Shown one piece after another: positions 1-64,000 of a stretch of DNA of 64,000 bases. Position 1 is the stretch's first letter. Every line of letters starts with the position of its first letter. The DNA comes from Nitrosospira briensis C-128 (GTDB lineage Bacteria > Pseudomonadota > Gammaproteobacteria > Burkholderiales > Nitrosomonadaceae), in assembly GCF_000619905.2 (NCBI RefSeq), contig NZ_CP012371.1:2873942-2937941 (forward strand). Direction: 5' to 3'. A program made the translations under genes and the position numbers. The notes below the pieces were generated by a model. It was not told the DNA's origin. It worked only from the letters and a program-made list of their open reading frames with translations, and made no database searches.

Positions 1-200
1 CCTTGCTCCAGCACCGTGGCTTTGACCGAAGCGCCATCCAGCAAGGGTTTGCCCACCGAAACATTGTCCCCATCGGAAACCATCAAGACCTGGTCGATCA
101 GGAGTTCACTCCCGATATCTGCCGGTACCTGTTCTATTTTGAGTTTTAGCCCGGCCTCAACGCGATACTGCTTTCCGCCGGTTTTTATGATTGCATACAT
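1..200 (-). CDS. rplU: 50S ribosomal protein L21 (3' end outside window)
   Basis: The reverse strand encodes 66 residues starting [17 protein letters not shown], the typical L21 N-terminus, and runs off the left edge. L21 binds 23S rRNA in the large ribosomal subunit. The ATG at 198-200 is preceded by an AGGAAT-type ribosome-binding site and by a good sigma-70 promoter (255-283). It is divergent from ispB, the usual proteobacterial arrangement; rpmA would be expected next, outside the window. Confidence 0.95.
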
Positions 201-217
201 ATTATTGGATTCCTATG

Positions 218-231
218 CTCTCGTACGAGAG
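218..231 (-). promoter_or_regulatory. 14-bp perfect palindrome in the rplU leader
   Basis: CTCTCGTACGAGAG is a perfect palindrome just upstream of the rplU ribosome-binding site and inside the predicted transcript. It could fold as a short hairpin or bind a dimeric protein. A role in autogenous control of L21 is only a guess. Confidence 0.35.
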
Positions 232-254
232 TGACCTGAAAGAGGTGAGCGCGA

Positions 255-283
255 ATTATACATAGTCGCTCGCTTCAGGTCAA
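255..283 (-). promoter_or_regulatory. sigma-70 promoter for rplU
   Basis: On the reverse strand a -35 box TTGACC (278-283) and a perfect -10 box TATAAT (255-260) are separated by exactly 17 bp. The start of transcription would fall near 248, about 50 nt before the rplU start codon. Confidence 0.75.
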
Positions 284-393
284 AGGCCTGTTGCGAATCA
301 GTTTTGTGCCAAAATGTCGGGATGCACCCGCTGTTGAACTTGACACGGTGGCAGGGACGTTTCTACCATGGCATCTTTTTTGCAGGAACCTCA

Positions 394-1362
394 GTGTCAA
401 TTGAACGTATCAGAAGTCTTATCGCCCAGGATATGGGCGCGGTAGATGCAGTTATTCGAGAGAAACTCTACTCCGATGTGGAGCTTATCCGTCAGGTAAG
501 CGAATACATCATCAACAGCGGCGGAAAACGCTTGCGGCCCGCACTTGTGATTCTCTCCGCCAATGCATTTCGCTATGCGGGGCGGTACCACTACAATCTT
601 GCGGCAGTCGTGGAGTTCATACATACCGCGACATTGTTGCACGACGATGTCGTGGATGCTTCCGAGTTGCGGCGAAGCAAGGCAACAGCAAATGCTTTGT
701 TCGGGAATGCCGCCAGCGTATTGGTGGGGGATTTTCTTTATTCTCGTGCGTTCCAGATGATGGTGGAAGTGGACAATATGCGCATCATGCAGGTATTGGC
801 AGATGCGACCAACACCATTGCCGAAGGCGAAGTATTGCAATTGCTCAACTGTCGCGATCCGGATGTCGACGAGGAAAATTACCTGCGAGTGATCCGTTAT
901 AAGACCGCGAAGCTGTTCGAAGCAGCGACCCGGCTCGGCGCGATCCTCGGCAATGCCACGCCGGCGGAGGAGGAGGCGATGGCCGCCTATGGCATGCATC
1001 TCGGCACCGCGTTTCAATTAACCGATGACATGCTCGACTACTCGGGGGATTACCATGAAACGGGCAAAAATCTGGGAGACGATCTGGCGGAAGGCAAGCC
1101 TACGCTGCCGCTTATTTACGCCATGAGAACAGGATCAAGTGCGCAGGCGGCAATAATACGCAATGCCATAGAGCAGGGCGGCGAGGGTGGCTTCCAGCCG
1201 GTCCTGGAGGTTATCCAGCAAACCGGCGCACTGGATTACGCCAGGCAGCGGGCACAATCCGAATCCGAGATGGCGTCCAAAACGATTTCGTCGCTGCCTG
1301 ATTCCAACTATAAGGAGTCCTTACTACAACTGAGCATATTTGCAGTGGCGCGAAATTACTAG
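394..1362 (+). CDS. ispB: octaprenyl diphosphate synthase (polyprenyl synthetase)
   Basis: A trans-prenyltransferase of 322 residues that extends farnesyl diphosphate with isopentenyl diphosphate to make the ubiquinone side chain. Visible hallmarks are GGKRLRP (residues 43-49), the first aspartate-rich motif DDVVD (84-88) and the second DDMLD (211-215), which bind magnesium diphosphates. I chose GTG 394 because the protein then begins VSIERIRSLIAQ as in close homologues and AGGA lies 7 nt upstream; the frame also stays open to an ATG at 304. Lies divergent from rplU. Confidence 0.93.
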   Translation: MSIERIRSLIAQDMGAVDAVIREKLYSDVELIRQVSEYIINSGGKRLRPALVILSANAFRYAGRYHYNLAAVVEFIHTATLLHDDVVDASELRRSKATANALFGNAASVLVGDFLYSRAFQMMVEVDNMRIMQVLADATNTIAEGEVLQLLNCRDPDVDEENYLRVIRYKTAKLFEAATRLGAILGNATPAEEEAMAAYGMHLGTAFQLTDDMLDYSGDYHETGKNLGDDLAEGKPTLPLIYAMRTGSSAQAAIIRNAIEQGGEGGFQPVLEVIQQTGALDYARQRAQSESEMASKTISSLPDSNYKESLLQLSIFAVARNY

Positions 1363-1474
1363 GCGGTTTCCGCATCGGGATCATTGATCGGGTTTTTGTT
1401 CAATTTTGAGCGTTTTCCGAGCAGTTCCGGATTGCCGGGATATCTCTTCCTGCGTACAATTGCTGCCCACGGGC

Positions 1475-1503
1475 TTGAGAAGTTGACGCAAGTTGCGTAT
1501 AAC
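1475..1503 (+). promoter_or_regulatory. promoter for tRNA-Pro
   Basis: TTGAGA (1475-1480) and TATAAC (1498-1503) are spaced by 17 bp. Transcription would begin about 20 nt before the tRNA. Confidence 0.6.
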
Positions 1504-1531
1504 AAAAATAAGTGTTTTAAAACAACTAATT

Positions 1532-2091
<560 letters not shown>

Positions 2092-2331
2092 TTGGGTAGA
2101 CTGTTATTTTTTGCCCTTATCGTTGTATTTTTCATCTGGGTGATAAGAGGTTATCAGCGCGCAATTAAAAAGCAGCGAGAAGAGGCGAATAAAGCGTCGT
2201 CGTCAATCGAAGGCGAGGACATGGTGCGCTGCGTTCATTGCGGCGTACATTTGCCCAGAAGTGAAAGTATCACTTCAGAAGGCAAGTTTTTTTGTAGCGA
2301 TGAACATCGCCGGTTGCACTTGCAGCCGTAG
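2092..2331 (+). CDS. small membrane-anchored zinc-ribbon protein (PP0621-like)
   Basis: A 79-residue protein with one N-terminal membrane helix (about residues 3-18), a basic linker, and a C-terminal CVHCG...FFCSDEHRRLH segment that resembles a small zinc ribbon. This architecture matches the uncharacterised PP0621 family often found beside ampD in proteobacteria, as here. The start is TTG, supported by a GCGGAGA ribosome-binding site. Function unknown; probably inner-membrane with a cytoplasmic metal-binding tail. Confidence 0.7.
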   Translation: MGRLLFFALIVVFFIWVIRGYQRAIKKQREEANKASSSIEGEDMVRCVHCGVHLPRSESITSEGKFFCSDEHRRLHLQP

Positions 2332-2349
2332 AACCACCTGCCCCGACCA

Positions 2350-2964
2350 GTGGCCAGTGAGCAAGGTCAAGGCGTGAGAGCGGCGTTTAAAGGCAGCCAT
2401 CGGATGCGAATCGATGCGGCAGGCTATCTGGACGGGGCACGTTTCATTCTTTCCCCTAATTGCGACGAACGTCCCGCCGGATGCGCGATAAGCCTGCTGG
2501 TGATCCATAACATCAGCCTGCCGCCGGAAGAATTTGGCGGGGATGGCGTGATTGAATTATTCACCAACAGGATCGACCCCGAAGCGCATCCTTATTATCA
2601 TGCCCTTCGCGGCCTTAAGGTTTCCGCGCATTTTCTCATCCGGCGTGAGGGCGAGACCATCCAGTTTGTTTCCTGCGAAAAACGGGCCTGGCATGCGGGT
2701 GAATCCTGCTGGCAGGGCACGAGTCGCTGTAACGATTTTTCCATCGGTGTAGAGCTTGAGGGCAGCGATACGACGCCTTTTACCGATCTCCAATACGAGG
2801 CTCTGGCAGCACTCACCCGAACGCTTCAAAGCAGATATCCCATTACCGGTATTGCCGGGCATTCGGATATCGCGCCCGGCCGAAAGACGGATCCGGGCTC
2901 CTGCTTCGACTGGGAGCGTTACCGCGCCGCGCTGCCTGGCGCGGACAACAGGTCATCGGGATGA
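2350..2964 (+). CDS. ampD: 1,6-anhydro-N-acetylmuramyl-L-alanine amidase AmpD
   Basis: A cytoplasmic zinc amidase (about 204 residues) that removes the peptide from anhydro-muropeptides during cell-wall recycling. The Amidase_2 fold is visible: VIHNISLPP (first zinc His), AHFLI, AWHAGES, and [14 protein letters not shown] carrying the other zinc ligands. The start is uncertain: GTG 2350 or ATG 2404, which gives a family-typical N-terminus [12 protein letters not shown]. The 3' end overlaps the convergent ABC-F gene by 12 bp. nagZ of the same recycling pathway is at 46.2 kb. Confidence 0.92.
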
Positions 2965-4626
2965 AGCGCGGATTTTTTCCTTGGATGCAGGGTTACCGCT
3001 CCGGGAGCCGGCGTTGTCTGGTACGGCGACCTGACTTCCCCTCAAATAATCTTCATAGCTGCCCTTGAAATCGTTGATTCCATCCGGCTTCATTTCGATG
3101 ATATGCGTTGCCAGCGAGGATACGAATTCACGGTCATGGGAGACAAAGATCAACGTGCCCGTATATTTTTCCAATGCGGCATTGAGGGATTCGATGGATT
3201 CCATGTCGAGATGGTTGGTCGGTTCGTCCATGAGCAGCACATTGTTTTTTTGCAACATGAGCTTACCGAACAACATCCGCCCTTCCTCGCCTCCTGAAAT
3301 TACCGTCACCGATTTTCTTACTTCATCGCCGGAAAACAGCAGTCTTCCAAGCACGCTGCGCACAGCCTGATCATCATCGCTCTGGCGCCGCCATTGCGTC
3401 ATCCAGTCTGTGAGCGACATATCTGTTTCGAAGTCGGCGGCATGATCCTGGCCAAAGTAACCGGGGCGAGCCTTCTCTGTCCACTTCACCTCTCCCGCAT
3501 CGGGCGCCAGGTCCCCGGCCAGACAGCGCAGCAGCGTGGTCTTGCCGATACCGTTGGGGCCGATGATGGCGATTTTCTCGCCCGCCTCGACGTTGAGGCT
3601 GAATTTGTGAAGTATTGGTTTTTCCATGCCGGGAAACCGCTTGTCGATGCTTTGCACCGACACCGCCAGACGATGCAGTTTTTCACGCTCGTCCACATCA
3701 ATGCGGATGTAGGGGTACTGCCGACTGGAAGGTTTTACATCTTCCAGTTTTATCTTCTCGATCTGGCGCGCACGGCTGGTGGCCTGCCGTGCCTTGGAGG
3801 CGTTGGCGGAAAAGCGGCTGACGAATGACTGCAATTCGGCAATCTGGGTTTTCTTCTTTGCGTTGTCGGTCAGCATGCGCTCCCGCACCTGGGTGGACGC
3901 GGTCATATAGTCGTCGTAGTTTCCGGGGTAGATGCGGATCTCCCCGTAATCCAGATCGGCCATGTGAGTGCAGACGCTGTTGAGAAAATGGCGGTCATGA
4001 GAGATGATGACGATGGTACTCTTGCTGGCGTTGATGACATCTTCAAGCCAGCGGATAGTGTTGATATCGAGGTTGTTGGTCGGCTCGTCCAGCAGCAGGA
4101 TGTCGGGATCGGCAAACAATGCCTGTGCCAGCAATATGCGTAATTTGAATCCGGGGGCTATCGCGTTCATCGGACCCGTGTGCTGGGACAACGGGATACC
4201 CACTCCCATCAATAATTCTCCGGCACGCGCTTCGGCCGAATACCCGTCCAGCTCGGCAAATCGCGCTTCAAGATCCGCCGCATGCATGTACTCCGCTTCG
4301 GTGGCGTCCGGATTGGCATAGATCGCGTCGCGCTCCTGCTTTACGCGCCATAATTCATCGTGCCCCATCATTACCGTGTCGATTACCAGGCAGTTCTCGA
4401 AAGCGAACTGATCCTGGCGCAATTTGCCTACACGTTCGCCGGAGTCAACGCTGACATTGCCGGAAGTCGGCTCGAGGTCGCCCCCGAGGATTTTCATGAA
4501 AGTGGATTTGCCGCTGCCGTTGGCGCCGATCAGGCCGTAGCGGTTTCCGTCGCCGAATTTGACCGAGACATTCTCGAACAGGGGCTTGGCCCCGAATTGA
4601 ATGGTAATATTGGCTGTGGTGATCAA
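2953..4626 (-). CDS. ybiT: ABC-F family ATPase, YbiT type
   Basis: A 557-residue soluble protein with two ABC ATPase domains and no membrane segment, the ABC-F class that acts on ribosomes. Walker A motifs are GANGSGKST (about residues 35-43) and GPNGIGKTT; Walker B sites read [12 protein letters not shown] and [12 protein letters not shown]. The first signature is the degenerate [14 protein letters not shown] and the second [13 protein letters not shown], the pairing typical of YbiT. The exact role of YbiT in translation is unsettled. Convergent with ampD. Confidence 0.9.
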
Positions 4627-4832
4627 GGTGATATGCCTGAAAAGGATTTGAAAAACCCTCTATTTTACACGTTTTTGGCAATGGAGTTTGATAGGGTCCG
4701 CCGAATATACTGGTGTGTTTCCGGAAAGGTTCCTATTATCCTTTATGAATAACGGATTACTCCTGACCATCCGAAAGAATATGCTTATTGAATCAGCGGA
4801 GTTTCGGCAAGGGTTCGGCAGGCGTAAATTAA

Positions 4833-5972
4833 TCAGAAGCTGACCGCCAGCGATGTTGTCGTAAATATGCTGTTGGCTGACGTGCTACCGTCATCCCTGG
4901 TAAAAATGTTGTCATTGCTGCGCAATGTCCTGGCCTCGACGCGCCATAATATGTTATTGGCTATTTTGTAATCAAAATTGATCGAGAGGCCCAGTATTTT
5001 AAAACCTTTGGTTGTGCTGGATGGGATGATTACGCCATGCTTGTCATCATAGTATTCCGCTCTGGCCGCAATAGCGGTTTTTGCCGAAGGGGTATATCTC
5101 AGCATGATCTCTGGATTGAACCATGTATTCATACCGGAAGAGTTCTTGTGCTTCTGCTCGGTACCGATATCAAAGCCGACCATCGCGGTAAGCTTGTCAT
5201 TCAGTTTTAAGGTTCCATAAAAATTGTGGAAATACCGCATGAGCCTGGCACTGTCAGATTTGTCGTTGCCGATAAATGTACTGCTATTCAAGGTTATTCT
5301 TGGCGAAAGCTTATAAGTGATTTGTGTACCGAATGCGGGGGTAGTATTACCCGCCACAGGTTGAATGCGCTGCCACCCATCCACAACTACCGCACTCAAA
5401 TACCATTTTTCGTTTTCCGACGTGTAGCTGATTCTGGCGCCTGTTTCGAAATAGGGCGTATTTTCCGCGCTGATACTTCTGGTTAATGTCCAATTATCCT
5501 TGCCTATCGGGCTTTGAAAACCAATATGAGAGGGAAGAATGCCGGCATCCAGCCACAGGTTTTTATCTGAGGATAGTTTTATGCCGACATTTGCAAGGTA
5601 GACGTGTTTTAAAAAACCGGGTTCGGCTGCGTAATTCGCAGTCACGTAGCTACCCGCGGCGAATGCGAGGTTGGCCCGGGCATTGTTTGTCATATACGAG
5701 CCCTTGATTAAAGCCAGATTTAGTGCAAGCTGATCGTTTTTGCTATAGCTGACCAGAAACGACGGCTTTTTACCGACAAGATTATTGACATCGAAGTCAT
5801 AGTAGGCTTCCGCGTAACCGCTGAGAGAAAACGGCGATGTCGGGCCGTTTGTTTGGACCGTGTAATCCTTTGCATGCGCTATCCTGCTTACCGGCAGAAA
5901 AGCAGCGGATGCGAAAAGCATTGTCATTGTCAGGCTGAAATATCTTGACGCTCGGGTTTTGGCATATATCAC
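4833..5972 (-). CDS. outer-membrane beta-barrel porin, OmpL-like (bbp2)
   Basis: A 379-residue protein with a signal peptide (cleavage near RIAHA-KDY) followed by alternating amphipathic strands and a C-terminal phenylalanine (LAVSF), as outer-membrane barrels have. FSLSGYAEAYYDFD at the mature N-terminus resembles the putative beta-barrel porin-2 (OmpL-like) family. The substrate is unknown. It stands alone between ybiT and a family A foldback element that lies upstream of it. Confidence 0.75.
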   Translation of the reverse strand: MIYAKTRASRYFSLTMTMLFASAAFLPVSRIAHAKDYTVQTNGPTSPFSLSGYAEAYYDFDVNNLVGKKPSFLVSYSKNDQLALNLALIKGSYMTNNARANLAFAAGSYVTANYAAEPGFLKHVYLANVGIKLSSDKNLWLDAGILPSHIGFQSPIGKDNWTLTRSISAENTPYFETGARISYTSENEKWYLSAVVVDGWQRIQPVAGNTTPAFGTQITYKLSPRITLNSSTFIGNDKSDSARLMRYFHNFYGTLKLNDKLTAMVGFDIGTEQKHKNSSGMNTWFNPEIMLRYTPSAKTAIAARAEYYDDKHGVIIPSSTTKGFKILGLSINFDYKIANNILWRVEARTLRSNDNIFTRDDGSTSANSIFTTTSLAVSF

Positions 5973-6023
5973 GGCAATGGATGAAGATCTCTCGGCTCGA
6001 CGGCGGCCGAATCTATATATGAT

Positions 6024-6209
6024 CCCAGATAATTCATTAGGCGGCTCTGCGAGCCTACGCGAGTGCTGGCGGTTAGTTTGCGGCCATTTTCGCCGCCATC
6101 TTTGCTACCTGCGCGGCGTCCATGGACCAGGCTATGGACTTCTCTCAACCGGCAAAACTGTCTCGCAACCTGCCTCGCCATCATCTCGCGTCCTAATGGA
6201 TTATCTGGG
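6024..6209. mobile_element. family A foldback element, copy 1
   Basis: A 186-bp non-coding element beginning CCCAGATAATTCATTA and ending TAATGGATTATCTGGG, which are inverted copies of each other with one mismatch. ATGAT directly precedes it (6019-6023) and directly follows it (6210-6214), an exact 5-bp target duplication. A second copy of the same sequence lies at 61508-61682. No transposase is encoded, so it would move only with help from an enzyme elsewhere. It occupies the porin-accA gap, where I see no gene. Confidence 0.85.
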
Positions 6210-6417
6210 ATGATATCTCCAACAGCTTACAGCAAAAAGGCGACGCCGCTGTTGATACACCGGCCTTGAAAATGAGACGCAACTACCCTGAAGGTTCGTT
6301 AGAAACCGGTGCAGGTAACGCCCGCATTGCATCCATTTTTACTCTTTACCCGGAATGCGTTTTTTGGGTGACGCATGATCCTGTATCATTGCGTTTTTAA
6401 ATTTACGCCCGTGTTGC

Positions 6418-7386
6418 ATGAAAATTACTTTCCTGGATTTCGAGCAGTCCATTGCTGAGCTTGAAGCAAAAATTGAAGAACTGCGTTTTGCACAGGACGA
6501 TTCAGCGGTGGATATCTCGGCTGAAATCCTGCGTCTGCAGAAAAAGAGTCAATCGCTGACCAACAGCATCTATGCGAAGCTTACACCTTGGCAGATTTCA
6601 CAGGTCGCGCGGCATCCACAGCGTCCTAATACGCTTGACTATATCCAGCATCTATTCACCGATTTCGAAGAGCTTCACGGAGACCGGAGTTTTGCCGATG
6701 ACTACGCCATCATCGGCGGATTAGCACGGTTTAATGGGCAATCGGTAATGGTTATCGGACAGCAAAAAGGACGTGACACCAAGGAAAAAATTCATCGCAA
6801 CTTCGGCATGCCCCAGCCTGAAGGCTATCGCAAGGCATTGCGCCTGATGCGCCTGGCGGAAAAATTCAGTGTGCCTTTAATCACCTTCATCGATACGCCG
6901 GGTGCGTCACCAGGCATTGGTGCGGAAGAGCGCGGCCAGTCAGAGGCTATTGGACGAAATCTTTTTGTACTGGCGGAACTGAAAGTACCGGTGATCTGCA
7001 CGGTTATCGGCGAGGGCGGTTCTGGCGGGGCGCTGGCAGTGGCGGTGGGGGATGTGGTGCAGATGCTGCAATATGCAACATACTCCGTCATCTCTCCTGA
7101 AGGTTGCGCCTCCATTTTATGGAAGAGCGCGGACAAGGCGCCGGAAGCTGCCGAGATCATGGGCATTACCGCTCATCGCCTCAAAACCCTGGGGTTGATT
7201 GACAAGATCATCAGTGAGCCGCCAGGCGGAGCGCATCGCGATTATCTGGCTACCATGCAGTCCGCCAGAAAATCATTGCAGGAATCGCTCAAGGAGTTAC
7301 AAGGCTACTCCACGGAATTATTGCTGGAGAAACGTTTTGAGCGGCTGATGGGATATGGCAAATTCAAGGAAGTCAAAATCAAATAG
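6418..7386 (+). CDS. accA: acetyl-CoA carboxylase carboxyltransferase subunit alpha
   Basis: A 322-residue protein that with AccD transfers the carboxyl group from carboxybiotin to acetyl-CoA, the first step of fatty acid synthesis. Full family length, starting [16 protein letters not shown]. Family segments visible include [35 protein letters not shown] and [11 protein letters not shown], which build the oxyanion and CoA site of the crotonase-like fold. Its 3' end overlaps tilS by 32 bp, so the two are probably co-transcribed and translationally coupled. Confidence 0.97.
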
Positions 7387-8785
7387 CATTTCACGCAGAA
7401 CTGAGAATGTGCTGCGTGAGCAGATTCAGTGCGGCGATCATCTGGCTATCGCATTGAGCGGCGGAGTGGATTCAGTCGTGCTGCTGGATTTGCTGGTGCC
7501 GGCATCGATTGAAATGCAGTTTTCGCTCTCGGCCATTCACGTCAACCACGGCATTAGCCCCAACACAGACAGGTGGAGCGAATTCTGCCGGGATCTATGC
7601 CGATCCAGAAACATTCCGCTCGAAATTGCCAAGCTGAAAATCAGGCGGGAACCCGGCGTCAGCCTGGAGGCGCTCGCTCGTGACGAGCGCTACCGGATAT
7701 TCGAAAAAATCAAAGCAGATTACGTGGTGCTGGCTCAGCATCTGGACGATCAGGCTGAAACCCTGCTGCTGCAGTTGCTGCGCGGAGCGGGTGTGAAGGG
7801 CTTGGGGGCGATGCCGGTCGTCAGGAATCTGGCGCAGGGAAATGGTAAACAAGGATCAGAAGCCGGTGACGAGAAGTCGGGGCCGCAGGATGACAGGCCG
7901 CGAATACTCAGGCCATTACTTGACGTGTCCCGACGCGAGATCGAAGATTATGCCAGGGAGAATGGATTGCAGTGGGTCACCGATGAGAGCAACGAAGATG
8001 TATCTTTCGATCGGAATTTCCTGCGTCATGAGTTTTTCCCTCTACTGGAGAAGCGTTTTCCTTCTTATCGCACGACTTTCCTGCGCGCAAGCCGACATAT
8101 GGCGGAGGCATCCACTCTGCTGGATGAATTAGCCGAGGCCGACAGCAGGGAATGTGTCGTCCCTGGAAAACTTCACATTGAAGATTTGCGGAAACTGAGT
8201 TTTCCTCGCGCCAGAAATCTGTTGCGCTACACCCTGGCGCAGCAGGGCGCAATACTCCCCAGTACAATAAAGCTCGAAGAAATTCTGCGGCAACTGCTGT
8301 CGTCCGGCCCAGACTCAAAACTGCGGGTGATTTTCGGCAATGCCGAAGTTCGCTGCTTCAAAGGCGCGGTTCACATGCGCAACCGGGATATGCCAGGGCC
8401 TGATGATTTGCCGGCCGTGGATTGGCAGGTGCCTTGGCATGGAGAAAAGCAACTGGTCATTGCCGAGCTTGGTGGTACGCTTATATTCACGCACGATAGC
8501 GGCATGGGGATCGATCTGCAAAAACTCTCCGAACATCCGGTCACGATCCGTCCGCGCCATGGTGGGGAGCGTCTGCGTCCGGATCGCAAGCGCCCGCGCC
8601 GCAGCCTCAAGAATCTTTTACGCGAGGCATCGCTCCCACCATGGGAGCGGGAAATGCTGCCGCTGATATTCAGTGGTGAACATCTCGTATGCGTACCGGG
8701 AATCGGTGTGAATTCCGACTTCCAGGCGACAGTAGGAGAACCGAGCCTGGTAATCCGGTGGCAGCCTGATACCCGGCTTGTTTGA
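7355..8785 (+). CDS. tilS: tRNA(Ile)-lysidine synthase
   Basis: A 476-residue N-type ATP pyrophosphatase that attaches lysine to C34 of tRNA-Ile(CAU), converting its decoding from AUG to AUA. The PP-loop SGGVDS is at residues 35-40, followed by HVNHGI and [20 protein letters not shown]. The C-terminal part carries the TilS tRNA-binding domains ([11 protein letters not shown]). The start overlaps accA. A charged insertion around residues 165-180 ([15 protein letters not shown]) looks like a variable loop. Confidence 0.95.
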
Positions 8786-8877
8786 TCAGCGCCAGCAATG
8801 CTTTGGGCGGATTCTGCTGGTCGAGGGAAGAATGCAGCTGGACTCACCCTCAGTGTCGGCCATCCGCCATCCTTGGT

Positions 8878-9576
8878 TTATGCCAGCTCGAAAACAAGCA
8901 CCTCCGCCTTTTGGCCTTGATCGAGAACCAGGTGACTTTCATCCGTAAGGCTGGCGCCGTCACCTGCATGCAAGCGGGTACCGTTCAGCGATACCTCGCC
9001 GCGCGCGACGTGAACATAAACATAGCCACCCGGTTCGATAATTTGTTCAACCCGTTCTCCGTCGTCCACCAGCGCGGCGAATAACTTCGCATCGGCGTGA
9101 ATCTTTACGGACCCATCAGCGCTATCCGGCGAAGCAATCAATCGTAATCTCCCGCGCTTTTCTGTGTCGTCAAAATATTTTTCCTCATAGCCGGGAGAAA
9201 TTCCTGTCTTGTTGGGCAAGAACCAGATTTGCAGAAAATGGGCTTTTTCGCTCTGGGAGGGATTGAACTCGCTATGTTGCACACCCGTGCCCGCGCTCAT
9301 GCGCTGCACGCTGCCCGGGCGAATAATGGAGCCGGTGCCCATGCTGTCCTTGTGCGCAAGCGCGCCCTCCAGCACATAGCTGACGATTTCCATATCGCGG
9401 TGCCCATGCGTGCCAAAACCGCGCGCTGGCTCGACGGTATCATCGTTGATTACGCGCAACGTACGAAACTGCGTATGTTTGGGGTCGTAGTAATCCCCAA
9501 AAGAAAAACTGTGCCAGGAATTCAGCCAGCCAAGATTGGCATGACCGCGATCCTGGGCGCGACGTATATCTATCAT
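8878..9576 (-). CDS. pirin family protein
   Basis: A 232-residue bicupin of the pirin family. The metal-binding N-terminal cupin shows THGHRDMEIVSYVLEG and, further on, GVQHSEFN, giving three histidines and a glutamate as in iron-binding pirins. Some pirins act as quercetin dioxygenases, others as redox-sensitive regulators; this one cannot be assigned. I start at ATG 9576, which follows AAGGAGAA, although the frame stays open upstream into a foldback element. Confidence 0.88.
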   Translation of the reverse strand: MIDIRRAQDRGHANLGWLNSWHSFSFGDYYDPKHTQFRTLRVINDDTVEPARGFGTHGHRDMEIVSYVLEGALAHKDSMGTGSIIRPGSVQRMSAGTGVQHSEFNPSQSEKAHFLQIWFLPNKTGISPGYEEKYFDDTEKRGRLRLIASPDSADGSVKIHADAKLFAALVDDGERVEQIIEPGGYVYVHVARGEVSLNGTRLHAGDGASLTDESHLVLDQGQKAEVLVFELA

Positions 9577-9669
9577 GATTTGTTCTCCTTGTGGATAACG
9601 AAAATAAGGGCAGGAGCACGGCTGCGGTGAATGCAACTGCATTGGCAAAAACGAAGCGTGGTGAACCTG

Positions 9670-9838
9670 GCAGCCTGTCGGGCTTGAAGAAAATCGGCTG
9701 CAAAAGCGCAAAATGTCTGGGCGGTTCATATTTTGCCGCTTTTTCGACCAATAGAATTGGTATTGGCCTTCAAAATCCGCAAAATCTGCCCTCACCCAGT
9801 CACTTTTTCGCTGCGATTCTTCAAGCCCGGCAGGTTGC
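9670..9838. mobile_element. family B foldback element, copy 1
   Basis: A 169-bp element whose left end GCAGCCTGTCGGGCTTGAAG is matched in inverted orientation at the right end with three mismatches. The inner parts continue to pair, with the GGCCAATA...TATTGGCC-like hairpin of the family degraded in the middle here. Two further copies lie at 56125 and 60881. No coding capacity. No clear target duplication. It lies between the MFS gene and pirin. Confidence 0.8.
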
Positions 9839-9859
9839 CAGCAAGGCAAGCCCGCCATT

Positions 9860-11509
9860 TTATGGGCTCGCTGCAACTGAACTGTCCGTGAGCGTCACTG
9901 GCGCACCGCCGACAAAATGAGTAACCCTTGGGGGTTTGCCGCCTGTGTGAAAACGGAGGGCATTTTCCTGAACACGCTGATCCTCGCGCGTGACACGCGT
10001 ATGCTGACGCAAATGATCGAGCCACGAGTCATGCTGGAAGAGCTCGACATAGCGGCCGGGCAGCGTAATATCCTCAAAGATGCCCCAGGCAAACGCGCCA
10101 TCGCGGCGGCGTAACGCGCCGAGCGGTTGCATCGCATCCAGGAAGGCCACGCGCTGGTCTAGCGCAACCTCGTATTCGATAGTCACCAGGACCGGGCCTC
10201 GGCGCCGATCCAGTACCTCCGCGGCGGGCGGGTGCGGCGCCCAATGATCGGATGGCGCCAGGTCAGGCGCTTCCCGTGCTCCCAGGCTGAATCCGCGGGT
10301 AGCCAGTGCTGCCGCCACGGCGCCCGCAGCCGACGCCACCAGGGCCGCAGGAATGCCGGCTTCCGAGGCAAACCATCCCCATAGTAGACTGCCGAGCGCC
10401 ATTCCGGCGGAGATCACCATGATGTAGAGCGATAATGCACGGCCTCGAACCCAGGTGGGCACCGAGATCTGCGCTGCGACCTGCAGCGAAGACAGGACAG
10501 TGACCCAGGCGGCGCCGGAAATCAGCATGACTCCGTACAGTACCGCTTCGCTCCGGATCGTCGCCAGGGCTACCGTGGTCAGCGCATATACTATGCTCGC
10601 GACAAGCACCAGGCGGTCGCGTGAGACATGCGCCTGAAGCCTCGGTAAACTGATAACAGCGCCGACCGCGCCCATGCCGACAAAGGTCAGGAGGAATCCA
10701 TAGGTTGCCGGACCGCCCGCAAGCTCATTGCGCGCGATCAGCGGGAGCAGCGCCCATGCGGAAATCGTGAAGACAATGAAAGCGGTGGCACGGATCAGGA
10801 CGGCGCGAAACGGCGATGCCATGCGCGCATAGCGCAATCCCGCACGCAGCGCCTGGAAAAAGCGCTCAGGCGGCAGAGAGCGCTCATCCGGTTGAGGTTT
10901 CCAGTGCCACAGCATCAGTATCATGCCGATAAACGAGATTGCGTTAAGGCTATAGGCTGCCCATGCGCCCAGTTGGGACAGCATCAGGCCGCCAATGGCG
11001 GGGCCGATGGAGCGCGAGAGGTTCATCGACAGTGAACTCAGGGCAACAGCTTGCGGCAGCAGGTTTCTGGGAACGAGTTCGGGGCCGGTGACGTTCATTG
11101 CAGGTGTTGCCATGGATGCCCCGATGCCCATGGCGAAGGTCAGGATCAACAGATACAATGCATCGAGCTGATCGATGCCGGACAGGAAAGCCAGCGTGGC
11201 AGCTGCAAGCGCCATCCATATTTGTGTTGCGAGCAAATAGCGGCGCCGGTCGACGATATCGGTGAGCGCACCCGCAACCAGCGCGAACAGTACCATCGGC
11301 AATGATGCCGCTGCCTGTACGAGGGACACCATCACCGGCGAAGGGGAAAGGTCGGTCATCACCCAGCCGGAGGCTACCGCATTGATCCAGGTACCGATAT
11401 TGGAACCGAGCGATGCGAGCCAAAAAAATCTGAACGTCTGTAACTTGAGCGGCGAGTACGCGCCGGGGATCGAGGTGTTCGAGGGGCTATCGTTGGTGGA
11501 CGTGCTCAT
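9860..11509 (-). CDS. MFS transporter, EntS/MFS_3-like, with C-terminal soluble domain
   Basis: A 549-residue inner-membrane protein. Residues from about 20 to 410 form the major facilitator core, beginning YSPLKLQTFRFFWLASLGSNIGTW with the loop motif GALTDIVDRRR, as in the EntS-like MFS_3 family of drug and siderophore exporters. The last 110 residues (VTIEYEVALDQRVAFLDAM onwards) form a soluble alpha/beta domain seen on some members. Substrate unknown. Start at ATG 11509 (MSTSTNDSPSN); an upstream extension to 11635 lacks support. Confidence 0.82.
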   Translation of the reverse strand: MSTSTNDSPSNTSIPGAYSPLKLQTFRFFWLASLGSNIGTWINAVASGWVMTDLSPSPVMVSLVQAAASLPMVLFALVAGALTDIVDRRRYLLATQIWMALAAATLAFLSGIDQLDALYLLILTFAMGIGASMATPAMNVTGPELVPRNLLPQAVALSSLSMNLSRSIGPAIGGLMLSQLGAWAAYSLNAISFIGMILMLWHWKPQPDERSLPPERFFQALRAGLRYARMASPFRAVLIRATAFIVFTISAWALLPLIARNELAGGPATYGFLLTFVGMGAVGAVISLPRLQAHVSRDRLVLVASIVYALTTVALATIRSEAVLYGVMLISGAAWVTVLSSLQVAAQISVPTWVRGRALSLYIMVISAGMALGSLLWGWFASEAGIPAALVASAAGAVAAALATRGFSLGAREAPDLAPSDHWAPHPPAAEVLDRRRGPVLVTIEYEVALDQRVAFLDAMQPLGALRRRDGAFAWGIFEDITLPGRYVELFQHDSWLDHLRQHTRVTREDQRVQENALRFHTGGKPPRVTHFVGGAPVTLTDSSVAASP

Positions 11510-11840
11510 CAGGAAACCCCGGCTATAAAAAAACAGTGCTGTTGTTATTGACGACCAATGGATTATATAGCGCCAATTAGCGCACCGTTGATACCGCCCA
11601 CGGGACCATGTGGTTTTGCTTGGCAGAATCCGCACGTAACGCTTGGGTTTGCCTGACAGCTGATGAAGACGGTAAGGCGTCCTTCATCGAATAATTTTTG
11701 TAATATCAGCGCAATTGCTATATATAGACCATGGCATTTATAAATCAATTCATTTATTCAAAACGTATTTTCCGAAATTGTGAAATGACAGGATTTATCC
11801 GCAACGACTGCGGAGCTATCCTGCCGAAAATAATTTTCTG

Positions 11841-13202
11841 ATGGCTAAACCCAAATCCACTTATTCCTGCACCGAATGCGGCGGCCAGACCTTGAAATGG
11901 CAGGGACAGTGCCCGCATTGTCAGGCATGGAACACGCTGGTCGAGGCAATCGCCGAAAAAACCGTGACCCGTTTTACACCGGTATCCGAAACAGGACAGG
12001 TGCAAAGCTTGAGCGAGGTGAAGACGGGGGAAGAGCAGCGTTACTCCACCGGCATGGCCGAATTTGACCGGGTATTGGGTGGCGGCCTGGTGCATGGCGG
12101 CGTGGTGCTGCTGGGGGGAGATCCGGGAATCGGCAAATCCACGCTGTTGCTGCAAGCACTATGTCATATGTCGCAAATATCCGCTACGAGTAACGTATTG
12201 TATGTGAGCGGCGAGGAGTCGGCGCAGCAGGTGGCGCTACGGGCACAACGCATGACCCTGGATGCCAAGGCGATACATTTTCTGGCAGAAATACGGTTGG
12301 AAAAAATCCAGATAGCACTGGCGGAACGCAAACCGGATGTCGCGGTAATCGATTCCATCCAGACGATTTATTCCGACGCGCTGCAATCGGCGCCGGGTTC
12401 GGTCGCGCAGGTGCGCGAGTGTGCCGCTCAATTGACACGATTAGCGAAGGCCAGCGGCACGTGCATCATTCTGGTGGGCCATGTCACCAAGGAAGGGGCC
12501 CTGGCGGGACCGCGCGTGCTGGAGCACATGGTGGACACGGTACTCTACTTCGAGGGCGACACCCATTCCAGTTTTCGCCTGATTCGAGCTTTCAAGAACC
12601 GCTTCGGCGCGGTGAACGAACTCGGCGTGTTCGCCATGAGCGAAAAGGGTTTGCGCGAGGTGAGCAATCCTTCGGCCCTGTTTCTTTCCCACCACGGGGG
12701 ACAGGTGCCCGGTTCGTGCATCATGGTGACGCAGGAAGGCACGCGCCCTCTGCTGGTGGAAATTCAGGCGCTGGTGGATGAGGCCCATGCGCCTAATGCC
12801 AGGAGGCTCAGCGTGGGGCTGGAACAGAACCGTCTGGCGATGTTGCTGGCGGTATTGCACCGCCATGCAGGCATTGCGTGCTTCGATCAGGATGTGTTCG
12901 TCAATGCGGTGGGTGGTGTGAAAATTACGGAGCCGGGTGCGGATCTGGCGGTATTGCTGGCTATTGTTTCTTCACTCAAGAACAAGCCGCTGCCGGAAAA
13001 AACGGTGGTGTTCGGTGAAGTCGGGTTGGCGGGAGAGATACGTCCGGTCCAGCGCGGCCAGGAGCGGCTGAAGGAAGCCGCGAAGCTGGGTTTTGTGCAG
13101 GCCATCGTTCCCAAGGCCAACAAGCCGAAGCAGGCAATTTCCGGCATCGAGGTCATTGCAGTGGAACGGGTGGAGGAGGCCGTCGCGCAAATGCGGCGGT
13201 GA
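11841..13202 (+). CDS. radA: DNA repair protein RadA
   Basis: A 453-residue RecA-like ATPase that promotes branch migration in recombination. An N-terminal zinc finger has Cys10, Cys13, Cys24 and Cys27; the Walker A is GGDPGIGKST; the RadA-specific KNRFG motif follows; and the C-terminus is the inactive Lon-like domain (PGADLAVLLAIVSSLKN, VFGEVGLAGEIRPV). Full family length. The next gene begins 28 bp later. Confidence 0.96.
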   Translation: MAKPKSTYSCTECGGQTLKWQGQCPHCQAWNTLVEAIAEKTVTRFTPVSETGQVQSLSEVKTGEEQRYSTGMAEFDRVLGGGLVHGGVVLLGGDPGIGKSTLLLQALCHMSQISATSNVLYVSGEESAQQVALRAQRMTLDAKAIHFLAEIRLEKIQIALAERKPDVAVIDSIQTIYSDALQSAPGSVAQVRECAAQLTRLAKASGTCIILVGHVTKEGALAGPRVLEHMVDTVLYFEGDTHSSFRLIRAFKNRFGAVNELGVFAMSEKGLREVSNPSALFLSHHGGQVPGSCIMVTQEGTRPLLVEIQALVDEAHAPNARRLSVGLEQNRLAMLLAVLHRHAGIACFDQDVFVNAVGGVKITEPGADLAVLLAIVSSLKNKPLPEKTVVFGEVGLAGEIRPVQRGQERLKEAAKLGFVQAIVPKANKPKQAISGIEVIAVERVEEAVAQMRR

Positions 13203-13230
13203 AGCGCTGATATAACTCGGGAGAAGGGAC

Positions 13231-14055
13231 ATGGAGGGTCGGATGCGTTCCCGGTTGTGGTGGCTGGGCATTCTTTCGGCCGGGATGTTCCTGATTGCAG
13301 CGATTGTGCCGCCTATTCCCCAGCCCCAGGCATATCATCAGTTTGCCGATGCGCGCTACTTTTTCGGCATACCGAATTTTTGTGATGTCACGTCCGGCGT
13401 TGCCTTTCTGTTTGTCGGCGTAGCAGGTTTGCGGTTCCTGCTGGACCCTTGCGGGTGGGGGGCAGCGGGGGCATTCGTCGAGCCGTCCGAACGCTGGCCT
13501 TACCTGATTCTTTTCCTGAGTGTGGCAATGGCTTGCTTTGGCTCGGGCTATTATCACCTGATGCCCGATAACGACCGCCTGATGTGGGACCGGCTACCGA
13601 TTGCCATCGGTATAACCGCACTGCTCGCCGCAACGCTCAACGAGCGCATCAATCCAAAGCTGGGCTCGCGGTTGCTGCCTGTGCTGGTCGCGATTGGAGC
13701 AGGAACGGTGGTGCACTGGCATTGGAGTGAACAGCGTGGCATCGGCAATCTGAACTTTTACGTCTTCGTACAGTTCTATTCATTGCTGACGGTTATCCTG
13801 CTTGCCATTTTTTTCCAGTCGAGATATACCCGCGGAGCTGATATTTACGTGGCGCTTGCGCTCTATGGCTTTGCCAAGCTTGCGGAACTCGAGGATCAGG
13901 AAATTTATGATCTCGGTCATGTGATAAGCGGTCATACGGCAAAGCATCTGCTTGCTGCCGCCGGCGTTTACTGTATCCTGCACATGCTTGGAAAACGCGA
14001 GCCCCTGCCGGAGAAACTGGAACGGCCGGAGCCGCGCGTTGCGCGCTTGTCGTAG
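13231..14055 (+). CDS. alkaline ceramidase-like membrane hydrolase (CREST superfamily)
   Basis: A 274-residue integral membrane protein with about seven helices. It contains GSGYYHLMPDNDRLMWDRLPI and SGHTAKHLLAA, the spaced Ser, His, Asp and His-x3-His signature of the CREST group of metal-dependent membrane amidases. The bacterial substrate is not known; the family resemblance rests on these motifs only. The ATG at 13231 has GGAGAAGGG upstream. Probably co-transcribed with radA and the downstream haemoglobin gene. Confidence 0.65.
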   Translation: MEGRMRSRLWWLGILSAGMFLIAAIVPPIPQPQAYHQFADARYFFGIPNFCDVTSGVAFLFVGVAGLRFLLDPCGWGAAGAFVEPSERWPYLILFLSVAMACFGSGYYHLMPDNDRLMWDRLPIAIGITALLAATLNERINPKLGSRLLPVLVAIGAGTVVHWHWSEQRGIGNLNFYVFVQFYSLLTVILLAIFFQSRYTRGADIYVALALYGFAKLAELEDQEIYDLGHVISGHTAKHLLAAAGVYCILHMLGKREPLPEKLERPEPRVARLS

Positions 14056-14101
14056 CGCTTGTATAGCGACTGATGGTTGAAGAATAAGATAGGAGAGTGA
14101 A

Positions 14102-14488
14102 GTGCATCTTGTAGAAGCTTATGAACTGATGGGTGGTGAAACAGCTATCCGTCGCCTGGTAGACCGTTTTTACGATCTGATGGATGAGGACCCGGACTAT
14201 TACGGCATACGTAAACTTCATCCGCAGGATTTGGGCAGTTCGAGAGACAAGTTGTTCATGTTTCTATCCGGTTGGACAGGCGGCCCATCCTTGTATACCG
14301 AAAAACATGGCGAGCCGCGCCTGCGAACCCGTCATAAGCCTTTTCCGATAGCCGCTCCGGAGCGTGACCAGTGGTTGGACTGCATGAATCGTGCGATGGC
14401 GGATGTCGGGTTGGACGAGGAATTGTGCAAAAGTCTTGCCAAGGCTTTCTATCAGACTGCCGATTTCATGCGTAACCAACCGGAATAA
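14102..14488 (+). CDS. truncated haemoglobin, group II (TrHbO)
   Basis: A 128-residue 2-on-2 globin. Proximal haem ligand His lies in TRHKPFPI, Tyr B10 in RFYDLM, and Trp G8 in DQWLDCMNRAM, the set characteristic of group II. Such proteins bind oxygen and nitric oxide or peroxide with high affinity. In an ammonia oxidiser, defence against nitrosative stress is a reasonable inference. The start is GTG with a strong AGGAGAG site; a strong terminator follows. Confidence 0.9.
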   Translation: MHLVEAYELMGGETAIRRLVDRFYDLMDEDPDYYGIRKLHPQDLGSSRDKLFMFLSGWTGGPSLYTEKHGEPRLRTRHKPFPIAAPERDQWLDCMNRAMADVGLDEELCKSLAKAFYQTADFMRNQPE

Positions 14489-14566
14489 GAGAACGATTCA
14501 TTCATGCTACGCTGCCATACTCTGGCAACTGGATATGGCATATCCGGGGAACTGTACCAGTTAATG

Positions 14567-14613
14567 CAAATGGCCCGGATTCAGCGTCGAAACCGCTGAA
14601 TCCGGGCCATTTT
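14567..14613. terminator. bidirectional rho-independent terminator
   Basis: GGCCCGGATTCAGCG (14572-14586) pairs perfectly with CGCTGAATCCGGGCC (14594-14608), flanked by AAAT and ATTTT, between the convergent globin and rhlE genes. Confidence 0.85.
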
Positions 14614-14632
14614 CACATTATAAACGTGTCTG

Positions 14633-15997
14633 TTACTTGGTTCTGAAGTGAGATCCGGGAGCGCTGCTATTCCTGAATGTATTTCCTGCTGCATTACCTC
14701 GCGTACCGGTGCGATTATCGCCAAACGAACGGCTGCGGCTATTATCCCAGTTCCCGTTGGTACTATTTGCGGTGCTGGAGCGGCCGCCGTCATTCGACCA
14801 CGTGCGATTGCGTTTATGGGCGACGCTGGGCGCGCCACCTGTTCCGGTGCGCGGCTTGAACCGGGGCTCAAGACCCGGCACCACGTGCGATTCGATTCGC
14901 TGGCCGGTGAAGCGTTCGATCTTTTTCAGAGTAATGCCGTCTTTGCCCGAAGCAAATGATACCGCGATCCCTGATGCGCCGGCACGGCCGGTGCGGCCAA
15001 TACGATGCACATAGTCTTCGGCAAATTTTGGCAGATCGAAATTGATGACGTGAGTGATGCCCACCACGTCGATTCCACGTGCTGCTACATCGGTTGCCAC
15101 CAGCACCCGTAGTGCGCCACCGCGAAGCTTGCTCAGCGTACGCGTGCGATCACGCTGATTCATGTCGCCATGCAAGGCGGCGGCTTCATGGCCCTGGGCG
15201 GAAAGATTGTCGGCAAGCGTATCTGCATCGCGTTTGGTGGCAGTGAAGACGATGGCCTGTTTCAAGGCCAGATCACGTAAAAGATGATCCAGCAGCCGAT
15301 TCTTGTGAGAAAGGTCGTCGACATAATGCAGCCGTTGCTCGATATTGTCGAGTCGAGCCTGCTGTGCCGCAACCTGGATGCGTTTGGGGGATTTCAGCAG
15401 CCGTGCCGCAACATTGTCTATCGCGCTATCCAGCGTGGCTGAAAAAAGCAGCGTCTGGCGAGTTGCGGGTGTGGCGGAAGCGATTCTTTCGACATCATCG
15501 ATAAAACCCATGTCCAGCATACGGTCGGCTTCGTCCAGCACCAGCATTTCCAGGCGCGAAAAATCAATGCGGCCACGTTGGATGTGATCGATCAAGCGGC
15601 CAGGCGTTGCTACCAGAATATCTACCGGTTGTGAAAGCAGTTTATTTTGCAGCGGGTATGGCATGCCGCCAAGAATGCTTACGACCCGGACGCGGGGGAG
15701 ATGCTTACCGTATTTGGCAGCGGATTCGGACACCTGAAGCGCGAGTTCGCGCGTCGGCGTCAGGACCAGTACGCGCGGTCCACGGCTGTGTACGCTGGAT
15801 GGCGTGGCAAGGCGATGCAGCGCCGGCAACATGAATGCAGCGGTTTTGCCGGTACCCGTCTGGGCGGAAGCCATGATGTCGTGGCCAACCAGTAATTCGG
15901 GAATGGCCTGCTCCTGGATGGCAGTGGGCGTGGTGTAGCCTGAGTCGATGATAGCTTTGAGGATAAGCGGGTGTAGATTCAGATTTTCAAAAGACAC
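14633..15997 (-). CDS. rhlE: ATP-dependent RNA helicase RhlE (DEAD box)
   Basis: A 454-residue DEAD-box helicase. In order: Q motif PTAIQEQAIP, Walker A AQTGTGKT, LDEADRMLD, SAT (FSATLD), and HRIGRTGRAG, then a low-complexity tail rich in Arg, Asn, Gly and Ser, as RhlE proteins carry. It remodels RNA in ribosome assembly and mRNA decay. The start codon is GTG at 15997 after TAGGAAAA. A long leader precedes it. Confidence 0.93.
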   Translation of the reverse strand: MSFENLNLHPLILKAIIDSGYTTPTAIQEQAIPELLVGHDIMASAQTGTGKTAAFMLPALHRLATPSSVHSRGPRVLVLTPTRELALQVSESAAKYGKHLPRVRVVSILGGMPYPLQNKLLSQPVDILVATPGRLIDHIQRGRIDFSRLEMLVLDEADRMLDMGFIDDVERIASATPATRQTLLFSATLDSAIDNVAARLLKSPKRIQVAAQQARLDNIEQRLHYVDDLSHKNRLLDHLLRDLALKQAIVFTATKRDADTLADNLSAQGHEAAALHGDMNQRDRTRTLSKLRGGALRVLVATDVAARGIDVVGITHVINFDLPKFAEDYVHRIGRTGRAGASGIAVSFASGKDGITLKKIERFTGQRIESHVVPGLEPRFKPRTGTGGAPSVAHKRNRTWSNDGGRSSTANSTNGNWDNSRSRSFGDNRTGTRGNAAGNTFRNSSAPGSHFRTK

Positions 15998-16463
15998 GTT
16001 GTTTTTTTCCTATTAAATGAAAAAATATGCACCTCATGAGAATTCGAGGTTCGAGGCCAAACGGAGCATGATCAAAAGTTTGCTGCTTGCAGTCATTGAC
16101 ATGCAAGGAGCAGTTTCTTTTGCGCTTGTCTCGGCCAGAAACCTGGACTCATAGAGGCGCTTTAACGCGCGCAAACAGAAAAGGTTGCCGAAATTGATGG
16201 GCAAAATACCGTTGGCGCAAGCGTACATATAAGACATCGCCGCTAACCACGGTACCGCACAATTTCCGTTGGAGGCTTGAAAATCGAAGAGAGGTCAGGA
16301 ACGATGAACCGACAAAAACCCGGAAAGACAGTAGGGGCTTTTCATCGAAGCGGCGAGTATACACGAATCAGCGTTCGCATAGAAAATATTTTTAAGAAAA
16401 GATAAGGGCTGGCAAATGAAGAACTCGGGCGCACGCCGCCGTGCTTATCGCCTCTTCTTCATA
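15998..16463. other. 465-bp gap between rhlE and ftsH
   Basis: No gene is supported here. The stretch is presumably the promoter and a long 5' leader of rhlE; cold-inducible helicase genes often have such leaders, but I cannot identify a specific regulatory structure. Confidence 0.35.
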
Positions 16464-18329
16464 TCAGGCTTTCACCGGATGCGCGGCCTGAGCGATTATC
16501 TCGCGCTTCAACACTTCTATCTGGGGCTCGTTCAGGGTTTCGGTCTTGAGCAGTTCCTCCGCGGCCCGGTCAAGCAGCGCACGGTTGACCATTAGAACGC
16601 CGATAGCGCGCTCCAGCGCATGATCGACAAGCGCGCGCACGGCGCTATCGACCGCATTTGCGGTTTCCTCGCTGTAGTCCCGGCTTTGAGGCATCGGTAC
16701 ACCGGGCTGAAGGTAAGTCGACCGTTCGCGGTCATAGGCGACGTGGCCCAGGGCATCGCTCATCCCGTAGCGCAACACCATCGCGCGGGCAAGATCGGTC
16801 GCACGGATAAGATCGTCGGATGCACCGGTCGATATCTCGCTGAATACCACTTGCTCTGCCGCGCGGCCGCCCAGCAGTACCGCCATCTTGTTTTCCAGCT
16901 CGGCTTGCCTCATCAGAAACCGGTCTTCTGTCGGACGCTGGATCGTATAGCCCAGTGCGCCGACGCCCCGGGGAATGATCGAAATTTTATGCACCTCGTC
17001 AGTGCCCGGCAAAGCCAGGGCTACCAGGGCATGGCCTAACTCGTGGAATGCGACGACGCGCCGCTCTTCCGGGTTAAGCAGACGGTTGCGTTTTTCGAGG
17101 CCCGCGACGACCCGCTCAATGGCGTTATTGAAATCATCCATCGTGACTGAGGTACCGGAACGCCGGGTTGCAAGCAGCGCCGCTTCATTGACCAGATTCG
17201 CCAGATCCGCTCCGGTGAATCCTGGCGTCAATGCTGCGATCTGCTCAGGCTTGACGTCGGTATCGAGCGCCACTTTTTTCAGGTGAACGGCGAGAATCTG
17301 CTCACGGCCCAATTTGTCCGGCCGGTCCACCAGCACCTGGCGGTCGAACCGCCCGGCCCGCAATAACGCGGGATCGAGGATCTCGGGCCGGTTGGTTGCG
17401 GCCAGCAATACTACGCCGCTTTTCGGATCGAAACCATCGAGCTCAGCCAGTAGCTGATTCAGTGTCTGTTCTTTTTCGTCGTGCCCACCCATCCCATATG
17501 CGCCACGAGCCCGCCCCAGTGAATCCAGCTCATCAATAAATATAATGGCGGGCGCCATTTGTCGTGCCTGCTCGAACAGATCGCGCACCCGCGCGGCGCC
17601 GACCCCGACGAACATCTCGACGAATTCGGATCCGGAGATGGAAAAGAACGGGACACCCGCCTCGCCCGCGACGGCGCGGGCGAGGAGCGTCTTGCCGGTA
17701 CCGGGCGGACCGATCAGCAGGATACCTTTGGGCACGCGTCCGCCAAGGCGGCCATACTCTTTGGGGTCCTTCAGGAAATTGATGATCTCGACCAGTTCTT
17801 CTTTTGCTTCATCGACGCCGGCGACATCCGCGAAGGTGACTTTGGTTTCTGTCTCCACGAATACCTTGGCACGGCTTTTGCCGATCGACATCAGGCCGCC
17901 GCTCATACCCCCCGGATTCATGCGTCGAATGATAAATAACCAGATCCCGACAAAAATCGCCATCGGCAGCAGCCAGGACAGCAGGTCACGAACCCACGTG
18001 CTCTGAACCACTCCGGTATAGATAACGTTGTGCTTATCCAGCTTATCAGCCAGTTCGGACTCTACGCGCGTGGTAACGAAATTCTTTAACCCATCGGCGC
18101 CTTCATTCTTGAGTGAGCCGTAAATATGATTCTCGGTGATCGCGATCTCCGCGATCTTGTCCTGATCGAGCAATTCATGAAAGCGGCTGTAAGGGATCGG
18201 CTCGACCTTTGTGTATTTCGTGTACCAATTCTGTACAACCAGGATGCCGAGTATCGCAATGATGACGTACCAGAAATTGATTTGTGTTTTCTTGTCTATG
18301 GGATTTCCCATCGGTTTTATCTTATCCAT
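16464..18329 (-). CDS. ftsH: ATP-dependent zinc metalloprotease FtsH
   Basis: A 621-residue inner-membrane AAA+ protease that degrades misfolded membrane and regulatory proteins. Two N-terminal helices (about residues 20-38 and 112-133) flank a periplasmic domain. The AAA domain has Walker A GPPGTGKT and Walker [12 protein letters not shown]. The zinc site is HELGH instead of the usual HEAGH, still HExxH. It stands alone, without rlmE/ftsJ, so it may be a second FtsH paralogue of the genome; this is inference. Confidence 0.93.
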
Positions 18330-18743
18330 ACCATCCTTATTGCAAAGTGCTTGTGCTTAGAGACAATTCAGCAAAGGGTTTGTTCAGCATGGCGGGCGAA
18401 GGTTCGCGCCTGGCCATGCATGGTATGCGCGAAAAAAGTCGTTTCCGCATAAGTCGCACAGGATTGAAACTGCATTTTATTTCTTCAGCTGAAACGCCGC
18501 GCGCAATGACCGGTTCACGACCGCTCGGCTTGACGGCGAAACACGAAATGGGTTCTACTTTGTTGGTCCGCCTGGACCGCCAAACAGAAGCATAGGCGAA
18601 ATTGCATAAAAATCAATGGTATTTCTGGCTCCCAGCTCGATAAACGGCTGTTGGGGCATACGCCGCTCTCTCAACTCATCGTCCGGATTCACTTATTATT
18701 TTTAGCGGGTTCCGGTAGCGTATTCAAACAGCCTGTCTCGTTC
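18330..18743. other. 414-bp divergent gap between ftsH and tamA
   Basis: This carries the divergent promoters of ftsH and tamA-tamB in principle, but I see no clear promoter boxes. The tamA frame stays open upstream to a TTG at 18651, without a good ribosome-binding site. Confidence 0.35.
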
Positions 18744-20549
18744 ATGTCTGTTGCGAAATCCCTTTCTCATATCCACCCGGCGCAAATACGGATATCAGCA
18801 CGCCTTCTGGTGCTCATCCTTTTTACGCTGGGAAATGGCGGCATCGCCAATGCACAGCAATCCGATGCCAAAAACACGCCGCCGGCAGTCACCATTTCAG
18901 CACCGGAGCCGTTGCGCGATTTGCTGAAAACGCATTTTCAGCTACCGATGACGCAACTGGTCGATGAAACCGACCGCGCGACTTTCATGCGCCGCGCACG
19001 GAAGCAGATAAGCGAGTTGCTCGCGACCGAAGGCTACTACACGCCGACTATGACCCTGCATTCCGCGATGCCCCATACCATTCCCGGGACAATCCCGGTG
19101 CTGGAAGTCATACCGGGACCCCGCACCCTCGTTACAGAAGTCGATATCGAATTCAAGGGAGATCTGGCAATTGATGAGCCCGGGCGGCGCGCGCGTATCG
19201 AAAAGCTGCGAGCTGCCTGGCCCCTGGGCGCGGGTCAGCCATTTCGCTCGCCAGCCTGGGAAGAAGCCAAGGCAATACTCTTGTCCAGTGTGGCGGCGGA
19301 GGATTATGCCGCAGCAGAGATAGAAGAAAGCAAGGCGGAGGTGGATTCCGATTCTCACAAGGCGCGGCTATTGGTGATAGTGGACTCCGGTCCTGCTTTC
19401 CGCTTTGGAAACCTGGAGATCAAGGGACTCAGCCGCTATGATCCAACGCTGATCACCGGGCTGGCTCCATTCAAAGCGGGCGATTCTTATCGGCGAGACC
19501 AATTACTCTCATTCCAGACGAAACTGCAAAATCTGCCCCAGTTCAACTCAGCAGCCGTCAACATTAAACCTGATGCAGTGACGCATCAGGCAGCACCGGT
19601 GGAGGTGGTTTTATCGGAGGCTCAGTCGCAGCGCGTCTCGGTTGGGGCGGGCTACAGCTCCAATACCGGCGGGCGAGGCGAGATCAATTACACCAACAAT
19701 AATTTTCTGGACCGTGCGCTGCTGCTGAATGGCGGATTGCGCCTGGAACAAAAGCGCCAGACACTATCCACTACCGTCGAAAGCGTGCGGGACCAGGCCG
19801 GCCGCTGGTTTTCTCTGGGAGCAGGTGCCGAAAGGACTTTTATTCAGGAACTGGAAACCGTACGTGAGAAGGTAGGCATAAGCCGTAATCAACTGTATGA
19901 CAAAACGGAAACCCGCTTTGCGCTTAACTGGCAACGGGAAGACCGGGCGCCCAAGGGGGGGCTGCATCAGATAAACGAGACTTTGGTACTGGACGGGCAG
20001 TTGCGCTATCGTTCGGTGGACGATCCTTTGTTTCCACGGGATGGGATGGTAACGGAAGTGCGTATCGGAGGCGGAAGCAAGCAGGCGCTATCCGATCAAA
20101 ATTTCCTGCGCACCTATATAAGGCATCAGTTCTGGTACCCCATCGGGAAACGCGATGTGCTGTTGCTGCGCGGCGAGCTGGGGTATACGTTTGCTCCATC
20201 GCGCTTTGGTATCCCTCAGGAATACCTGTTCCGCGCCGGTGGCATCCAGTCCGTGCGCGGTTATGCATTCCAGCATCTGGGTGTACGCGAAGGTGAAGCC
20301 ATAGTGGGCGGCCGAACCCTGGCCACCGGTACGATTGAATACAACCACTGGTTCACGCGTGAGTGGGGCGCCGCCGTATTTACCGATGTCGGTGATGCTG
20401 CCGACAGTGTACGCCAGCTTGACCTTGCAGTTGGATACGGAGGAGGTGTCCGCTGGCGCAGCCCCGTTGGACCGCTGGCGCTCGATCTTGCGCGCGGGCA
20501 ACGTGACGGCAAATTGCGCCTGCATTTTTCGATTGCCGTGGCATTTTAA
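18744..20549 (+). CDS. tamA: translocation and assembly module TamA (Omp85 family)
   Basis: A 601-residue outer-membrane protein that works with TamB to insert autotransporters and other envelope components. A signal peptide ends near GIANA-QQ. Three POTRA repeats follow (for example TEVDIEFKGDLA and FRFGNLEIKGLSRYD), then a 16-strand Omp85 barrel starting near VSVGAGYSSNTGGRGEINY and ending in a phenylalanine (IAVAF). The start was placed at ATG 18744 so that the signal peptide has normal length. tamB begins 9 bp after its stop. Confidence 0.92.
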   Translation: MSVAKSLSHIHPAQIRISARLLVLILFTLGNGGIANAQQSDAKNTPPAVTISAPEPLRDLLKTHFQLPMTQLVDETDRATFMRRARKQISELLATEGYYTPTMTLHSAMPHTIPGTIPVLEVIPGPRTLVTEVDIEFKGDLAIDEPGRRARIEKLRAAWPLGAGQPFRSPAWEEAKAILLSSVAAEDYAAAEIEESKAEVDSDSHKARLLVIVDSGPAFRFGNLEIKGLSRYDPTLITGLAPFKAGDSYRRDQLLSFQTKLQNLPQFNSAAVNIKPDAVTHQAAPVEVVLSEAQSQRVSVGAGYSSNTGGRGEINYTNNNFLDRALLLNGGLRLEQKRQTLSTTVESVRDQAGRWFSLGAGAERTFIQELETVREKVGISRNQLYDKTETRFALNWQREDRAPKGGLHQINETLVLDGQLRYRSVDDPLFPRDGMVTEVRIGGGSKQALSDQNFLRTYIRHQFWYPIGKRDVLLLRGELGYTFAPSRFGIPQEYLFRAGGIQSVRGYAFQHLGVREGEAIVGGRTLATGTIEYNHWFTREWGAAVFTDVGDAADSVRQLDLAVGYGGGVRWRSPVGPLALDLARGQRDGKLRLHFSIAVAF

Positions 20550-20558
20550 GAAAACGCC

Positions 20559-23500
20559 ATGCCAAACTTTCCGGATGAAGGCCAGACCAAAAAATCCGCC
20601 ATGAAAAAATGGCGATGGCAATGGGCGGCGCTAGCGCTTGTTGCCCTCGTTACCCTGGCTGCGGGCATCGGCATCTGGCTATCGACAAGCACATCCGGGC
20701 TGAAGTCGCTCGCATCGGCAGTCTCGCATATCAGCGGCGACAATCTCTCGTTTGAAGAACTGGATGGAGCGCTTTCGGGATCGATTAGCGCGCGGACCAT
20801 TCGCTTTGCGAGTGACGATCTGCTTGTCATTGCAAGAGATGTAAAACTGAACTGGCAACCCGGTGAGTTGCGCTCGGGCCATGTGATGATTACAGCACTG
20901 TCGGTGAAAGAAGTGGAGATTGTTTCGTCACCCTCTTCGCAACCAAAATCCTTGCCCGCAAGCCTGGAGCTGCCTTTTTCGCTGTCTTTGCATAAACTCG
21001 ATATCGGCACGTTACGCGTAATGAATGAAGAGGGCGACAGGCCGGTATTTGTCGCGGCAGAGCTCACGGCGGAGTTGGAAAGCAACGGCCGGAGGCATCG
21101 GTTATCCGGGTTGCGCACCAACCTCGAATTCGGCAGATTGATCGCGTCGGGCCAGCTGGACGGTATCAGGCCATTCGATCTGCATGCCGAAGCTGAACTG
21201 GCCGAGCTTGCGAATTCCGATTTCTCGGCGTTTGAAACCACTGGTTCGCGTATTTCAGTCATCGTCAAAGGCAACCTGGAGCGGCTCGACATGACAGCGA
21301 AAGGGAGCGGCGCCGGGTTGACAGGACAGGGCGAAGCGCAACTGCAGCCTTATGGTCCTGTTTTTATCGCCGGGCTGAGCTTGTCTGCGAGCGGACTTGA
21401 TCCGCATGTTTTTTCCGCCGGTGCGCCGACAGCGAGTCTCACGGTGCAGGCAAACCTGCACGAGGTCGTTGCCGGGCAGCTCGAAGGTGGCGTTTCGGTG
21501 GAGAACAGTGCGCCCAAACCGCTTGATCAGGGCGGCTTACCTGTGCTTGAAGCGCGTGCGCAACCGATAGTGTCTGCCGAATTACTCCAGTTCAACGATT
21601 TGATGCTGGTGGCGTTAGGCGGGGGAACCGTTTCAGGCAGCCTTGCCTGGCAGCTAGAGGAGGCGACAGGATCAGCGGATCTGATAATTAACCGTATCGA
21701 TCCTGCCAAGCTTGATACACGCCTGCGCCCGGCGAGCCTGAATGGCAATGTAAAGCTCAGCGGCGACACGCAGAATCAAAACGCTTCTCTCTCGCTTCGC
21801 GACAAGGCGTCGCGCCTGGACGCCCATATGGTACGGGCAGGTGATGTCTTGACACTGGACAAGATGAGCCTCAGCCATGGCCGGTCCCAACTTGCAGGTC
21901 AAGGCCAGCTTGGGTTAAGCGGTCCACGGGTATTTAATTTCGAAGGCAAGCTCCAGAATTTCGATGTTTCCGCATTTGCACAGGCGCCGCAAACCAGCCT
22001 CAACGCAACGCTGGCGCTGGCCGGCGAGCTGGAGCCCGGGACAGCGGGCGGAACAGCAAGCGGCCCGGCAGGCGCGATACGTTTCAAGATGGGGAATAGT
22101 CATGTGGCGAAACAGTCCGTGAGCGGCCATGGCCGAGTTGAGATTGCGGGTTTCGGCAGAGCCAGGGGCGAGGTCGAGGTGCGGCTCGGTAGCAATCACC
22201 TCACCGCGCGCGGCGGCTTCGGCCGCAAAGGCGACCAGTTGCAATTCGAGCTTGCCGCACCGGCTCTTGTACAGATGGGGCACGGACTCAGCGGTTCCCT
22301 TGCTGCCAGGGCGGTCCTGGAGAGTGGTTCTGCCGATTTTTCAGGACATGGTTTTCAATGGCCGGATATGACGTTCAATGCAAAAGGGAATAATCTTGCG
22401 CTTCCAGGCGAGCACCATTTTGGCAGTGTAGCGGTCGATGGCAGCCTGCATGGCGACGTCGTCGCATTAACGATAACGGCTGCGGATTATGCAACGAAGA
22501 AAAAAACACTGTTGCAAAACCTGACGCTGGAAGTGGAAGGTAAAAGATCGTGGCACGAAGTGCGGGTGGCCGCTCGCTTGAATGAGCACCAGAGCCTGGC
22601 GCTGCGAGCAGCGGGCGAATTGAACAAACCGGCTCAGCAGTGGCAAAACGCGCAATGGTTGGGAGAATTATCCGAACTGTCGGGAACCGGTCGATTTTCC
22701 TTTCAATTGGCGGGTATGGCGCCGCTGGGCATGAGCGCCAGGCACGTATCGTTTGGCGCAGCAAAGTTTATCGTTGCCGGCGGAACCGCGCAGATCGATG
22801 GAATTGAGTGGACGCCCCAAATATGGAGTAGCAGGGGTAATTTTACCGGGATTGGACTGCGCCTTGGCACCGATGCAGTCGAGAACGGGCCGAAAGATAA
22901 TGAAGCACTTCGGCTGGGCGGCAGATGGGACATCGCATCGGGGGCGCGGCTGACGGGGAGCCTTAGCGTTGCACGTGAAAGCGGCGACTGGATATTACCG
23001 GGGGGCGACTCGCCGCTGCCACTGGGTTTGCAGACGCTTCAGCTCGCTGCCCAGGCCGTGGACGGGAGATTGACGGGAGAATTCAAAGCGAGAGGAAAGC
23101 GCCTGGGTGAGGCGAGTGCCTCAGTCTCCATGCCTGTCACAAGATCCGCCGAGTCTGCCATGAACTGGACGGTACTGCCCGCTGCAACCCTTACGGGAAA
23201 TCTACTCGTCGATATGGACGATATTTCCTGGGCTGGTCCGGCGTTCGATGACAATATACGAACGGGGGGGCGGCTTGCCTTGCGAGCGGATGTCGTCGGC
23301 ACTTTCGGCAGCCCGCGTCTGGACGGGCAGATACACGGCGACGATCTGGCGTTGGCGCTGCTGGAGCAGGGGGTGCGGCTTGAGCAGGGAAAACTGTCAG
23401 CGAGCTTCGACCAGGAATCCTTACGTATGGATGTTCTGAATTTTACCGCCCCTCACGTGCCCCCGCCCAATGACCGGTTGCTCAAGAACCTGAAGCTTGC

Positions 23501-24497
23501 CAAAGGGCCGGGCAGTCTGAGCGCATCGGGCGTAATGGATTTAAAGGGGCAGCGCGGTAATCTGGAAATTATCGCCGACCTCGTGCCGTTGGCACAGCGG
23601 CCGGATCGCTGGATCATTGCTTCGGGAAATGGCCGCGCCAGCCTGGAAAACAACATGCTCACCTTGAAGGGCAGCCTTGCCGCAAACGCGGGGTTGATTG
23701 CCCAGCCAACCGCTGGTAACCCGCACTTGCCGGATGATGTCATCGTTACGGGAGGAGCGTCCTCTGACCATCAGCCCGACCGGAAGGGCCTGCGGGTCGA
23801 TATGGAGGCCAACCTCGATCTGGGCGATCAATTCTATATCCGTGCCTCGGGTCTCGAGGGAAGACTGGCTGGCCAGTTGAGCCTGCGCGGCGAGCCGGGG
23901 CATCGATTGCGAGCCATTGGCACCATCGCTGCGCGCGATACCAGTTTCGAAGCTTATGGCCAGCGTCTGGCGGTCGAGCGGGGTATCGTTGATTTCAAGG
24001 GGCCGATTGACGATCCTGCGCTGAATGTACTTGCTGTGCGCAAAGGGCTGGCGGTAGAGGCCGGCGTCGAAGTGACCGGAAGCGTGCGTCAACCTAAAGT
24101 ACGGCTGGTATCCACCCCGCTTGTACCCGATCTCGAGAAACTTTCATGGATCGCGCTGGGCCGCGCCCCTGGAGGAAAGGCCGATGCATCATTGCTGCTC
24201 GCCGCAGCCGCGTCTATTCTGGGCGGGCAATCGGGGGGTATCACGGACAAGATCAGCCAGGCGATCGGCGTGGATGAGCTAACCATAAAACAGGCGGGAA
24301 GCGATACCTTGATGGGACAGGTCGGCATTGTCGGTAAACGGCTTTCGAAGCGAGCTTATATCAGTTATGAACAAGGACTGACTGCCGTGGTCGGCGTAAC
24401 CAAACTTACCTATACATTGACCCCCAGAATCAATCTCGTCACACGAGCGGGTGTTGATAATGCAATAGATGTGCTTTATACGTTAAGGTTCGACTGA
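20559..24497 (+). CDS. tamB: translocation and assembly module TamB
   Basis: A 1312-residue AsmA-like bridging protein: one N-terminal membrane helix (about residues 20-42), then a very long periplasmic beta-taco built from repetitive strands, and the conserved DUF490 domain at the C-terminus (GIVDFKGPIDDPALNVLAVR, AYISYEQGLTAVVGVTKLTY) that contacts TamA. It spans the periplasm and is implicated in phospholipid transport to the outer membrane. In one operon with tamA. A fragment resembling its 3' end is repeated just downstream. Confidence 0.93.
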   Translation: MPNFPDEGQTKKSAMKKWRWQWAALALVALVTLAAGIGIWLSTSTSGLKSLASAVSHISGDNLSFEELDGALSGSISARTIRFASDDLLVIARDVKLNWQPGELRSGHVMITALSVKEVEIVSSPSSQPKSLPASLELPFSLSLHKLDIGTLRVMNEEGDRPVFVAAELTAELESNGRRHRLSGLRTNLEFGRLIASGQLDGIRPFDLHAEAELAELANSDFSAFETTGSRISVIVKGNLERLDMTAKGSGAGLTGQGEAQLQPYGPVFIAGLSLSASGLDPHVFSAGAPTASLTVQANLHEVVAGQLEGGVSVENSAPKPLDQGGLPVLEARAQPIVSAELLQFNDLMLVALGGGTVSGSLAWQLEEATGSADLIINRIDPAKLDTRLRPASLNGNVKLSGDTQNQNASLSLRDKASRLDAHMVRAGDVLTLDKMSLSHGRSQLAGQGQLGLSGPRVFNFEGKLQNFDVSAFAQAPQTSLNATLALAGELEPGTAGGTASGPAGAIRFKMGNSHVAKQSVSGHGRVEIAGFGRARGEVEVRLGSNHLTARGGFGRKGDQLQFELAAPALVQMGHGLSGSLAARAVLESGSADFSGHGFQWPDMTFNAKGNNLALPGEHHFGSVAVDGSLHGDVVALTITAADYATKKKTLLQNLTLEVEGKRSWHEVRVAARLNEHQSLALRAAGELNKPAQQWQNAQWLGELSELSGTGRFSFQLAGMAPLGMSARHVSFGAAKFIVAGGTAQIDGIEWTPQIWSSRGNFTGIGLRLGTDAVENGPKDNEALRLGGRWDIASGARLTGSLSVARESGDWILPGGDSPLPLGLQTLQLAAQAVDGRLTGEFKARGKRLGEASASVSMPVTRSAESAMNWTVLPAATLTGNLLVDMDDISWAGPAFDDNIRTGGRLALRADVVGTFGSPRLDGQIHGDDLALALLEQGVRLEQGKLSASFDQESLRMDVLNFTAPHVPPPNDRLLKNLKLAKGPGSLSASGVMDLKGQRGNLEIIADLVPLAQRPDRWIIASGNGRASLENNMLTLKGSLAANAGLIAQPTAGNPHLPDDVIVTGGASSDHQPDRKGLRVDMEANLDLGDQFYIRASGLEGRLAGQLSLRGEPGHRLRAIGTIAARDTSFEAYGQRLAVERGIVDFKGPIDDPALNVLAVRKGLAVEAGVEVTGSVRQPKVRLVSTPLVPDLEKLSWIALGRAPGGKADASLLLAAAASILGGQSGGITDKISQAIGVDELTIKQAGSDTLMGQVGIVGKRLSKRAYISYEQGLTAVVGVTKLTYTLTPRINLVTRAGVDNAIDVLYTLRFD

Positions 24498-24687
24498 ATT
24501 TGCAGTAGGGAGACGATCGAAGATAACCGGATAACAGCAAAAGCATGTTTCCGCTGAAGCACAGGCCGGGCGGTCATGCCGGCTATGAGCAAGGGGTTAA
24601 TGATTACAGATTACACCTTGCACATCTGATTTACCTAGCCGCTTGATGTAAGCCTGATGTAACCAGGCTATCCCGTTGGCATCTCAG

Positions 24688-24789
24688 ATCACGCTCGTCA
24701 TACGAGCCGCCGGTATTGATAATGCGATGGATGTGTTTTACACTTTAAGCCAGATTGAGCTGAAATATTTTTCCATTCCGAATCAATAA
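24688..24789 (+). pseudogene. duplicated remnant of the tamB 3' end
   Basis: The stretch encodes ITLVIRAAGIDNAMDVFYTL and ends at a TAA at 24787-24789. It matches the last residues of tamB (INLVTRAGVDNAIDVLYTLR) at both the DNA and peptide level with one 3-bp gap. It has no start codon context and is only about 34 codons long, so it is a relic of a tandem duplication or of recombination with a divergent tamB. Confidence 0.7.
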
Positions 24790-24804
24790 CTCATCGGAGG
24801 AAAT

Positions 24805-25425
24805 ATGGCAACATCCGATCAGATTGTCGGTGCCGCGGTTGGGCTCGGCGAGCAGAAATCATGGGAAGCCGTGCGCCTGCATGATGTGGCAGCTGTGCTG
24901 GGAATCAGCCTGGACGATGTGCGTGCGCATTTTCGCGAGAAAGAGGACATTGTCGATGCCTGGTTCGAGCGAGCCGATAGCGCCATGCTCAAAGCCGCGC
25001 AGGCTTCCGATTTTATATATCTGACGCCGCGCCGGCGACTTCACCGCTTGATCATGACATGGCTGGGCGCGCTGTATCCTTATCGCAAGACAACCCGGCA
25101 GATGATCTACGGCAAACTGGAGCCGGGGCACATCCATATTCAGCTCCCCGCACTGATGCGTATCAGCCGTACGGTTCAATGGATGCGCGAGGCGGCGGGC
25201 CGGGATGCCACTTATTTCCGGCGCGCCCTGGAAGAGACCGGGCTCACCACGATTTATCTGGCCACGTTCATCCATTGGATGAGCGATAACTCTCCCGGTG
25301 CAGCCAGAACCAGCCGGTTTCTCAACGGGTGCCTCTCGATGGCCGAGAACCTGGATCGCCTCGTATTTACCGGGCGCAGCATGGAAGAAAGAGGGGGCAG
25401 CGAAAAAGCGCCACAAGGTACCTGA
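24805..25425 (+). CDS. TetR/AcrR-like transcriptional regulator
   Basis: A 206-residue protein. The N-terminal 50 residues look like the TetR helix-turn-helix (SWEAVRLHDVAAVLGISLDDVRAHFREKEDIVDAWF), and the rest is helical, the ligand-binding half. Ligand and targets are unknown. Its C-terminal half also recalls COQ9-like members of the fold, so a role in quinone biosynthesis is an alternative. The ribosome-binding site GGAGG before ATG 24805 is strong. It may be co-transcribed with the next gene. Confidence 0.7.
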   Translation: MATSDQIVGAAVGLGEQKSWEAVRLHDVAAVLGISLDDVRAHFREKEDIVDAWFERADSAMLKAAQASDFIYLTPRRRLHRLIMTWLGALYPYRKTTRQMIYGKLEPGHIHIQLPALMRISRTVQWMREAAGRDATYFRRALEETGLTTIYLATFIHWMSDNSPGAARTSRFLNGCLSMAENLDRLVFTGRSMEERGGSEKAPQGT

Positions 25426-25490
25426 AGTACCTGAGGCACCTTGGGCCCGAACCCAAACGCACGCATCGCTCTCATCGCTGCTGAAGCGGC

Positions 25491-26543
25491 ATGGACACGC
25501 TGACCCATGCTTTAAGCGGCGCACTGCTGGCGCGGGCAACCGCGCCGATGAGGCCGGCCCCGGGTGAATTGACGTCAGGCGTGCGTACGACGGTCGGGTT
25601 CGTGGCCGCCGCGTTTCCCGATTGCGATTTTGTATTGCGCCTGTTTGATCCGCTCACCTACGTAACCCTGCACCGGGGCGTTACTCACTCGATCGTACTC
25701 TTGCCGGCCTGGGCATTGCTGCTAGCCTGGCTGCTTTCCCTTATCTTGCGTCAACGCTACTCGTGGCGGGCGATCTATAGTACGGCCGCTCTGGGCATAG
25801 CCATTCATATCGCGGGCGACGTATTTACCGCCTACGGCACGATGCTGCTGGCACCCTTTTCCAGTCATCGTTTCGCGATTCCATTCACGTTTATAATCGA
25901 CCCCTATTTCACCGCAATTATTGCAATCGGCCTCGCGGCGGCCATGCTCCGACCTCAGGGGCGGCGTCCAGCCGTGATCGCCCTCCTGGTTTTAGGAGGC
26001 TACGTAGGGTTTCAGGGCATTCTGCATTCTCACGCAGTCAAGGTGGGCGAGGCTTACGCTGAAAATAGCGGATTGTTCGAAGCCGAAGTCCATGCTTTTC
26101 CTCAACCGCTGTCGCCTTTTAACTGGAAGGTCATCGTCAGCCATGGCGATGACTATCAGGTTGCTTTGATCGATCTATGGCGAACCCATAGCCGCAAGCC
26201 GCCCGATCCAGCAAGTGGGATATTGGGTATGTGGGAGAGGATTGCCGCAGGCTATCAGCCAGCCTCAGCCGCGAAATGGATACGACGTGGGCGATTTGGT
26301 GATACGGATTCCCAGCGCCATCTCGCCCATGAAGCATGGACGCAGGATATTTTTGCACCGTTTCGCCGGTTCGCAGCATTTCCTGCGCTCAACCAGATCG
26401 AGTTCACAGGAAATGGTGTTTGCGTATCGTTTCTTGATTTGCGCTTTACCGTTCCTTCGCTCCCGCCATCCCTGGTATTCGGCTTGTGCCGCGACAGTCC
26501 CGCAGGTCCCTGGCGGCTCGAACATAAGCAGGGACTCTTTTGA
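25491..26543 (+). CDS. DUF457 (YdjM-like) membrane metal-dependent hydrolase
   Basis: A 350-residue protein with four to five membrane helices in the first 190 residues and a soluble C-terminus. It begins MDTLTHALSGALLARA and contains AAFPDCDFVL and LHRGVTHSIVL, the His and Asp motifs of the YdjM/DUF457 family, thought to be metal-dependent hydrolases but with no proven substrate. It follows the TetR-like gene by 65 bp. Confidence 0.8.
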   Translation: MDTLTHALSGALLARATAPMRPAPGELTSGVRTTVGFVAAAFPDCDFVLRLFDPLTYVTLHRGVTHSIVLLPAWALLLAWLLSLILRQRYSWRAIYSTAALGIAIHIAGDVFTAYGTMLLAPFSSHRFAIPFTFIIDPYFTAIIAIGLAAAMLRPQGRRPAVIALLVLGGYVGFQGILHSHAVKVGEAYAENSGLFEAEVHAFPQPLSPFNWKVIVSHGDDYQVALIDLWRTHSRKPPDPASGILGMWERIAAGYQPASAAKWIRRGRFGDTDSQRHLAHEAWTQDIFAPFRRFAAFPALNQIEFTGNGVCVSFLDLRFTVPSLPPSLVFGLCRDSPAGPWRLEHKQGLF

Positions 26544-26782
26544 AGAGGTCAACCTGAAGGGATTAACGGAAATATCCGTAGTCGAATATACAAAAAAAGC
26601 TGAAAAGAGTTTTCCGCTTCAGCACCCAAGACCCAGGGCTCATCCGTAAAGTCACCGGGCTCAGCATTCATCCATGAAGTTACGCGTCGCTAATGGCTAC
26701 GCTCATCGAGCTTAGCCATCCGGCAAGAATTGCGCTTGATGCGGCAATCAAGCTGCTCGTGCGCGCGCCCTTGTTGACACCA

Positions 26783-26798
26783 TAGCGCCATGGCGCTA
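26783..26798. promoter_or_regulatory. 16-bp perfect palindrome
   Basis: TAGCGCCATGGCGCTA is self-complementary over all 16 bases and could be an operator for a dimeric regulator. No known regulator is assigned. Confidence 0.35.
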
Positions 26799-27018
26799 GA
26801 TCAGTCACGCGATGATCCTAACCCGGATGTTTCATAAATTGACGCGCGCCCTCGCTGGTCTTTTGTTTCGTATGTAAATTTCGCTCAGTCGGACGTATGA
26901 ATAACTACGCCACTCTTTCACAAAATTTCCCTACAAAACAAAATCCTGCGCAATCATCACGCAAATTTATGAAATATCCGGGCTAAGCCTGTTTTTTTTC
27001 TGGAAACCTTCATGAAAG

Positions 27019-27032
27019 TTGACATTTATCAA
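27019..27032. promoter_or_regulatory. candidate FNR/CRP-family binding site upstream of coxB
   Basis: TTGACATTTATCAA fits the FNR consensus TTGATNNNNATCAA at 9 of the 10 defined positions. A possible -10 box TACGAT at 27055-27060 would place the site centre near -41.5, the class II activator position. An FNR-type regulator is encoded just after this operon. Confidence 0.55.
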
Positions 27033-27221
27033 GGTTTCAATGCGCGTTGCGCAATACGATTTGATACCGGATAAGAAAGTCCGATTATCTTTAATGTTCA
27101 ACCGGAGCGATCTTGGATTCATTTCCGGAAGAAGCTCATAAAACCGATAATTATCAAAGTTTTATCTCTGGCTTGGACAAGGACTTTCATCATTGGCAAT
27201 CAGCGACCAGGTGGGGGAGAT

Positions 27222-28292
27222 ATGAGTAGCAAAGCAGCAGCAACCATAGTTGGGATTGTGGCGACCGCATTGTATTCCGGGCTGGGAATGGCGGCAGCGG
27301 CGGATCCTTACCAGTTAAACTTGCCCGAGCCGCAAACGCCGATAGCCCAGCAGATATATGATCTTCACACGCTGGTTTTATGGATATGCCTGGTGATATT
27401 CGTGGGCGTGTTCGGGGTCATGTTGTATTCCATACTCAAGCACCGCAAATCCTTGAACTACCCGGCGGCCAACTTCCATCACAGCACCACGGTCGAGATC
27501 ATCTGGACCGGCATCCCGTTTCTCATCCTGGTTGGCATGGCCTATCCATCCACCAAGACCATCATCGACATGAAGGACACCTCCAGTTCCGAGATCACCA
27601 TCAAGAGCACCGGTTACCAGTGGAAATGGGGTTATGACTACCTGACGGGCGAAGGAGAAGGCATCAGTTTCCTGAGCAGCCTGTCCACCCCCCGCGACCA
27701 GATCGAAAACACCGCGCCCAAGGGTGAGAACTACCTGCTGGAAGTGGACAACCCGCTGGTTGTGCCCACCGGCAAGAAGATACGCGTACTGCTCACCGCC
27801 AACGACGTACTGCACGCCTGGTGGGTACCTGCCCTGGGCGTAAAGCAGGACGCCATCCCCGGCTTCATACGCGACGTCTGGTTCACCATTGAAAAGCCTG
27901 GCACCTATCGCGGCCAATGCGCCGAACTCTGCGGCAAGGAGCACGGCTTCATGCCGATCGTAGTCCAAGCGGTGACGCCGGAGAAATATGCCCAGTGGGT
28001 GGCTGAACAGAAAAGCAAGACCGCTGCGGCGACCGAGGACGTGAACAAAGTATTTACGGCGGACGAACTGAAAGCCGAAGGCGAGAAAGTCTATGCCGCC
28101 AACTGTGTTGCCTGCCATCAGGCCAATGGCCAGGGCATACCCGGGACCTTTGCCGCGCTGGACGGCTCGAAGATCGCCAACGGTCCCAAGGCCGGCCATG
28201 TCGACATTGTCATGAATGGCAAGGCCGGCACGGCAATGGCTGCATTCAACCTAAATCCGGTAGTTGGGCGGGGTGAAGTGTACGGCTTTTGA
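27222..28292 (+). CDS. coxB: cytochrome c oxidase subunit II, truncated by a foldback element
   Basis: Subunit II of the aa3-type oxidase. It has an N-terminal signal-like segment, two membrane helices, the CuA site (HAWW...CAELCGKEHGFM) and a fused C-terminal cytochrome c domain with haem motif CVACH. The frame is native for 342 residues up to GTAMAAF, which carries the likely Met ligand, then reads 14 residues of inserted element and stops at 28290-28292. The missing 37 codons lie at 28489-28599. The CuA domain is complete; the cytochrome c domain lacks its last helix. Confidence 0.9.
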   Translation: MSSKAAATIVGIVATALYSGLGMAAAADPYQLNLPEPQTPIAQQIYDLHTLVLWICLVIFVGVFGVMLYSILKHRKSLNYPAANFHHSTTVEIIWTGIPFLILVGMAYPSTKTIIDMKDTSSSEITIKSTGYQWKWGYDYLTGEGEGISFLSSLSTPRDQIENTAPKGENYLLEVDNPLVVPTGKKIRVLLTANDVLHAWWVPALGVKQDAIPGFIRDVWFTIEKPGTYRGQCAELCGKEHGFMPIVVQAVTPEKYAQWVAEQKSKTAAATEDVNKVFTADELKAEGEKVYAANCVACHQANGQGIPGTFAALDGSKIANGPKAGHVDIVMNGKAGTAMAAFNLNPVVGRGEVYGF

Positions 28293-28485
28293 GGTGCAGG
28301 GCAAGGCGCAACGACGCGGAATGGTCGTTCCATTCCAAGGAGTTGCAACGCAGCCATGTGCCTCAAAAACTGTGCAATTCACCCCGTAGCGCCCTCAGCT
28401 GGAAGGTGAACGTCAAATAATATGAAATATTGTTATTAATCATAGTACTGGTCTATTAAATGAGCGGTCAACTACCGGATTTAGG
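28250..28485. mobile_element. family C foldback element, short copy, inserted in coxB
   Basis: A 236-bp element with ends CCTAAATCCGGTAGTTG and CAACTACCGGATTTAGG, perfect inverted repeats, and longer inner arms that also pair. It is flanked by the exact 5-bp target duplication TTCAA (28245-28249 and 28486-28490). The second copy at 51070 is 387 bp and differs mainly by about 150 bp of extra GC-rich internal sequence. No transposase is encoded. Confidence 0.93.
28430..28459 (+). promoter_or_regulatory. possible outward promoter inside the family C element
   Basis: TTGTTA and TATTAA with an 18-bp spacer lie in the AT-rich right part of the element, pointing towards coxA. Its mate in the copy at 51070 is conserved. 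This is a sequence resemblance only. Confidence 0.3.
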
Positions 28486-28602
28486 TTCAAGCACCTGTCG
28501 GATGTACAAATCGCGGCGGTGGTCACCTACGAACGTAATGCCTGGGGGAATACCGCAGGAGACGTGGTGCAGCCATCGGAAATCAACCAGTTCAGAAAAT
28601 AG
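28486..28602 (+). pseudogene. coxB: severed 3' end of coxB
   Basis: Read in the original frame after the duplication, it encodes KHLSDVQIAAVVTYERNAWG, then NTAGDVVQPSEINQFRK and TAG. This is the conserved C-terminal helix and tail of CoxB cytochrome c domains. With the element and one TTCAA removed, GCATTCAAGCACCTG restores an uninterrupted 379-residue protein. In the present sequence it has no start. Confidence 0.92.
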
Positions 28603-28762
28603 CATCAAGGGGGACACCATGGCGCGCATGCCACGACATTGCAACCGCGACCGTTGCGATAGCGACATTGTGCATGCCTGTGGCGATCACTCCCGCGGCT
28701 TGATGTGCCGGCCGCTTTCCATCAACAGTACGTTTTAAAAAACCAGCATCAAGGAGACAATT

Positions 28763-30340
28763 ATGGCGGCAGTACAAGACGATATTGCACACGCGCACGA
28801 CCACCATCCCACCGGTATGATGCGCTGGCTGACTACGACCAACCACAAGGACATCGGTACGATGTATCTGTGGTTCAGTTTTCTGATGTTCCTGACCGGG
28901 GGCGTGATGGCGCTGACTATCCGCGCCGAGCTCTTCCAGCCCGGCATACAAGTCGTCAATCCGGAGTTCTTTAACCAGTTGACGACCATGCATGGTCTGG
29001 TGATGGTGTTCGGGGCCATCATGCCGGCGTTCGTCGGTTTCGCCAATTGGCAGATACCGATGATGATCGGGGCGCCCGACATGGCTTTTGCACGTATGAA
29101 CAACTGGAGTTTCTGGCTATTGCCCCCGGCAGCTTTGCTGCTGATTACCTCGTTCTTCGTGCCCGGCGGCGCGGCTGCCGGTGGCTGGACATTTTATCCG
29201 CCGCTGTCGGTGCAGATGGGCATAGGCATGGATATGATGATTTTCGCCATTCATATCCTTGGCGCTTCGTCCATCATGGGGTCAATCAACATCATTACGA
29301 CCATCCTCAACATGCGGGCGCCGGGCATGACATTGATGAAAATGCCGATGTTCGTATGGACCTGGCTCATCACCGCCTATCTTCTGGTTCTGGTGATGCC
29401 GGTGCTGGCGGGAGTGGTCACCATGCTGCTGACGGACCGCAACTTCGGCACCAACTTCTTCAATGCAGCCGGCGGCGGTGATCCGGTATTGTTCCAGCAT
29501 ATCTTCTGGTTCTTCGGCCATCCCGAAGTCTATATCATGATCCTGCCATCGTTCGGCATCGTCTCGGAAATTATCCCGGCCTTTGCGCGCAAGCCATTAT
29601 TCGGCTATTCCTCGATGGTGTATGCCACCGCCTCGATCGCCATCCTGTCCTGCATCGTCTGGGCTCACCACATGTTCACTGCCGGCATGCCGGTAACGGG
29701 ACAGTTGTTTTTCATGTATGGCACCATGCTGATCGCGGTTCCGACCGGCGTGAAAGTATTCAACTGGACCGCCACCATGTGGCGCGGTTCCATGACCTTC
29801 GAGACACCCATGCTGTTTTCTATCGGGTTCATCTTCCTGTTCGTTATTGGCGGATTCAGCGGAGTTGTGTGCGCGATAGTGCCGATCGATGTCCAGGTGC
29901 AGGATACCTACTATGTCATTGCGCATTTCCACTATGTGCTGGTATCGGGCTCACTCTTTGCCATATTTGCCGGGACTTACTACTGGCTGCCGAAATGGAC
30001 CGGACACATGTATGACGAGACGCTGGGCAAATGGCATTTCTGGCTATCCATGTTCTTTTTCAACCTCACATTCTTTGTGCAGCATTTCCTGGGGTTGGCG
30101 GGCATGCCGCGTCGTATTCCTGACTACGCGCTCCAATTCGCCGATTTCAACATGATTTCCAGCATAGGCGCATTTGGTTTCGGCTCCACGCAATTGCTGT
30201 TCCTTTACGTAGTGCTGAAGTGCATCCGCGGGGGTGCAAAAGCGCCGGTAAAACCTTGGGAAGGTGCGAAAACGCTGGAATGGACTTTGCCGTCTCCCGC
30301 GCCCTATCATACCTTCGTAGTTCCGCCCGTCATTAAGTAA
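28763..30340 (+). CDS. coxA: cytochrome c oxidase subunit I
   Basis: The 525-residue catalytic subunit with twelve membrane helices, holding haem a, haem a3 and CuB. Clear signatures are TTNHKDIGTMYL, the low-spin haem His in TMHGLVMVFGAIMP, WFFGHPEVYIMILP with the cross-linked His-Tyr pair, AHHMFTAGMP, and HFHYVLVSG. It reduces oxygen to water while pumping protons. AAGGAGA precedes ATG 28763. Expression could be affected by the element upstream in coxB. Confidence 0.98.
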   Translation: MAAVQDDIAHAHDHHPTGMMRWLTTTNHKDIGTMYLWFSFLMFLTGGVMALTIRAELFQPGIQVVNPEFFNQLTTMHGLVMVFGAIMPAFVGFANWQIPMMIGAPDMAFARMNNWSFWLLPPAALLLITSFFVPGGAAAGGWTFYPPLSVQMGIGMDMMIFAIHILGASSIMGSINIITTILNMRAPGMTLMKMPMFVWTWLITAYLLVLVMPVLAGVVTMLLTDRNFGTNFFNAAGGGDPVLFQHIFWFFGHPEVYIMILPSFGIVSEIIPAFARKPLFGYSSMVYATASIAILSCIVWAHHMFTAGMPVTGQLFFMYGTMLIAVPTGVKVFNWTATMWRGSMTFETPMLFSIGFIFLFVIGGFSGVVCAIVPIDVQVQDTYYVIAHFHYVLVSGSLFAIFAGTYYWLPKWTGHMYDETLGKWHFWLSMFFFNLTFFVQHFLGLAGMPRRIPDYALQFADFNMISSIGAFGFGSTQLLFLYVVLKCIRGGAKAPVKPWEGAKTLEWTLPSPAPYHTFVVPPVIK

Positions 30341-30361
30341 CAGCCGAGACAGGAGAGCGAT

Positions 30362-30517
30362 ATGTCAAAGCATATGAATATGTCCGACGACATGGATATC
30401 CCGGAAAACGTGGACATCGAGAGAAAGTTGGCATCGATCAGAACAGCGTTGTTCGTACTTGCTTACTCTCTGGTCCTACCGGTGGCGTATTACTTATGGC
30501 AAGCTTACCGTTGTTGA
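30362..30517 (+). CDS. 51-residue single-helix membrane protein in the cox operon
   Basis: A short open frame with a strong AGGAGAG site and 21 bp after coxA. The protein starts MSKHMNMSDDMDIPENVDIE, then has one membrane helix (TALFVLAYSLVLPVAYYLW) and a short tail. Its place between coxA and coxC suggests a small subunit or assembly peptide of the oxidase. It does not resemble CtaG (Cox11), which is often found at this position and is absent here. Confidence 0.65.
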   Translation: MSKHMNMSDDMDIPENVDIERKLASIRTALFVLAYSLVLPVAYYLWQAYRC

Positions 30518-30563
30518 TCGGACTTCGGCAAATAACCGGTAAATTACAAGCAGGAGAAAGAGC

Positions 30564-31415
30564 ATGAGCCAGGAAGGAAGTCACTATTACGTTCCAGCGC
30601 CATCGACCTGGCCCATGACCGGGGCGATAGCGCTGCTATTCATGGGGTTTGGCGCCGCATTCTCGGTCAATAAGATGCCAGCGGGCTATGGGATGCTGAC
30701 ATTGGGCTTTGCCATACTCTTCTACATGCTGTTCGGCTGGTTTCGCACCGTGGCGCGCGAAAGCGAGAGCGGCAAGTTCAATAAGCAGGTGGATGCGTCT
30801 TTCCGCTGGGGGATGAGCTGGTTCATTCTTTCCGAAGTCATGTTTTTTGGCGCCTTCTTTGGCGCGTTGTACTACATGCGGGCGCATTCCATTCCCGACC
30901 TGGGCGATCTCGAACATAAAATACTGTGGCCGAATTTCACGGCGGATTGGCCGACAGCCGGTCCCGGCATCACCGAGAAATTCCTCCCCATGGGCCCGTG
31001 GGGCCTGCCGGCAATCAATACCGTCCTGCTGTTGACCTCGGGGGTGACGGTCACTTGGGCGCACTGGGCGCTCAAGCTGAATAAGCGCGGCCAGCTCAAA
31101 CTGGGATTGTTCCTCACCTTTGCCCTGGGGTTTCTCTTTGTCGGCCTGCAGGCTTATGAATACGGCCATGCCTACTCCGACCTCAACCTCAAGATGACGA
31201 GCGGCGCCTATGGCGCAACCTTTTTCATGCTGACGGGTTTCCACGGCTTCCACGTGACGCTGGGTTCCATTATGCTGTTCGTCATCTATTGCCGCGTACT
31301 GTTGGGTCATTTCACGCCGGAGAATCATTTCGGCTTTGAAGGTGTTGCCTGGTACTGGCACTTTGTGGACGTGGTCTGGCTGGGCCTGTTCATATTCGTC
31401 TACTGGCTCGTGTAA
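30564..31415 (+). CDS. coxC: cytochrome c oxidase subunit III
   Basis: A 283-residue membrane protein with seven helices that stabilises the oxidase core. It starts MSQEGSHYYVPAPSTWPMTG, with FFGAFFGALYYMRAH, TGFHGFHVTLGS and the C-terminal VAWYWHFVDVVWLGLFIFVYW, all hallmark segments. AGGAGA precedes the ATG. Completes the coxB-coxA-orf-coxC order. Confidence 0.97.
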   Translation: MSQEGSHYYVPAPSTWPMTGAIALLFMGFGAAFSVNKMPAGYGMLTLGFAILFYMLFGWFRTVARESESGKFNKQVDASFRWGMSWFILSEVMFFGAFFGALYYMRAHSIPDLGDLEHKILWPNFTADWPTAGPGITEKFLPMGPWGLPAINTVLLLTSGVTVTWAHWALKLNKRGQLKLGLFLTFALGFLFVGLQAYEYGHAYSDLNLKMTSGAYGATFFMLTGFHGFHVTLGSIMLFVIYCRVLLGHFTPENHFGFEGVAWYWHFVDVVWLGLFIFVYWLV

Positions 31416-31470
31416 CAATTGCAGGATTTTATCCAGGGTTGTTACATGACAGTTTTTTTGTGATCTCGCG

Positions 31471-31962
31471 ATGATTTTATCCCGCACAACTCAGTATGCC
31501 ATTCAGGCCCTTATTTATATGGCAACGCAACCCCGTGGCGTGGCCGTACTGAATCGCACCATTGCCGACCACCTGAGGTCGTCCCCAACCTATCTTGCCA
31601 AGATTCTGCAAGACTTGTCCCGCGGCAACCTGCTTTATTCTTTCCGCGGAAAACAAGGAGGCTTTTGCCTGAGGGAAAATAGCGACCAAATTAATCTGAT
31701 GCAGATCGCCATCCTTACCGAGGGTCCCGGATTCACCGATGGCTGCGTGCTGGGACTCAAGGTTTGCAGTGATAAAACGCCCTGTCCGATGCATGTCAAA
31801 TGGTGGCCAATCAAGCAGGAGATCGTGAAGCTGTTGCAGAACCAGACCCTGGACCTGCTTGCCGCCATGGTCGTAAGCGGCAGATATAAACTGACCGATT
31901 TACCGGAGGCCGCACTTGGCGGTCAAAACCGCCTGGGCGAAAGCTGCCCGGACGGATTGTAA
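31471..31962 (+). CDS. Rrf2 family transcriptional regulator
   Basis: A 163-residue regulator. The N-terminal winged helix (MILSRTTQYAIQALIYMA...YLAKILQDLSRGNLL) is typical of Rrf2 proteins. Three cysteines in CVLGLKVCSDKTPCPMH are spaced as in IscR/NsrR-like members that hold an iron-sulfur cluster, so it may sense redox state, NO or cluster supply. It lies 55 bp after coxC and 19 bp before the FNR-type gene. Confidence 0.88.
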   Translation: MILSRTTQYAIQALIYMATQPRGVAVLNRTIADHLRSSPTYLAKILQDLSRGNLLYSFRGKQGGFCLRENSDQINLMQIAILTEGPGFTDGCVLGLKVCSDKTPCPMHVKWWPIKQEIVKLLQNQTLDLLAAMVVSGRYKLTDLPEAALGGQNRLGESCPDGL

Positions 31963-31981
31963 AATTTTCAGCGGAGCTAAC

Positions 31982-32773
31982 ATGACCAAATGCTCGTCGA
32001 ATATATCACCCGCTACTGATAACCCGGTTGACGTTCCCCTGGATTGCAGGGATTGTGGCGCTTATAAGTTATGCATGTCCCTTTGGTTGAAGACGGGTGA
32101 CGCATCTTTGCTTGAGCGAGTCGTCAAAAGAAAGCACGTGTTTAAACGCGGAGATGTTTTGTATCGCATGGGGCAGCCGATGGAATACATGTATGTCATC
32201 CGCGGCGGATCAGTCAAAACCAGCGTCAGCACCGAGGACGGGCAGGTGCAGGTTATCGGTTTTCACATAGTAGGAGAATTGCTGGGTTTGAACGCCATCG
32301 AGAGCCGGCAACATAACTGTGAAGCCCAGGCGACGGGAATTACCTCTGTTTGTGAAGTTTCCATCGATCGCTTTGAAGAGCTGGCAAGTACGGATCCCGC
32401 CATTCAGCACGAAATTCTCAAAATCATGAGCGCGGAAATCCATCACAGCCATGAATTGCTGCTATTGCTGGGCAAGCATAATGCTGAAGAGCGTCTGGCT
32501 ACGTTCTTGCTCAGCCTGTCTCAGCAGTTCGCACGGCGCCATTGTTCGGCTACCGAATTCGACCTGAGCATGTCGCGCAGCGATATAGGAAACCATCTGG
32601 GAATCGCGGAGGAGACCGTTTGCCGTATATTTGCACGGTTTCAGGATGACGGCCTCATCAGCAGCCGGTATAGGCGTGTAAAGCTGAACGATCTGGAGCG
32701 TTTGAAGCAGATCGTCTATCACCGACGTACCAGCAACGCTCGGGATTCCGTGGATCGCCAGCTCGAAGCCTGA
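31982..32773 (+). CDS. FNR-type Crp/Fnr family regulator
   Basis: A 263-residue regulator with a cyclic-nucleotide-like sensor domain and a C-terminal helix-turn-helix. N-terminal cysteines in LDCRDCGAYKLCMSLW plus the one in RQHNCEAQ reproduce the four ligands of the oxygen-sensing [4Fe-4S] cluster of FNR. The recognition helix EETVCRIFARFQDDGLI keeps the Glu and Arg that read TTGAT, with Cys replacing the usual Ser. A matching site lies upstream of coxB. Start at ATG 31982 after CGGAG. Confidence 0.88.
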   Translation: MTKCSSNISPATDNPVDVPLDCRDCGAYKLCMSLWLKTGDASLLERVVKRKHVFKRGDVLYRMGQPMEYMYVIRGGSVKTSVSTEDGQVQVIGFHIVGELLGLNAIESRQHNCEAQATGITSVCEVSIDRFEELASTDPAIQHEILKIMSAEIHHSHELLLLLGKHNAEERLATFLLSLSQQFARRHCSATEFDLSMSRSDIGNHLGIAEETVCRIFARFQDDGLISSRYRRVKLNDLERLKQIVYHRRTSNARDSVDRQLEA

Positions 32774-33197
32774 CCCGGGGTTCCTGTCTCGATCCTGGGG
32801 CAGCGATTTCCTTGTTCCAGGGTAGGGTACTTCACTGGTTTCTTGCACGTCACGGTATAATGAGTCTGCTTACGAACGAGCTCAAGATTTACTTCTCAGT
32901 GATCGCTACAGTTATTCGCAAGCAGCATTACCGGGAACGACGATTTCCAGCGAGGTCCTGTAAAGGTGATATTAGTCGGTGTTTATTGTCATGGCGCGGG
33001 ATATGCTTGAGTTTCGAAGATGGCAATATGATGCTTTTCGTATCTTTCAGAGAAAAATTAAGCAAGGAAAGCGCGAATTGCTGATATTCTCCGTCGGGGA
33101 CTTTTTTTCATTCATTGTTTCCCCCCAAACGCCAGCCTTTCATAGCATTTTGATGAAGAGTTAAGTGTTGTTCTTTTTTTAATCTAAAGGAAAATCC
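32774..33197. other. 424-bp gap before the ComEA-like gene
   Basis: No gene is supported. A TATAAT at 32856-32861 lacks a good -35 partner. Short open frames here have no domain or ribosome-binding site. Confidence 0.35.
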
Positions 33198-33494
33198 ATG
33201 CGAAAATTACTTATCACCATTGTCACGATGCTTGTCACCGTGTTACCGTTTACCGGCGCCCACGCGGTTGTTAACATCAACACCGCTACCGAGGCCGAGC
33301 TTCGGACTCTTCCAGGTATCACCGCTCCCAGAGCCAAGGCGATCATTGATTATCGCTCAAAAGCGGGTGCGTTCAGGTCGACGGATGATTTGTCGAAAGT
33401 CGACAGCCTCATTGACATGCGCGTAATCCGCAAGGATATTTCGATCACCGGCCCCACCCAGATTCGGCAAGACGACAAGCCTGCAGCCAAGTAA
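33198..33494 (+). CDS. ComEA-like helix-hairpin-helix protein
   Basis: A 98-residue secreted or periplasmic protein: signal peptide ending near GAHA-VVN, then the ComEA-type tandem helix-hairpin-helix NINTATEAELRTLPGITAPR...AFRSTDDLSKV, which binds double-stranded DNA without sequence preference. In competent bacteria ComEA captures DNA in the periplasm; whether this host is competent is unknown. It stands alone with a strong terminator downstream. Confidence 0.85.
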   Translation: MRKLLITIVTMLVTVLPFTGAHAVVNINTATEAELRTLPGITAPRAKAIIDYRSKAGAFRSTDDLSKVDSLIDMRVIRKDISITGPTQIRQDDKPAAK

Positions 33495-33600
33495 GAAAAG
33501 AAGAGAAACGCCTGCCTGAAAGATGCCAAGGACAGCTGTCCAGGACAAACAAAGACAGTGGAAGTCAGGCACGAAATGGTCGCGGCAGGGCAGCATTGTC

Positions 33601-33634
33601 AGACAAAACCCCGGTTCTTCCGGGGTTTTGTCTG
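33601..33634 (+). terminator. rho-independent terminator
   Basis: AGACAAAACCCCGG and CCGGGGTTTTGTCT pair perfectly around a 5-nt loop, giving a GC stem followed by Ts, between the ComEA-like gene and typA. Confidence 0.85.
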
Positions 33635-33743
33635 TTACCATCAGAGGCAATCCTTTTTTATAAGCCACCTCCGGTCTTCGTTTTGCGAAGTGACGGTGAA
33701 GGGATTCGGCCGTACAATGATACAGGCGAGTTCCTTGGCTATC

Positions 33744-33752
33744 TGATATAAT
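33744..33752 (+). promoter_or_regulatory. extended -10 promoter for typA
   Basis: TGATATAAT is a perfect TGnTATAAT extended -10 box, about 35 bp before the typA start codon. No good -35 box accompanies it, as is usual for this class. Confidence 0.55.
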
Positions 33753-33787
33753 GCTGCCCTTTTGTCGTTCCGACTGAGGATTTACCA

Positions 33788-35602
33788 ATGTCCCGTTCCA
33801 TACGAAATATCGCTATTATCGCCCACGTCGATCACGGCAAGACCACTATGGTGGATAAATTGCTGCACCAGGCAGGCTCTTTTGCCGCGCATCAGCATAT
33901 TGCCGATCGGGTAATGGATTCAAGCGATATCGAGCGCGAGCGCGGCATCACGATCCTCGCCAAGAATTGTGCCGTGGATTACCAGGGCGTGCACATCAAT
34001 ATCGTCGATACACCCGGCCATGCCGATTTTGGCGGTGAGGTGGAGCGGGTGCTATCCATGGTGGATGGCGTGCTGCTGCTGGTCGATGCGGTCGAAGGCC
34101 CCATGCCGCAGACCCGTTTTGTCACAAAGAAAGCGCTGGCGCTGGGGCTTCGCCCCATAGTCGTCGTCAATAAGGTCGACCGTCCCGGTGCGCGCCCCGA
34201 CTGGGTGGTGAATCATACTTTTGACTTGTTCGACAAGCTGGGCGCGAATGAAGATCAGCTGGATTTTCCAGTGGTTTACGCCTCAGCGCTCAACGGCTAT
34301 GCCATGCTGGACCTGAAGCAGACCAGTGCCGATATGCGTCCGCTTTTTGATACCATACTCAAGCACGTCCCAGCGCCCGAAGGCAATCCCGACGAACCGC
34401 TGCAACTGCAGATTGCTGCGCTTGATTATTCAAGTTTCGTTGGGCGTATCGGTATTGGCCGCATCAGCCGTGGACGGCTCAGGCCCGCCCAGGATGTGTT
34501 GGTGCTGGACGGATCGAATGCGCCGAAGAAGGTCAGGGTCAACCAGGTGCTGGGTTTTCGCGGTATCGAGCGAGTCCAGTTGGAAGAAGCCATGGCGGGC
34601 GACATCGTTCTGATCAATGGTGTCGAGGAACTCAGTATCGGGGCGACGCTGGCCGATATTGACCGGCCCGAGGCGCTGCCGATGCGTGCGGTGGACGAGC
34701 CCACGCTGACGATGAACTTCCAGGTGAATACATCGCCTTTTGCCGGGAAGGAAGGCAAGTTTGTCACCAGCCGTCAATTGCGCGAGCGCCTTGAAAAGGA
34801 ACTGCTGACCAATGTCGCGATGAAGCTGGAGGAAACGGACGATACCGATTCGTTTCTAGTTTCCGGGCGGGGCGAGCTGCACCTGACCATTTTGCTGGAA
34901 AGCATGCGTCGTGAAGGCTATGAGCTTGCCGTATCGCGTCCGCACGTAGTGATTCGTGAAATTGACGGTGTCAAGTGCGAGCCGTTCGAAATGCTCACCG
35001 TCGATGTTGAAGAGACGCATCAAGGTGGAGTAATGGAGGCGCTGGGCGCGCGCCGCGGCGATTTGCAGGACATGGTCTCGGATGAGCGCGGACGTGTGAG
35101 GCTGGATTACCGTATTCCTGCGCGGGGTTTGATCGGCTTCCAATCCGACTTCATGACCATGACGCGAGGTACAGGCCTGATGAGCCATGTATTCGACGAA
35201 TACGCACCGATGCGGCCGGAAATAGCCGCACGCCGGAACGGCGTACTGATTTCCGCAGAGCAGGGTGAAGCCGTAGCGTATGCGCTTTGGAAATTGCAGG
35301 AGCGCGGGCGCATGTTTGTCAGTCCAGGGGATCGCCTGTATGAAGGAATGGTGATCGGCATTCACAGCCGCGATAATGATCTTGTCGTCAACCCGATAAA
35401 GGGCAAGCAGTTGACCAACATTCGCGCATCCGGAACTGACGAGGCCGTGACCCTGACGCCGCCGATCCAGCTCACTCTCGAGTCCGCGATTGAATTCATC
35501 GCCGATGATGAATTGGTGGAGATTACCCCCAAGACCATTCGCATTCGCAAGCGTTTCCTGCAGGAGCACGAACGCAAGAAAGCTTCGCGCGCCGCTGCAT
35601 AA
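33788..35602 (+). CDS. typA: ribosome-associated GTPase TypA/BipA
   Basis: A 604-residue translational GTPase that acts in late 50S assembly and stress adaptation. G motifs are visible: AHVDHGKTT, the switch [16 protein letters not shown] and [11 protein letters not shown]-like domains II, III and V follow and end in the BipA-specific C-terminal domain ([22 protein letters not shown] written here only in part: [14 protein letters not shown]). GAGGA lies upstream of ATG 33788. Confidence 0.97.
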
Positions 35603-35737
35603 TTTCACGAAGCATATCGGGGCTGGTTGATGCACCGGCTGAGCTCAGCCTGCACAACTTATCCATAGGTGGCCAAGCATGACGCAGGCTGACTATCTCC
35701 CATTTTGCACGACAAGAATGGAAGAATCTCGTCCGGT

Positions 35738-36388
35738 ATGAGTGAAAGAAAGCTCTGGTATGTCGCTGACCCCATGTGTTCATGGTGCTGGGGTTTCTCT
35801 CCGGTAATCGAAGTGATTCAGCGTGAGTATGGTGGCCGGTTTGAGGTAGAGCTATTACTGGGTGGTTTGCGGCCAGGGGCGAAACAACCGATGCTCCCGA
35901 CGCAACGTGAACAGATACTCCACCATTGGCGTGCTGTGCAGCAACGGACTGCGCAGCCATTCCGGTTCGAAGGTGCGATGCCGGAAGGGTTTGTTTACGA
36001 CACCGAACCCGCCAGCCGCGGAGTGGTTGCCGTATCCTTGATCAACCGCGAAGCGATCTTTTCTTTTTTCAAGATGGTGCAATCCGCGTTCTACGTCGAG
36101 CAACAGGATGTGACGAACCCCATTGTGCTGTCACAACTCGCCGCGAGGGTGGGAATAGATGCCCAGCAGTTCGGGCAGGCGTTCGAGTCCGATATCGCGA
36201 AGCGCCTGACGCTTGAACATTTCCAGAAGGCAAGTCAGTGGGGTGTGCATGGCTTTCCCACTGTAATCGGGCAGAGCGGGGCGGATTACCGCCTGCTCAA
36301 CACGGGTTATTGTTCACTTGATGAATTGCGTCCAAAGCTGGACGGGTGGTTGCTGGATCAGCTTGATACTCCCCGGCCAAGCTCATAA
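35738..36388 (+). CDS. DsbA family (FrnE-like) thioredoxin-fold protein
   Basis: A 216-residue cytoplasmic protein with no signal peptide. The redox motif CSWCWG sits near the N-terminus (residues 14-19), a helical insertion follows, and the cis-proline loop is HGFPTV. This is the layout of FrnE-like DsbA oxidoreductases or polyketide-type isomerases. The substrate is unknown. The ATG at 35738 gives MSERKLWYVADPMCSW, the family start. Confidence 0.82.
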   Translation: MSERKLWYVADPMCSWCWGFSPVIEVIQREYGGRFEVELLLGGLRPGAKQPMLPTQREQILHHWRAVQQRTAQPFRFEGAMPEGFVYDTEPASRGVVAVSLINREAIFSFFKMVQSAFYVEQQDVTNPIVLSQLAARVGIDAQQFGQAFESDIAKRLTLEHFQKASQWGVHGFPTVIGQSGADYRLLNTGYCSLDELRPKLDGWLLDQLDTPRPSS

Positions 36389-36405
36389 TTTCCAAGGTAC
36401 AGATC

Positions 36406-36906
36406 ATGTATAAAGCACTTTTGAAGTTTTTTGTTTCGGCCATGGCGCTTTCGATATTCTGCATCTCCATGCCCGTATTTGCCGAGAAGGGGGGAGGCGA
36501 TCATAAGGCGAATCAACATCGCCATCAAAAGGAAAAAAATTGGAACAAGGGCAAGAATCAGAATTATCGATCTCACGGAATGCGAGTTCTGCCGGGTAGT
36601 TTTGACTCGAGGCAACGCGCTGTTATCCTCGATTACTATGGTCCCCGCTTTCAGAGCGGCCGCTGTCCGCCAGGCTTGGCCAAGAAGTACAACGGTTGCA
36701 TGCCGCCCGGACAAGCAAGAAAATGGGGAGTGGGACGCGCCTTGCCCCGGAATGTGGTGTTTTATGATCTCCCGCCTCACCTGATCAGGCAATTGGGCGC
36801 GCCTGGGCCGGGTTACCGCTATGTGCGTGTCGCGGCGGACATTCTTTTGATAGCAGCAGGTACCGGTATGGTTATCGATGCCATCATGGATTTAAATTCA
36901 ATGTGA
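36406..36906 (+). CDS. CigR/RcnB-like periplasmic protein
   Basis: A 166-residue exported protein: signal peptide to about MPVFA-EKG, a His/Lys/Asn-rich linker (about residues 30-58), then CPPGLAKKYNGCMPPGQARKW, the motif of the CigR anti-virulence regulator and related RcnB-like proteins. A hydrophobic segment lies near the C-terminus (ADILLIAAGTGMVIDAIM). Molecular role unknown. It starts 17 bp after the DsbA-family gene, so the two may be co-transcribed. Confidence 0.7.
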   Translation: MYKALLKFFVSAMALSIFCISMPVFAEKGGGDHKANQHRHQKEKNWNKGKNQNYRSHGMRVLPGSFDSRQRAVILDYYGPRFQSGRCPPGLAKKYNGCMPPGQARKWGVGRALPRNVVFYDLPPHLIRQLGAPGPGYRYVRVAADILLIAAGTGMVIDAIMDLNSM

Positions 36907-36945
36907 GTAGAGCGCCGACTTCTTCGACTCACTCGATGCCGAGTG

Positions 36946-37635
36946 CTAAAGTCCGGTTCCGGGGGACCAGCCAAAGCGTTCGAGCAATCCACGGAATGAG
37001 TCGCTTGCGATGATAAAAGCGATAAGATAGGACATTAAACTCAACATTACGATTGCGCCGAGGGATCTCCATGGGCTCAAGGTGGAGTAATGGCGCCACT
37101 CCGATAGGAAACCGGTATTTTCCGGTGCCTTGAGCGGTTTATACAAGTCGAATTCCCTAAGGACGGTTTGCCGTGATCGGCGTAGCGCATTCTGGATGCC
37201 GGTTCGGTATGCGGTATCGATGAGGTCCGGCCGTTTTGCCTGCCTGGGGGAGGCGGGCTCATCCACAGGCGCCTTTCTGGCCGCCAGGTGATAGAAATCC
37301 CGCATTCGATCCACATACCGATCCTCCGCGAACATGGCGTCCACCATTGCCTCAACGGTAGACACAAATTCCTTATCCGGAACAACAGACTGGATAGTAG
37401 ATCCACCAGCGGATTTTGGCTTCAGAGTCTGGGCGATTTCATCGATAAACTCATGTTCTTTCCTGACGATGAGCTTGAGCCAGACAGCCTCGATCGCCTG
37501 CGGAGACGGCACGCTGTTTTTTGTATTGTTATTGTCATGGAGAGCAGCCTCGGACAGCGTGTCGAGTTCCATTTTCGCGGTGCTTTCACAATCAGCGTCA
37601 ATTGCGTCAAGCCTGGCTTTGAGAATATCGTTCAT
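36946..37635 (-). CDS. hypothetical protein with a C-terminal membrane helix
   Basis: A 229-residue protein I do not recognise. It is mostly charged and helical, with one hydrophobic segment near the C-terminus (SLGAIVMLSLMSYLIAFIIA, about residues 190-209) and a short tail, so it is probably tail-anchored in the inner membrane with a cytoplasmic body. AGGAAAA precedes ATG 37635. It faces the CigR-like gene and follows the kinase-like gene on the same strand. Confidence 0.6.
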   Translation of the reverse strand: MNDILKARLDAIDADCESTAKMELDTLSEAALHDNNNTKNSVPSPQAIEAVWLKLIVRKEHEFIDEIAQTLKPKSAGGSTIQSVVPDKEFVSTVEAMVDAMFAEDRYVDRMRDFYHLAARKAPVDEPASPRQAKRPDLIDTAYRTGIQNALRRSRQTVLREFDLYKPLKAPENTGFLSEWRHYSTLSPWRSLGAIVMLSLMSYLIAFIIASDSFRGLLERFGWSPGTGL

Positions 37636-37923
37636 GATGTTTTCCTGAAGCGAACACCTATGATTGAAAGACGAGCTGAAGGTGGGATCGGAAGCCGTAC
37701 AGTGTAACGCAATTTACAAAATGCGTGCAGCTTGAACACATGTACCGGGTACGGTACAGCCTGGCAAGGCGCATCGATAGCGGGCACAATTTTAGGCGCT
37801 ACGAGGTGCTGATTCTCTCGTTGGAAATAAGAGTAATGCACATGGAGATTGACGGAGAATTGTGCCGACTTACGGTGCGGCACAATACCTGTCAATCTGC
37901 CGGATTTCCTGAAAGCTGCCGCA

Positions 37924-38994
37924 TCATATCGGAATGGCGGAAAAGACAGCGAGGTCATCTACAGCAGCCACTGTCCGGCGGATGAGTTCTTGATTGGCTT
38001 CCAGCTTTATCATTCCACCGACGGCGAGTGACACAACCATTGCTTCAAAGGGATAGATAAGGTGGGCGCGATATCTCTGCAATAGACCAGCGTTATCGAT
38101 GCCTGTGATTCCGTTATCTCTGAGCCCCTGTATATAAACCGACAAAAGCTTCATCTCGTGAGCTCGCCGGATTTCCGGATCAAGCGCAGTCGCAAGAAAA
38201 TAGGCAACGTCCCCTATACCTTCCCCGAAGCGTACAAGCTGCCAATCAAGAAGGCCAGGTCGAGACTGGTTCCAGAATAGATTGCCGGGATGGCAATCAT
38301 GATGAACGAGTGTTTGCGGCGCGTTAGAAAGAAAACGCATTACCTGGTGGCGATTTCGCGCATAGCGAACGGCCAGTGGATAAAGAGCCGAAGGGATGAG
38401 CTTTCCAGCCCGATGCAATCCTCGCTTCATCAATGGAACAGCCAGGGCGGTGCCCAGATGATCTTCCAGGCGACGTACCGGTGCCGCCAGCCAGTGATAA
38501 GTTCGCGCGAGATCGGCTTTTCCCCAGAAATGAGCATGAATGCGGGCAAGCTGTTCAATAACGAGCGTAGCCTGTGCCGCCGTCAGGGCATCGCCGGTAT
38601 GCCCGGCAATCGCGCCGGATTCTGTTACGTCGCTCAGAACCAGCGTCGATCCTTTCCCCAGCATGCTCTGTGCCGCCAATAGACCGGGTATCGCGATGGG
38701 TATGGCTTGAGCGGCTTCATTATAGAAGCGCACCTCTGTATGTAACAATCTTGGCAAAGCGGTGATCATTCGTGCGCGCCACGTCAGCGACGGCAGTTTT
38801 ACGAACCACTGTCTAGGCAGTGCTGCAGGTCCATTGTGCTCAATTGCGAGACGAATTCGCGTGGTCGTGCCGATATCGACAGAAACAATATTCACGTTCG
38901 ATACGATTGTACGGGAATGATGTTTGTTAATGACACGCTGAGCCCAGCCAACGTCTAAATCGCCGGGCCGGCGTGCAAGAATATTATGATTCAT
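37924..38994 (-). CDS. aminoglycoside phosphotransferase-fold kinase (ecdysteroid-kinase-like)
   Basis: A 356-residue small-molecule kinase of the APH/choline-kinase fold. The catalytic loop is VHHDCHPGNLFW (Asp base and Asn) and the metal site LLDWQLVRFGEGIGDVAYFLA. The N-lobe resembles the ecdysteroid-kinase-like (DUF1679) group rather than true aminoglycoside kinases, so antibiotic resistance should not be assumed. Start ATG 38994 follows GGAGG; a GTG one codon earlier is possible. Confidence 0.72.
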   Translation of the reverse strand: MNHNILARRPGDLDVGWAQRVINKHHSRTIVSNVNIVSVDIGTTTRIRLAIEHNGPAALPRQWFVKLPSLTWRARMITALPRLLHTEVRFYNEAAQAIPIAIPGLLAAQSMLGKGSTLVLSDVTESGAIAGHTGDALTAAQATLVIEQLARIHAHFWGKADLARTYHWLAAPVRRLEDHLGTALAVPLMKRGLHRAGKLIPSALYPLAVRYARNRHQVMRFLSNAPQTLVHHDCHPGNLFWNQSRPGLLDWQLVRFGEGIGDVAYFLATALDPEIRRAHEMKLLSVYIQGLRDNGITGIDNAGLLQRYRAHLIYPFEAMVVSLAVGGMIKLEANQELIRRTVAAVDDLAVFSAIPI

Positions 38995-39096
38995 CACTGC
39001 CTGCCTCCAGAGGAGTCAATCGCAATTGTTATATAGGCGGCACATACATCCGTAGCGAATTAATCATGCTACCCGCATTGATTCCAATATACAAAA

Positions 39097-39122
39097 AAAA
39101 GGGAGCCAATGGCTCCCTTTTT
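39097..39122 (-). terminator. terminator of TIGR04073 gene 1
   Basis: GGGAGCC and GGCTCCC form the stem, with a run of Ts on the reverse strand. Equivalent hairpins follow the other two paralogues. Confidence 0.8.
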
Positions 39123-39154
39123 GAAATGGTAGACGGATAGGCTTGTGTCCAAAG

Positions 39155-39529
39155 CTAGTAGTCTTTGGACTTCCATTTGCTGTCGAAGCGCGTTTCCTTG
39201 GTGTCAAAGTCCTGCCAGACATAGCCAGGTGTGATTATCGGCTCGGTCGGAACGTAGAACGTCACCAGATCGACGATGCCGGTCAACGATCGGCCAATCC
39301 CGGATACGATTCCGGAAAACACCCCGGTCGTAAGTCCATAACCTATGCCTTTTTCATTGGTCGTCATTACCATATTCTTTGGAACTTCTCCTATGCCTGT
39401 TACCAGGTTCGCCATGCCGTGCGCAAGCTTGTCGCCGGCATCCGCAGCATAGCTGGCGGCGACCGCCGCCTGAGGCGAAAAGAATAACAATGCGGATAGC
39501 AGCAACAACGGTTTCAGTATACGTTTCAT
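39155..39529 (-). CDS. exosortase system-associated TIGR04073 family protein, copy 1
   Basis: A 124-residue exported protein: signal peptide (MKRILKPLLLLSALLFFSPQ to about AVAA), then GDKLAHGMANLVTGIGEVPKN, the TIGR04073 motif, and a glycine-rich hydrophobic segment GYGLTTGVFSGIVSGIGRSL. The family is named for genomes with exosortase, but its function is unknown and no exosortase or PEP-CTERM protein is in this window. Start ATG 39529 after GGGGGG. Confidence 0.78.
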   Translation of the reverse strand: MKRILKPLLLLSALLFFSPQAAVAASYAADAGDKLAHGMANLVTGIGEVPKNMVMTTNEKGIGYGLTTGVFSGIVSGIGRSLTGIVDLVTFYVPTEPIITPGYVWQDFDTKETRFDSKWKSKDY

Positions 39530-39717
39530 CGATACCCCCCAAAAGTGGAACAAATTAAATCCCGCGTAATACTAGCATACCGCTGAGGTGTAGTGGCAAT
39601 GCCTGTTGAAAACATTATCCCGAATCCGCCCCATAGCGAGTTCACCGAAGAGGTAAAGCTCATGGGTACAAAAAATCCTTTTCGGTCATCGCTTTTAGTT
39701 TACAAATGAGCTGAAAA

Positions 39718-39743
39718 ATGAGTGGTCACCTACTGGATTTAGG
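39718..39743. repeat. degraded right end of a family C element
   Basis: This 26-bp stretch matches the right end of the element in coxB (28460-28485) at 23 positions, including the terminal GGATTTAGG. No left end is visible nearby, so it looks like a relic in the gap between TIGR04073 copies 1 and 2. Confidence 0.55.
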
Positions 39744-39931
39744 ATTATGCTTCAAACAGGAAATTTCCTGCCTTTGGCTATATTCATCGTCCAAGAGTAG
39801 TTCGTGGGCGAACTCAGAGGGTGGGGATATGCGGCAGAGTCCGCTGATATGCAAGGATGCTTCCGTAGAACATCGGGGCTGCCGTATGTGCAATTGTGCT
39901 GTTCATGCTAATCGCATTGATCCCAGCATAT

Positions 39932-39957
39932 AAAAAGGGAGCGATGGCTCCCTTTTT
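39932..39957 (-). terminator. terminator of TIGR04073 gene 2
   Basis: GGGAGC and GCTCCC stem flanked by A5 and T5, the second of three related hairpins. Confidence 0.8.
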
Positions 39958-39995
39958 ATGAAATGGCAAATGGATACGCCTGTAGGCAAAACGTA

Positions 39996-40367
39996 TTATT
40001 TTTGTAGCTTCCATTCCGGATGGAAGTGGGTTTGCTTGGTGTCGAATTCCTTCCAGATAAAATCGGGGTAAATGATAGGCTTGGTCGGAATAATGAAGGT
40101 CACCAGATCTACAACGCCCGTCAATGTACGGCCAATTCCATATATGATTCCCGACGCCAATCCAGCGGTAAGTCCGTAACCAATACCCTTCTCATTGGTC
40201 GTCATTATCATGTTCTTCGGAACTTCCCCTATGCCTGTTATGGTATTCGCAACGCCGTGAGCGAGTTTATCACCTACGTTTTCGACGTAAGTATCGGCCA
40301 TCGCGCCCTGAGGTGAAAAGAACAACAGAGCAGACAGCAGTAGCAGCGGTTTCAACATATTTTTCAT
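39996..40367 (-). CDS. exosortase system-associated TIGR04073 family protein, copy 2
   Basis: A 123-residue paralogue of the genes on either side. Signal peptide MKNMLKPLLLLSALLFFSPQ, then GDKLAHGVANTITGIGEVPKN and GYGLTAGLASGIIYGIGRTL, nearly the same as copy 1, with divergence mainly in the C-terminal 30 residues (PIIYPDFIWKEFDTKQTHF). Its upstream region repeats TACTAGCATACCGCTGAGG also found before copy 1, so the duplication included the promoter region. Confidence 0.78.
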   Translation of the reverse strand: MKNMLKPLLLLSALLFFSPQGAMADTYVENVGDKLAHGVANTITGIGEVPKNMIMTTNEKGIGYGLTAGLASGIIYGIGRTLTGVVDLVTFIIPTKPIIYPDFIWKEFDTKQTHFHPEWKLQK

Positions 40368-40555
40368 CGATACCTCCCTAAGTGGATTAACAAATTAAAT
40401 CAAGTTTAATACTAGCATACCGCTGAGGGATATGTGCACGGCATTCCAAAAATTAACGCTTTCGGCGTATTTTCTGCCGCGGTTTATTATTCTTGCGATA
40501 CTGAATCAGGTATGGAACTATCATTCGGTAACCGAATTGATTCCGGATGGGCAAA

Positions 40556-40582
40556 TAAAAAGGGAGTCCAGGCTCCCTTTTT
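40556..40582 (-). terminator. terminator of TIGR04073 gene 3
   Basis: GGGAG and CTCCC stem within A5 and T5 runs, the third and most diverged of the three hairpins. Confidence 0.75.
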
Positions 40583-40630
40583 ATAAAATGACAGACGGGC
40601 GAACAAGTCTGCTTCGAAATTATATAATTT

Positions 40631-40993
40631 CTACCTCCATGGCCGGAAGTGGGTTGGTTCGGTCGTGAAGTTTTCCCACACATAGCCAGGTGCGATTATC
40701 GGTTTGCTCGGAATGAAGAACGTGGCAAGATCTATAAAGCCGGCAGCGGTACGGCCCACCCCATACCCAATACCCTTGAACAATCCGGTGGTGAGTCCAT
40801 AGCCGATGCCTTTGTCATTGGACTCATACAGCATATTTCTCGGAACTTCCGCCACGCCTGTTACGGCGTTCATGGCGCCATGCCCGAGCTTGATGCCTAC
40901 GCCTTTGAAATAGCCATCCTCCCCCGCCGCAGCCTGAGAAGAAAAGAATAACGTTGCAGATAATAGCAGTAACGATTTCAGTATATTTTTCAT
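40631..40993 (-). CDS. exosortase system-associated TIGR04073 family protein, copy 3
   Basis: A 120-residue paralogue and the most diverged of the three. Signal peptide MKNILKSLLLLSATLFFSSQ, then VGIKLGHGAMNAVTGVAEVP and GYGLTTGLFKGIGYGVGRTA; the C-terminus PIIAPGYVWENFTTEPTHF aligns with copies 1 and 2. An upstream TACTAGCATACCG repeat is shared. The three genes probably arose by two tandem duplications. Confidence 0.76.
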   Translation of the reverse strand: MKNILKSLLLLSATLFFSSQAAAGEDGYFKGVGIKLGHGAMNAVTGVAEVPRNMLYESNDKGIGYGLTTGLFKGIGYGVGRTAAGFIDLATFFIPSKPIIAPGYVWENFTTEPTHFRPWR

Positions 40994-41307
40994 CAGTGTC
41001 CCCCGCGTGGATTGAAAAAAAATTAAACCGCATTAATACTAGCATACCGTAAGATGTGTATGCACGAAATCTTGTTTCCGCTACGGCGAAACCAGCCGAG
41101 GTGAAGGATACGGGGGGAAACGCCTGCATCCGCGGTTTTTAGCCGCCTGTTCTGCATTATCAGCGTCTTCGAGGCGCGCCGCTATGAATTGTGCTACGCT
41201 TCCGCGTGCCGTGAAACTATCGTGGTGAAACTATCGTTTTCGTCATTGAAACAAGAAACACCGCGCACCTCGTAGAAAAATAACAGTTACGTGCATCTTG
41301 ACCAATT
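40994..41307. other. 314-bp divergent gap
   Basis: Holds the upstream region of TIGR04073 copy 3, with its TACTAGCATACCG repeat near 41035, and the unknown promoter of the glycosyltransferase. No gene seen. Confidence 0.4.
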
Positions 41308-44001
41308 TTGTCTGACACAACTGATTTCCCGTCTTTGCCTCCCGCCCCCTCAACGCCGCCTGAGTTGCCTGATACAGCTATAGCCAGCGTCTCTCAAGTT
41401 TCCATAGTGATCCCGACGTTCAACGAGGCCGACAACATCGACCCCTTGCTGACGCGCCTGTACGAGCTTGACCTGCCGGCGGAGGACGTCGAGATCATTG
41501 TTGTTGACGACAACTCGAGCGACGGCACGCCCGCCAAAGTGCGTGCCTGGGAAAAACGGGCGAATGTACGGCTGATCGAACGTCGGGAAAAACCCGGTCT
41601 CACCCGGTCCATCCTGGCCGGCGCGGCAGCGGCACGCGGGAATATCATCGTCGTGATGGATGCAGGCCTGAGCTACCCGCCGGAACGGTTGCCCGCCCTG
41701 ATTGCCCCCATACTGGCAGGAAGCTGCGACATCGCCATCGGCAGTCGCTACGTAGCGGGCGGCAGCACCGAAGGAGAGCCCCTGCCGCGCCGATGGCTCT
41801 CGCGCCTCGCCAACTGGCTTGCCCGCCCCCTCTGCGACGTAAACGACGCCACCTCGGGATATTTCGCCTTCCGGCGGGAACTGGCCGCCACCATTGCCGA
41901 ACCCGCACACGGCCATGAACTCCTGCTCGAACTGCTCATGGCCGGCCAAGGCAAACTCAGGGTCGTGGAAGTGCCCATCCGCGTTCGTCATGGCACCCAT
42001 CGCACCCACGGCACCTCCAGATTATCAGTCCGCCCGCAGTGGGCCTACCTGCAACGCCTCATGACCCTGGCCGGCGGTACCGTCCCGGTCGGTGCCGCCG
42101 GCCGCTTTGCCGCAGTCGGATTGTTGAGCGTCGCCATAGACGCGCTGTTGTTTCAATTCCTCATGAGCCGTGGTTCCGGGCTCGCCCTGGCGCACATCAT
42201 GAGCTTCTTCACCGCCGCAGCGGTGAATTACTCACTCCATTCCGGAAGATCATTCCGCGATCATGCAGGCGACCTGCGGTGGAATCAATTGGGCCGCGCC
42301 CTCACCGTAGGCATGTTTGCGTTACTGATGCGCGGCGGCGTACTGGCCCTGCTGATCGATGGCTGGCACCTGCCCCCGTTTCTGGCCATCTTCCCGGCCA
42401 TCGCCGCAACGGCCGTCATCAACTACTTCGGCACCGCATTCTACGTATTTCCCGTCAGCGTGAATCCGCCCTCGCCGGAAGTGCGCTGGCGGGTCGCATC
42501 GATTGGAATCGTTGCCTTTGCCGTCCTGTTGCGCCTGATCTATCTGGGCACAGCCGAACTGATTCCCGACGAAGCTTACTACTGGGCCTATGCCGAGCAC
42601 ATGGACCTGAGCTTTTATGATCACCCGCCCATGGTGGCCTGGCTGATCTGGCTTGGCACCGCGATCTTCGGCAACAGCGAGTTCGGAGTCCGGATCGGCT
42701 CGTTTTGCTGTGGCCTGATAACGATGGCTTATTTGTATGCGCTGGCGCGCAATCTGTACGATAAGTCGACCGCTATGCGCGCAGTGATGCTGCTGGCGGT
42801 GTTGCCGCTTGGCTTTGTTCCTGCCGCACTCATGACGCCGGATGCGCCGCTGCTGGCCGCCTGGGCTGCCACGCTCTACTACATGGAACGCGCATTGATA
42901 GCCGATGAGCGTTCGGCCTGGCTGGGCATGGGTATTGCATTCGGCCTGGGCATCCTGTCGAAATACACGCTGGGCCTGCTGGGTCCGGCGGCGCTGCTGT
43001 TTGTGATCCTGGACCCCGCTTCGCGCCGCTGGCTGCGCCGTCCGCATGCCTATCTGGCCGCCGCACTTGCGCTACTGCTGTTTTCCCCCGTGATCATCTG
43101 GAATTTCCAGCACGACTGGGCATCGATCCGATTTCAATCGCAGCGGGCTACGGGGATAGGCAGCCAATTTTCGTTGCAATTGTTGTTTGTCCACATTTTG
43201 CTGGTTTTAACGCCCGTGGGCATGCTGGCTGCGGGCTTGGCATTATTGGGCAAAAATGGCGCCGACAATCTGCACATGCATAGGCGGCGCCTGTTCATAC
43301 GTGTATTCACCGTCGTGCCGCTCGCCGCATTTTTTTGGCTCAGTCTGTTTGGAGCGCCAAAGTTTCACTGGACGGCGCCGGTATGGCTTGCGGCGCTGCC
43401 CACGATGGCGTGGATGATAGGACAAACCGATAGTAGGCAAGGTTTGGCAAACCGTGTCAGAGCGGCGTGGAAACCGGCCATCGGTGTTTGTTTGTTTCTC
43501 TACGCATTCGCACTTCACTATGTTGTGCTCGGCGTACCCGGCGTTCCGTACGCGGTTTTTAATCAACACTACTTCTGGCGAGAGGCAACAGAGGAGGTCG
43601 AGCGGGTTGTAGCCGCGGTTCGACAGCAGGGCGGGCAAGAGCCTATCGTGGTGGGAATGAGCCGGTGGTCGGTCGCCAGCGCCTTGTCTTTCTATAATAA
43701 AGAGGAGCCGATGGACATACGCTCGCGCAACATGTTCGGCCAGAACGCCGCCATGTACGATTTCTGGTATCCATCCGAGCCACCGACGACCCGGCCGATT
43801 ATACTGGTGGGCATGAAGCCTCATCAGCTCGAACATGATATCGCAGGCGTGGATGATATTACACCCGCGCTCGTTCAACCGGGGCCGGTAAAGGAGTTGG
43901 CGATCATTCGGGACGGTAAGCCACTGCGGCGTGTATATTATCGCGTTGCGCAGGGGTATTCCGGCACCGGAAATAAGTCCACTACAGAGCCTGCTGAGTA
44001 A
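41308..44001 (+). CDS. three-domain glycosyltransferase: GT2 (DPM1-like), GtrA, and ArnT/PMT-like GT-C
   Basis: An 897-residue membrane protein. Residues 30-250 are a GT2 domain like dolichyl-phosphate mannose synthase (VSIVIPTFNEADNID, VVDDNSSDGT, MDAGLSYPPE). Residues 265-390 are a GtrA-type four-helix membrane domain. From about 395 there is a GT-C region of PMT_2/ArnT type (LIPDEAYYWAYAEHMDLSFYD shown in part: DEAYYWAYAEHMDLSFYDHP). Such a protein could charge polyprenyl phosphate with a sugar, flip it and transfer it outside, all in one chain. The TTG start at 41308 has no clear ribosome-binding site and is uncertain. Confidence 0.85.
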   Translation: MSDTTDFPSLPPAPSTPPELPDTAIASVSQVSIVIPTFNEADNIDPLLTRLYELDLPAEDVEIIVVDDNSSDGTPAKVRAWEKRANVRLIERREKPGLTRSILAGAAAARGNIIVVMDAGLSYPPERLPALIAPILAGSCDIAIGSRYVAGGSTEGEPLPRRWLSRLANWLARPLCDVNDATSGYFAFRRELAATIAEPAHGHELLLELLMAGQGKLRVVEVPIRVRHGTHRTHGTSRLSVRPQWAYLQRLMTLAGGTVPVGAAGRFAAVGLLSVAIDALLFQFLMSRGSGLALAHIMSFFTAAAVNYSLHSGRSFRDHAGDLRWNQLGRALTVGMFALLMRGGVLALLIDGWHLPPFLAIFPAIAATAVINYFGTAFYVFPVSVNPPSPEVRWRVASIGIVAFAVLLRLIYLGTAELIPDEAYYWAYAEHMDLSFYDHPPMVAWLIWLGTAIFGNSEFGVRIGSFCCGLITMAYLYALARNLYDKSTAMRAVMLLAVLPLGFVPAALMTPDAPLLAAWAATLYYMERALIADERSAWLGMGIAFGLGILSKYTLGLLGPAALLFVILDPASRRWLRRPHAYLAAALALLLFSPVIIWNFQHDWASIRFQSQRATGIGSQFSLQLLFVHILLVLTPVGMLAAGLALLGKNGADNLHMHRRRLFIRVFTVVPLAAFFWLSLFGAPKFHWTAPVWLAALPTMAWMIGQTDSRQGLANRVRAAWKPAIGVCLFLYAFALHYVVLGVPGVPYAVFNQHYFWREATEEVERVVAAVRQQGGQEPIVVGMSRWSVASALSFYNKEEPMDIRSRNMFGQNAAMYDFWYPSEPPTTRPIILVGMKPHQLEHDIAGVDDITPALVQPGPVKELAIIRDGKPLRRVYYRVAQGYSGTGNKSTTEPAE

Positions 44002-44022
44002 GAGAACCGAATCAAGGATGAA

Positions 44023-45480
44023 ATGCTGAAAATATTTGTAACGGGAATTGTCACCGTGAGCCTGGCGATGGCTTCCTTCGGTGCTGTCGCGGCTTCCGGA
44101 GGCGCCAGTGATGAGAAAGTCATCACTGCTGCTGAACAAAAGGGCATGGCTGTTACCATTTACAATGACGATCTGGCGCTGGTGAAAGATACGCGCCGGG
44201 TCAAGCTCGGCCTGGATTTCAACAAGCTGGCCTGGCGTGACATCTCCGGTCAGATACGCCCTGAAACGGCGCAGCTGCGTAATCTGACGCACTCCACCGG
44301 ATTTCGGCTACTGGAGCAGAATTTTGATTCCGATCTGTTGACGCCGGAAAAATTACTGGAGAAGTATGTCGGGAAGGAAGTAATTGCTATCCGCATCAAC
44401 CCCGTGACGGGTGCTGAAACCAGAGAAACGGCTATAGTGCTCGCAGCAAATAATGGGGCAGTACTCAAGTTCGGCGATCGTATCGAGGCGGGCAATCCGG
44501 GCAGACTGGCGTTTCCAGGTTTACCAGAGGGCTTGCGCGATAAGCCGACCCTGGTGATCTCGCTCATCAATGCTGTTCAGGGCGAACAGAACCTTGAACT
44601 CTCCTATTTAACGTCGGGCCTCTCCTGGCGCGCTGACTACATGGCGGAATTGAGCGATCGTGAGGATCATCTCGACTTCAACGGTTGGGTTACGCTGATC
44701 AATCAAAGTGGAATGGCTTATCCGAATGCCCGGCTGCAACTCGTGGCGGGTGATCTGAACCGGGCCCGTCAGCGGCCCCTAATGCAGCGTAAAGTGATGG
44801 GCATGATGGCGGAAGCGGCGGATGCCATGCAGATGAAGCCGGAGTCGCTGCTTGATTATCATCTCTATACGCTCCCGCGATCCACGACGTTGGCGGAGGC
44901 TCAGACCAAGCAGGTAGCGTTGATGTCTGCGAATCATATTTCCGTCACGAAGCAATTTCTGCTGTCCGGAGCGGATTATTATTACTTCAGCCAGAGTGCG
45001 GACCTCGGCCAGATACCGAAGGTTGGCGTATTTCTTGAGTTTCAAAATACCGGCGACAATCTTGGTCTTCCGCTACCCAGGGGAACGGTACGGGTTTATA
45101 AAAAAGATTCGCAGGGTAACGCGCAATTCGTGGGCGAAGATCAGATCGACCATACGCCGGGAAATGGATCTATCCGCTTGAAATTGGGCGAAGCATTTGA
45201 TGTGACTGCTGATAAAAAGCAGACCGACTTCAAAAGATCGGGTGGGGAAGGGCGCCATGATGGCGTAGTCGAAGCTGCTTTTCAAATTATATTGAAGAGT
45301 GCAAAAAAAGAATCGGTTACAGTAGTTGTACGAGAACCCGTACCAGGTGACTGGGCGATGGTTTCAGAATCGCAACCTCATATCAAGAGAGCATCCGGCG
45401 TCGCGGAATGGAAAGTATCAGTTCCAGCAAACGGCAAGGCCACGTTGACCTATCGCGTGCGCATCAACCGTCAGCCATAA
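44023..45480 (+). CDS. DUF4139 domain-containing exported protein
   Basis: A 485-residue protein with a signal peptide (to about AVAAS), then a mostly beta-strand body with VTIYNDDLALVKDTRRVKL and LSYLTSGLSWRADYMAEL, the latter typical of DUF4139. Function unknown; probably periplasmic or surface-exposed. It starts 21 bp after the glycosyltransferase and may share its transcript. Confidence 0.75.
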   Translation: MLKIFVTGIVTVSLAMASFGAVAASGGASDEKVITAAEQKGMAVTIYNDDLALVKDTRRVKLGLDFNKLAWRDISGQIRPETAQLRNLTHSTGFRLLEQNFDSDLLTPEKLLEKYVGKEVIAIRINPVTGAETRETAIVLAANNGAVLKFGDRIEAGNPGRLAFPGLPEGLRDKPTLVISLINAVQGEQNLELSYLTSGLSWRADYMAELSDREDHLDFNGWVTLINQSGMAYPNARLQLVAGDLNRARQRPLMQRKVMGMMAEAADAMQMKPESLLDYHLYTLPRSTTLAEAQTKQVALMSANHISVTKQFLLSGADYYYFSQSADLGQIPKVGVFLEFQNTGDNLGLPLPRGTVRVYKKDSQGNAQFVGEDQIDHTPGNGSIRLKLGEAFDVTADKKQTDFKRSGGEGRHDGVVEAAFQIILKSAKKESVTVVVREPVPGDWAMVSESQPHIKRASGVAEWKVSVPANGKATLTYRVRINRQP

Positions 45481-45505
45481 ACCTGGATCAGGTAGATCAA
45501 AAAAA

Positions 45506-45525
45506 ACGGAGTCCGAAGACTCCGT
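45506..45525 (-). terminator. terminator between DUF4139 gene and hsp20
   Basis: ACGGAGTC and GACTCCGT form a perfect stem around CGAA. On the reverse strand it is followed by eight Ts, so it chiefly ends hsp20 transcripts. Confidence 0.8.
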
Positions 45526-45533
45526 GAAATCGC

Positions 45534-45971
45534 TCACTCGGCAGAGGTTACGCTGATCTTCTTTGGTTGGACAGCTTCACGTTTGGGGATGACGATTTCC
45601 AGCACCCCGTGATTTGATTTTGCCGATATCGCGTCTGGGTTTGCGGTATCGGGTAAGCTGAAGCGTCGGTAAAATGAGCCATAAGTACGCTCAACCCGCT
45701 TGTATCCTTCTTTTTCAGTTTTGGCTTCGGTTTTCTTTTCGCCCTTGATAGTCAGGACACCATCTTCCATGCTGATATCGATTTCTTCCGGTTTAACTCC
45801 TGGAAGGTCCGCCTGGAGAATGAATTTATCAGGGTCCTCCTTGATATCGACCGCGGGCGCCCATTCGGCGGTAGCAGTCGATCCTTCGCCTTCCCCGCCT
45901 TCGCGCGCGCGGTCCAGCTCTCTATGTAATTGATGCAACAGGCTCCAGGGTTCATAACGGGTTATAGCCAT
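45534..45971 (-). CDS. Hsp20/alpha-crystallin family small heat shock protein
   Basis: A 145-residue ATP-independent chaperone. The alpha-crystallin domain covers about residues 35-135: EWAPAVDIKEDPDKFILQAD, LPGVKPEEIDI, and the closing NHGVLEIVIPK with the conserved G-x-L. A C-terminal motif VQPKKISV resembles the I-x-I anchor. Start ATG 45971 (MAITRYEPWSLL) follows GGAGG; the longer open frame upstream is not used. Confidence 0.93.
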   Translation of the reverse strand: MAITRYEPWSLLHQLHRELDRAREGGEGEGSTATAEWAPAVDIKEDPDKFILQADLPGVKPEEIDISMEDGVLTIKGEKKTEAKTEKEGYKRVERTYGSFYRRFSLPDTANPDAISAKSNHGVLEIVIPKREAVQPKKISVTSAE

Positions 45972-46207
45972 AATGCCTCCATATTGTTGATGTTGTACCA
46001 ATGCTGAAGGATTGAACCAGCACTTAACAATCAATATAGTTGCATTTGCCGCTTTTTCAACCAGGCGCGGAAAATTCCAGCGCACTCGCTATGCGGGCGC
46101 ACGCAATATTCTATTTGAGGATTGAAGGCACACCAGCAGATACGCCTACCATGACTCTACCGAGATGGCCTGCCGGCGTGGTGGAGAAGGAGGGGGAACC
46201 TGATACG

Positions 46208-47257
46208 TTATGCGAGCGGCAATTCTCCGTTGTGAATTCCGATGCCTGAGATCTGCTCGACTGCCTTAACAAAGCTGGCGTTCTCACGCAGTTTTACGAT
46301 CGAATCGGGGTGGGGCCTTCCACGCATGCGCGCGAGGCGAATAATACTGGTGGCTGCAATGTCATATCGTAATTCCGCCAGTAATATATTCGCTGCCTCC
46401 GGATCATTGCATACCAGGACCATATCGCAACCCGCCGCTAGTGCTGTTTGTGCGCGTTGCTCCACATCTCCGATAACTGTTGCGCCTTTCATGCTCAAAT
46501 CATCGCTGAAAATGCATCCTTCAAAGCCAAGTTCTCCGCGGAGAATATTTTTCAGCCAGACCTCGGAAAAGCCTGCCGGGCGCATATCCACCTTCGGATA
46601 AACCACATGCGACGGCATGATGCCCGCAAGGCCGAAATCGATCATTTTGCGAAATGGGACCAGGTCATTTGCTTCGATTTCCGCGTAAGAACGTTCGTCG
46701 ACCGGCATTTCGATATGGGAATCCGCCTGAATATAGCCGTGCCCCGGGAAGTGCTTTCCCACCGCCGTCATGCCGCCGGATTTCAGACCGGACATAAGGC
46801 TATGCGCCAAATCGACGATCGCCTGCGGTTTACGATGAAAGGAACGGTCACCGATGACGCAGCTTTGCCCATAATCCATGTCCAGTACCGGAGTAAAGCT
46901 GAAATCCACGCCCGCTGCGCGCAGTTCTGCCGCCAATACGTAACCCGCCTGCTGCGCCAGATGCCGGGCCTGGCCGGGGTGCACGTCCCAGATTGCACCC
47001 AGTTCGCGCATGGGGGGCAGCCTCGTGAAATCCTTCCTGAAACGTTGTACCCTGCCGCCCTCATGATCGACTGCAATCAATAATGGTGGAGTTCGAAGTG
47101 CATGAATCTCGGCGGTTAGCTCCTTAAGCTGCATGAACGATGAGTAATTGCGCGTGAATAAGATCACGCCACCGACCAGAGGGTGCCTGAGTTTTATCTT
47201 GTCGTCGGCAGTAAGTTGCGTGCCTTCGATATCGAGCATGACAGGGCCGAGCGACAT
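46208..47257 (-). CDS. nagZ: beta-N-acetylhexosaminidase NagZ
   Basis: A 349-residue family 3 glycosidase that removes GlcNAc from anhydro-muropeptides in the cytoplasm, upstream of AmpD in wall recycling. It shows [11 protein letters not shown], the KHFPGHG loop with the catalytic His, and the nucleophile region [10 protein letters not shown]. Full length for the family. It is last in the pdxJ-acpS-nagZ block on the reverse strand. Confidence 0.95.
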
Positions 47258-47379
47258 AACGTGTCTCTATGAGTTCAAAATTTCAGGAAGATAAGGTGCA
47301 GGAGATGTTCGTGCTGCCACATCTTGTGTTTTGACAAACTTCTTGAGACATACAAGAAATTTATATTATAAAGTGGCCG

Positions 47380-47757
47380 CTATTTTTCCAGAATGACAAA
47401 AGCACAGGCAAGATTTAACTCGTCGCTAATCGAAAGATGATGGCTGGTAATGCCTCTGTTCGTGAAGAGCGCGCTCAATGCCGGATGGAAGATAAAGTAC
47501 GGTTTGCCAAGGTTGTCATGGGTGATCCCGATATGGTTCAAGCTTACTGGATAGCGCATACCGGTGCCGATCGCTTTGGAAAGAGCTTCCTTGGCGGCGA
47601 AACGCTTGGCCAGAAACATGGCAGGCTGGCCGCTCCTGATATAGTCAGGCCATTCGTCATTTGTCAGCAATCTTTTGGCAAAACGCTCGCCATATTTTTC
47701 CAGTAATCGCGCAATACGTGATGGCTCGACCAGATCGGTTCCGATTCCATAAATCAT
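47380..47757 (-). CDS. acpS: holo-[acyl-carrier-protein] synthase
   Basis: A 125-residue phosphopantetheinyl transferase that activates acyl carrier protein. [14 protein letters not shown] contains the metal-binding Asp and [15 protein letters not shown] the catalytic Glu. The ATG overlaps the pdxJ stop codon by four bases (ATGA), so translation is coupled. Confidence 0.96.
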
Positions 47758-48479
47758 TTGCGCGCTTCGATCATCAGCTTTTTCATCTCCCGTACAGCCT
47801 GTTCAAAACCAACAAACAGGGCGCGGGCCACGATTGAATGGCCGATATTGAGCTCGGATATATCGGCCATCGCCGCGATGGGCTGTACGTTATGATAGTG
47901 CAATCCATGGCCGGCATTGACATTCAGCCCTTGCCGCAGGCCTGCCGCTACCGAGATGCGAATCCGCTCCAGCTCATGCTGTTGCTCGTCCGCACTTTGC
48001 GCGTCGGCGTAATGACCGGTATGAATTTCGATAGCCGGTGCACCCGAATTTGCTGCTGCCTCGATTTGCGCATGATCCGCATCGATAAATAGCGATACGC
48101 GGATGCCGGCCTCCGCCAATTTGCGGCAGGCGCGTTGCACTTGATCGAAGTGCTGCAGTACATCAAGCCCGCCCTCGGTTGTCAGTTCCTCCCGCCTTTC
48201 AGGCACCAGACAAACATCATGGGGTCTGATGTGTAGTGCAAAATCGATCATTTCATCGGTCACCGCGCTTTCGAGATTCATGCGGGTTTTAAGCGAGCTG
48301 CGCAAGCGTTCCACATCCCTGTCCTGGATGTGGCGGCGGTCTTCGCGCAGATGTAGCGTAATCGCATCCGCTCCGGCAGATTCTGCGATTAACGCCGCCT
48401 CTACAGGGTCGGGGTAGGACGTGCGTCGCGCCTGCCGGAGCGTGGCGACGTGATCAATATTGACGCCGAGTTTTATCAT
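47754..48479 (-). CDS. pdxJ: pyridoxine 5'-phosphate synthase
   Basis: A 241-residue TIM-barrel enzyme that condenses 1-deoxyxylulose 5-phosphate and 3-amino-2-oxopropyl phosphate to pyridoxine phosphate (vitamin B6). Seen: [37 protein letters not shown] and [14 protein letters not shown]. The start ATG 48479 (MIKLGVNID) fits the family. It usually follows recO directly, but here a DUF202 gene and an MBL hydrolase gene lie between. Confidence 0.96.
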
Positions 48480-48878
48480 AATTCCTGCTTGTCTCAATAA
48501 TTGCCGTCTGCCTGCGGTTACCGAAATGATAGCGCATGCAGCAGTTGGGCATTTTGCCACTGTATTACGCCAATCACTCGATCAGCGCATAGGAAAAACC
48601 TTTGCTTGCAGGCACAGCGCTGACCGGCTGCTGGCAAAAACCAGGGGCTGAACAAGGTTGCCGATGAACCTGTACAGGCCCAGCGTTTTACAAAGGTCTG
48701 GGCGATGCTGCTCAAATAAAAACTCACTATACTATAGTAGACTGTACTGGGAGGACAACATGCTTCGTGCGCAATTCCGGTAACGGTGGTAAAGGAGTAT
48801 GAGATATAGCTTGGTTCCAAGGAGCCGCTATAAAATTGAACCGTTCGGAAAACCGCAGGGAAGAGGGTGAGCTAAAAA
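48480..48878. other. 400-bp divergent gap before the DUF202 gene
   Basis: No gene seen. A TATACTATAGTAG stretch at about 48727-48740 could hold a -10 box for the forward gene, without a clear -35. Confidence 0.35.
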
Positions 48879-49241
48879 ATGTCGGATCCACGAGTTTTCT
48901 TCGCGGCTGAGCGCACACTTCTAGCATGGGTGCGTACAGGGCTTACTATAACAGCGCTCGGTTTTGTGGTTGCCAGGTTCGGGTTATTTTTGAACCTCAT
49001 GGCATCCTCAACCGGAATTTTGGCAGCGGCGCCTCATTGGTCTTCCGACGCGCTTGGCGTTATTCTTGTGTTGGCCGGTTCCGCAGTTATCCTGGGAGCT
49101 TTCCATAATCACAGGCTTTACGTGCGTTCTCTTCCACCGGAGGACTTGCCCGAACTGGCCATACCATGGCTTACATCATTTCTATCGGTATCTATCGCCG
49201 TGGTGGGGGTTCTGCTGGCGGTGTATCTTTTATTCGCATGA
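48879..49241 (+). CDS. DUF202 (YidH-like) membrane protein
   Basis: A 120-residue inner-membrane protein with three hydrophobic helices. It begins with FFAAERTLLAWVRTGLTITALGF, the RTxLAWxRTGL signature of DUF202 (only part: ERTLLAWVRTGLTITALGF). Function unknown. It is the only forward-strand gene within this reverse-strand block, which suggests a later arrival between recO and pdxJ. Confidence 0.82.
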   Translation: MSDPRVFFAAERTLLAWVRTGLTITALGFVVARFGLFLNLMASSTGILAAAPHWSSDALGVILVLAGSAVILGAFHNHRLYVRSLPPEDLPELAIPWLTSFLSVSIAVVGVLLAVYLLFA

Positions 49242-49354
49242 GGCCTATCTACTATCTATACGGGTACTGAATCAGCCATTGAACAAATTCGCTACTATTG
49301 CCAAGGACGGATAAAGGATATAGGCGTATTGCGCAGGCGTTTACTCTCAATTTG

Positions 49355-50215
49355 TCAGATTACGTTCAACGGTATTTTCAAATATGAAACACCATTCCTT
49401 TCCGGCAGCGGCATTTCTCCCGCCCGCACGTTGACCTGGACCGATGGAAGCAACAGCGTCGGCATATCGAGCGTAGCGTCACGCGCTTCGCGCATGGCGA
49501 CAAAACTGTCTTCGGAGATGCCGTCGCGCACATGTATGTTATGCACACGCTGTTCAGCGACGGTAGTCTCCCACCGGACCTGGCGGATGGGGGGTGGGTA
49601 GTCGTGGCACATGAACAACCGGGTCTCCGGCGGCTGTTCCAGCAGTTTGCGTATCGACCGAAATAGCTGGCGCGCATCCCCTCCGGGGAAATCAGCGCGT
49701 GCCGTACCGAGATCGGGCATGAAGAGCGTGTCGCCGACAAAGATGGCGTCGCCGAACTGATAAGACAGGTCGGCAGGCGTATGACCAGGGGTTGAAATTG
49801 CCTTTGCGCTCAATTTACCGATTTCGAAGGTTTCGTCATCCGCCAGGAGATGGTCAAAGTGGCTGCCATCCGGCAAGAATTCCGGCCCAAGGTTGAATAT
49901 TTCCTTGAAGATCTGTTGCACTTTTGGCACCTCACGTCCGATGCCGGTTTTTCCGCCCAGTTGATTTTTGAGATAATGTGCTGAAGTCAGATGATCGGCG
50001 TGTACATGCGTCTCGAGAATCCACTCCACTGTCAATCGCTGGTTTTCCACGAACGCAATCAGGTTGTCTGCGGATAAAGTACTCGTTCTGCCCGATCTGT
50101 GGTCGTAATCCAGCACGGGATCAATGATTGCGCAGGTTCCACCAGACTCGTCAAAGACAATATAGCTAAGCGTCCCCGTCGCTGGATCAAGAAATGCCTC
50201 GATATTCGGTTGCAT
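49355..50215 (-). CDS. MBL-fold metallo-hydrolase (persulfide dioxygenase/glyoxalase II-like)
   Basis: A 286-residue metallo-beta-lactamase-fold protein. ETHVHADHLTSA gives the H-x-H-x-D-H metal motif; further ligands are STPGHTPADLSY and FVGDTLFMPD, and the late His is in LFMCHDYPP. The pattern TLSYIVFDESGGTCAIIDPV and the HADH loop recall ETHE1/Blh-type persulfide dioxygenases, which use iron and act in sulfide detoxification. Thiolesterase activity is the alternative. It begins 125 bp after recO on the same strand. Confidence 0.8.
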   Translation of the reverse strand: MQPNIEAFLDPATGTLSYIVFDESGGTCAIIDPVLDYDHRSGRTSTLSADNLIAFVENQRLTVEWILETHVHADHLTSAHYLKNQLGGKTGIGREVPKVQQIFKEIFNLGPEFLPDGSHFDHLLADDETFEIGKLSAKAISTPGHTPADLSYQFGDAIFVGDTLFMPDLGTARADFPGGDARQLFRSIRKLLEQPPETRLFMCHDYPPPIRQVRWETTVAEQRVHNIHVRDGISEDSFVAMREARDATLDMPTLLLPSVQVNVRAGEMPLPERNGVSYLKIPLNVI

Positions 50216-50340
50216 CTATTTTTTCCCGCTTCAAGTTGATCATTCATGCTTTCTCGGTATGGAGCGCTCCGGCTTGCTGGTTTCAAGCGTTCACATGCGT
50301 TGAGTTTGGCGCAAGCAGGAGCGATTATCCAAGTAACATA

Positions 50341-51069
50341 TCATAGTTGTTGAAGGTCTTTCAGCAATTGGCGCGTATGGAGCGGTTTGTCGCCGAGATA
50401 GTGATTGAGTATATAGCGCATCAGTGCTTTGCTCTGTTGCCGTGTCAGCGTGTCGGAATAATCGCCCCGCTCCATGTCCAGAAGCGTTTTACCGCCCAAT
50501 TGCAAACCCTGATCGCAGCGATGCCCATTCGACGGTACCGGCCCGCGCTCGATTTCATAGCAGTAATCTTTATTCGCATCGATGGGATTGCCGGAGGCGA
50601 CGTCGTGATCAAGTGTCAGGGCATAGCCGAGCTCTTGCAGCAGGCGTTGTTCAAAGCGCCGCAGTATGGGAATGTAATCTTTCCCGTTGCTCAGCGCGGA
50701 CAGCGCCTCCTGGTAATATATGAATAGCTGTTCATGCGGATCGTTACGGTGCAACAGGCGCACCAGCAACTCATTGAGATAAAAACCGCAGATCAGGCCT
50801 GTCCCCTGCAGCGGCATCTGGCCTGCTTGCCATTCGGCTTTATGCAGCGTGCGCAGTTCTGTTTTTCCACCCCAACTGAGCTGCAGCGGCTGAAAAGCCC
50901 GCAATAGACCTCTGAAGGCGGATTTAGGACGCTTGGCCCCCTTTGCCACCAGTGGCACCCGCCCGAAATTGCGTGTGAAGGCCTCCACCACGAGACTGGT
51001 TTCAAGGTACGGGTAAGTATGCAGCACGAATGCGGGCTGGGCGTCCTGACGCTGTTTATCCGCGATCAT
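50341..51069 (-). CDS. recO: DNA repair protein RecO
   Basis: A 242-residue mediator that loads RecA with RecF and RecR. The N-terminal OB fold reads AFVLHTYPYLETSLVVEAFT and VAKGAKRPKSAFRGLL; a helical C-terminal domain follows. It begins at ATG 51069, which falls inside the 5-bp target duplication of a foldback element, so the native leader from era is gone and the sequence just upstream is element DNA. The open frame continues 89 codons into the element. Confidence 0.93.
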   Translation of the reverse strand: MIADKQRQDAQPAFVLHTYPYLETSLVVEAFTRNFGRVPLVAKGAKRPKSAFRGLLRAFQPLQLSWGGKTELRTLHKAEWQAGQMPLQGTGLICGFYLNELLVRLLHRNDPHEQLFIYYQEALSALSNGKDYIPILRRFEQRLLQELGYALTLDHDVASGNPIDANKDYCYEIERGPVPSNGHRCDQGLQLGGKTLLDMERGDYSDTLTRQQSKALMRYILNHYLGDKPLHTRQLLKDLQQL

Positions 51070-51456
51070 CCTAGATCCGGTAGTTGGACGGGGTGAAGTG
51101 TACGGTTTTTGGGTGCAGGGCAAGGCGCAACGACGCGGAATGTGACCGCGCAGGGCGGAGCAGTGCCTTCCGCAGGAAGGTGCGACCCCGAAGCGGGATG
51201 TGGGCACCCCCTTGCGTGTGGAACGCGATCGCGGGATCCCCTGCGCTGCCCGATCCCCGCTTCGCGGGGTCCCCTCGGGCGACGCTTCGGGGCGCCGTTC
51301 CATTCCAAGGAGTTGCAACGCTGCCATGTGCCGCAAAAACCGTGCAATTCACCCTGTAGCGGCCCTCACCCGGAAGGTAAGTGCCAAATAATATGAAATA
51401 TTGTTATTAATCATAACACTGATCTATTAAATGAGCGGTCAACTACCGGATTTAGG
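51070..51456. mobile_element. family C foldback element, long copy, between era and recO
   Basis: A 387-bp copy of the element found in coxB, beginning CCTAGATCCGGTAGTTG and ending CAACTACCGGATTTAGG, with the 5-bp duplication ATCAT on both sides (51065-51069 and 51457-51461). It contains about 150 bp of extra GC-rich internal sequence (roughly 51140-51298) absent from the coxB copy. No transposase gene is visible. Confidence 0.92.
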
Positions 51457-51477
51457 ATCATTGTTCGTCAACCGGGT

Positions 51478-52389
51478 TTACGCATACCCCAGGGTTTTCA
51501 AAACCCGCGCGTCGTCGGCCCAGCCACTTTTAACTTTTACCCAGATCTTGAGATATACTTTACCACCGAAATTCTCCTCCATATCCTTGCGCGCGGTGGT
51601 GCCGATCAGCTTGAGCTTTTCCCCGCCCTTGCCAATGATGATCGCTTTCTGATTGGCCTTGTCCACGATGATGGAGGCGTCAATTTTGCGCAGTTCTCCC
51701 TCCATCTTGAATTGATCGATGACGACGCTGGTTGAATAAGGAATTTCCTCACCCAGCAGCCTGAACAATTTTTCACGAACCAGCTCGGCGGCGATGAATC
51801 TTTCATCGCGGTCGGTTGCCTCATCTTCACTGAACAATGGCGGGTTTTGCGGCAAATAGGGCCGAACCGTGTCTACGAGTGCCGATAGCTGTGTTCCTCG
51901 CTCAGCACTTACCGGAACGATTGCGGCGAAAGGGAACTCCTTTGACATTTTTTCGAGAAAGGGAAGCATCTGCGATTTGTCGATCATCCGATCTACCTTA
52001 TTGACAGCAAGAATCACCGGCCGGTCTTCAGGCAGAAGCTTAACGACCATTTTGTCGCGATCATCAAAACGCATCGCCTCAATAACGAATATCACCGCAT
52101 CCACATCGCGCAGGCTTTGGGTAACGATACGATTCATTGCGCTATTCAGACGATTCGTATGCCGAGTCTGAAAGCCGGGAGTATCGACAAAAATAAACTG
52201 GGACCGTGCGTCGGTAAGAATGCCGTTGATGCGATGGCGCGTGGTTTGTGATTTTCTTGATGTGATACTGATCTTTTGCCTGACGAGGCTATTCAACAGC
52301 GTCGACTTGCCGACGTTGGGGCGTCCCACGATAGCGACATAGCCACTGCTATGGTTGGGATCGGTAGTATGGTCGAGGTCGATATTCAT
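51478..52389 (-). CDS. era: GTPase Era
   Basis: A 303-residue GTPase that binds 16S rRNA during 30S assembly. G1 [12 protein letters not shown], the T-rich switch, G3 DTPGF, and G4 NKVD are present, followed by a C-terminal KH domain ([20 protein letters not shown]). Lies directly after rnc on the same strand. Without the inserted element, recO would have begun 16 nt after its stop. Confidence 0.97.
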
Positions 52390-52484
52390 GCGGGAAATGG
52401 TTAAAGGGAAACGGAGAGCCGGTGATGGGCGAGCGTGCAGCGCAAAAAAAACATAAGGAATTTCCTGCGCTATCCGCAGTTTGC

Positions 52485-53159
52485 TTAACGGCGCGAATGA
52501 AGCTGCTCATAGGCTTGTTTCGCTGCTTCCTGCTCCGCGCTCCGCCGGGAGGTACCTTCTCCCACCGTGCGAATGTCAGGTTTTACAATCATGCATTCCA
52601 CTTTGAATTGCTGCTGGTGAGCTTCGCCGGTCGTAGCGATAACAGAATATTGCGGCAGCGCCAGCCTGAGGCTCTGAAGATATTCCTGCAGAAGCGTTTT
52701 AGGGTCTTTTCCCAGCGTTTGCGCATCCAGTCCTTTCAGTAAGGGGGTGAAAAGCGCTGTGATGACTTTCTCGGCTTGCGCAAAGCCTCCGTCGAGGTAT
52801 ATCGCGCCGAGTACCGCCTCCAATGTGTCGGCGAGAATAGAAGGGCGCCGCTCTCCGCCGCTTTTGAGTTCTCCATCGCCAAATCTGATCAGCTTTCCCA
52901 ATTCAAGCATCTGGGCTCGTTCGGCCAGCGCTTGCTGATTGACCAGGTTGGCCCGGACCCGCGATAAATTACCTTCCGTAAGATCCGGGAAATGCCTGAA
53001 TATCAATCCTGCGACGGCACAGTTGAGTACGCTATCGCCGAGAAATTCGAGGCGCTCATTGTGCGGAAGGCTATGGCTGCGATGAGTCAGTGCCTGGCGC
53101 AGCAGTTCCGGCCGGTTAAAGATGTAGCCGATTTTCCGGCAGAGCGCATCACTGTTCAT
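52485..53159 (-). CDS. rnc: ribonuclease III
   Basis: A 224-residue double-strand-specific endonuclease for rRNA and mRNA processing. The catalytic signature is [13 protein letters not shown], with further acidic residues in [17 protein letters not shown]; a C-terminal dsRNA-binding domain ends [20 protein letters not shown] place the start at ATG 53159 (MNSDALCRK); a TTG three codons earlier is also possible. Between lepB and era. Confidence 0.96.
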
Positions 53160-53260
53160 ATCCTGCAAGTTTTATGCAATCCTTGATCCGGATGATGACC
53201 GCACTGCCGCTGCGTTATCGTATGGCACAACTTACGCGCCGTGATTCGCCCTGGCCCCGG

Positions 53261-54064
53261 CTAGTCAATCGATAACCCGATACGCTTGAGATCATTGAAA
53301 TTCCACCAGATCATGAATGCCTTGCCGACAATATTGCGCTCCGGAACAAATCCCCAGTACCGGCTATCGCTGCTGCTGTCCCGGTTGTCGCCCATGGTGA
53401 AGTAATTGCCTTCAGGCACCTTGCAAGTGAAACCATTGTCATTGTAGCTGCAATTCTCATGGTGGGGGAACGGACGCACGCCGGCAAGCTGTATGGGGGG
53501 AACTTCTGAATTGATGAGAATCCTATAACTGTGATCTCCCACTGATTCGCTGAACCGACGGCTGTAAACGTAATTCAGGCCGGATTCCACATAAGTATAT
53601 TCCCCGTCCGGCTGCGTTTTAACTGGAATATCATTTACAGCGAGCCTCTTGTGGTGATAGGTGACGGTATCGCCCGGAACCCCGATGATGCGTTTGATGT
53701 AGTCCATCGAGGGGTTCTCCGGGTAGCGGAACACCATTACTTCGCCACGTTGCGGCTCTTTTACGTCCAATAATTTGAGATTGACGACTGGCAACCGGAT
53801 GCCATAAGTATATTTGTTCACCAGTATGAAATCCCCTACCAACAGGGTTGGAATCATCGAGCCGGATGGGATTTTGAAAGGCTCCACCAGAAACGATCGT
53901 AGACAGAAGACGACCAGGATCACGGGAAAAAAGCTTTTGGGATACTCCACCCACCAAGGTCCTTGCGCTTCCGGCGCGCGGTGGCGGCGCAGCGCGAAGC
54001 GATCGAGCAACGAGATACCGCCGGTTGCTATCAGCAGTATCAGCATGATGAGAGGAAAGTTCAT
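53261..54064 (-). CDS. lepB: signal peptidase I
   Basis: A 267-residue inner-membrane protease that removes signal peptides. Two N-terminal helices (about 3-18 and 47-62) precede PSGSMIPTLLVGDFILVNKY with the Ser nucleophile and YIKRIIGVPGD with the Lys base. The C-terminal box is MGDNRDSSSDSRYWG. It follows lepA, the standard pairing. Confidence 0.96.
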   Translation of the reverse strand: MNFPLIMLILLIATGGISLLDRFALRRHRAPEAQGPWWVEYPKSFFPVILVVFCLRSFLVEPFKIPSGSMIPTLLVGDFILVNKYTYGIRLPVVNLKLLDVKEPQRGEVMVFRYPENPSMDYIKRIIGVPGDTVTYHHKRLAVNDIPVKTQPDGEYTYVESGLNYVYSRRFSESVGDHSYRILINSEVPPIQLAGVRPFPHHENCSYNDNGFTCKVPEGNYFTMGDNRDSSSDSRYWGFVPERNIVGKAFMIWWNFNDLKRIGLSID

Positions 54065-54162
54065 TCTGCGTCCCCGAGTGGTAGTATTTGGCGCCGTATT
54101 GAAGGCAAAAACTGCTCCGGCTGGCGTATACAGGCCTTTTCAATACGGATGCCCATTGTTTG

Positions 54163-55956
<1,794 letters not shown>

Positions 55957-56024
55957 CAGCGGTCAGGGAGTCGGGGATGGAATCAAAGAGGATGATGATC
56001 GGAATGGCGGGATTATAAACAACT

Positions 56025-56045
56025 AAAAAGGGCACTACTGTGCCC
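56025..56045 (-). terminator. terminator ending the rpoE operon
   Basis: GGGCAC and GTGCCC form the stem (56030-56045). On the reverse strand it is followed by TTTTT. It lies between the glutaredoxin-like gene and lepA. Confidence 0.8.
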
Positions 56046-56124
56046 TCTTGAAAATGTATGGTATCGATCCTCGCACGTCCTGCGAGGACCCGGCAACCCC
56101 GATTATTCAAGAATACGCATTCTA

Positions 56125-56276
56125 GCAGCCTGTCGGACTTAAAGGAAATCGGCTGCAAAAGCGTCTGGCCGGTCCATATTTCGCCGCTTTTCGGCCAATG
56201 GAATAACTATTGGCCTTTAAAGTCTGTCGTCATCCGGTGACTTTTTCGCTGTGGTTCTTCAAGTCCGATAGACTGC
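56125..56276. mobile_element. family B foldback element, copy 2
   Basis: A 152-bp copy of the element at 9670, with ends GCAGCCTGTCGGACTTAAAG and the inverted CTTCAAGTCCGATAGACTGC. The central hairpin GGCCAATGGAATAACTATTGGCC is shown here only by position (about 56193-56215). Its right 70 bp encode the last residues and stop of the glutaredoxin-like gene. Confidence 0.8.
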
Positions 56277-56566
56277 TGGCGAATTTTGGCGAAATAAGCA
56301 TCAAGCGCAACAGGATCGAGGTGATAGTGACAAATTTCCTCCCCCTCCGCTACCAGTACCGGAACCTTCAAGCCGAAACGCGACCGTAGCGCTTCATCAC
56401 CATCCACATCCACCACTTCAAGGTGAAAAGAAAGCTGCACTTGCAATTCACGCAGGGCGGCGATCATATCCTGGCAGAGATGGCAATTCTCCCGGCTATA
56501 TACCACCAGCTCAAATGGATCGCGACGGGTATCGGAAGCGGCCGGGTTATTTGCTGTCGTTGCCAT
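56207..56566 (-). CDS. glutaredoxin family protein (DUF836-like) with element-derived tail
   Basis: A 119-residue thioredoxin-fold protein: ELVVYSRENCHLCQDM carries the CHLC redox motif, then VDVDGDEALRSRFGLKVPVL with the cis-proline. Residues after Gln97 and the stop codon are encoded by a foldback element, so the original C-terminus has been replaced by about 22 foreign residues; the fold itself is complete by about residue 95. Its start overlaps the mucD 3' end by 20 bp, so it is coupled to the protease gene. Confidence 0.82.
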   Translation of the reverse strand: MATTANNPAASDTRRDPFELVVYSRENCHLCQDMIAALRELQVQLSFHLEVVDVDGDEALRSRFGLKVPVLVAEGEEICHYHLDPVALDAYFAKIRQQSIGLEEPQRKSHRMTTDFKGQ

Positions 56567-57965
56567 TGAGCTTCATCGTAATGAAAGTTGCGGTATCGCC
56601 ACGCCTGACCAGGAGTGCGATGTTACGCCCTTTTCCGGTTTTGTTGAGCAGCTGATTGAATTGCTCAACAGTGGTAACATCCTGATTATTAATGCTGAGA
56701 ATCACATCGCCGGGACGAACGCCGGCGTGGCTGGCGATGCCTGGCACCATGTCTTCCACCAGCAGACCGTTGTCCACTTCCAGCTGTTTTTTCTGGTCTG
56801 CGCTGAGCTCGCTCAAGCTGAGCCCGATACGATTGGATGTATCCGGCGCTTTACCCCGTTTACCGCCCCGGCCCACCGGTTTTTCATCTGGTGGCGTTTC
56901 GTCTACCGTCACCGTCATTTCCTTGGTAGCGCCGTTACGCCAAACCTGCACCGGCACCTTCGCCCCTGGCTTGGTGGCGCCTACAATGCGCGGTAAATCA
57001 CCTGCAGCCGTCACGGGTTTACCGTCGAACTTCAAAATGACGTCTCTCGCTTCCATTCCCGCTTTATCTGCGGGGCCGCCCTTTTGTACGGAAGCGACCA
57101 GCGCGCCGTCAGGTTTCGGCAATCCGAAGGATTCCGCGAGTTCCTTGGTTACTTCCTGGATCAGTACGCCAATCCGGCCACGGCTCACCTTGCCTGTGGC
57201 GATCAACTGGTTTGAAATATTCGTGGCTACGTCGATGGGAATGGCAAATGACAAGCCCATGAAGCCACCGGTACGGCTGTAAATCTGGGAGTTGATACCT
57301 ACCACTTCACCATTCATGTTGAATAATGGCCCACCCGAATTGCCGGGATTGATCGCCACATCCGTCTGAATGAAAGGTACGAAATTTTCCTGTGCCAGGG
57401 AGCGACCCTTGGCGCTGACGATACCGGCGGTCACGCTGTTTTCAAAGCCGAAGGGCGAGCCGATTGCCACTACCCATTCGCCGACTTTCAATTTGCCCGG
57501 ATCGCCTTGAGTTACCTTGGGCAAGCCGCTGGCTTCGATTTTGAGAAGCGCGATATCGGTTTTCCGGTCGGCGCCAATCAGCTTGGCGCGGAATTCGCGC
57601 TTGTCGGTAAGCTTTACCGTAATTTCATCGGCAGCATCCACCAGGTGCGCATTGGTCAGGATATAGCCATCGGAACTGATGATGAAACCCGAACCGAGCG
57701 ATTTCGATTCGAAGTCCCTGGGTGCGCCGCCATAGGGCTGCATGTGCCGGCGAAAAAATTCAAAAAATGGGTCATCCTCGGGAATATTAGGCATTCCCTG
57801 AAAATCCCGATTGGAAATCATGCTGGGCGCTTGCACCGTGCTGATATTCACCACGGAAGGGCCTTCTTTTTCGACGAGACCGGTAAAATCGGGTAATTCC
57901 CGGGTCTGTGCGAAAACGGCAGTTGACAATCCAATCAGCGTCATCAGAATAAATTTGCGTATCAT
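56547..57965 (-). CDS. mucD: Do-family serine endopeptidase (MucD/DegP-like)
   Basis: A 472-residue periplasmic protease and chaperone. After a signal peptide (MIRKFILMTLIGLSTAVFAQ) come the trypsin-like domain with His in LTNAHLVD, Asp in DRKTDIALLK and Ser in NPGNSGGPLF, and two PDZ domains. It clears misfolded envelope proteins and in related bacteria sits in the sigma-E operon, as here. Start ATG 57965 gives the proper signal peptide; the frame is open further upstream. Confidence 0.95.
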   Translation of the reverse strand: MIRKFILMTLIGLSTAVFAQTRELPDFTGLVEKEGPSVVNISTVQAPSMISNRDFQGMPNIPEDDPFFEFFRRHMQPYGGAPRDFESKSLGSGFIISSDGYILTNAHLVDAADEITVKLTDKREFRAKLIGADRKTDIALLKIEASGLPKVTQGDPGKLKVGEWVVAIGSPFGFENSVTAGIVSAKGRSLAQENFVPFIQTDVAINPGNSGGPLFNMNGEVVGINSQIYSRTGGFMGLSFAIPIDVATNISNQLIATGKVSRGRIGVLIQEVTKELAESFGLPKPDGALVASVQKGGPADKAGMEARDVILKFDGKPVTAAGDLPRIVGATKPGAKVPVQVWRNGATKEMTVTVDETPPDEKPVGRGGKRGKAPDTSNRIGLSLSELSADQKKQLEVDNGLLVEDMVPGIASHAGVRPGDVILSINNQDVTTVEQFNQLLNKTGKGRNIALLVRRGDTATFITMKLNGNDSK

Positions 57966-58262
57966 TCTCTGTCTTCCATAGGATAAAAGCGAATAAACCA
58001 TCCGTTCGAGATAATAGCTGAGCTTCTGCAAGACTATCATACCGAACTTTTCAGTCTGGCGCGCCAGAAACGGTTTCGTAACAGGCTCAGGAATCAAACG
58101 GTATAGGCGGGGCATTTTTACTCACCACAGCTGTTATCCATACCTGAGCTTGATGACAGGTAACCTGGGCGAAGACCTCCGAGCACATTTTTCCGGTTCG
58201 TGGTTCGTTATCAGCGTGCGTCAGAATACAACTCAAGCGGTGTTGAGATTCCATCCCCGCTT

Positions 58263-59249
58263 CTAATCGGCCTTTCTGCTTACCGAGTTTCCGATTTGCA
58301 TGACGGTGGCCGGCGGAACTTCACCTACCGTTGTTACGACGTTATCCGCCACCGTGCGGCTATAGATGTTGATTGCACCACGGCTGTGATAAAGCCCGTC
58401 ATTCGGCGGGGGGGAATCCTCGGAAACTGGCTCGATGAACACGGATACCGCGGCAAGACCATCCGACAACGCGATATGTCCCACGGGCGCAGGTTTTCCT
58501 GAGAGATGACGCTTCATTTCGATGATCTTTTTGAATCCCGGAGGCGGATCCTTTACCTGCCAGCCGAGTTTGCCACGGCCCACCGTGGACGATACGAGAT
58601 TGGTGGTGCGCCACTCGGCAGCTTTCTTGGCATATTTGGATTTCAACAGTTCTTTATCTATATTGCCGCCAATTTTCAAGGCGGTAAAAACAAACTGTTC
58701 GACGACGTGGCCCTTATCCATTACCGCGGCTTTAAGTAGCAGGCCGGTATGGATATCCACCCATAGTTTCTGACCATAGCGCTTGTCGTCCCTGGGTTCC
58801 AGTTCGATTACCTGGCAAAGGTAATCGCTGACGCGTTCCTGCCCACCTTTTTTGACAATATAGCTCTCATCCAGATTATTCAGGGGCTGAGGCAGCAGTG
58901 CCGGAAAAACCTTCCGAAGCCAGCGCTTTTCAGTGACAACGGTCTTGCTTTCCGGCAAATAGCACCTCATCTCATCATTATTACGGATGATTTCCCGGGG
59001 TGCGCCATCCAGCACTTCGCTTCTTTCCTGCTCGCCGTCCTCATTCACGAAATGGATGATGCGAGAGGTCTCGATGTGGTCGCCGGATGAATAAATGAAA
59101 GTGCCGACGTAGTTATACTGGCGAGGCGCGGCAGCGATCTTTTGCAGCCAGTTTAGTGCCTCTGGGGAGGAACTGGATGGATGTTGTGCAAATACAGGTT
59201 GAACGTTGGCGCATAACAGCAATAGGGTAGCCAGCGCGACCCGTGTCAT
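58263..59249 (-). CDS. mucB: sigma-E regulatory protein MucB/RseB
   Basis: A 328-residue periplasmic protein with a signal peptide (to about VFAQ) and the lipoprotein-like two-domain RseB fold, including ALNWLQKIAAAPRQYNYVGTF and GHIALSDGLAAVSVFIEPV. It binds the periplasmic part of RseA and protects it from cleavage until envelope lipids or proteins signal stress. The start overlaps the rseA stop (ATGA). A 297-bp gap separates it from mucD. Confidence 0.93.
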   Translation of the reverse strand: MTRVALATLLLLCANVQPVFAQHPSSSSPEALNWLQKIAAAPRQYNYVGTFIYSSGDHIETSRIIHFVNEDGEQERSEVLDGAPREIIRNNDEMRCYLPESKTVVTEKRWLRKVFPALLPQPLNNLDESYIVKKGGQERVSDYLCQVIELEPRDDKRYGQKLWVDIHTGLLLKAAVMDKGHVVEQFVFTALKIGGNIDKELLKSKYAKKAAEWRTTNLVSSTVGRGKLGWQVKDPPPGFKKIIEMKRHLSGKPAPVGHIALSDGLAAVSVFIEPVSEDSPPPNDGLYHSRGAINIYSRTVADNVVTTVGEVPPATVMQIGNSVSRKAD

Positions 59250-59773
59250 CTGGCAAAATTTTGGTGCGATTCCGCGGACGTACGCATATAAGGCGCTACG
59301 CCATGCACCGAGGTACTCGGCGAAAATTCCCGGTGCGCAAGGAGGTAATCATTAATTTGCGCTGGGGCCGACACCGCTGCCGGAACCGCCGGAATAGCGG
59401 TTGCAGGAACCGGATTGTTCTCCGCCAGATTTTGCCGTGCCACCTCCGGAGGTTGCATCGTTTGCAGGCTCATCCATCCTGCGACGGCTACTGCCGCGAT
59501 CGAGGCAGCGGCAGCGTAGGCGATCGGCCTATGTTTCATCGACGAGCGCGGTGCGAGCACAGCCCGTATATCCGGTTCGGAAGCCAACCTTGCACCGACG
59601 CGACGTGTGATATCGAAAGGTTTCACATCGGATTGTCCCAGCGAATCGCTGATCAGATGATAAAGCGCCCATTGCTCGCGTAAGCCATCCATTTTTCTGA
59701 ATTGATCGACGACTACCGTTGCCTCTTCAGGATCCAGCTCGCCGTCCATCAACGCTGATATTTTATCTTGCAT
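59246..59773 (-). CDS. rseA: anti-sigma-E factor RseA/MucA
   Basis: A 175-residue inner-membrane protein. The N-terminal part MQDKISALMDGELDPEEATV is the cytoplasmic RpoE-binding domain, one membrane helix follows (PIAYAAAASIAAVAVAGWMS), and the C-terminal part is periplasmic, the target of MucB and of regulated proteolysis. It begins one base after the rpoE stop, with GAGGTGG as ribosome-binding site. Confidence 0.93.
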   Translation of the reverse strand: MQDKISALMDGELDPEEATVVVDQFRKMDGLREQWALYHLISDSLGQSDVKPFDITRRVGARLASEPDIRAVLAPRSSMKHRPIAYAAAASIAAVAVAGWMSLQTMQPPEVARQNLAENNPVPATAIPAVPAAVSAPAQINDYLLAHREFSPSTSVHGVAPYMRTSAESHQNFAR

Positions 59774-59774
59774 G

Positions 59775-60377
59775 CTACCACCTCTTATCTTTGCCGGTCC
59801 CCAGCAGGGGCCGTAGTTTTTCCGCTATCGCTTCCCGGGCACGAAATATTCGCGACCGGACCGTACCGATGGGACAATTCATGATGACAGCAATTTCATC
59901 ATAACTCAGCCCCTCAATTTCTCTCAGCGTAATTGCCGTACGCAATTCTTCAGGCAGTTCCTCCAGGGTCTGATTAACCGTCTGCGCGATCTGCTTGCTT
60001 GTCAGTTCGCTTTCCGGCGTGTTCATCTCCCGTAAATGACTGCCCTCCTCAAAGCCTTCTGCATCTTCGTTATCGAAGCCGGCGGTGGTCGTCGGCGCAC
60101 GCCGACCTTGAGCCACCAAAAAATTTTTTGCCGTATTAATACCAATCCTGTACAACCAGGTATAAAACGCGCTGTCTCCACGGAACGACGGTAACGCGCG
60201 ATAAGCTTTTATAAAGGCTTCCTGGGTCACATCCTCCACTTCCGCAGAGTCGCGGATAAATTGCGATAGCAATCGTGCGAGTTTGCGTTGATACTTGATC
60301 ACCAGCAGATCGAACGCGCGTTTGTCTCCCTGTTGCGCGCGCTCCACCAGCTGCTGATCGATTTCCCGGTCACCCAT
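59775..60377 (-). CDS. rpoE: RNA polymerase sigma-E factor (RpoE/AlgU)
   Basis: A 200-residue ECF sigma factor: region 2 with FDLLVIKYQRKLARLLSQFI and VEDVTQEAFIKAYRAL, and region 4 with LPEELRTAITLREIEGLSYD ending in the GTVRSRIFRARE helix. It directs the response to envelope damage and heads the rseA-mucB-mucD-glutaredoxin operon. AGGTGG precedes ATG 60377. Confidence 0.96.
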   Translation of the reverse strand: MGDREIDQQLVERAQQGDKRAFDLLVIKYQRKLARLLSQFIRDSAEVEDVTQEAFIKAYRALPSFRGDSAFYTWLYRIGINTAKNFLVAQGRRAPTTTAGFDNEDAEGFEEGSHLREMNTPESELTSKQIAQTVNQTLEELPEELRTAITLREIEGLSYDEIAVIMNCPIGTVRSRIFRAREAIAEKLRPLLGTGKDKRW

Positions 60378-60880
60378 GCCACCTAATCCCTGAATTTGTG
60401 TTTTTTATACTTGTGACTGCTGCATTACGAGGCAGCCCAGTCAAGTATACTCGTTCAAGGGTCCATCTGGGTATTACGCGCAGACACACTATCGGTGGCC
60501 TGTGTGAACAGACAACGCATAATATAAATTAGTTCAGCTGAAAATATGGTTATTCGATATGGCAGAGTTCATGGCGCAATTCCGAACAGTTTTATAATAT
60601 AAGAAACGAACTCAATAACAGTTCAAAAGTTAAATTGAGGGACCGAAGGGAATGGAAAGGCTGCTTCAATTGCCGGGTTTCACTTTATCGGTGTCCTCAC
60701 TCTTGCCCAGGTACTGCATAAAAACGACATAACCAAACAAGGGTCGTGGTTCAAATACTGCGCTCGATGTCAATCTGCATCGCATCAAGCACAACCCCGG
60801 GGTACTTGCTGCTCACAGTGCTACTTCAACCCGGCATTCCGCCGATGTGAAAGTGAGGGTTGCGAGAATCAGTGACTCTG
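60378..60880. other. 500-bp upstream region of rpoE
   Basis: No gene seen. On the reverse strand TTGAAC, an 18-bp spacer and TTATAT (within about 60595-60630) form a possible sigma-70 promoter for rpoE. I did not find a clear sigma-E type promoter. Confidence 0.35.
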
Positions 60881-61042
60881 GCAGCCTGTCGGACTTGAAG
60901 GAAATCGGCTGCAAAAGGGTCTGGCTGGTTCATATTTCGCTGCTTTTTCGGCCAATAGAATAACTATTGGCCTTCAAAATCCGTAAAATCTGTTCTCACC
61001 CAGTCACTTTTTCGCTGCGATTCTTCAAGTCCGACAGGCTGC
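60881..61042. mobile_element. family B foldback element, copy 3
   Basis: The best-preserved copy, 162 bp, with perfect 20-bp inverted ends GCAGCCTGTCGGACTTGAAG. The central hairpin pairs GGCCAATAG with CTATTGGCC. Its right end supplies one base of the stop codon of the copper-protein gene. No clear target duplication. Confidence 0.85.
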
Positions 61043-61377
61043 TAGCTTGCCATGCTTCGGCAGCTTTCCGCGCATTTGCGGCAGGCGCGGGCGCATTCTT
61101 CCATCCCATCCAGTTTTTCGCAACTTTCCGCGCAAGCATCGCAAATTGTGGCGCAGACGCCACAGACATGATTGCTCAGCCTGGAACCGCTCAGCATGAA
61201 ATTAAGCGACGTCTGGCAAATTTCGGCGCAGTTTATCATGAGTCGGAAATGCTCGGGCTCCAAATGTTTTCCGCCTGATTCAAGGCAATGATTCATGGCG
61301 GTTTGCAGGCAGATCTGGTGGCAATGGCTGCATGCATCGATGCATGCTTGCATGTCGTGGCTATTATCGGTAGGCAT
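61042..61377 (-). CDS. four-helix-bundle copper-binding protein (Csp-like)
   Basis: A 111-residue cytosolic protein without signal peptide, with many Cys in helical spacing: MQACIDACSHCHQICLQTAM, CAEICQ, HVCGVCATICDACAESCEKL and CARACRKCAESCRSMAS. This is the pattern of Csp/DUF326 copper-storage proteins, where Cys lining a four-helix bundle binds many Cu(I) ions. Ammonia oxidisers have high copper demand. Start ATG 61377 after GGAG. The TAG stop abuts a foldback element. Confidence 0.88.
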   Translation of the reverse strand: MPTDNSHDMQACIDACSHCHQICLQTAMNHCLESGGKHLEPEHFRLMINCAEICQTSLNFMLSGSRLSNHVCGVCATICDACAESCEKLDGMEECARACRKCAESCRSMAS

Positions 61378-61507
61378 GGTAAGACATCTCCTTTTTTGCT
61401 CGTCAAGCGGCTTCCATGTGGCCAAGGCGAAAATCGGTGCAGGAAGATAATATGCACGCGCGGCGCGGTGTGTTCTGTACGATAGCAGACATAGCCTTTG
61501 CTATTAA

Positions 61508-61682
61508 CCCAGATAATTCATTAAGCGGCTCTGCGAGCCTAGGCGAGTGCTGGCGGTCAGTTTGCGGCCATTTTCGCTACCTGTGCGGCGTCCATAGGTC
61601 AGCTATGGACTTCTCTCAACCGACAAAAACTGTCTCGCAACCTGTCTTGCCATCATCTCGTGTCTTTAATGAATTATCCGGG
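61508..61682. mobile_element. family A foldback element, copy 2
   Basis: A 175-bp copy of the element at 6024 in the same orientation, beginning CCCAGATAATTCATTA and ending TAATGAATTATCCGGG. The two copies differ by scattered changes and a few small deletions. The flanks ATTAA and TTTAA agree at four of five positions, a decayed target duplication. Confidence 0.8.
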
Positions 61683-61881
61683 TTTAAAATCGGGGGAAGG
61701 GAGCAGCGAGTGTGCACATTTGCGTGAGTTCACTTAATCGGTCATTCGGAGGCCCAACCTGTTTCGATCAACGCTTCATGAGTAAGCCCGGCGCATATCG
61801 GATGGGAGTAATATCAGGTCGGGCAGTATTAATGCCGGCCCGGCGATATGCCGACACATATCCTTCTCATCCAAGCGGAGC

Positions 61882-62835
61882 ATGATGGGAAATTACTCCG
61901 ACCACAAGCATGAGCATACTTCTTCCGGATCGCCTTCACCGGTTGGGCATGGCGGTCATCGGCACGCGAACCCGCATGACAACGGACGCATATTTGCGAT
62001 TGCCATCGTTTTAAATATAACGTTCGTAATGGTTGAGTTCGGCTATGGCTTTGCCGCCAACTCCACGGCTTTAGTGGCCGATGCAGGTCACAATTTATCG
62101 GATGTGCTCGGCCTTGTACTCGCCTGGGGCGCCGCCATTCTGTCGCGTAAAGCGGCCAGCGAACGCTACACTTATGGATTGCGCAGTACTTCCATTCTGG
62201 CTGCGCTGGCTAATGCCACGCTGCTTCTTGTGGCCTGCGGTGCGATTGCCTGGGAGGCGGTTCACCGTTTCTCGCAGCCTCCCGTCATATCCGGCCTGAC
62301 CCTAACCGTGGTTGCAACTGCAGGTGTGATCATCAACGGCTTATCCGCGTGGCTGTTCTTGAAGGAAAGCAAGGACGATCTGAATATCCGGGGTGCGTAC
62401 CTGCACATGGCGGCGGATGCTGCGGTTTCCGCAAGCGTAGTGGTTTCAGGCATAGCAATAGTTTTAACGGGTTGGTTCTGGCTCGATCCCGTCATCAGCC
62501 TGATCATCATCACCGTGGTCATCTATGGTACCTGGGGCTTGTTTCGTGATTCAGTGCAGTTGATATTAAGCGCGGTACCGGCGCACATCGATATCGCCGC
62601 TATCGACGCCTATCTACGGCGCCAACCCGGCGTAACGGATGTACACGATTTGCACGTATGGGGTCTCAGCACGACAGAAAGCGCATTGACCGTTCACCTG
62701 GTAATGCCTGAGGGTTATCCTGGCGACACATTCATGGACGAGATCAGAAATACACTCGAAGTCCAGTATGCAATTCATCACAGCACCCTGCAAATCGAAC
62801 AGGGGTTCGTCAGCCATGCGTGCCATATAAAATAA
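61882..62835 (+). CDS. cation diffusion facilitator metal exporter (ZitB/CzcD-like)
   Basis: A 317-residue inner-membrane antiporter. The N-terminus is rich in His (HKHEHTSS...HGGHRHANPHD), followed by six helices with the metal-site motifs STALVADAGHNLSD and YLHMAADA, then a cytoplasmic domain (VTDVHDLHVWGLSTTESALT). Family members export Zn, Co or Cd. The start is ATG 61882 or 61885. It is divergent from the copper-protein gene, forming a metal-handling neighbourhood. Confidence 0.92.
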   Translation: MMGNYSDHKHEHTSSGSPSPVGHGGHRHANPHDNGRIFAIAIVLNITFVMVEFGYGFAANSTALVADAGHNLSDVLGLVLAWGAAILSRKAASERYTYGLRSTSILAALANATLLLVACGAIAWEAVHRFSQPPVISGLTLTVVATAGVIINGLSAWLFLKESKDDLNIRGAYLHMAADAAVSASVVVSGIAIVLTGWFWLDPVISLIIITVVIYGTWGLFRDSVQLILSAVPAHIDIAAIDAYLRRQPGVTDVHDLHVWGLSTTESALTVHLVMPEGYPGDTFMDEIRNTLEVQYAIHHSTLQIEQGFVSHACHIK

Positions 62836-63034
62836 TCCTCAGTGGGGCGTCCTTTCCGATGTTTGCTATAGGAGCCCGTTCCAACTTTCCCATTCGTCGG
62901 TGCGGAAGCTTGGGTGAAGTCGGCATGTCGCTGCCCTGCCGCAAAGCATGGTGGCATAATGCGTATAAAGACTGGCGGCAGGTCTGTTATTATTGCATTC
63001 ATTGGAATTAAAACAAGAATACTCAATTGCTCAA

Positions 63035-64000
63035 TTGCCACAGCTCAATTTCGACACTCTGATCATCGGCAGCGGTCTGGCTGGCCTCACTCTGGCGCTG
63101 AATCTGGCGCAAACCAACAAGGTGGGCCTCATTACCAAACGTGCGCTACTGGACGGCGCCAGTGGGTGGGCGCAGGGGGGGATTGCCGCGGTTTTGTCGG
63201 AGGAAGATTCGCCAGAAGCCCACATAAGGGACACGCTTATCGCAGGCGCGGGACTCTGTAACGAAGCCGTTACGCGATACGTGGTGGAAGAAGGACCCCG
63301 GGCCGTCCAGTGGCTCATCAGCCAAGGCGTTCCGTTCACTCGAAATCAGGGCAGCGGGACCGGGTATCATTTGACCCGGGAGGGCGGTCACAGCGTACGG
63401 CGCGTGATCCACGCGGCGGATGCGACGGGGCAGGCCGTGCAGTTGACCCTGATCGAGAAGGCACGTACCCATCCCAATATCACCGTGCTTGAGCACCATG
63501 TCGCGATCGATCTCATTACCAGCGCGAAACTGGGCCGCGCAGATCATAACGGCAACCGCTGCTATGGCGCCTATGCGCTGGACAGCGCAGCCGGACAGGT
63601 CTACACCATCGGTGCCAATAACACGGTATTGGCGACTGGTGGTGCCGGCAAGGTTTATCTCTACACCACCAATCCCGACACCGCTACCGGCGATGGCATC
63701 GCCATGGGTTGGCGCGCTGGCTGCCGCGTTGCCAATATGGAATTTATCCAGTTCCACCCCACCTGCCTTTATCACCCTCATGCCAAATCATTTCTCATCA
63801 GTGAGGCGGTACGTGGCGAAGGCGGTTTGCTGAAGCTTCCCGATGGCTCGCGGTTCATGCCCTGGCACGATCAACGCGCGGAGCTTGCGCCGCGGGATAT
63901 TGTCGCCCGCGCAATCGATTTCGAAATGAAAAAACGCGGACTCGATTGCGTTTATCTCGATATATCCCACAAGCCGGCCAAATTCCTGAAAGAGCACTTC
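63035..64000 (+). CDS. nadB: L-aspartate oxidase (3' end outside window)
   Basis: The first 322 residues of an FAD enzyme that oxidises aspartate to iminoaspartate for NAD synthesis. FDTLIIGSGLAGLTLAL is the dinucleotide-binding motif; GASGWAQGGIAAVL, THPNITVLEHH, ATGGAGKVYLYTTNPDTATG and EFIQFHPTCLY follow. The start is uncertain: no ATG lies between the upstream stop at 62966-62968 and the conserved region, so TTG at 63035, 63002 or 62993 must be used. Confidence 0.9.
   Translation, partial: MPQLNFDTLIIGSGLAGLTLALNLAQTNKVGLITKRALLDGASGWAQGGIAAVLSEEDSPEAHIRDTLIAGAGLCNEAVTRYVVEEGPRAVQWLISQGVPFTRNQGSGTGYHLTREGGHSVRRVIHAADATGQAVQLTLIEKARTHPNITVLEHHVAIDLITSAKLGRADHNGNRCYGAYALDSAAGQVYTIGANNTVLATGGAGKVYLYTTNPDTATGDGIAMGWRAGCRVANMEFIQFHPTCLYHPHAKSFLISEAVRGEGGLLKLPDGSRFMPWHDQRAELAPRDIVARAIDFEMKKRGLDCVYLDISHKPAKFLKEHF

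Follow-up and report, generated by a model that had tools for sequence, protein, structure and literature searches.

Why does coxB of Nitrosospira briensis C-128 run into a short foldback sequence, with its own missing codons lying undamaged on the far side? And what does this mean for a cell that carries the gene as part of a respiratory oxidase? We analysed a stretch of 64,000 nucleotides (the window; contig NZ_CP012371.1, positions 2,873,942 to 2,937,941) that contains this coxB and the cox genes downstream of it (Table 1). An earlier note, made from the letters alone, had described a 236-bp element with 17-bp perfect inverted ends, bordered on both sides by TTCAA. Direct reading finds this description exact to the base, with a match of 17/17 bp between the terminal inverted repeats. 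Removal of the element and one TTCAA restores a single frame of 379 residues, just as had been claimed, and the severed tail (28486-28602) is free of stops and frameshifts. We consider it highly probable that a non-autonomous MITE-type element of Nitrosospira cut the coxB of an accessory cox operon, and that the loss is tolerated thanks to an intact copy.

Table 1. Features of the interrupted coxB, the inserted element and the adjoining genes (window coordinates).
Feature	Position	Strand	Remark
Truncated coxB, 356 residues (342 native + 14 element-coded)	27222..28292	+	Pfam COX2, COX2_TM, cytochrome c families
TTCAA, left copy of target duplication	28245..28249	.	
MITE-type element, 236 bp	28250..28485	.	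direct reading of sequence
Left terminal inverted repeat, 17 bp, CCTAAATCCGGTAGTTG	28250..28266	.	
Internal hairpin of element	28269..28386	.	34-nt arms 28269-28302 + 28353-28386, 79% complementary; folding
TGA, new stop codon inside element	28290..28292	+	from G to A change, 1/18 short copies
Right terminal inverted repeat, 17 bp, exact reverse complement of CCTAAATCCGGTAGTTG	28469..28485	.	
TTCAA, right copy of target duplication	28486..28490	.	
Severed coxB 3' end, native residues 342-379 + stop, beyond reach of translation	28486..28602	+	121/121 nt (28486-28606) identical to second coxB
coxA, intact, 525 residues	28763..30340	+	Pfam COX1
51-residue reading frame, position of ctaG in other operon	30362..30517	+	no Pfam match
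coxC, intact, 283 residues	30564..31415	+	Pfam COX3
Rrf2-type regulator	31471..31962	+	part of conserved surroundings of accessory operon type
Crp-type regulator	31916..32773	+	part of conserved surroundings of accessory operon type

Was this gene ever whole? The earlier note had asked whether the genome holds another coxB, and a near-identical, intact one is found at C1:1605125-1606153. It encodes all 379 residues and reads GCATTCAAGCACCTG at the site, precisely the empty site that had been predicted. Before the site the two genes differ at 11/1028 nt; the severed tail matches its counterpart throughout. A comparison with related strains had also been proposed: all 18 other coxB copies of the genus that reach the site are uninterrupted (from 12 of the 22 relatives; in the other ten the contigs end or a full copy was not found), as is one copy from a sister genus. 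The empty site in the second coxB and the uninterrupted genus copies prove, by sequence comparison, that this coxB was once intact and that a short inverted-repeat element inserted into it. The event had been called recent or tolerated, which the identity of the tail to the intact copy supports. A near-identical spare coxB exists and would explain the tolerance, and the unchanged tail indicates either an insertion that is recent on a genus-wide time scale or later homogenisation of its flanks. The element itself departs from the majority of short copies at 10/236 sites (3 to 31 in the other short copies), a divergence that exceeds or about equals that of 11 of the 17 others; next to an unchanged tail, this implies a source copy that had already diverged, or again later homogenisation of the flanks. 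We regard a loss of function, recent and tolerated, as the most likely reading.

The genome carries at least 40 copies of the element, assembled from 62 matching stretches; this number is a lower bound, as 40 of 96 candidates were scored. Its 17-bp end has 162 matches in the genome at no more than three mismatches, compared with 5 when the pattern is reversed, and the 5-bp duplications are identical in 30/40 scored copies and differ by at most one mismatch in 38/40. These match numbers, the copy number and the recurrent duplications show that the element is not a product of chance. The left duplication fits WTNAW in 38 of the 40. Eighteen scored copies measure 235-237 bp, and 22 are longer or odd-sized, most of them 384-388 bp long through some 150 bp of additional sequence in the middle. 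With respect to the defining features of a MITE, the element has a length below about 500 bp without a transposase, terminal inverted repeats, a 5-bp duplication and many dispersed copies; its longest reading frame spans 43 aa (frames of at least 40 aa considered). Matches occur in 18/23 genomes of the genus, our own included, and one element end was found in 23/120 genomes of the family, in 3 of 4 genera. Judged by these matches, the MITE-type element family is genus-wide. A scan of a plasmid collection gave no match, and we found no report of such elements in Nitrosospira in the open-access full-text literature.

Which transposase could move it? Three family searches and scans for the ends found no transposase between element ends (CCTRAATCCGGYAGTTG). 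As a possible source we considered IS1380, whose elements have CC ends and duplicate 4-5 bp. Matches to the corresponding family PF13701 in the own genome are two fragments without such ends nearby, and across the genus they occur in 6/23 genomes, with 0/11 fetched loci enclosed by such ends. In genome G002 (locus L199, ~1501-1811), some 57 bp separate an IS1380-type transposase fragment from a short element that is complete and has these ends, a proximity that may be fortuitous or may point to the transposase partner. Derivation from IS1634 was rejected as well, the DUF4277 transposase domain (PF14104) being present in 0/23 genus genomes. The four PF01609 matches in the own genome are not located between element ends, and the five-copy transposon of genome G021 has different ends. 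Three end pairs spaced 600-3000 bp apart were considered, none of which has matching duplications; a pair of 1718 bp at 662-666 kb has cytochrome genes between its ends, and no transposase. No long element was present in 31 loci taken from the family-wide end scan and from one viral contig.

RNA of the coxB-site element is predicted to fold with -116 kcal/mol (z -11.4), and the coxB-sense strand folds better than its complement (-116 vs -96). In an alignment of 17 short copies, those imperfect hairpin pairs that are fixed read as G-U on the coxB-sense strand, not as A-C; this might hint at constraint on the RNA level. None of 83 predicted pairs was changed on both sides in the 17 copies, so covariation lends no support to a conserved RNA beyond shared sequence.

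What protein does the interrupted gene specify? Native CoxB ends at F342, within the motif GTAMAAF, and is followed by the 14 element-coded residues NLNPVVGRGEVYGF and a TGA. The frame that enters the element from coxB is frame 2. On the inverted end, frame 3 stops immediately and frame 1 within 5 to 8 codons, and only frame 2 stays open. The new stop arises from an A at element position 43, seen in one of 18 short copies; the majority sequence would append 53 residues instead. The earlier note had stated that 37 codons are lost, that the CuA domain is intact, and that the 14 foreign residues replace the haem domain's last helix. Native residues 343-379 are indeed gone from the product, Pfam domain matches retain the CuA domain, and homology supports the loss of the helix. 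The Pfam Cytochrome_CBB3 score falls from 49.5 bits in the intact protein to 36.9 bits in the truncated one, the Cytochrom_C match shrinks from profile positions 2-85 to 2-44 of 90, and in alignment the lost part corresponds to the terminal segment of the cytochrome domain in solved nitrite reductases. Seven columns that are invariant across 21 homologues fall past the break. The CXXCH and Met columns, conserved in 21/21 homologues, are kept in truncated CoxB; the Met is that of GTAMAAF, by alignment the probable axial ligand. AlphaFold models, both of low confidence, give a hint in the same direction: mean pLDDT is 65.8 for truncated CoxB and 62.6 for an intact homologue (L097), with values for the haem part of 39-66 in the former and, in the homologue, 56-88 (residues 281 on). 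Most likely, truncated CoxB does not form a stable haem c domain; it could still serve through CuA. Upstream of the break, residue 252 is changed from Glu to Thr by a two-base change at 27975-27976; Glu is present in 16/16 comparable relatives.

The earlier note had regarded the surroundings as an otherwise normal cox operon. This does not hold: the gene belongs to an accessory operon without ctaG, and a fuller operon lies intact elsewhere in the genome, with the order coxB, coxA, ctaG, coxC, SURF1, one further frame and a UbiA-family gene. The window operon continues into Rrf2- and Crp-type genes, a layout found in 7/7 genomes where it was fetched, on account of which it is, by gene order, an old and conserved accessory operon. 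Among the genomes judged, the insertion in its coxB occurs in this genome only. About 470 nt separate the new stop from the start of coxA at 28763, with the element hairpin in between, and from this we infer a polar effect of hairpin and untranslated RNA on coxA. The accessory operon is probably impaired or lost, with the intact coxA and coxC of the cut operon as a point against decay. Upstream of the window coxB, a stretch of 169 bp (26818-26986) is 95% identical to the stretch 5' of the second coxB; no terminal inverted repeats of the element family were seen in it. In genome G019, a different species, coxC of the accessory-type operon (C9, locus L212, 7094-7942) carries an in-frame TAG and coxB is not homogenised (81.4%), a hint that this operon may be decaying independently there.

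How alike are the two operons kept? Within one genome, the two coxB genes are 95.7-99.8% alike in 6/7 genomes (the G007 pair, one of the six, was compared over a 62-residue fragment) and 81.4% alike in G019, against averages of 80.5-82.7% between different genomes. Paralogues from one genome pair up in the coxB tree, with support of 1.000 in our own genome, G006 and G011, 0.999 in G021 and 0.604 in G020; the G019 pair stands apart. The coxC pairs are 95.6-98.9% alike in four genomes and 86.9-89.6% in two (the G019 value of 40.7% was dropped as invalid, since that copy has an in-frame stop), and well-joined pairs in the coxC tree are confined to our own genome and G021. For coxA the within-genome values are 83.2-90.3%, and the own pair joins in the tree. 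The shared operon layout across genomes argues against separate recent duplications, an argument that partial conversion of coxA blurs. By these identities and trees, the coxB genes of the two operons evolve in concert, and the coxC genes do so less evenly. Concerted evolution has been described for the amo, hao and cyc genes of Nitrosomonadales (PMC6053082). Both cases consist of near-identical paralogues kept alike within a genome, across the group; here the gene is coxB and the pattern is seen in 6/7 genomes. Table 1 of that paper lists no cox genes, and 'cox' does not occur in its main text.

Where else does the element insert? In 17 of the 40 scored copies, the duplicated pentamer and the stop of a frame of at least 80 aa overlap; among 1336 flanking WTNAW sites the share is 4.6%. 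When genes are defined more strictly, the 40 copies divide into 9 at stops, 22 intergenic and 9 interior (background 18, 257 and 1061), and for stop versus intergenic positions the own-genome scored copies give a Fisher p of 0.0005. Sixteen copies from other genomes comprise 3 at stops, 7 intergenic and 6 interior (background 5, 61 and 353; p 0.066). The element is hence over-represented at stop codons in its own genome, the stricter set included, in counts that use uncurated frames as genes and in which target preference and selection are not kept apart. Five of the nine interior copies were inspected, and coxB is the sole plain cut within a conserved gene. The others lie near the end of a CysK-like frame, upstream of likely starts (L019, L021) and at the start of recO; L020, L027, L031 and L233 make up the remaining four. 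A bolder reading would have the transposon spread along stop codons, as WTNAW holds TAA or TGA and the duplication keeps the stop. The coxB copy would then be a rare internal hit that survived through a duplicate maintained by conversion, that now blocks or escapes conversion, and that leaves the accessory oxidase with a CuA-only subunit II. We think this rather unlikely.

As we picture the event, a transposase acting in trans would have moved the non-autonomous MITE-type element (about 236 bp, 17-bp inverted ends) into a 5-bp WTNAW target, TTCAA, inside coxB. The target was duplicated, translation of coxB now enters the element in frame 2, adds 14 residues and stops, and 37 residues, the fused cytochrome c domain's C-terminal helix among them, are no longer made; all this can be read from the DNA itself. 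The long stable hairpin and some 470 nt of untranslated RNA before coxA would account for part of the impairment of the operon, and the intact coxB of the fuller operon, which is present, would compensate.

Could the shortened protein instead be a working subunit, the accessory oxidase having passed from a caa3-like to an aa3-like form in which soluble cytochrome c feeds CuA? The intact CuA domain, coxA and coxC would fit such a functional truncation, as would the retained CXXCH and Met columns and the change of G to A at position 43 of the element, which leaves 14 instead of 53 foreign residues at the end of the protein. The residual haem domain, however, has been kept rather than removed, and lacks its packing helix; the long hairpin stands between coxB and coxA, the otherwise conserved Glu at residue 252 has been replaced, and none of the 18 genus copies reaching the site shows a parallel truncation. 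We therefore hold it to be unlikely, and prefer tolerated loss of function.

An artefact would require that a repeat was wrongly joined into one of two cox operons that are near-identical over coxB and coxC, and the genome paper does blame near-identical repeats for trouble in assembly (PMC4964001). Yet the same paper reports PacBio long reads at 176x, the native pentamer is perfectly duplicated, as in 30/40 scored copies, and the coxB-site copy has changes that are unique among short copies; an error of this kind is very improbable. Least credible of all, to the point of being negligible, is an intron-like or read-through element that still allows whole CoxB to be made by splicing or read-through. 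Beyond the element the codons are undamaged and in register, as it would demand, but the TGA shuts the frame after 14 residues, Rfam, group I and II introns included, finds nothing above threshold in the window except a tRNA, and the duplication and the occurrence of the element at other, mostly non-genic sites fit a transposon.

Tolerated loss by transposition is a kind of event already known rather than a new system, and the review PMC10969869 offers a precedent in Chunjie, a MITE of Geobacter uraniireducens. Chunjie has a full length of 235 bp, close to the 236 bp found here, and some 38 complete copies, whose ends are conserved and whose direct repeats vary in size, and it disrupts one of two copies of a phosphate-uptake operon, a parallel to the loss of one of two coxB genes. 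Host and operon are different, and the two elements are likened by description, not by sequence or target. Other bacterial MITEs (QMITE1 and QMITE2 of Coxiella; the families of PMC2229807) are described as likewise shorter than 500 bp, with inverted ends, target duplication, many copies and a stable hairpin, and as mostly intergenic or in 3' regions; the Nitrosospira element is set apart from them by its 5-bp WTNAW target and its own ends. Rickettsia palindromic elements, too, are short palindromes within conserved protein genes (PMC10969869, PMC2229807). Unlike these, which keep the frame open, the element in coxB closes it after 14 residues and the protein is not continued, so we rejected assignment to that type.

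The locus offers a filled site and an empty site within one genome, in a respiratory oxidase gene of a soil ammonia-oxidising nitrifier. Such a natural truncation of coxB allows a test of the need for the fused cytochrome c domain. As the insertion struck a gene pair that is apparently kept alike by conversion, strains can show what becomes of a broken copy when genes evolve in concert.

Two further copies of the element lie in the window. One, at 51070-51456, is of the long form (387 bp, ATCAT flanks) and is situated between an era-like gene and recO, where the duplicated pentamer on the other strand holds the likely start codon of recO. The other, at 39619-39743, is an old copy of 125 bp with a degenerate left end and ATTAT on both sides.
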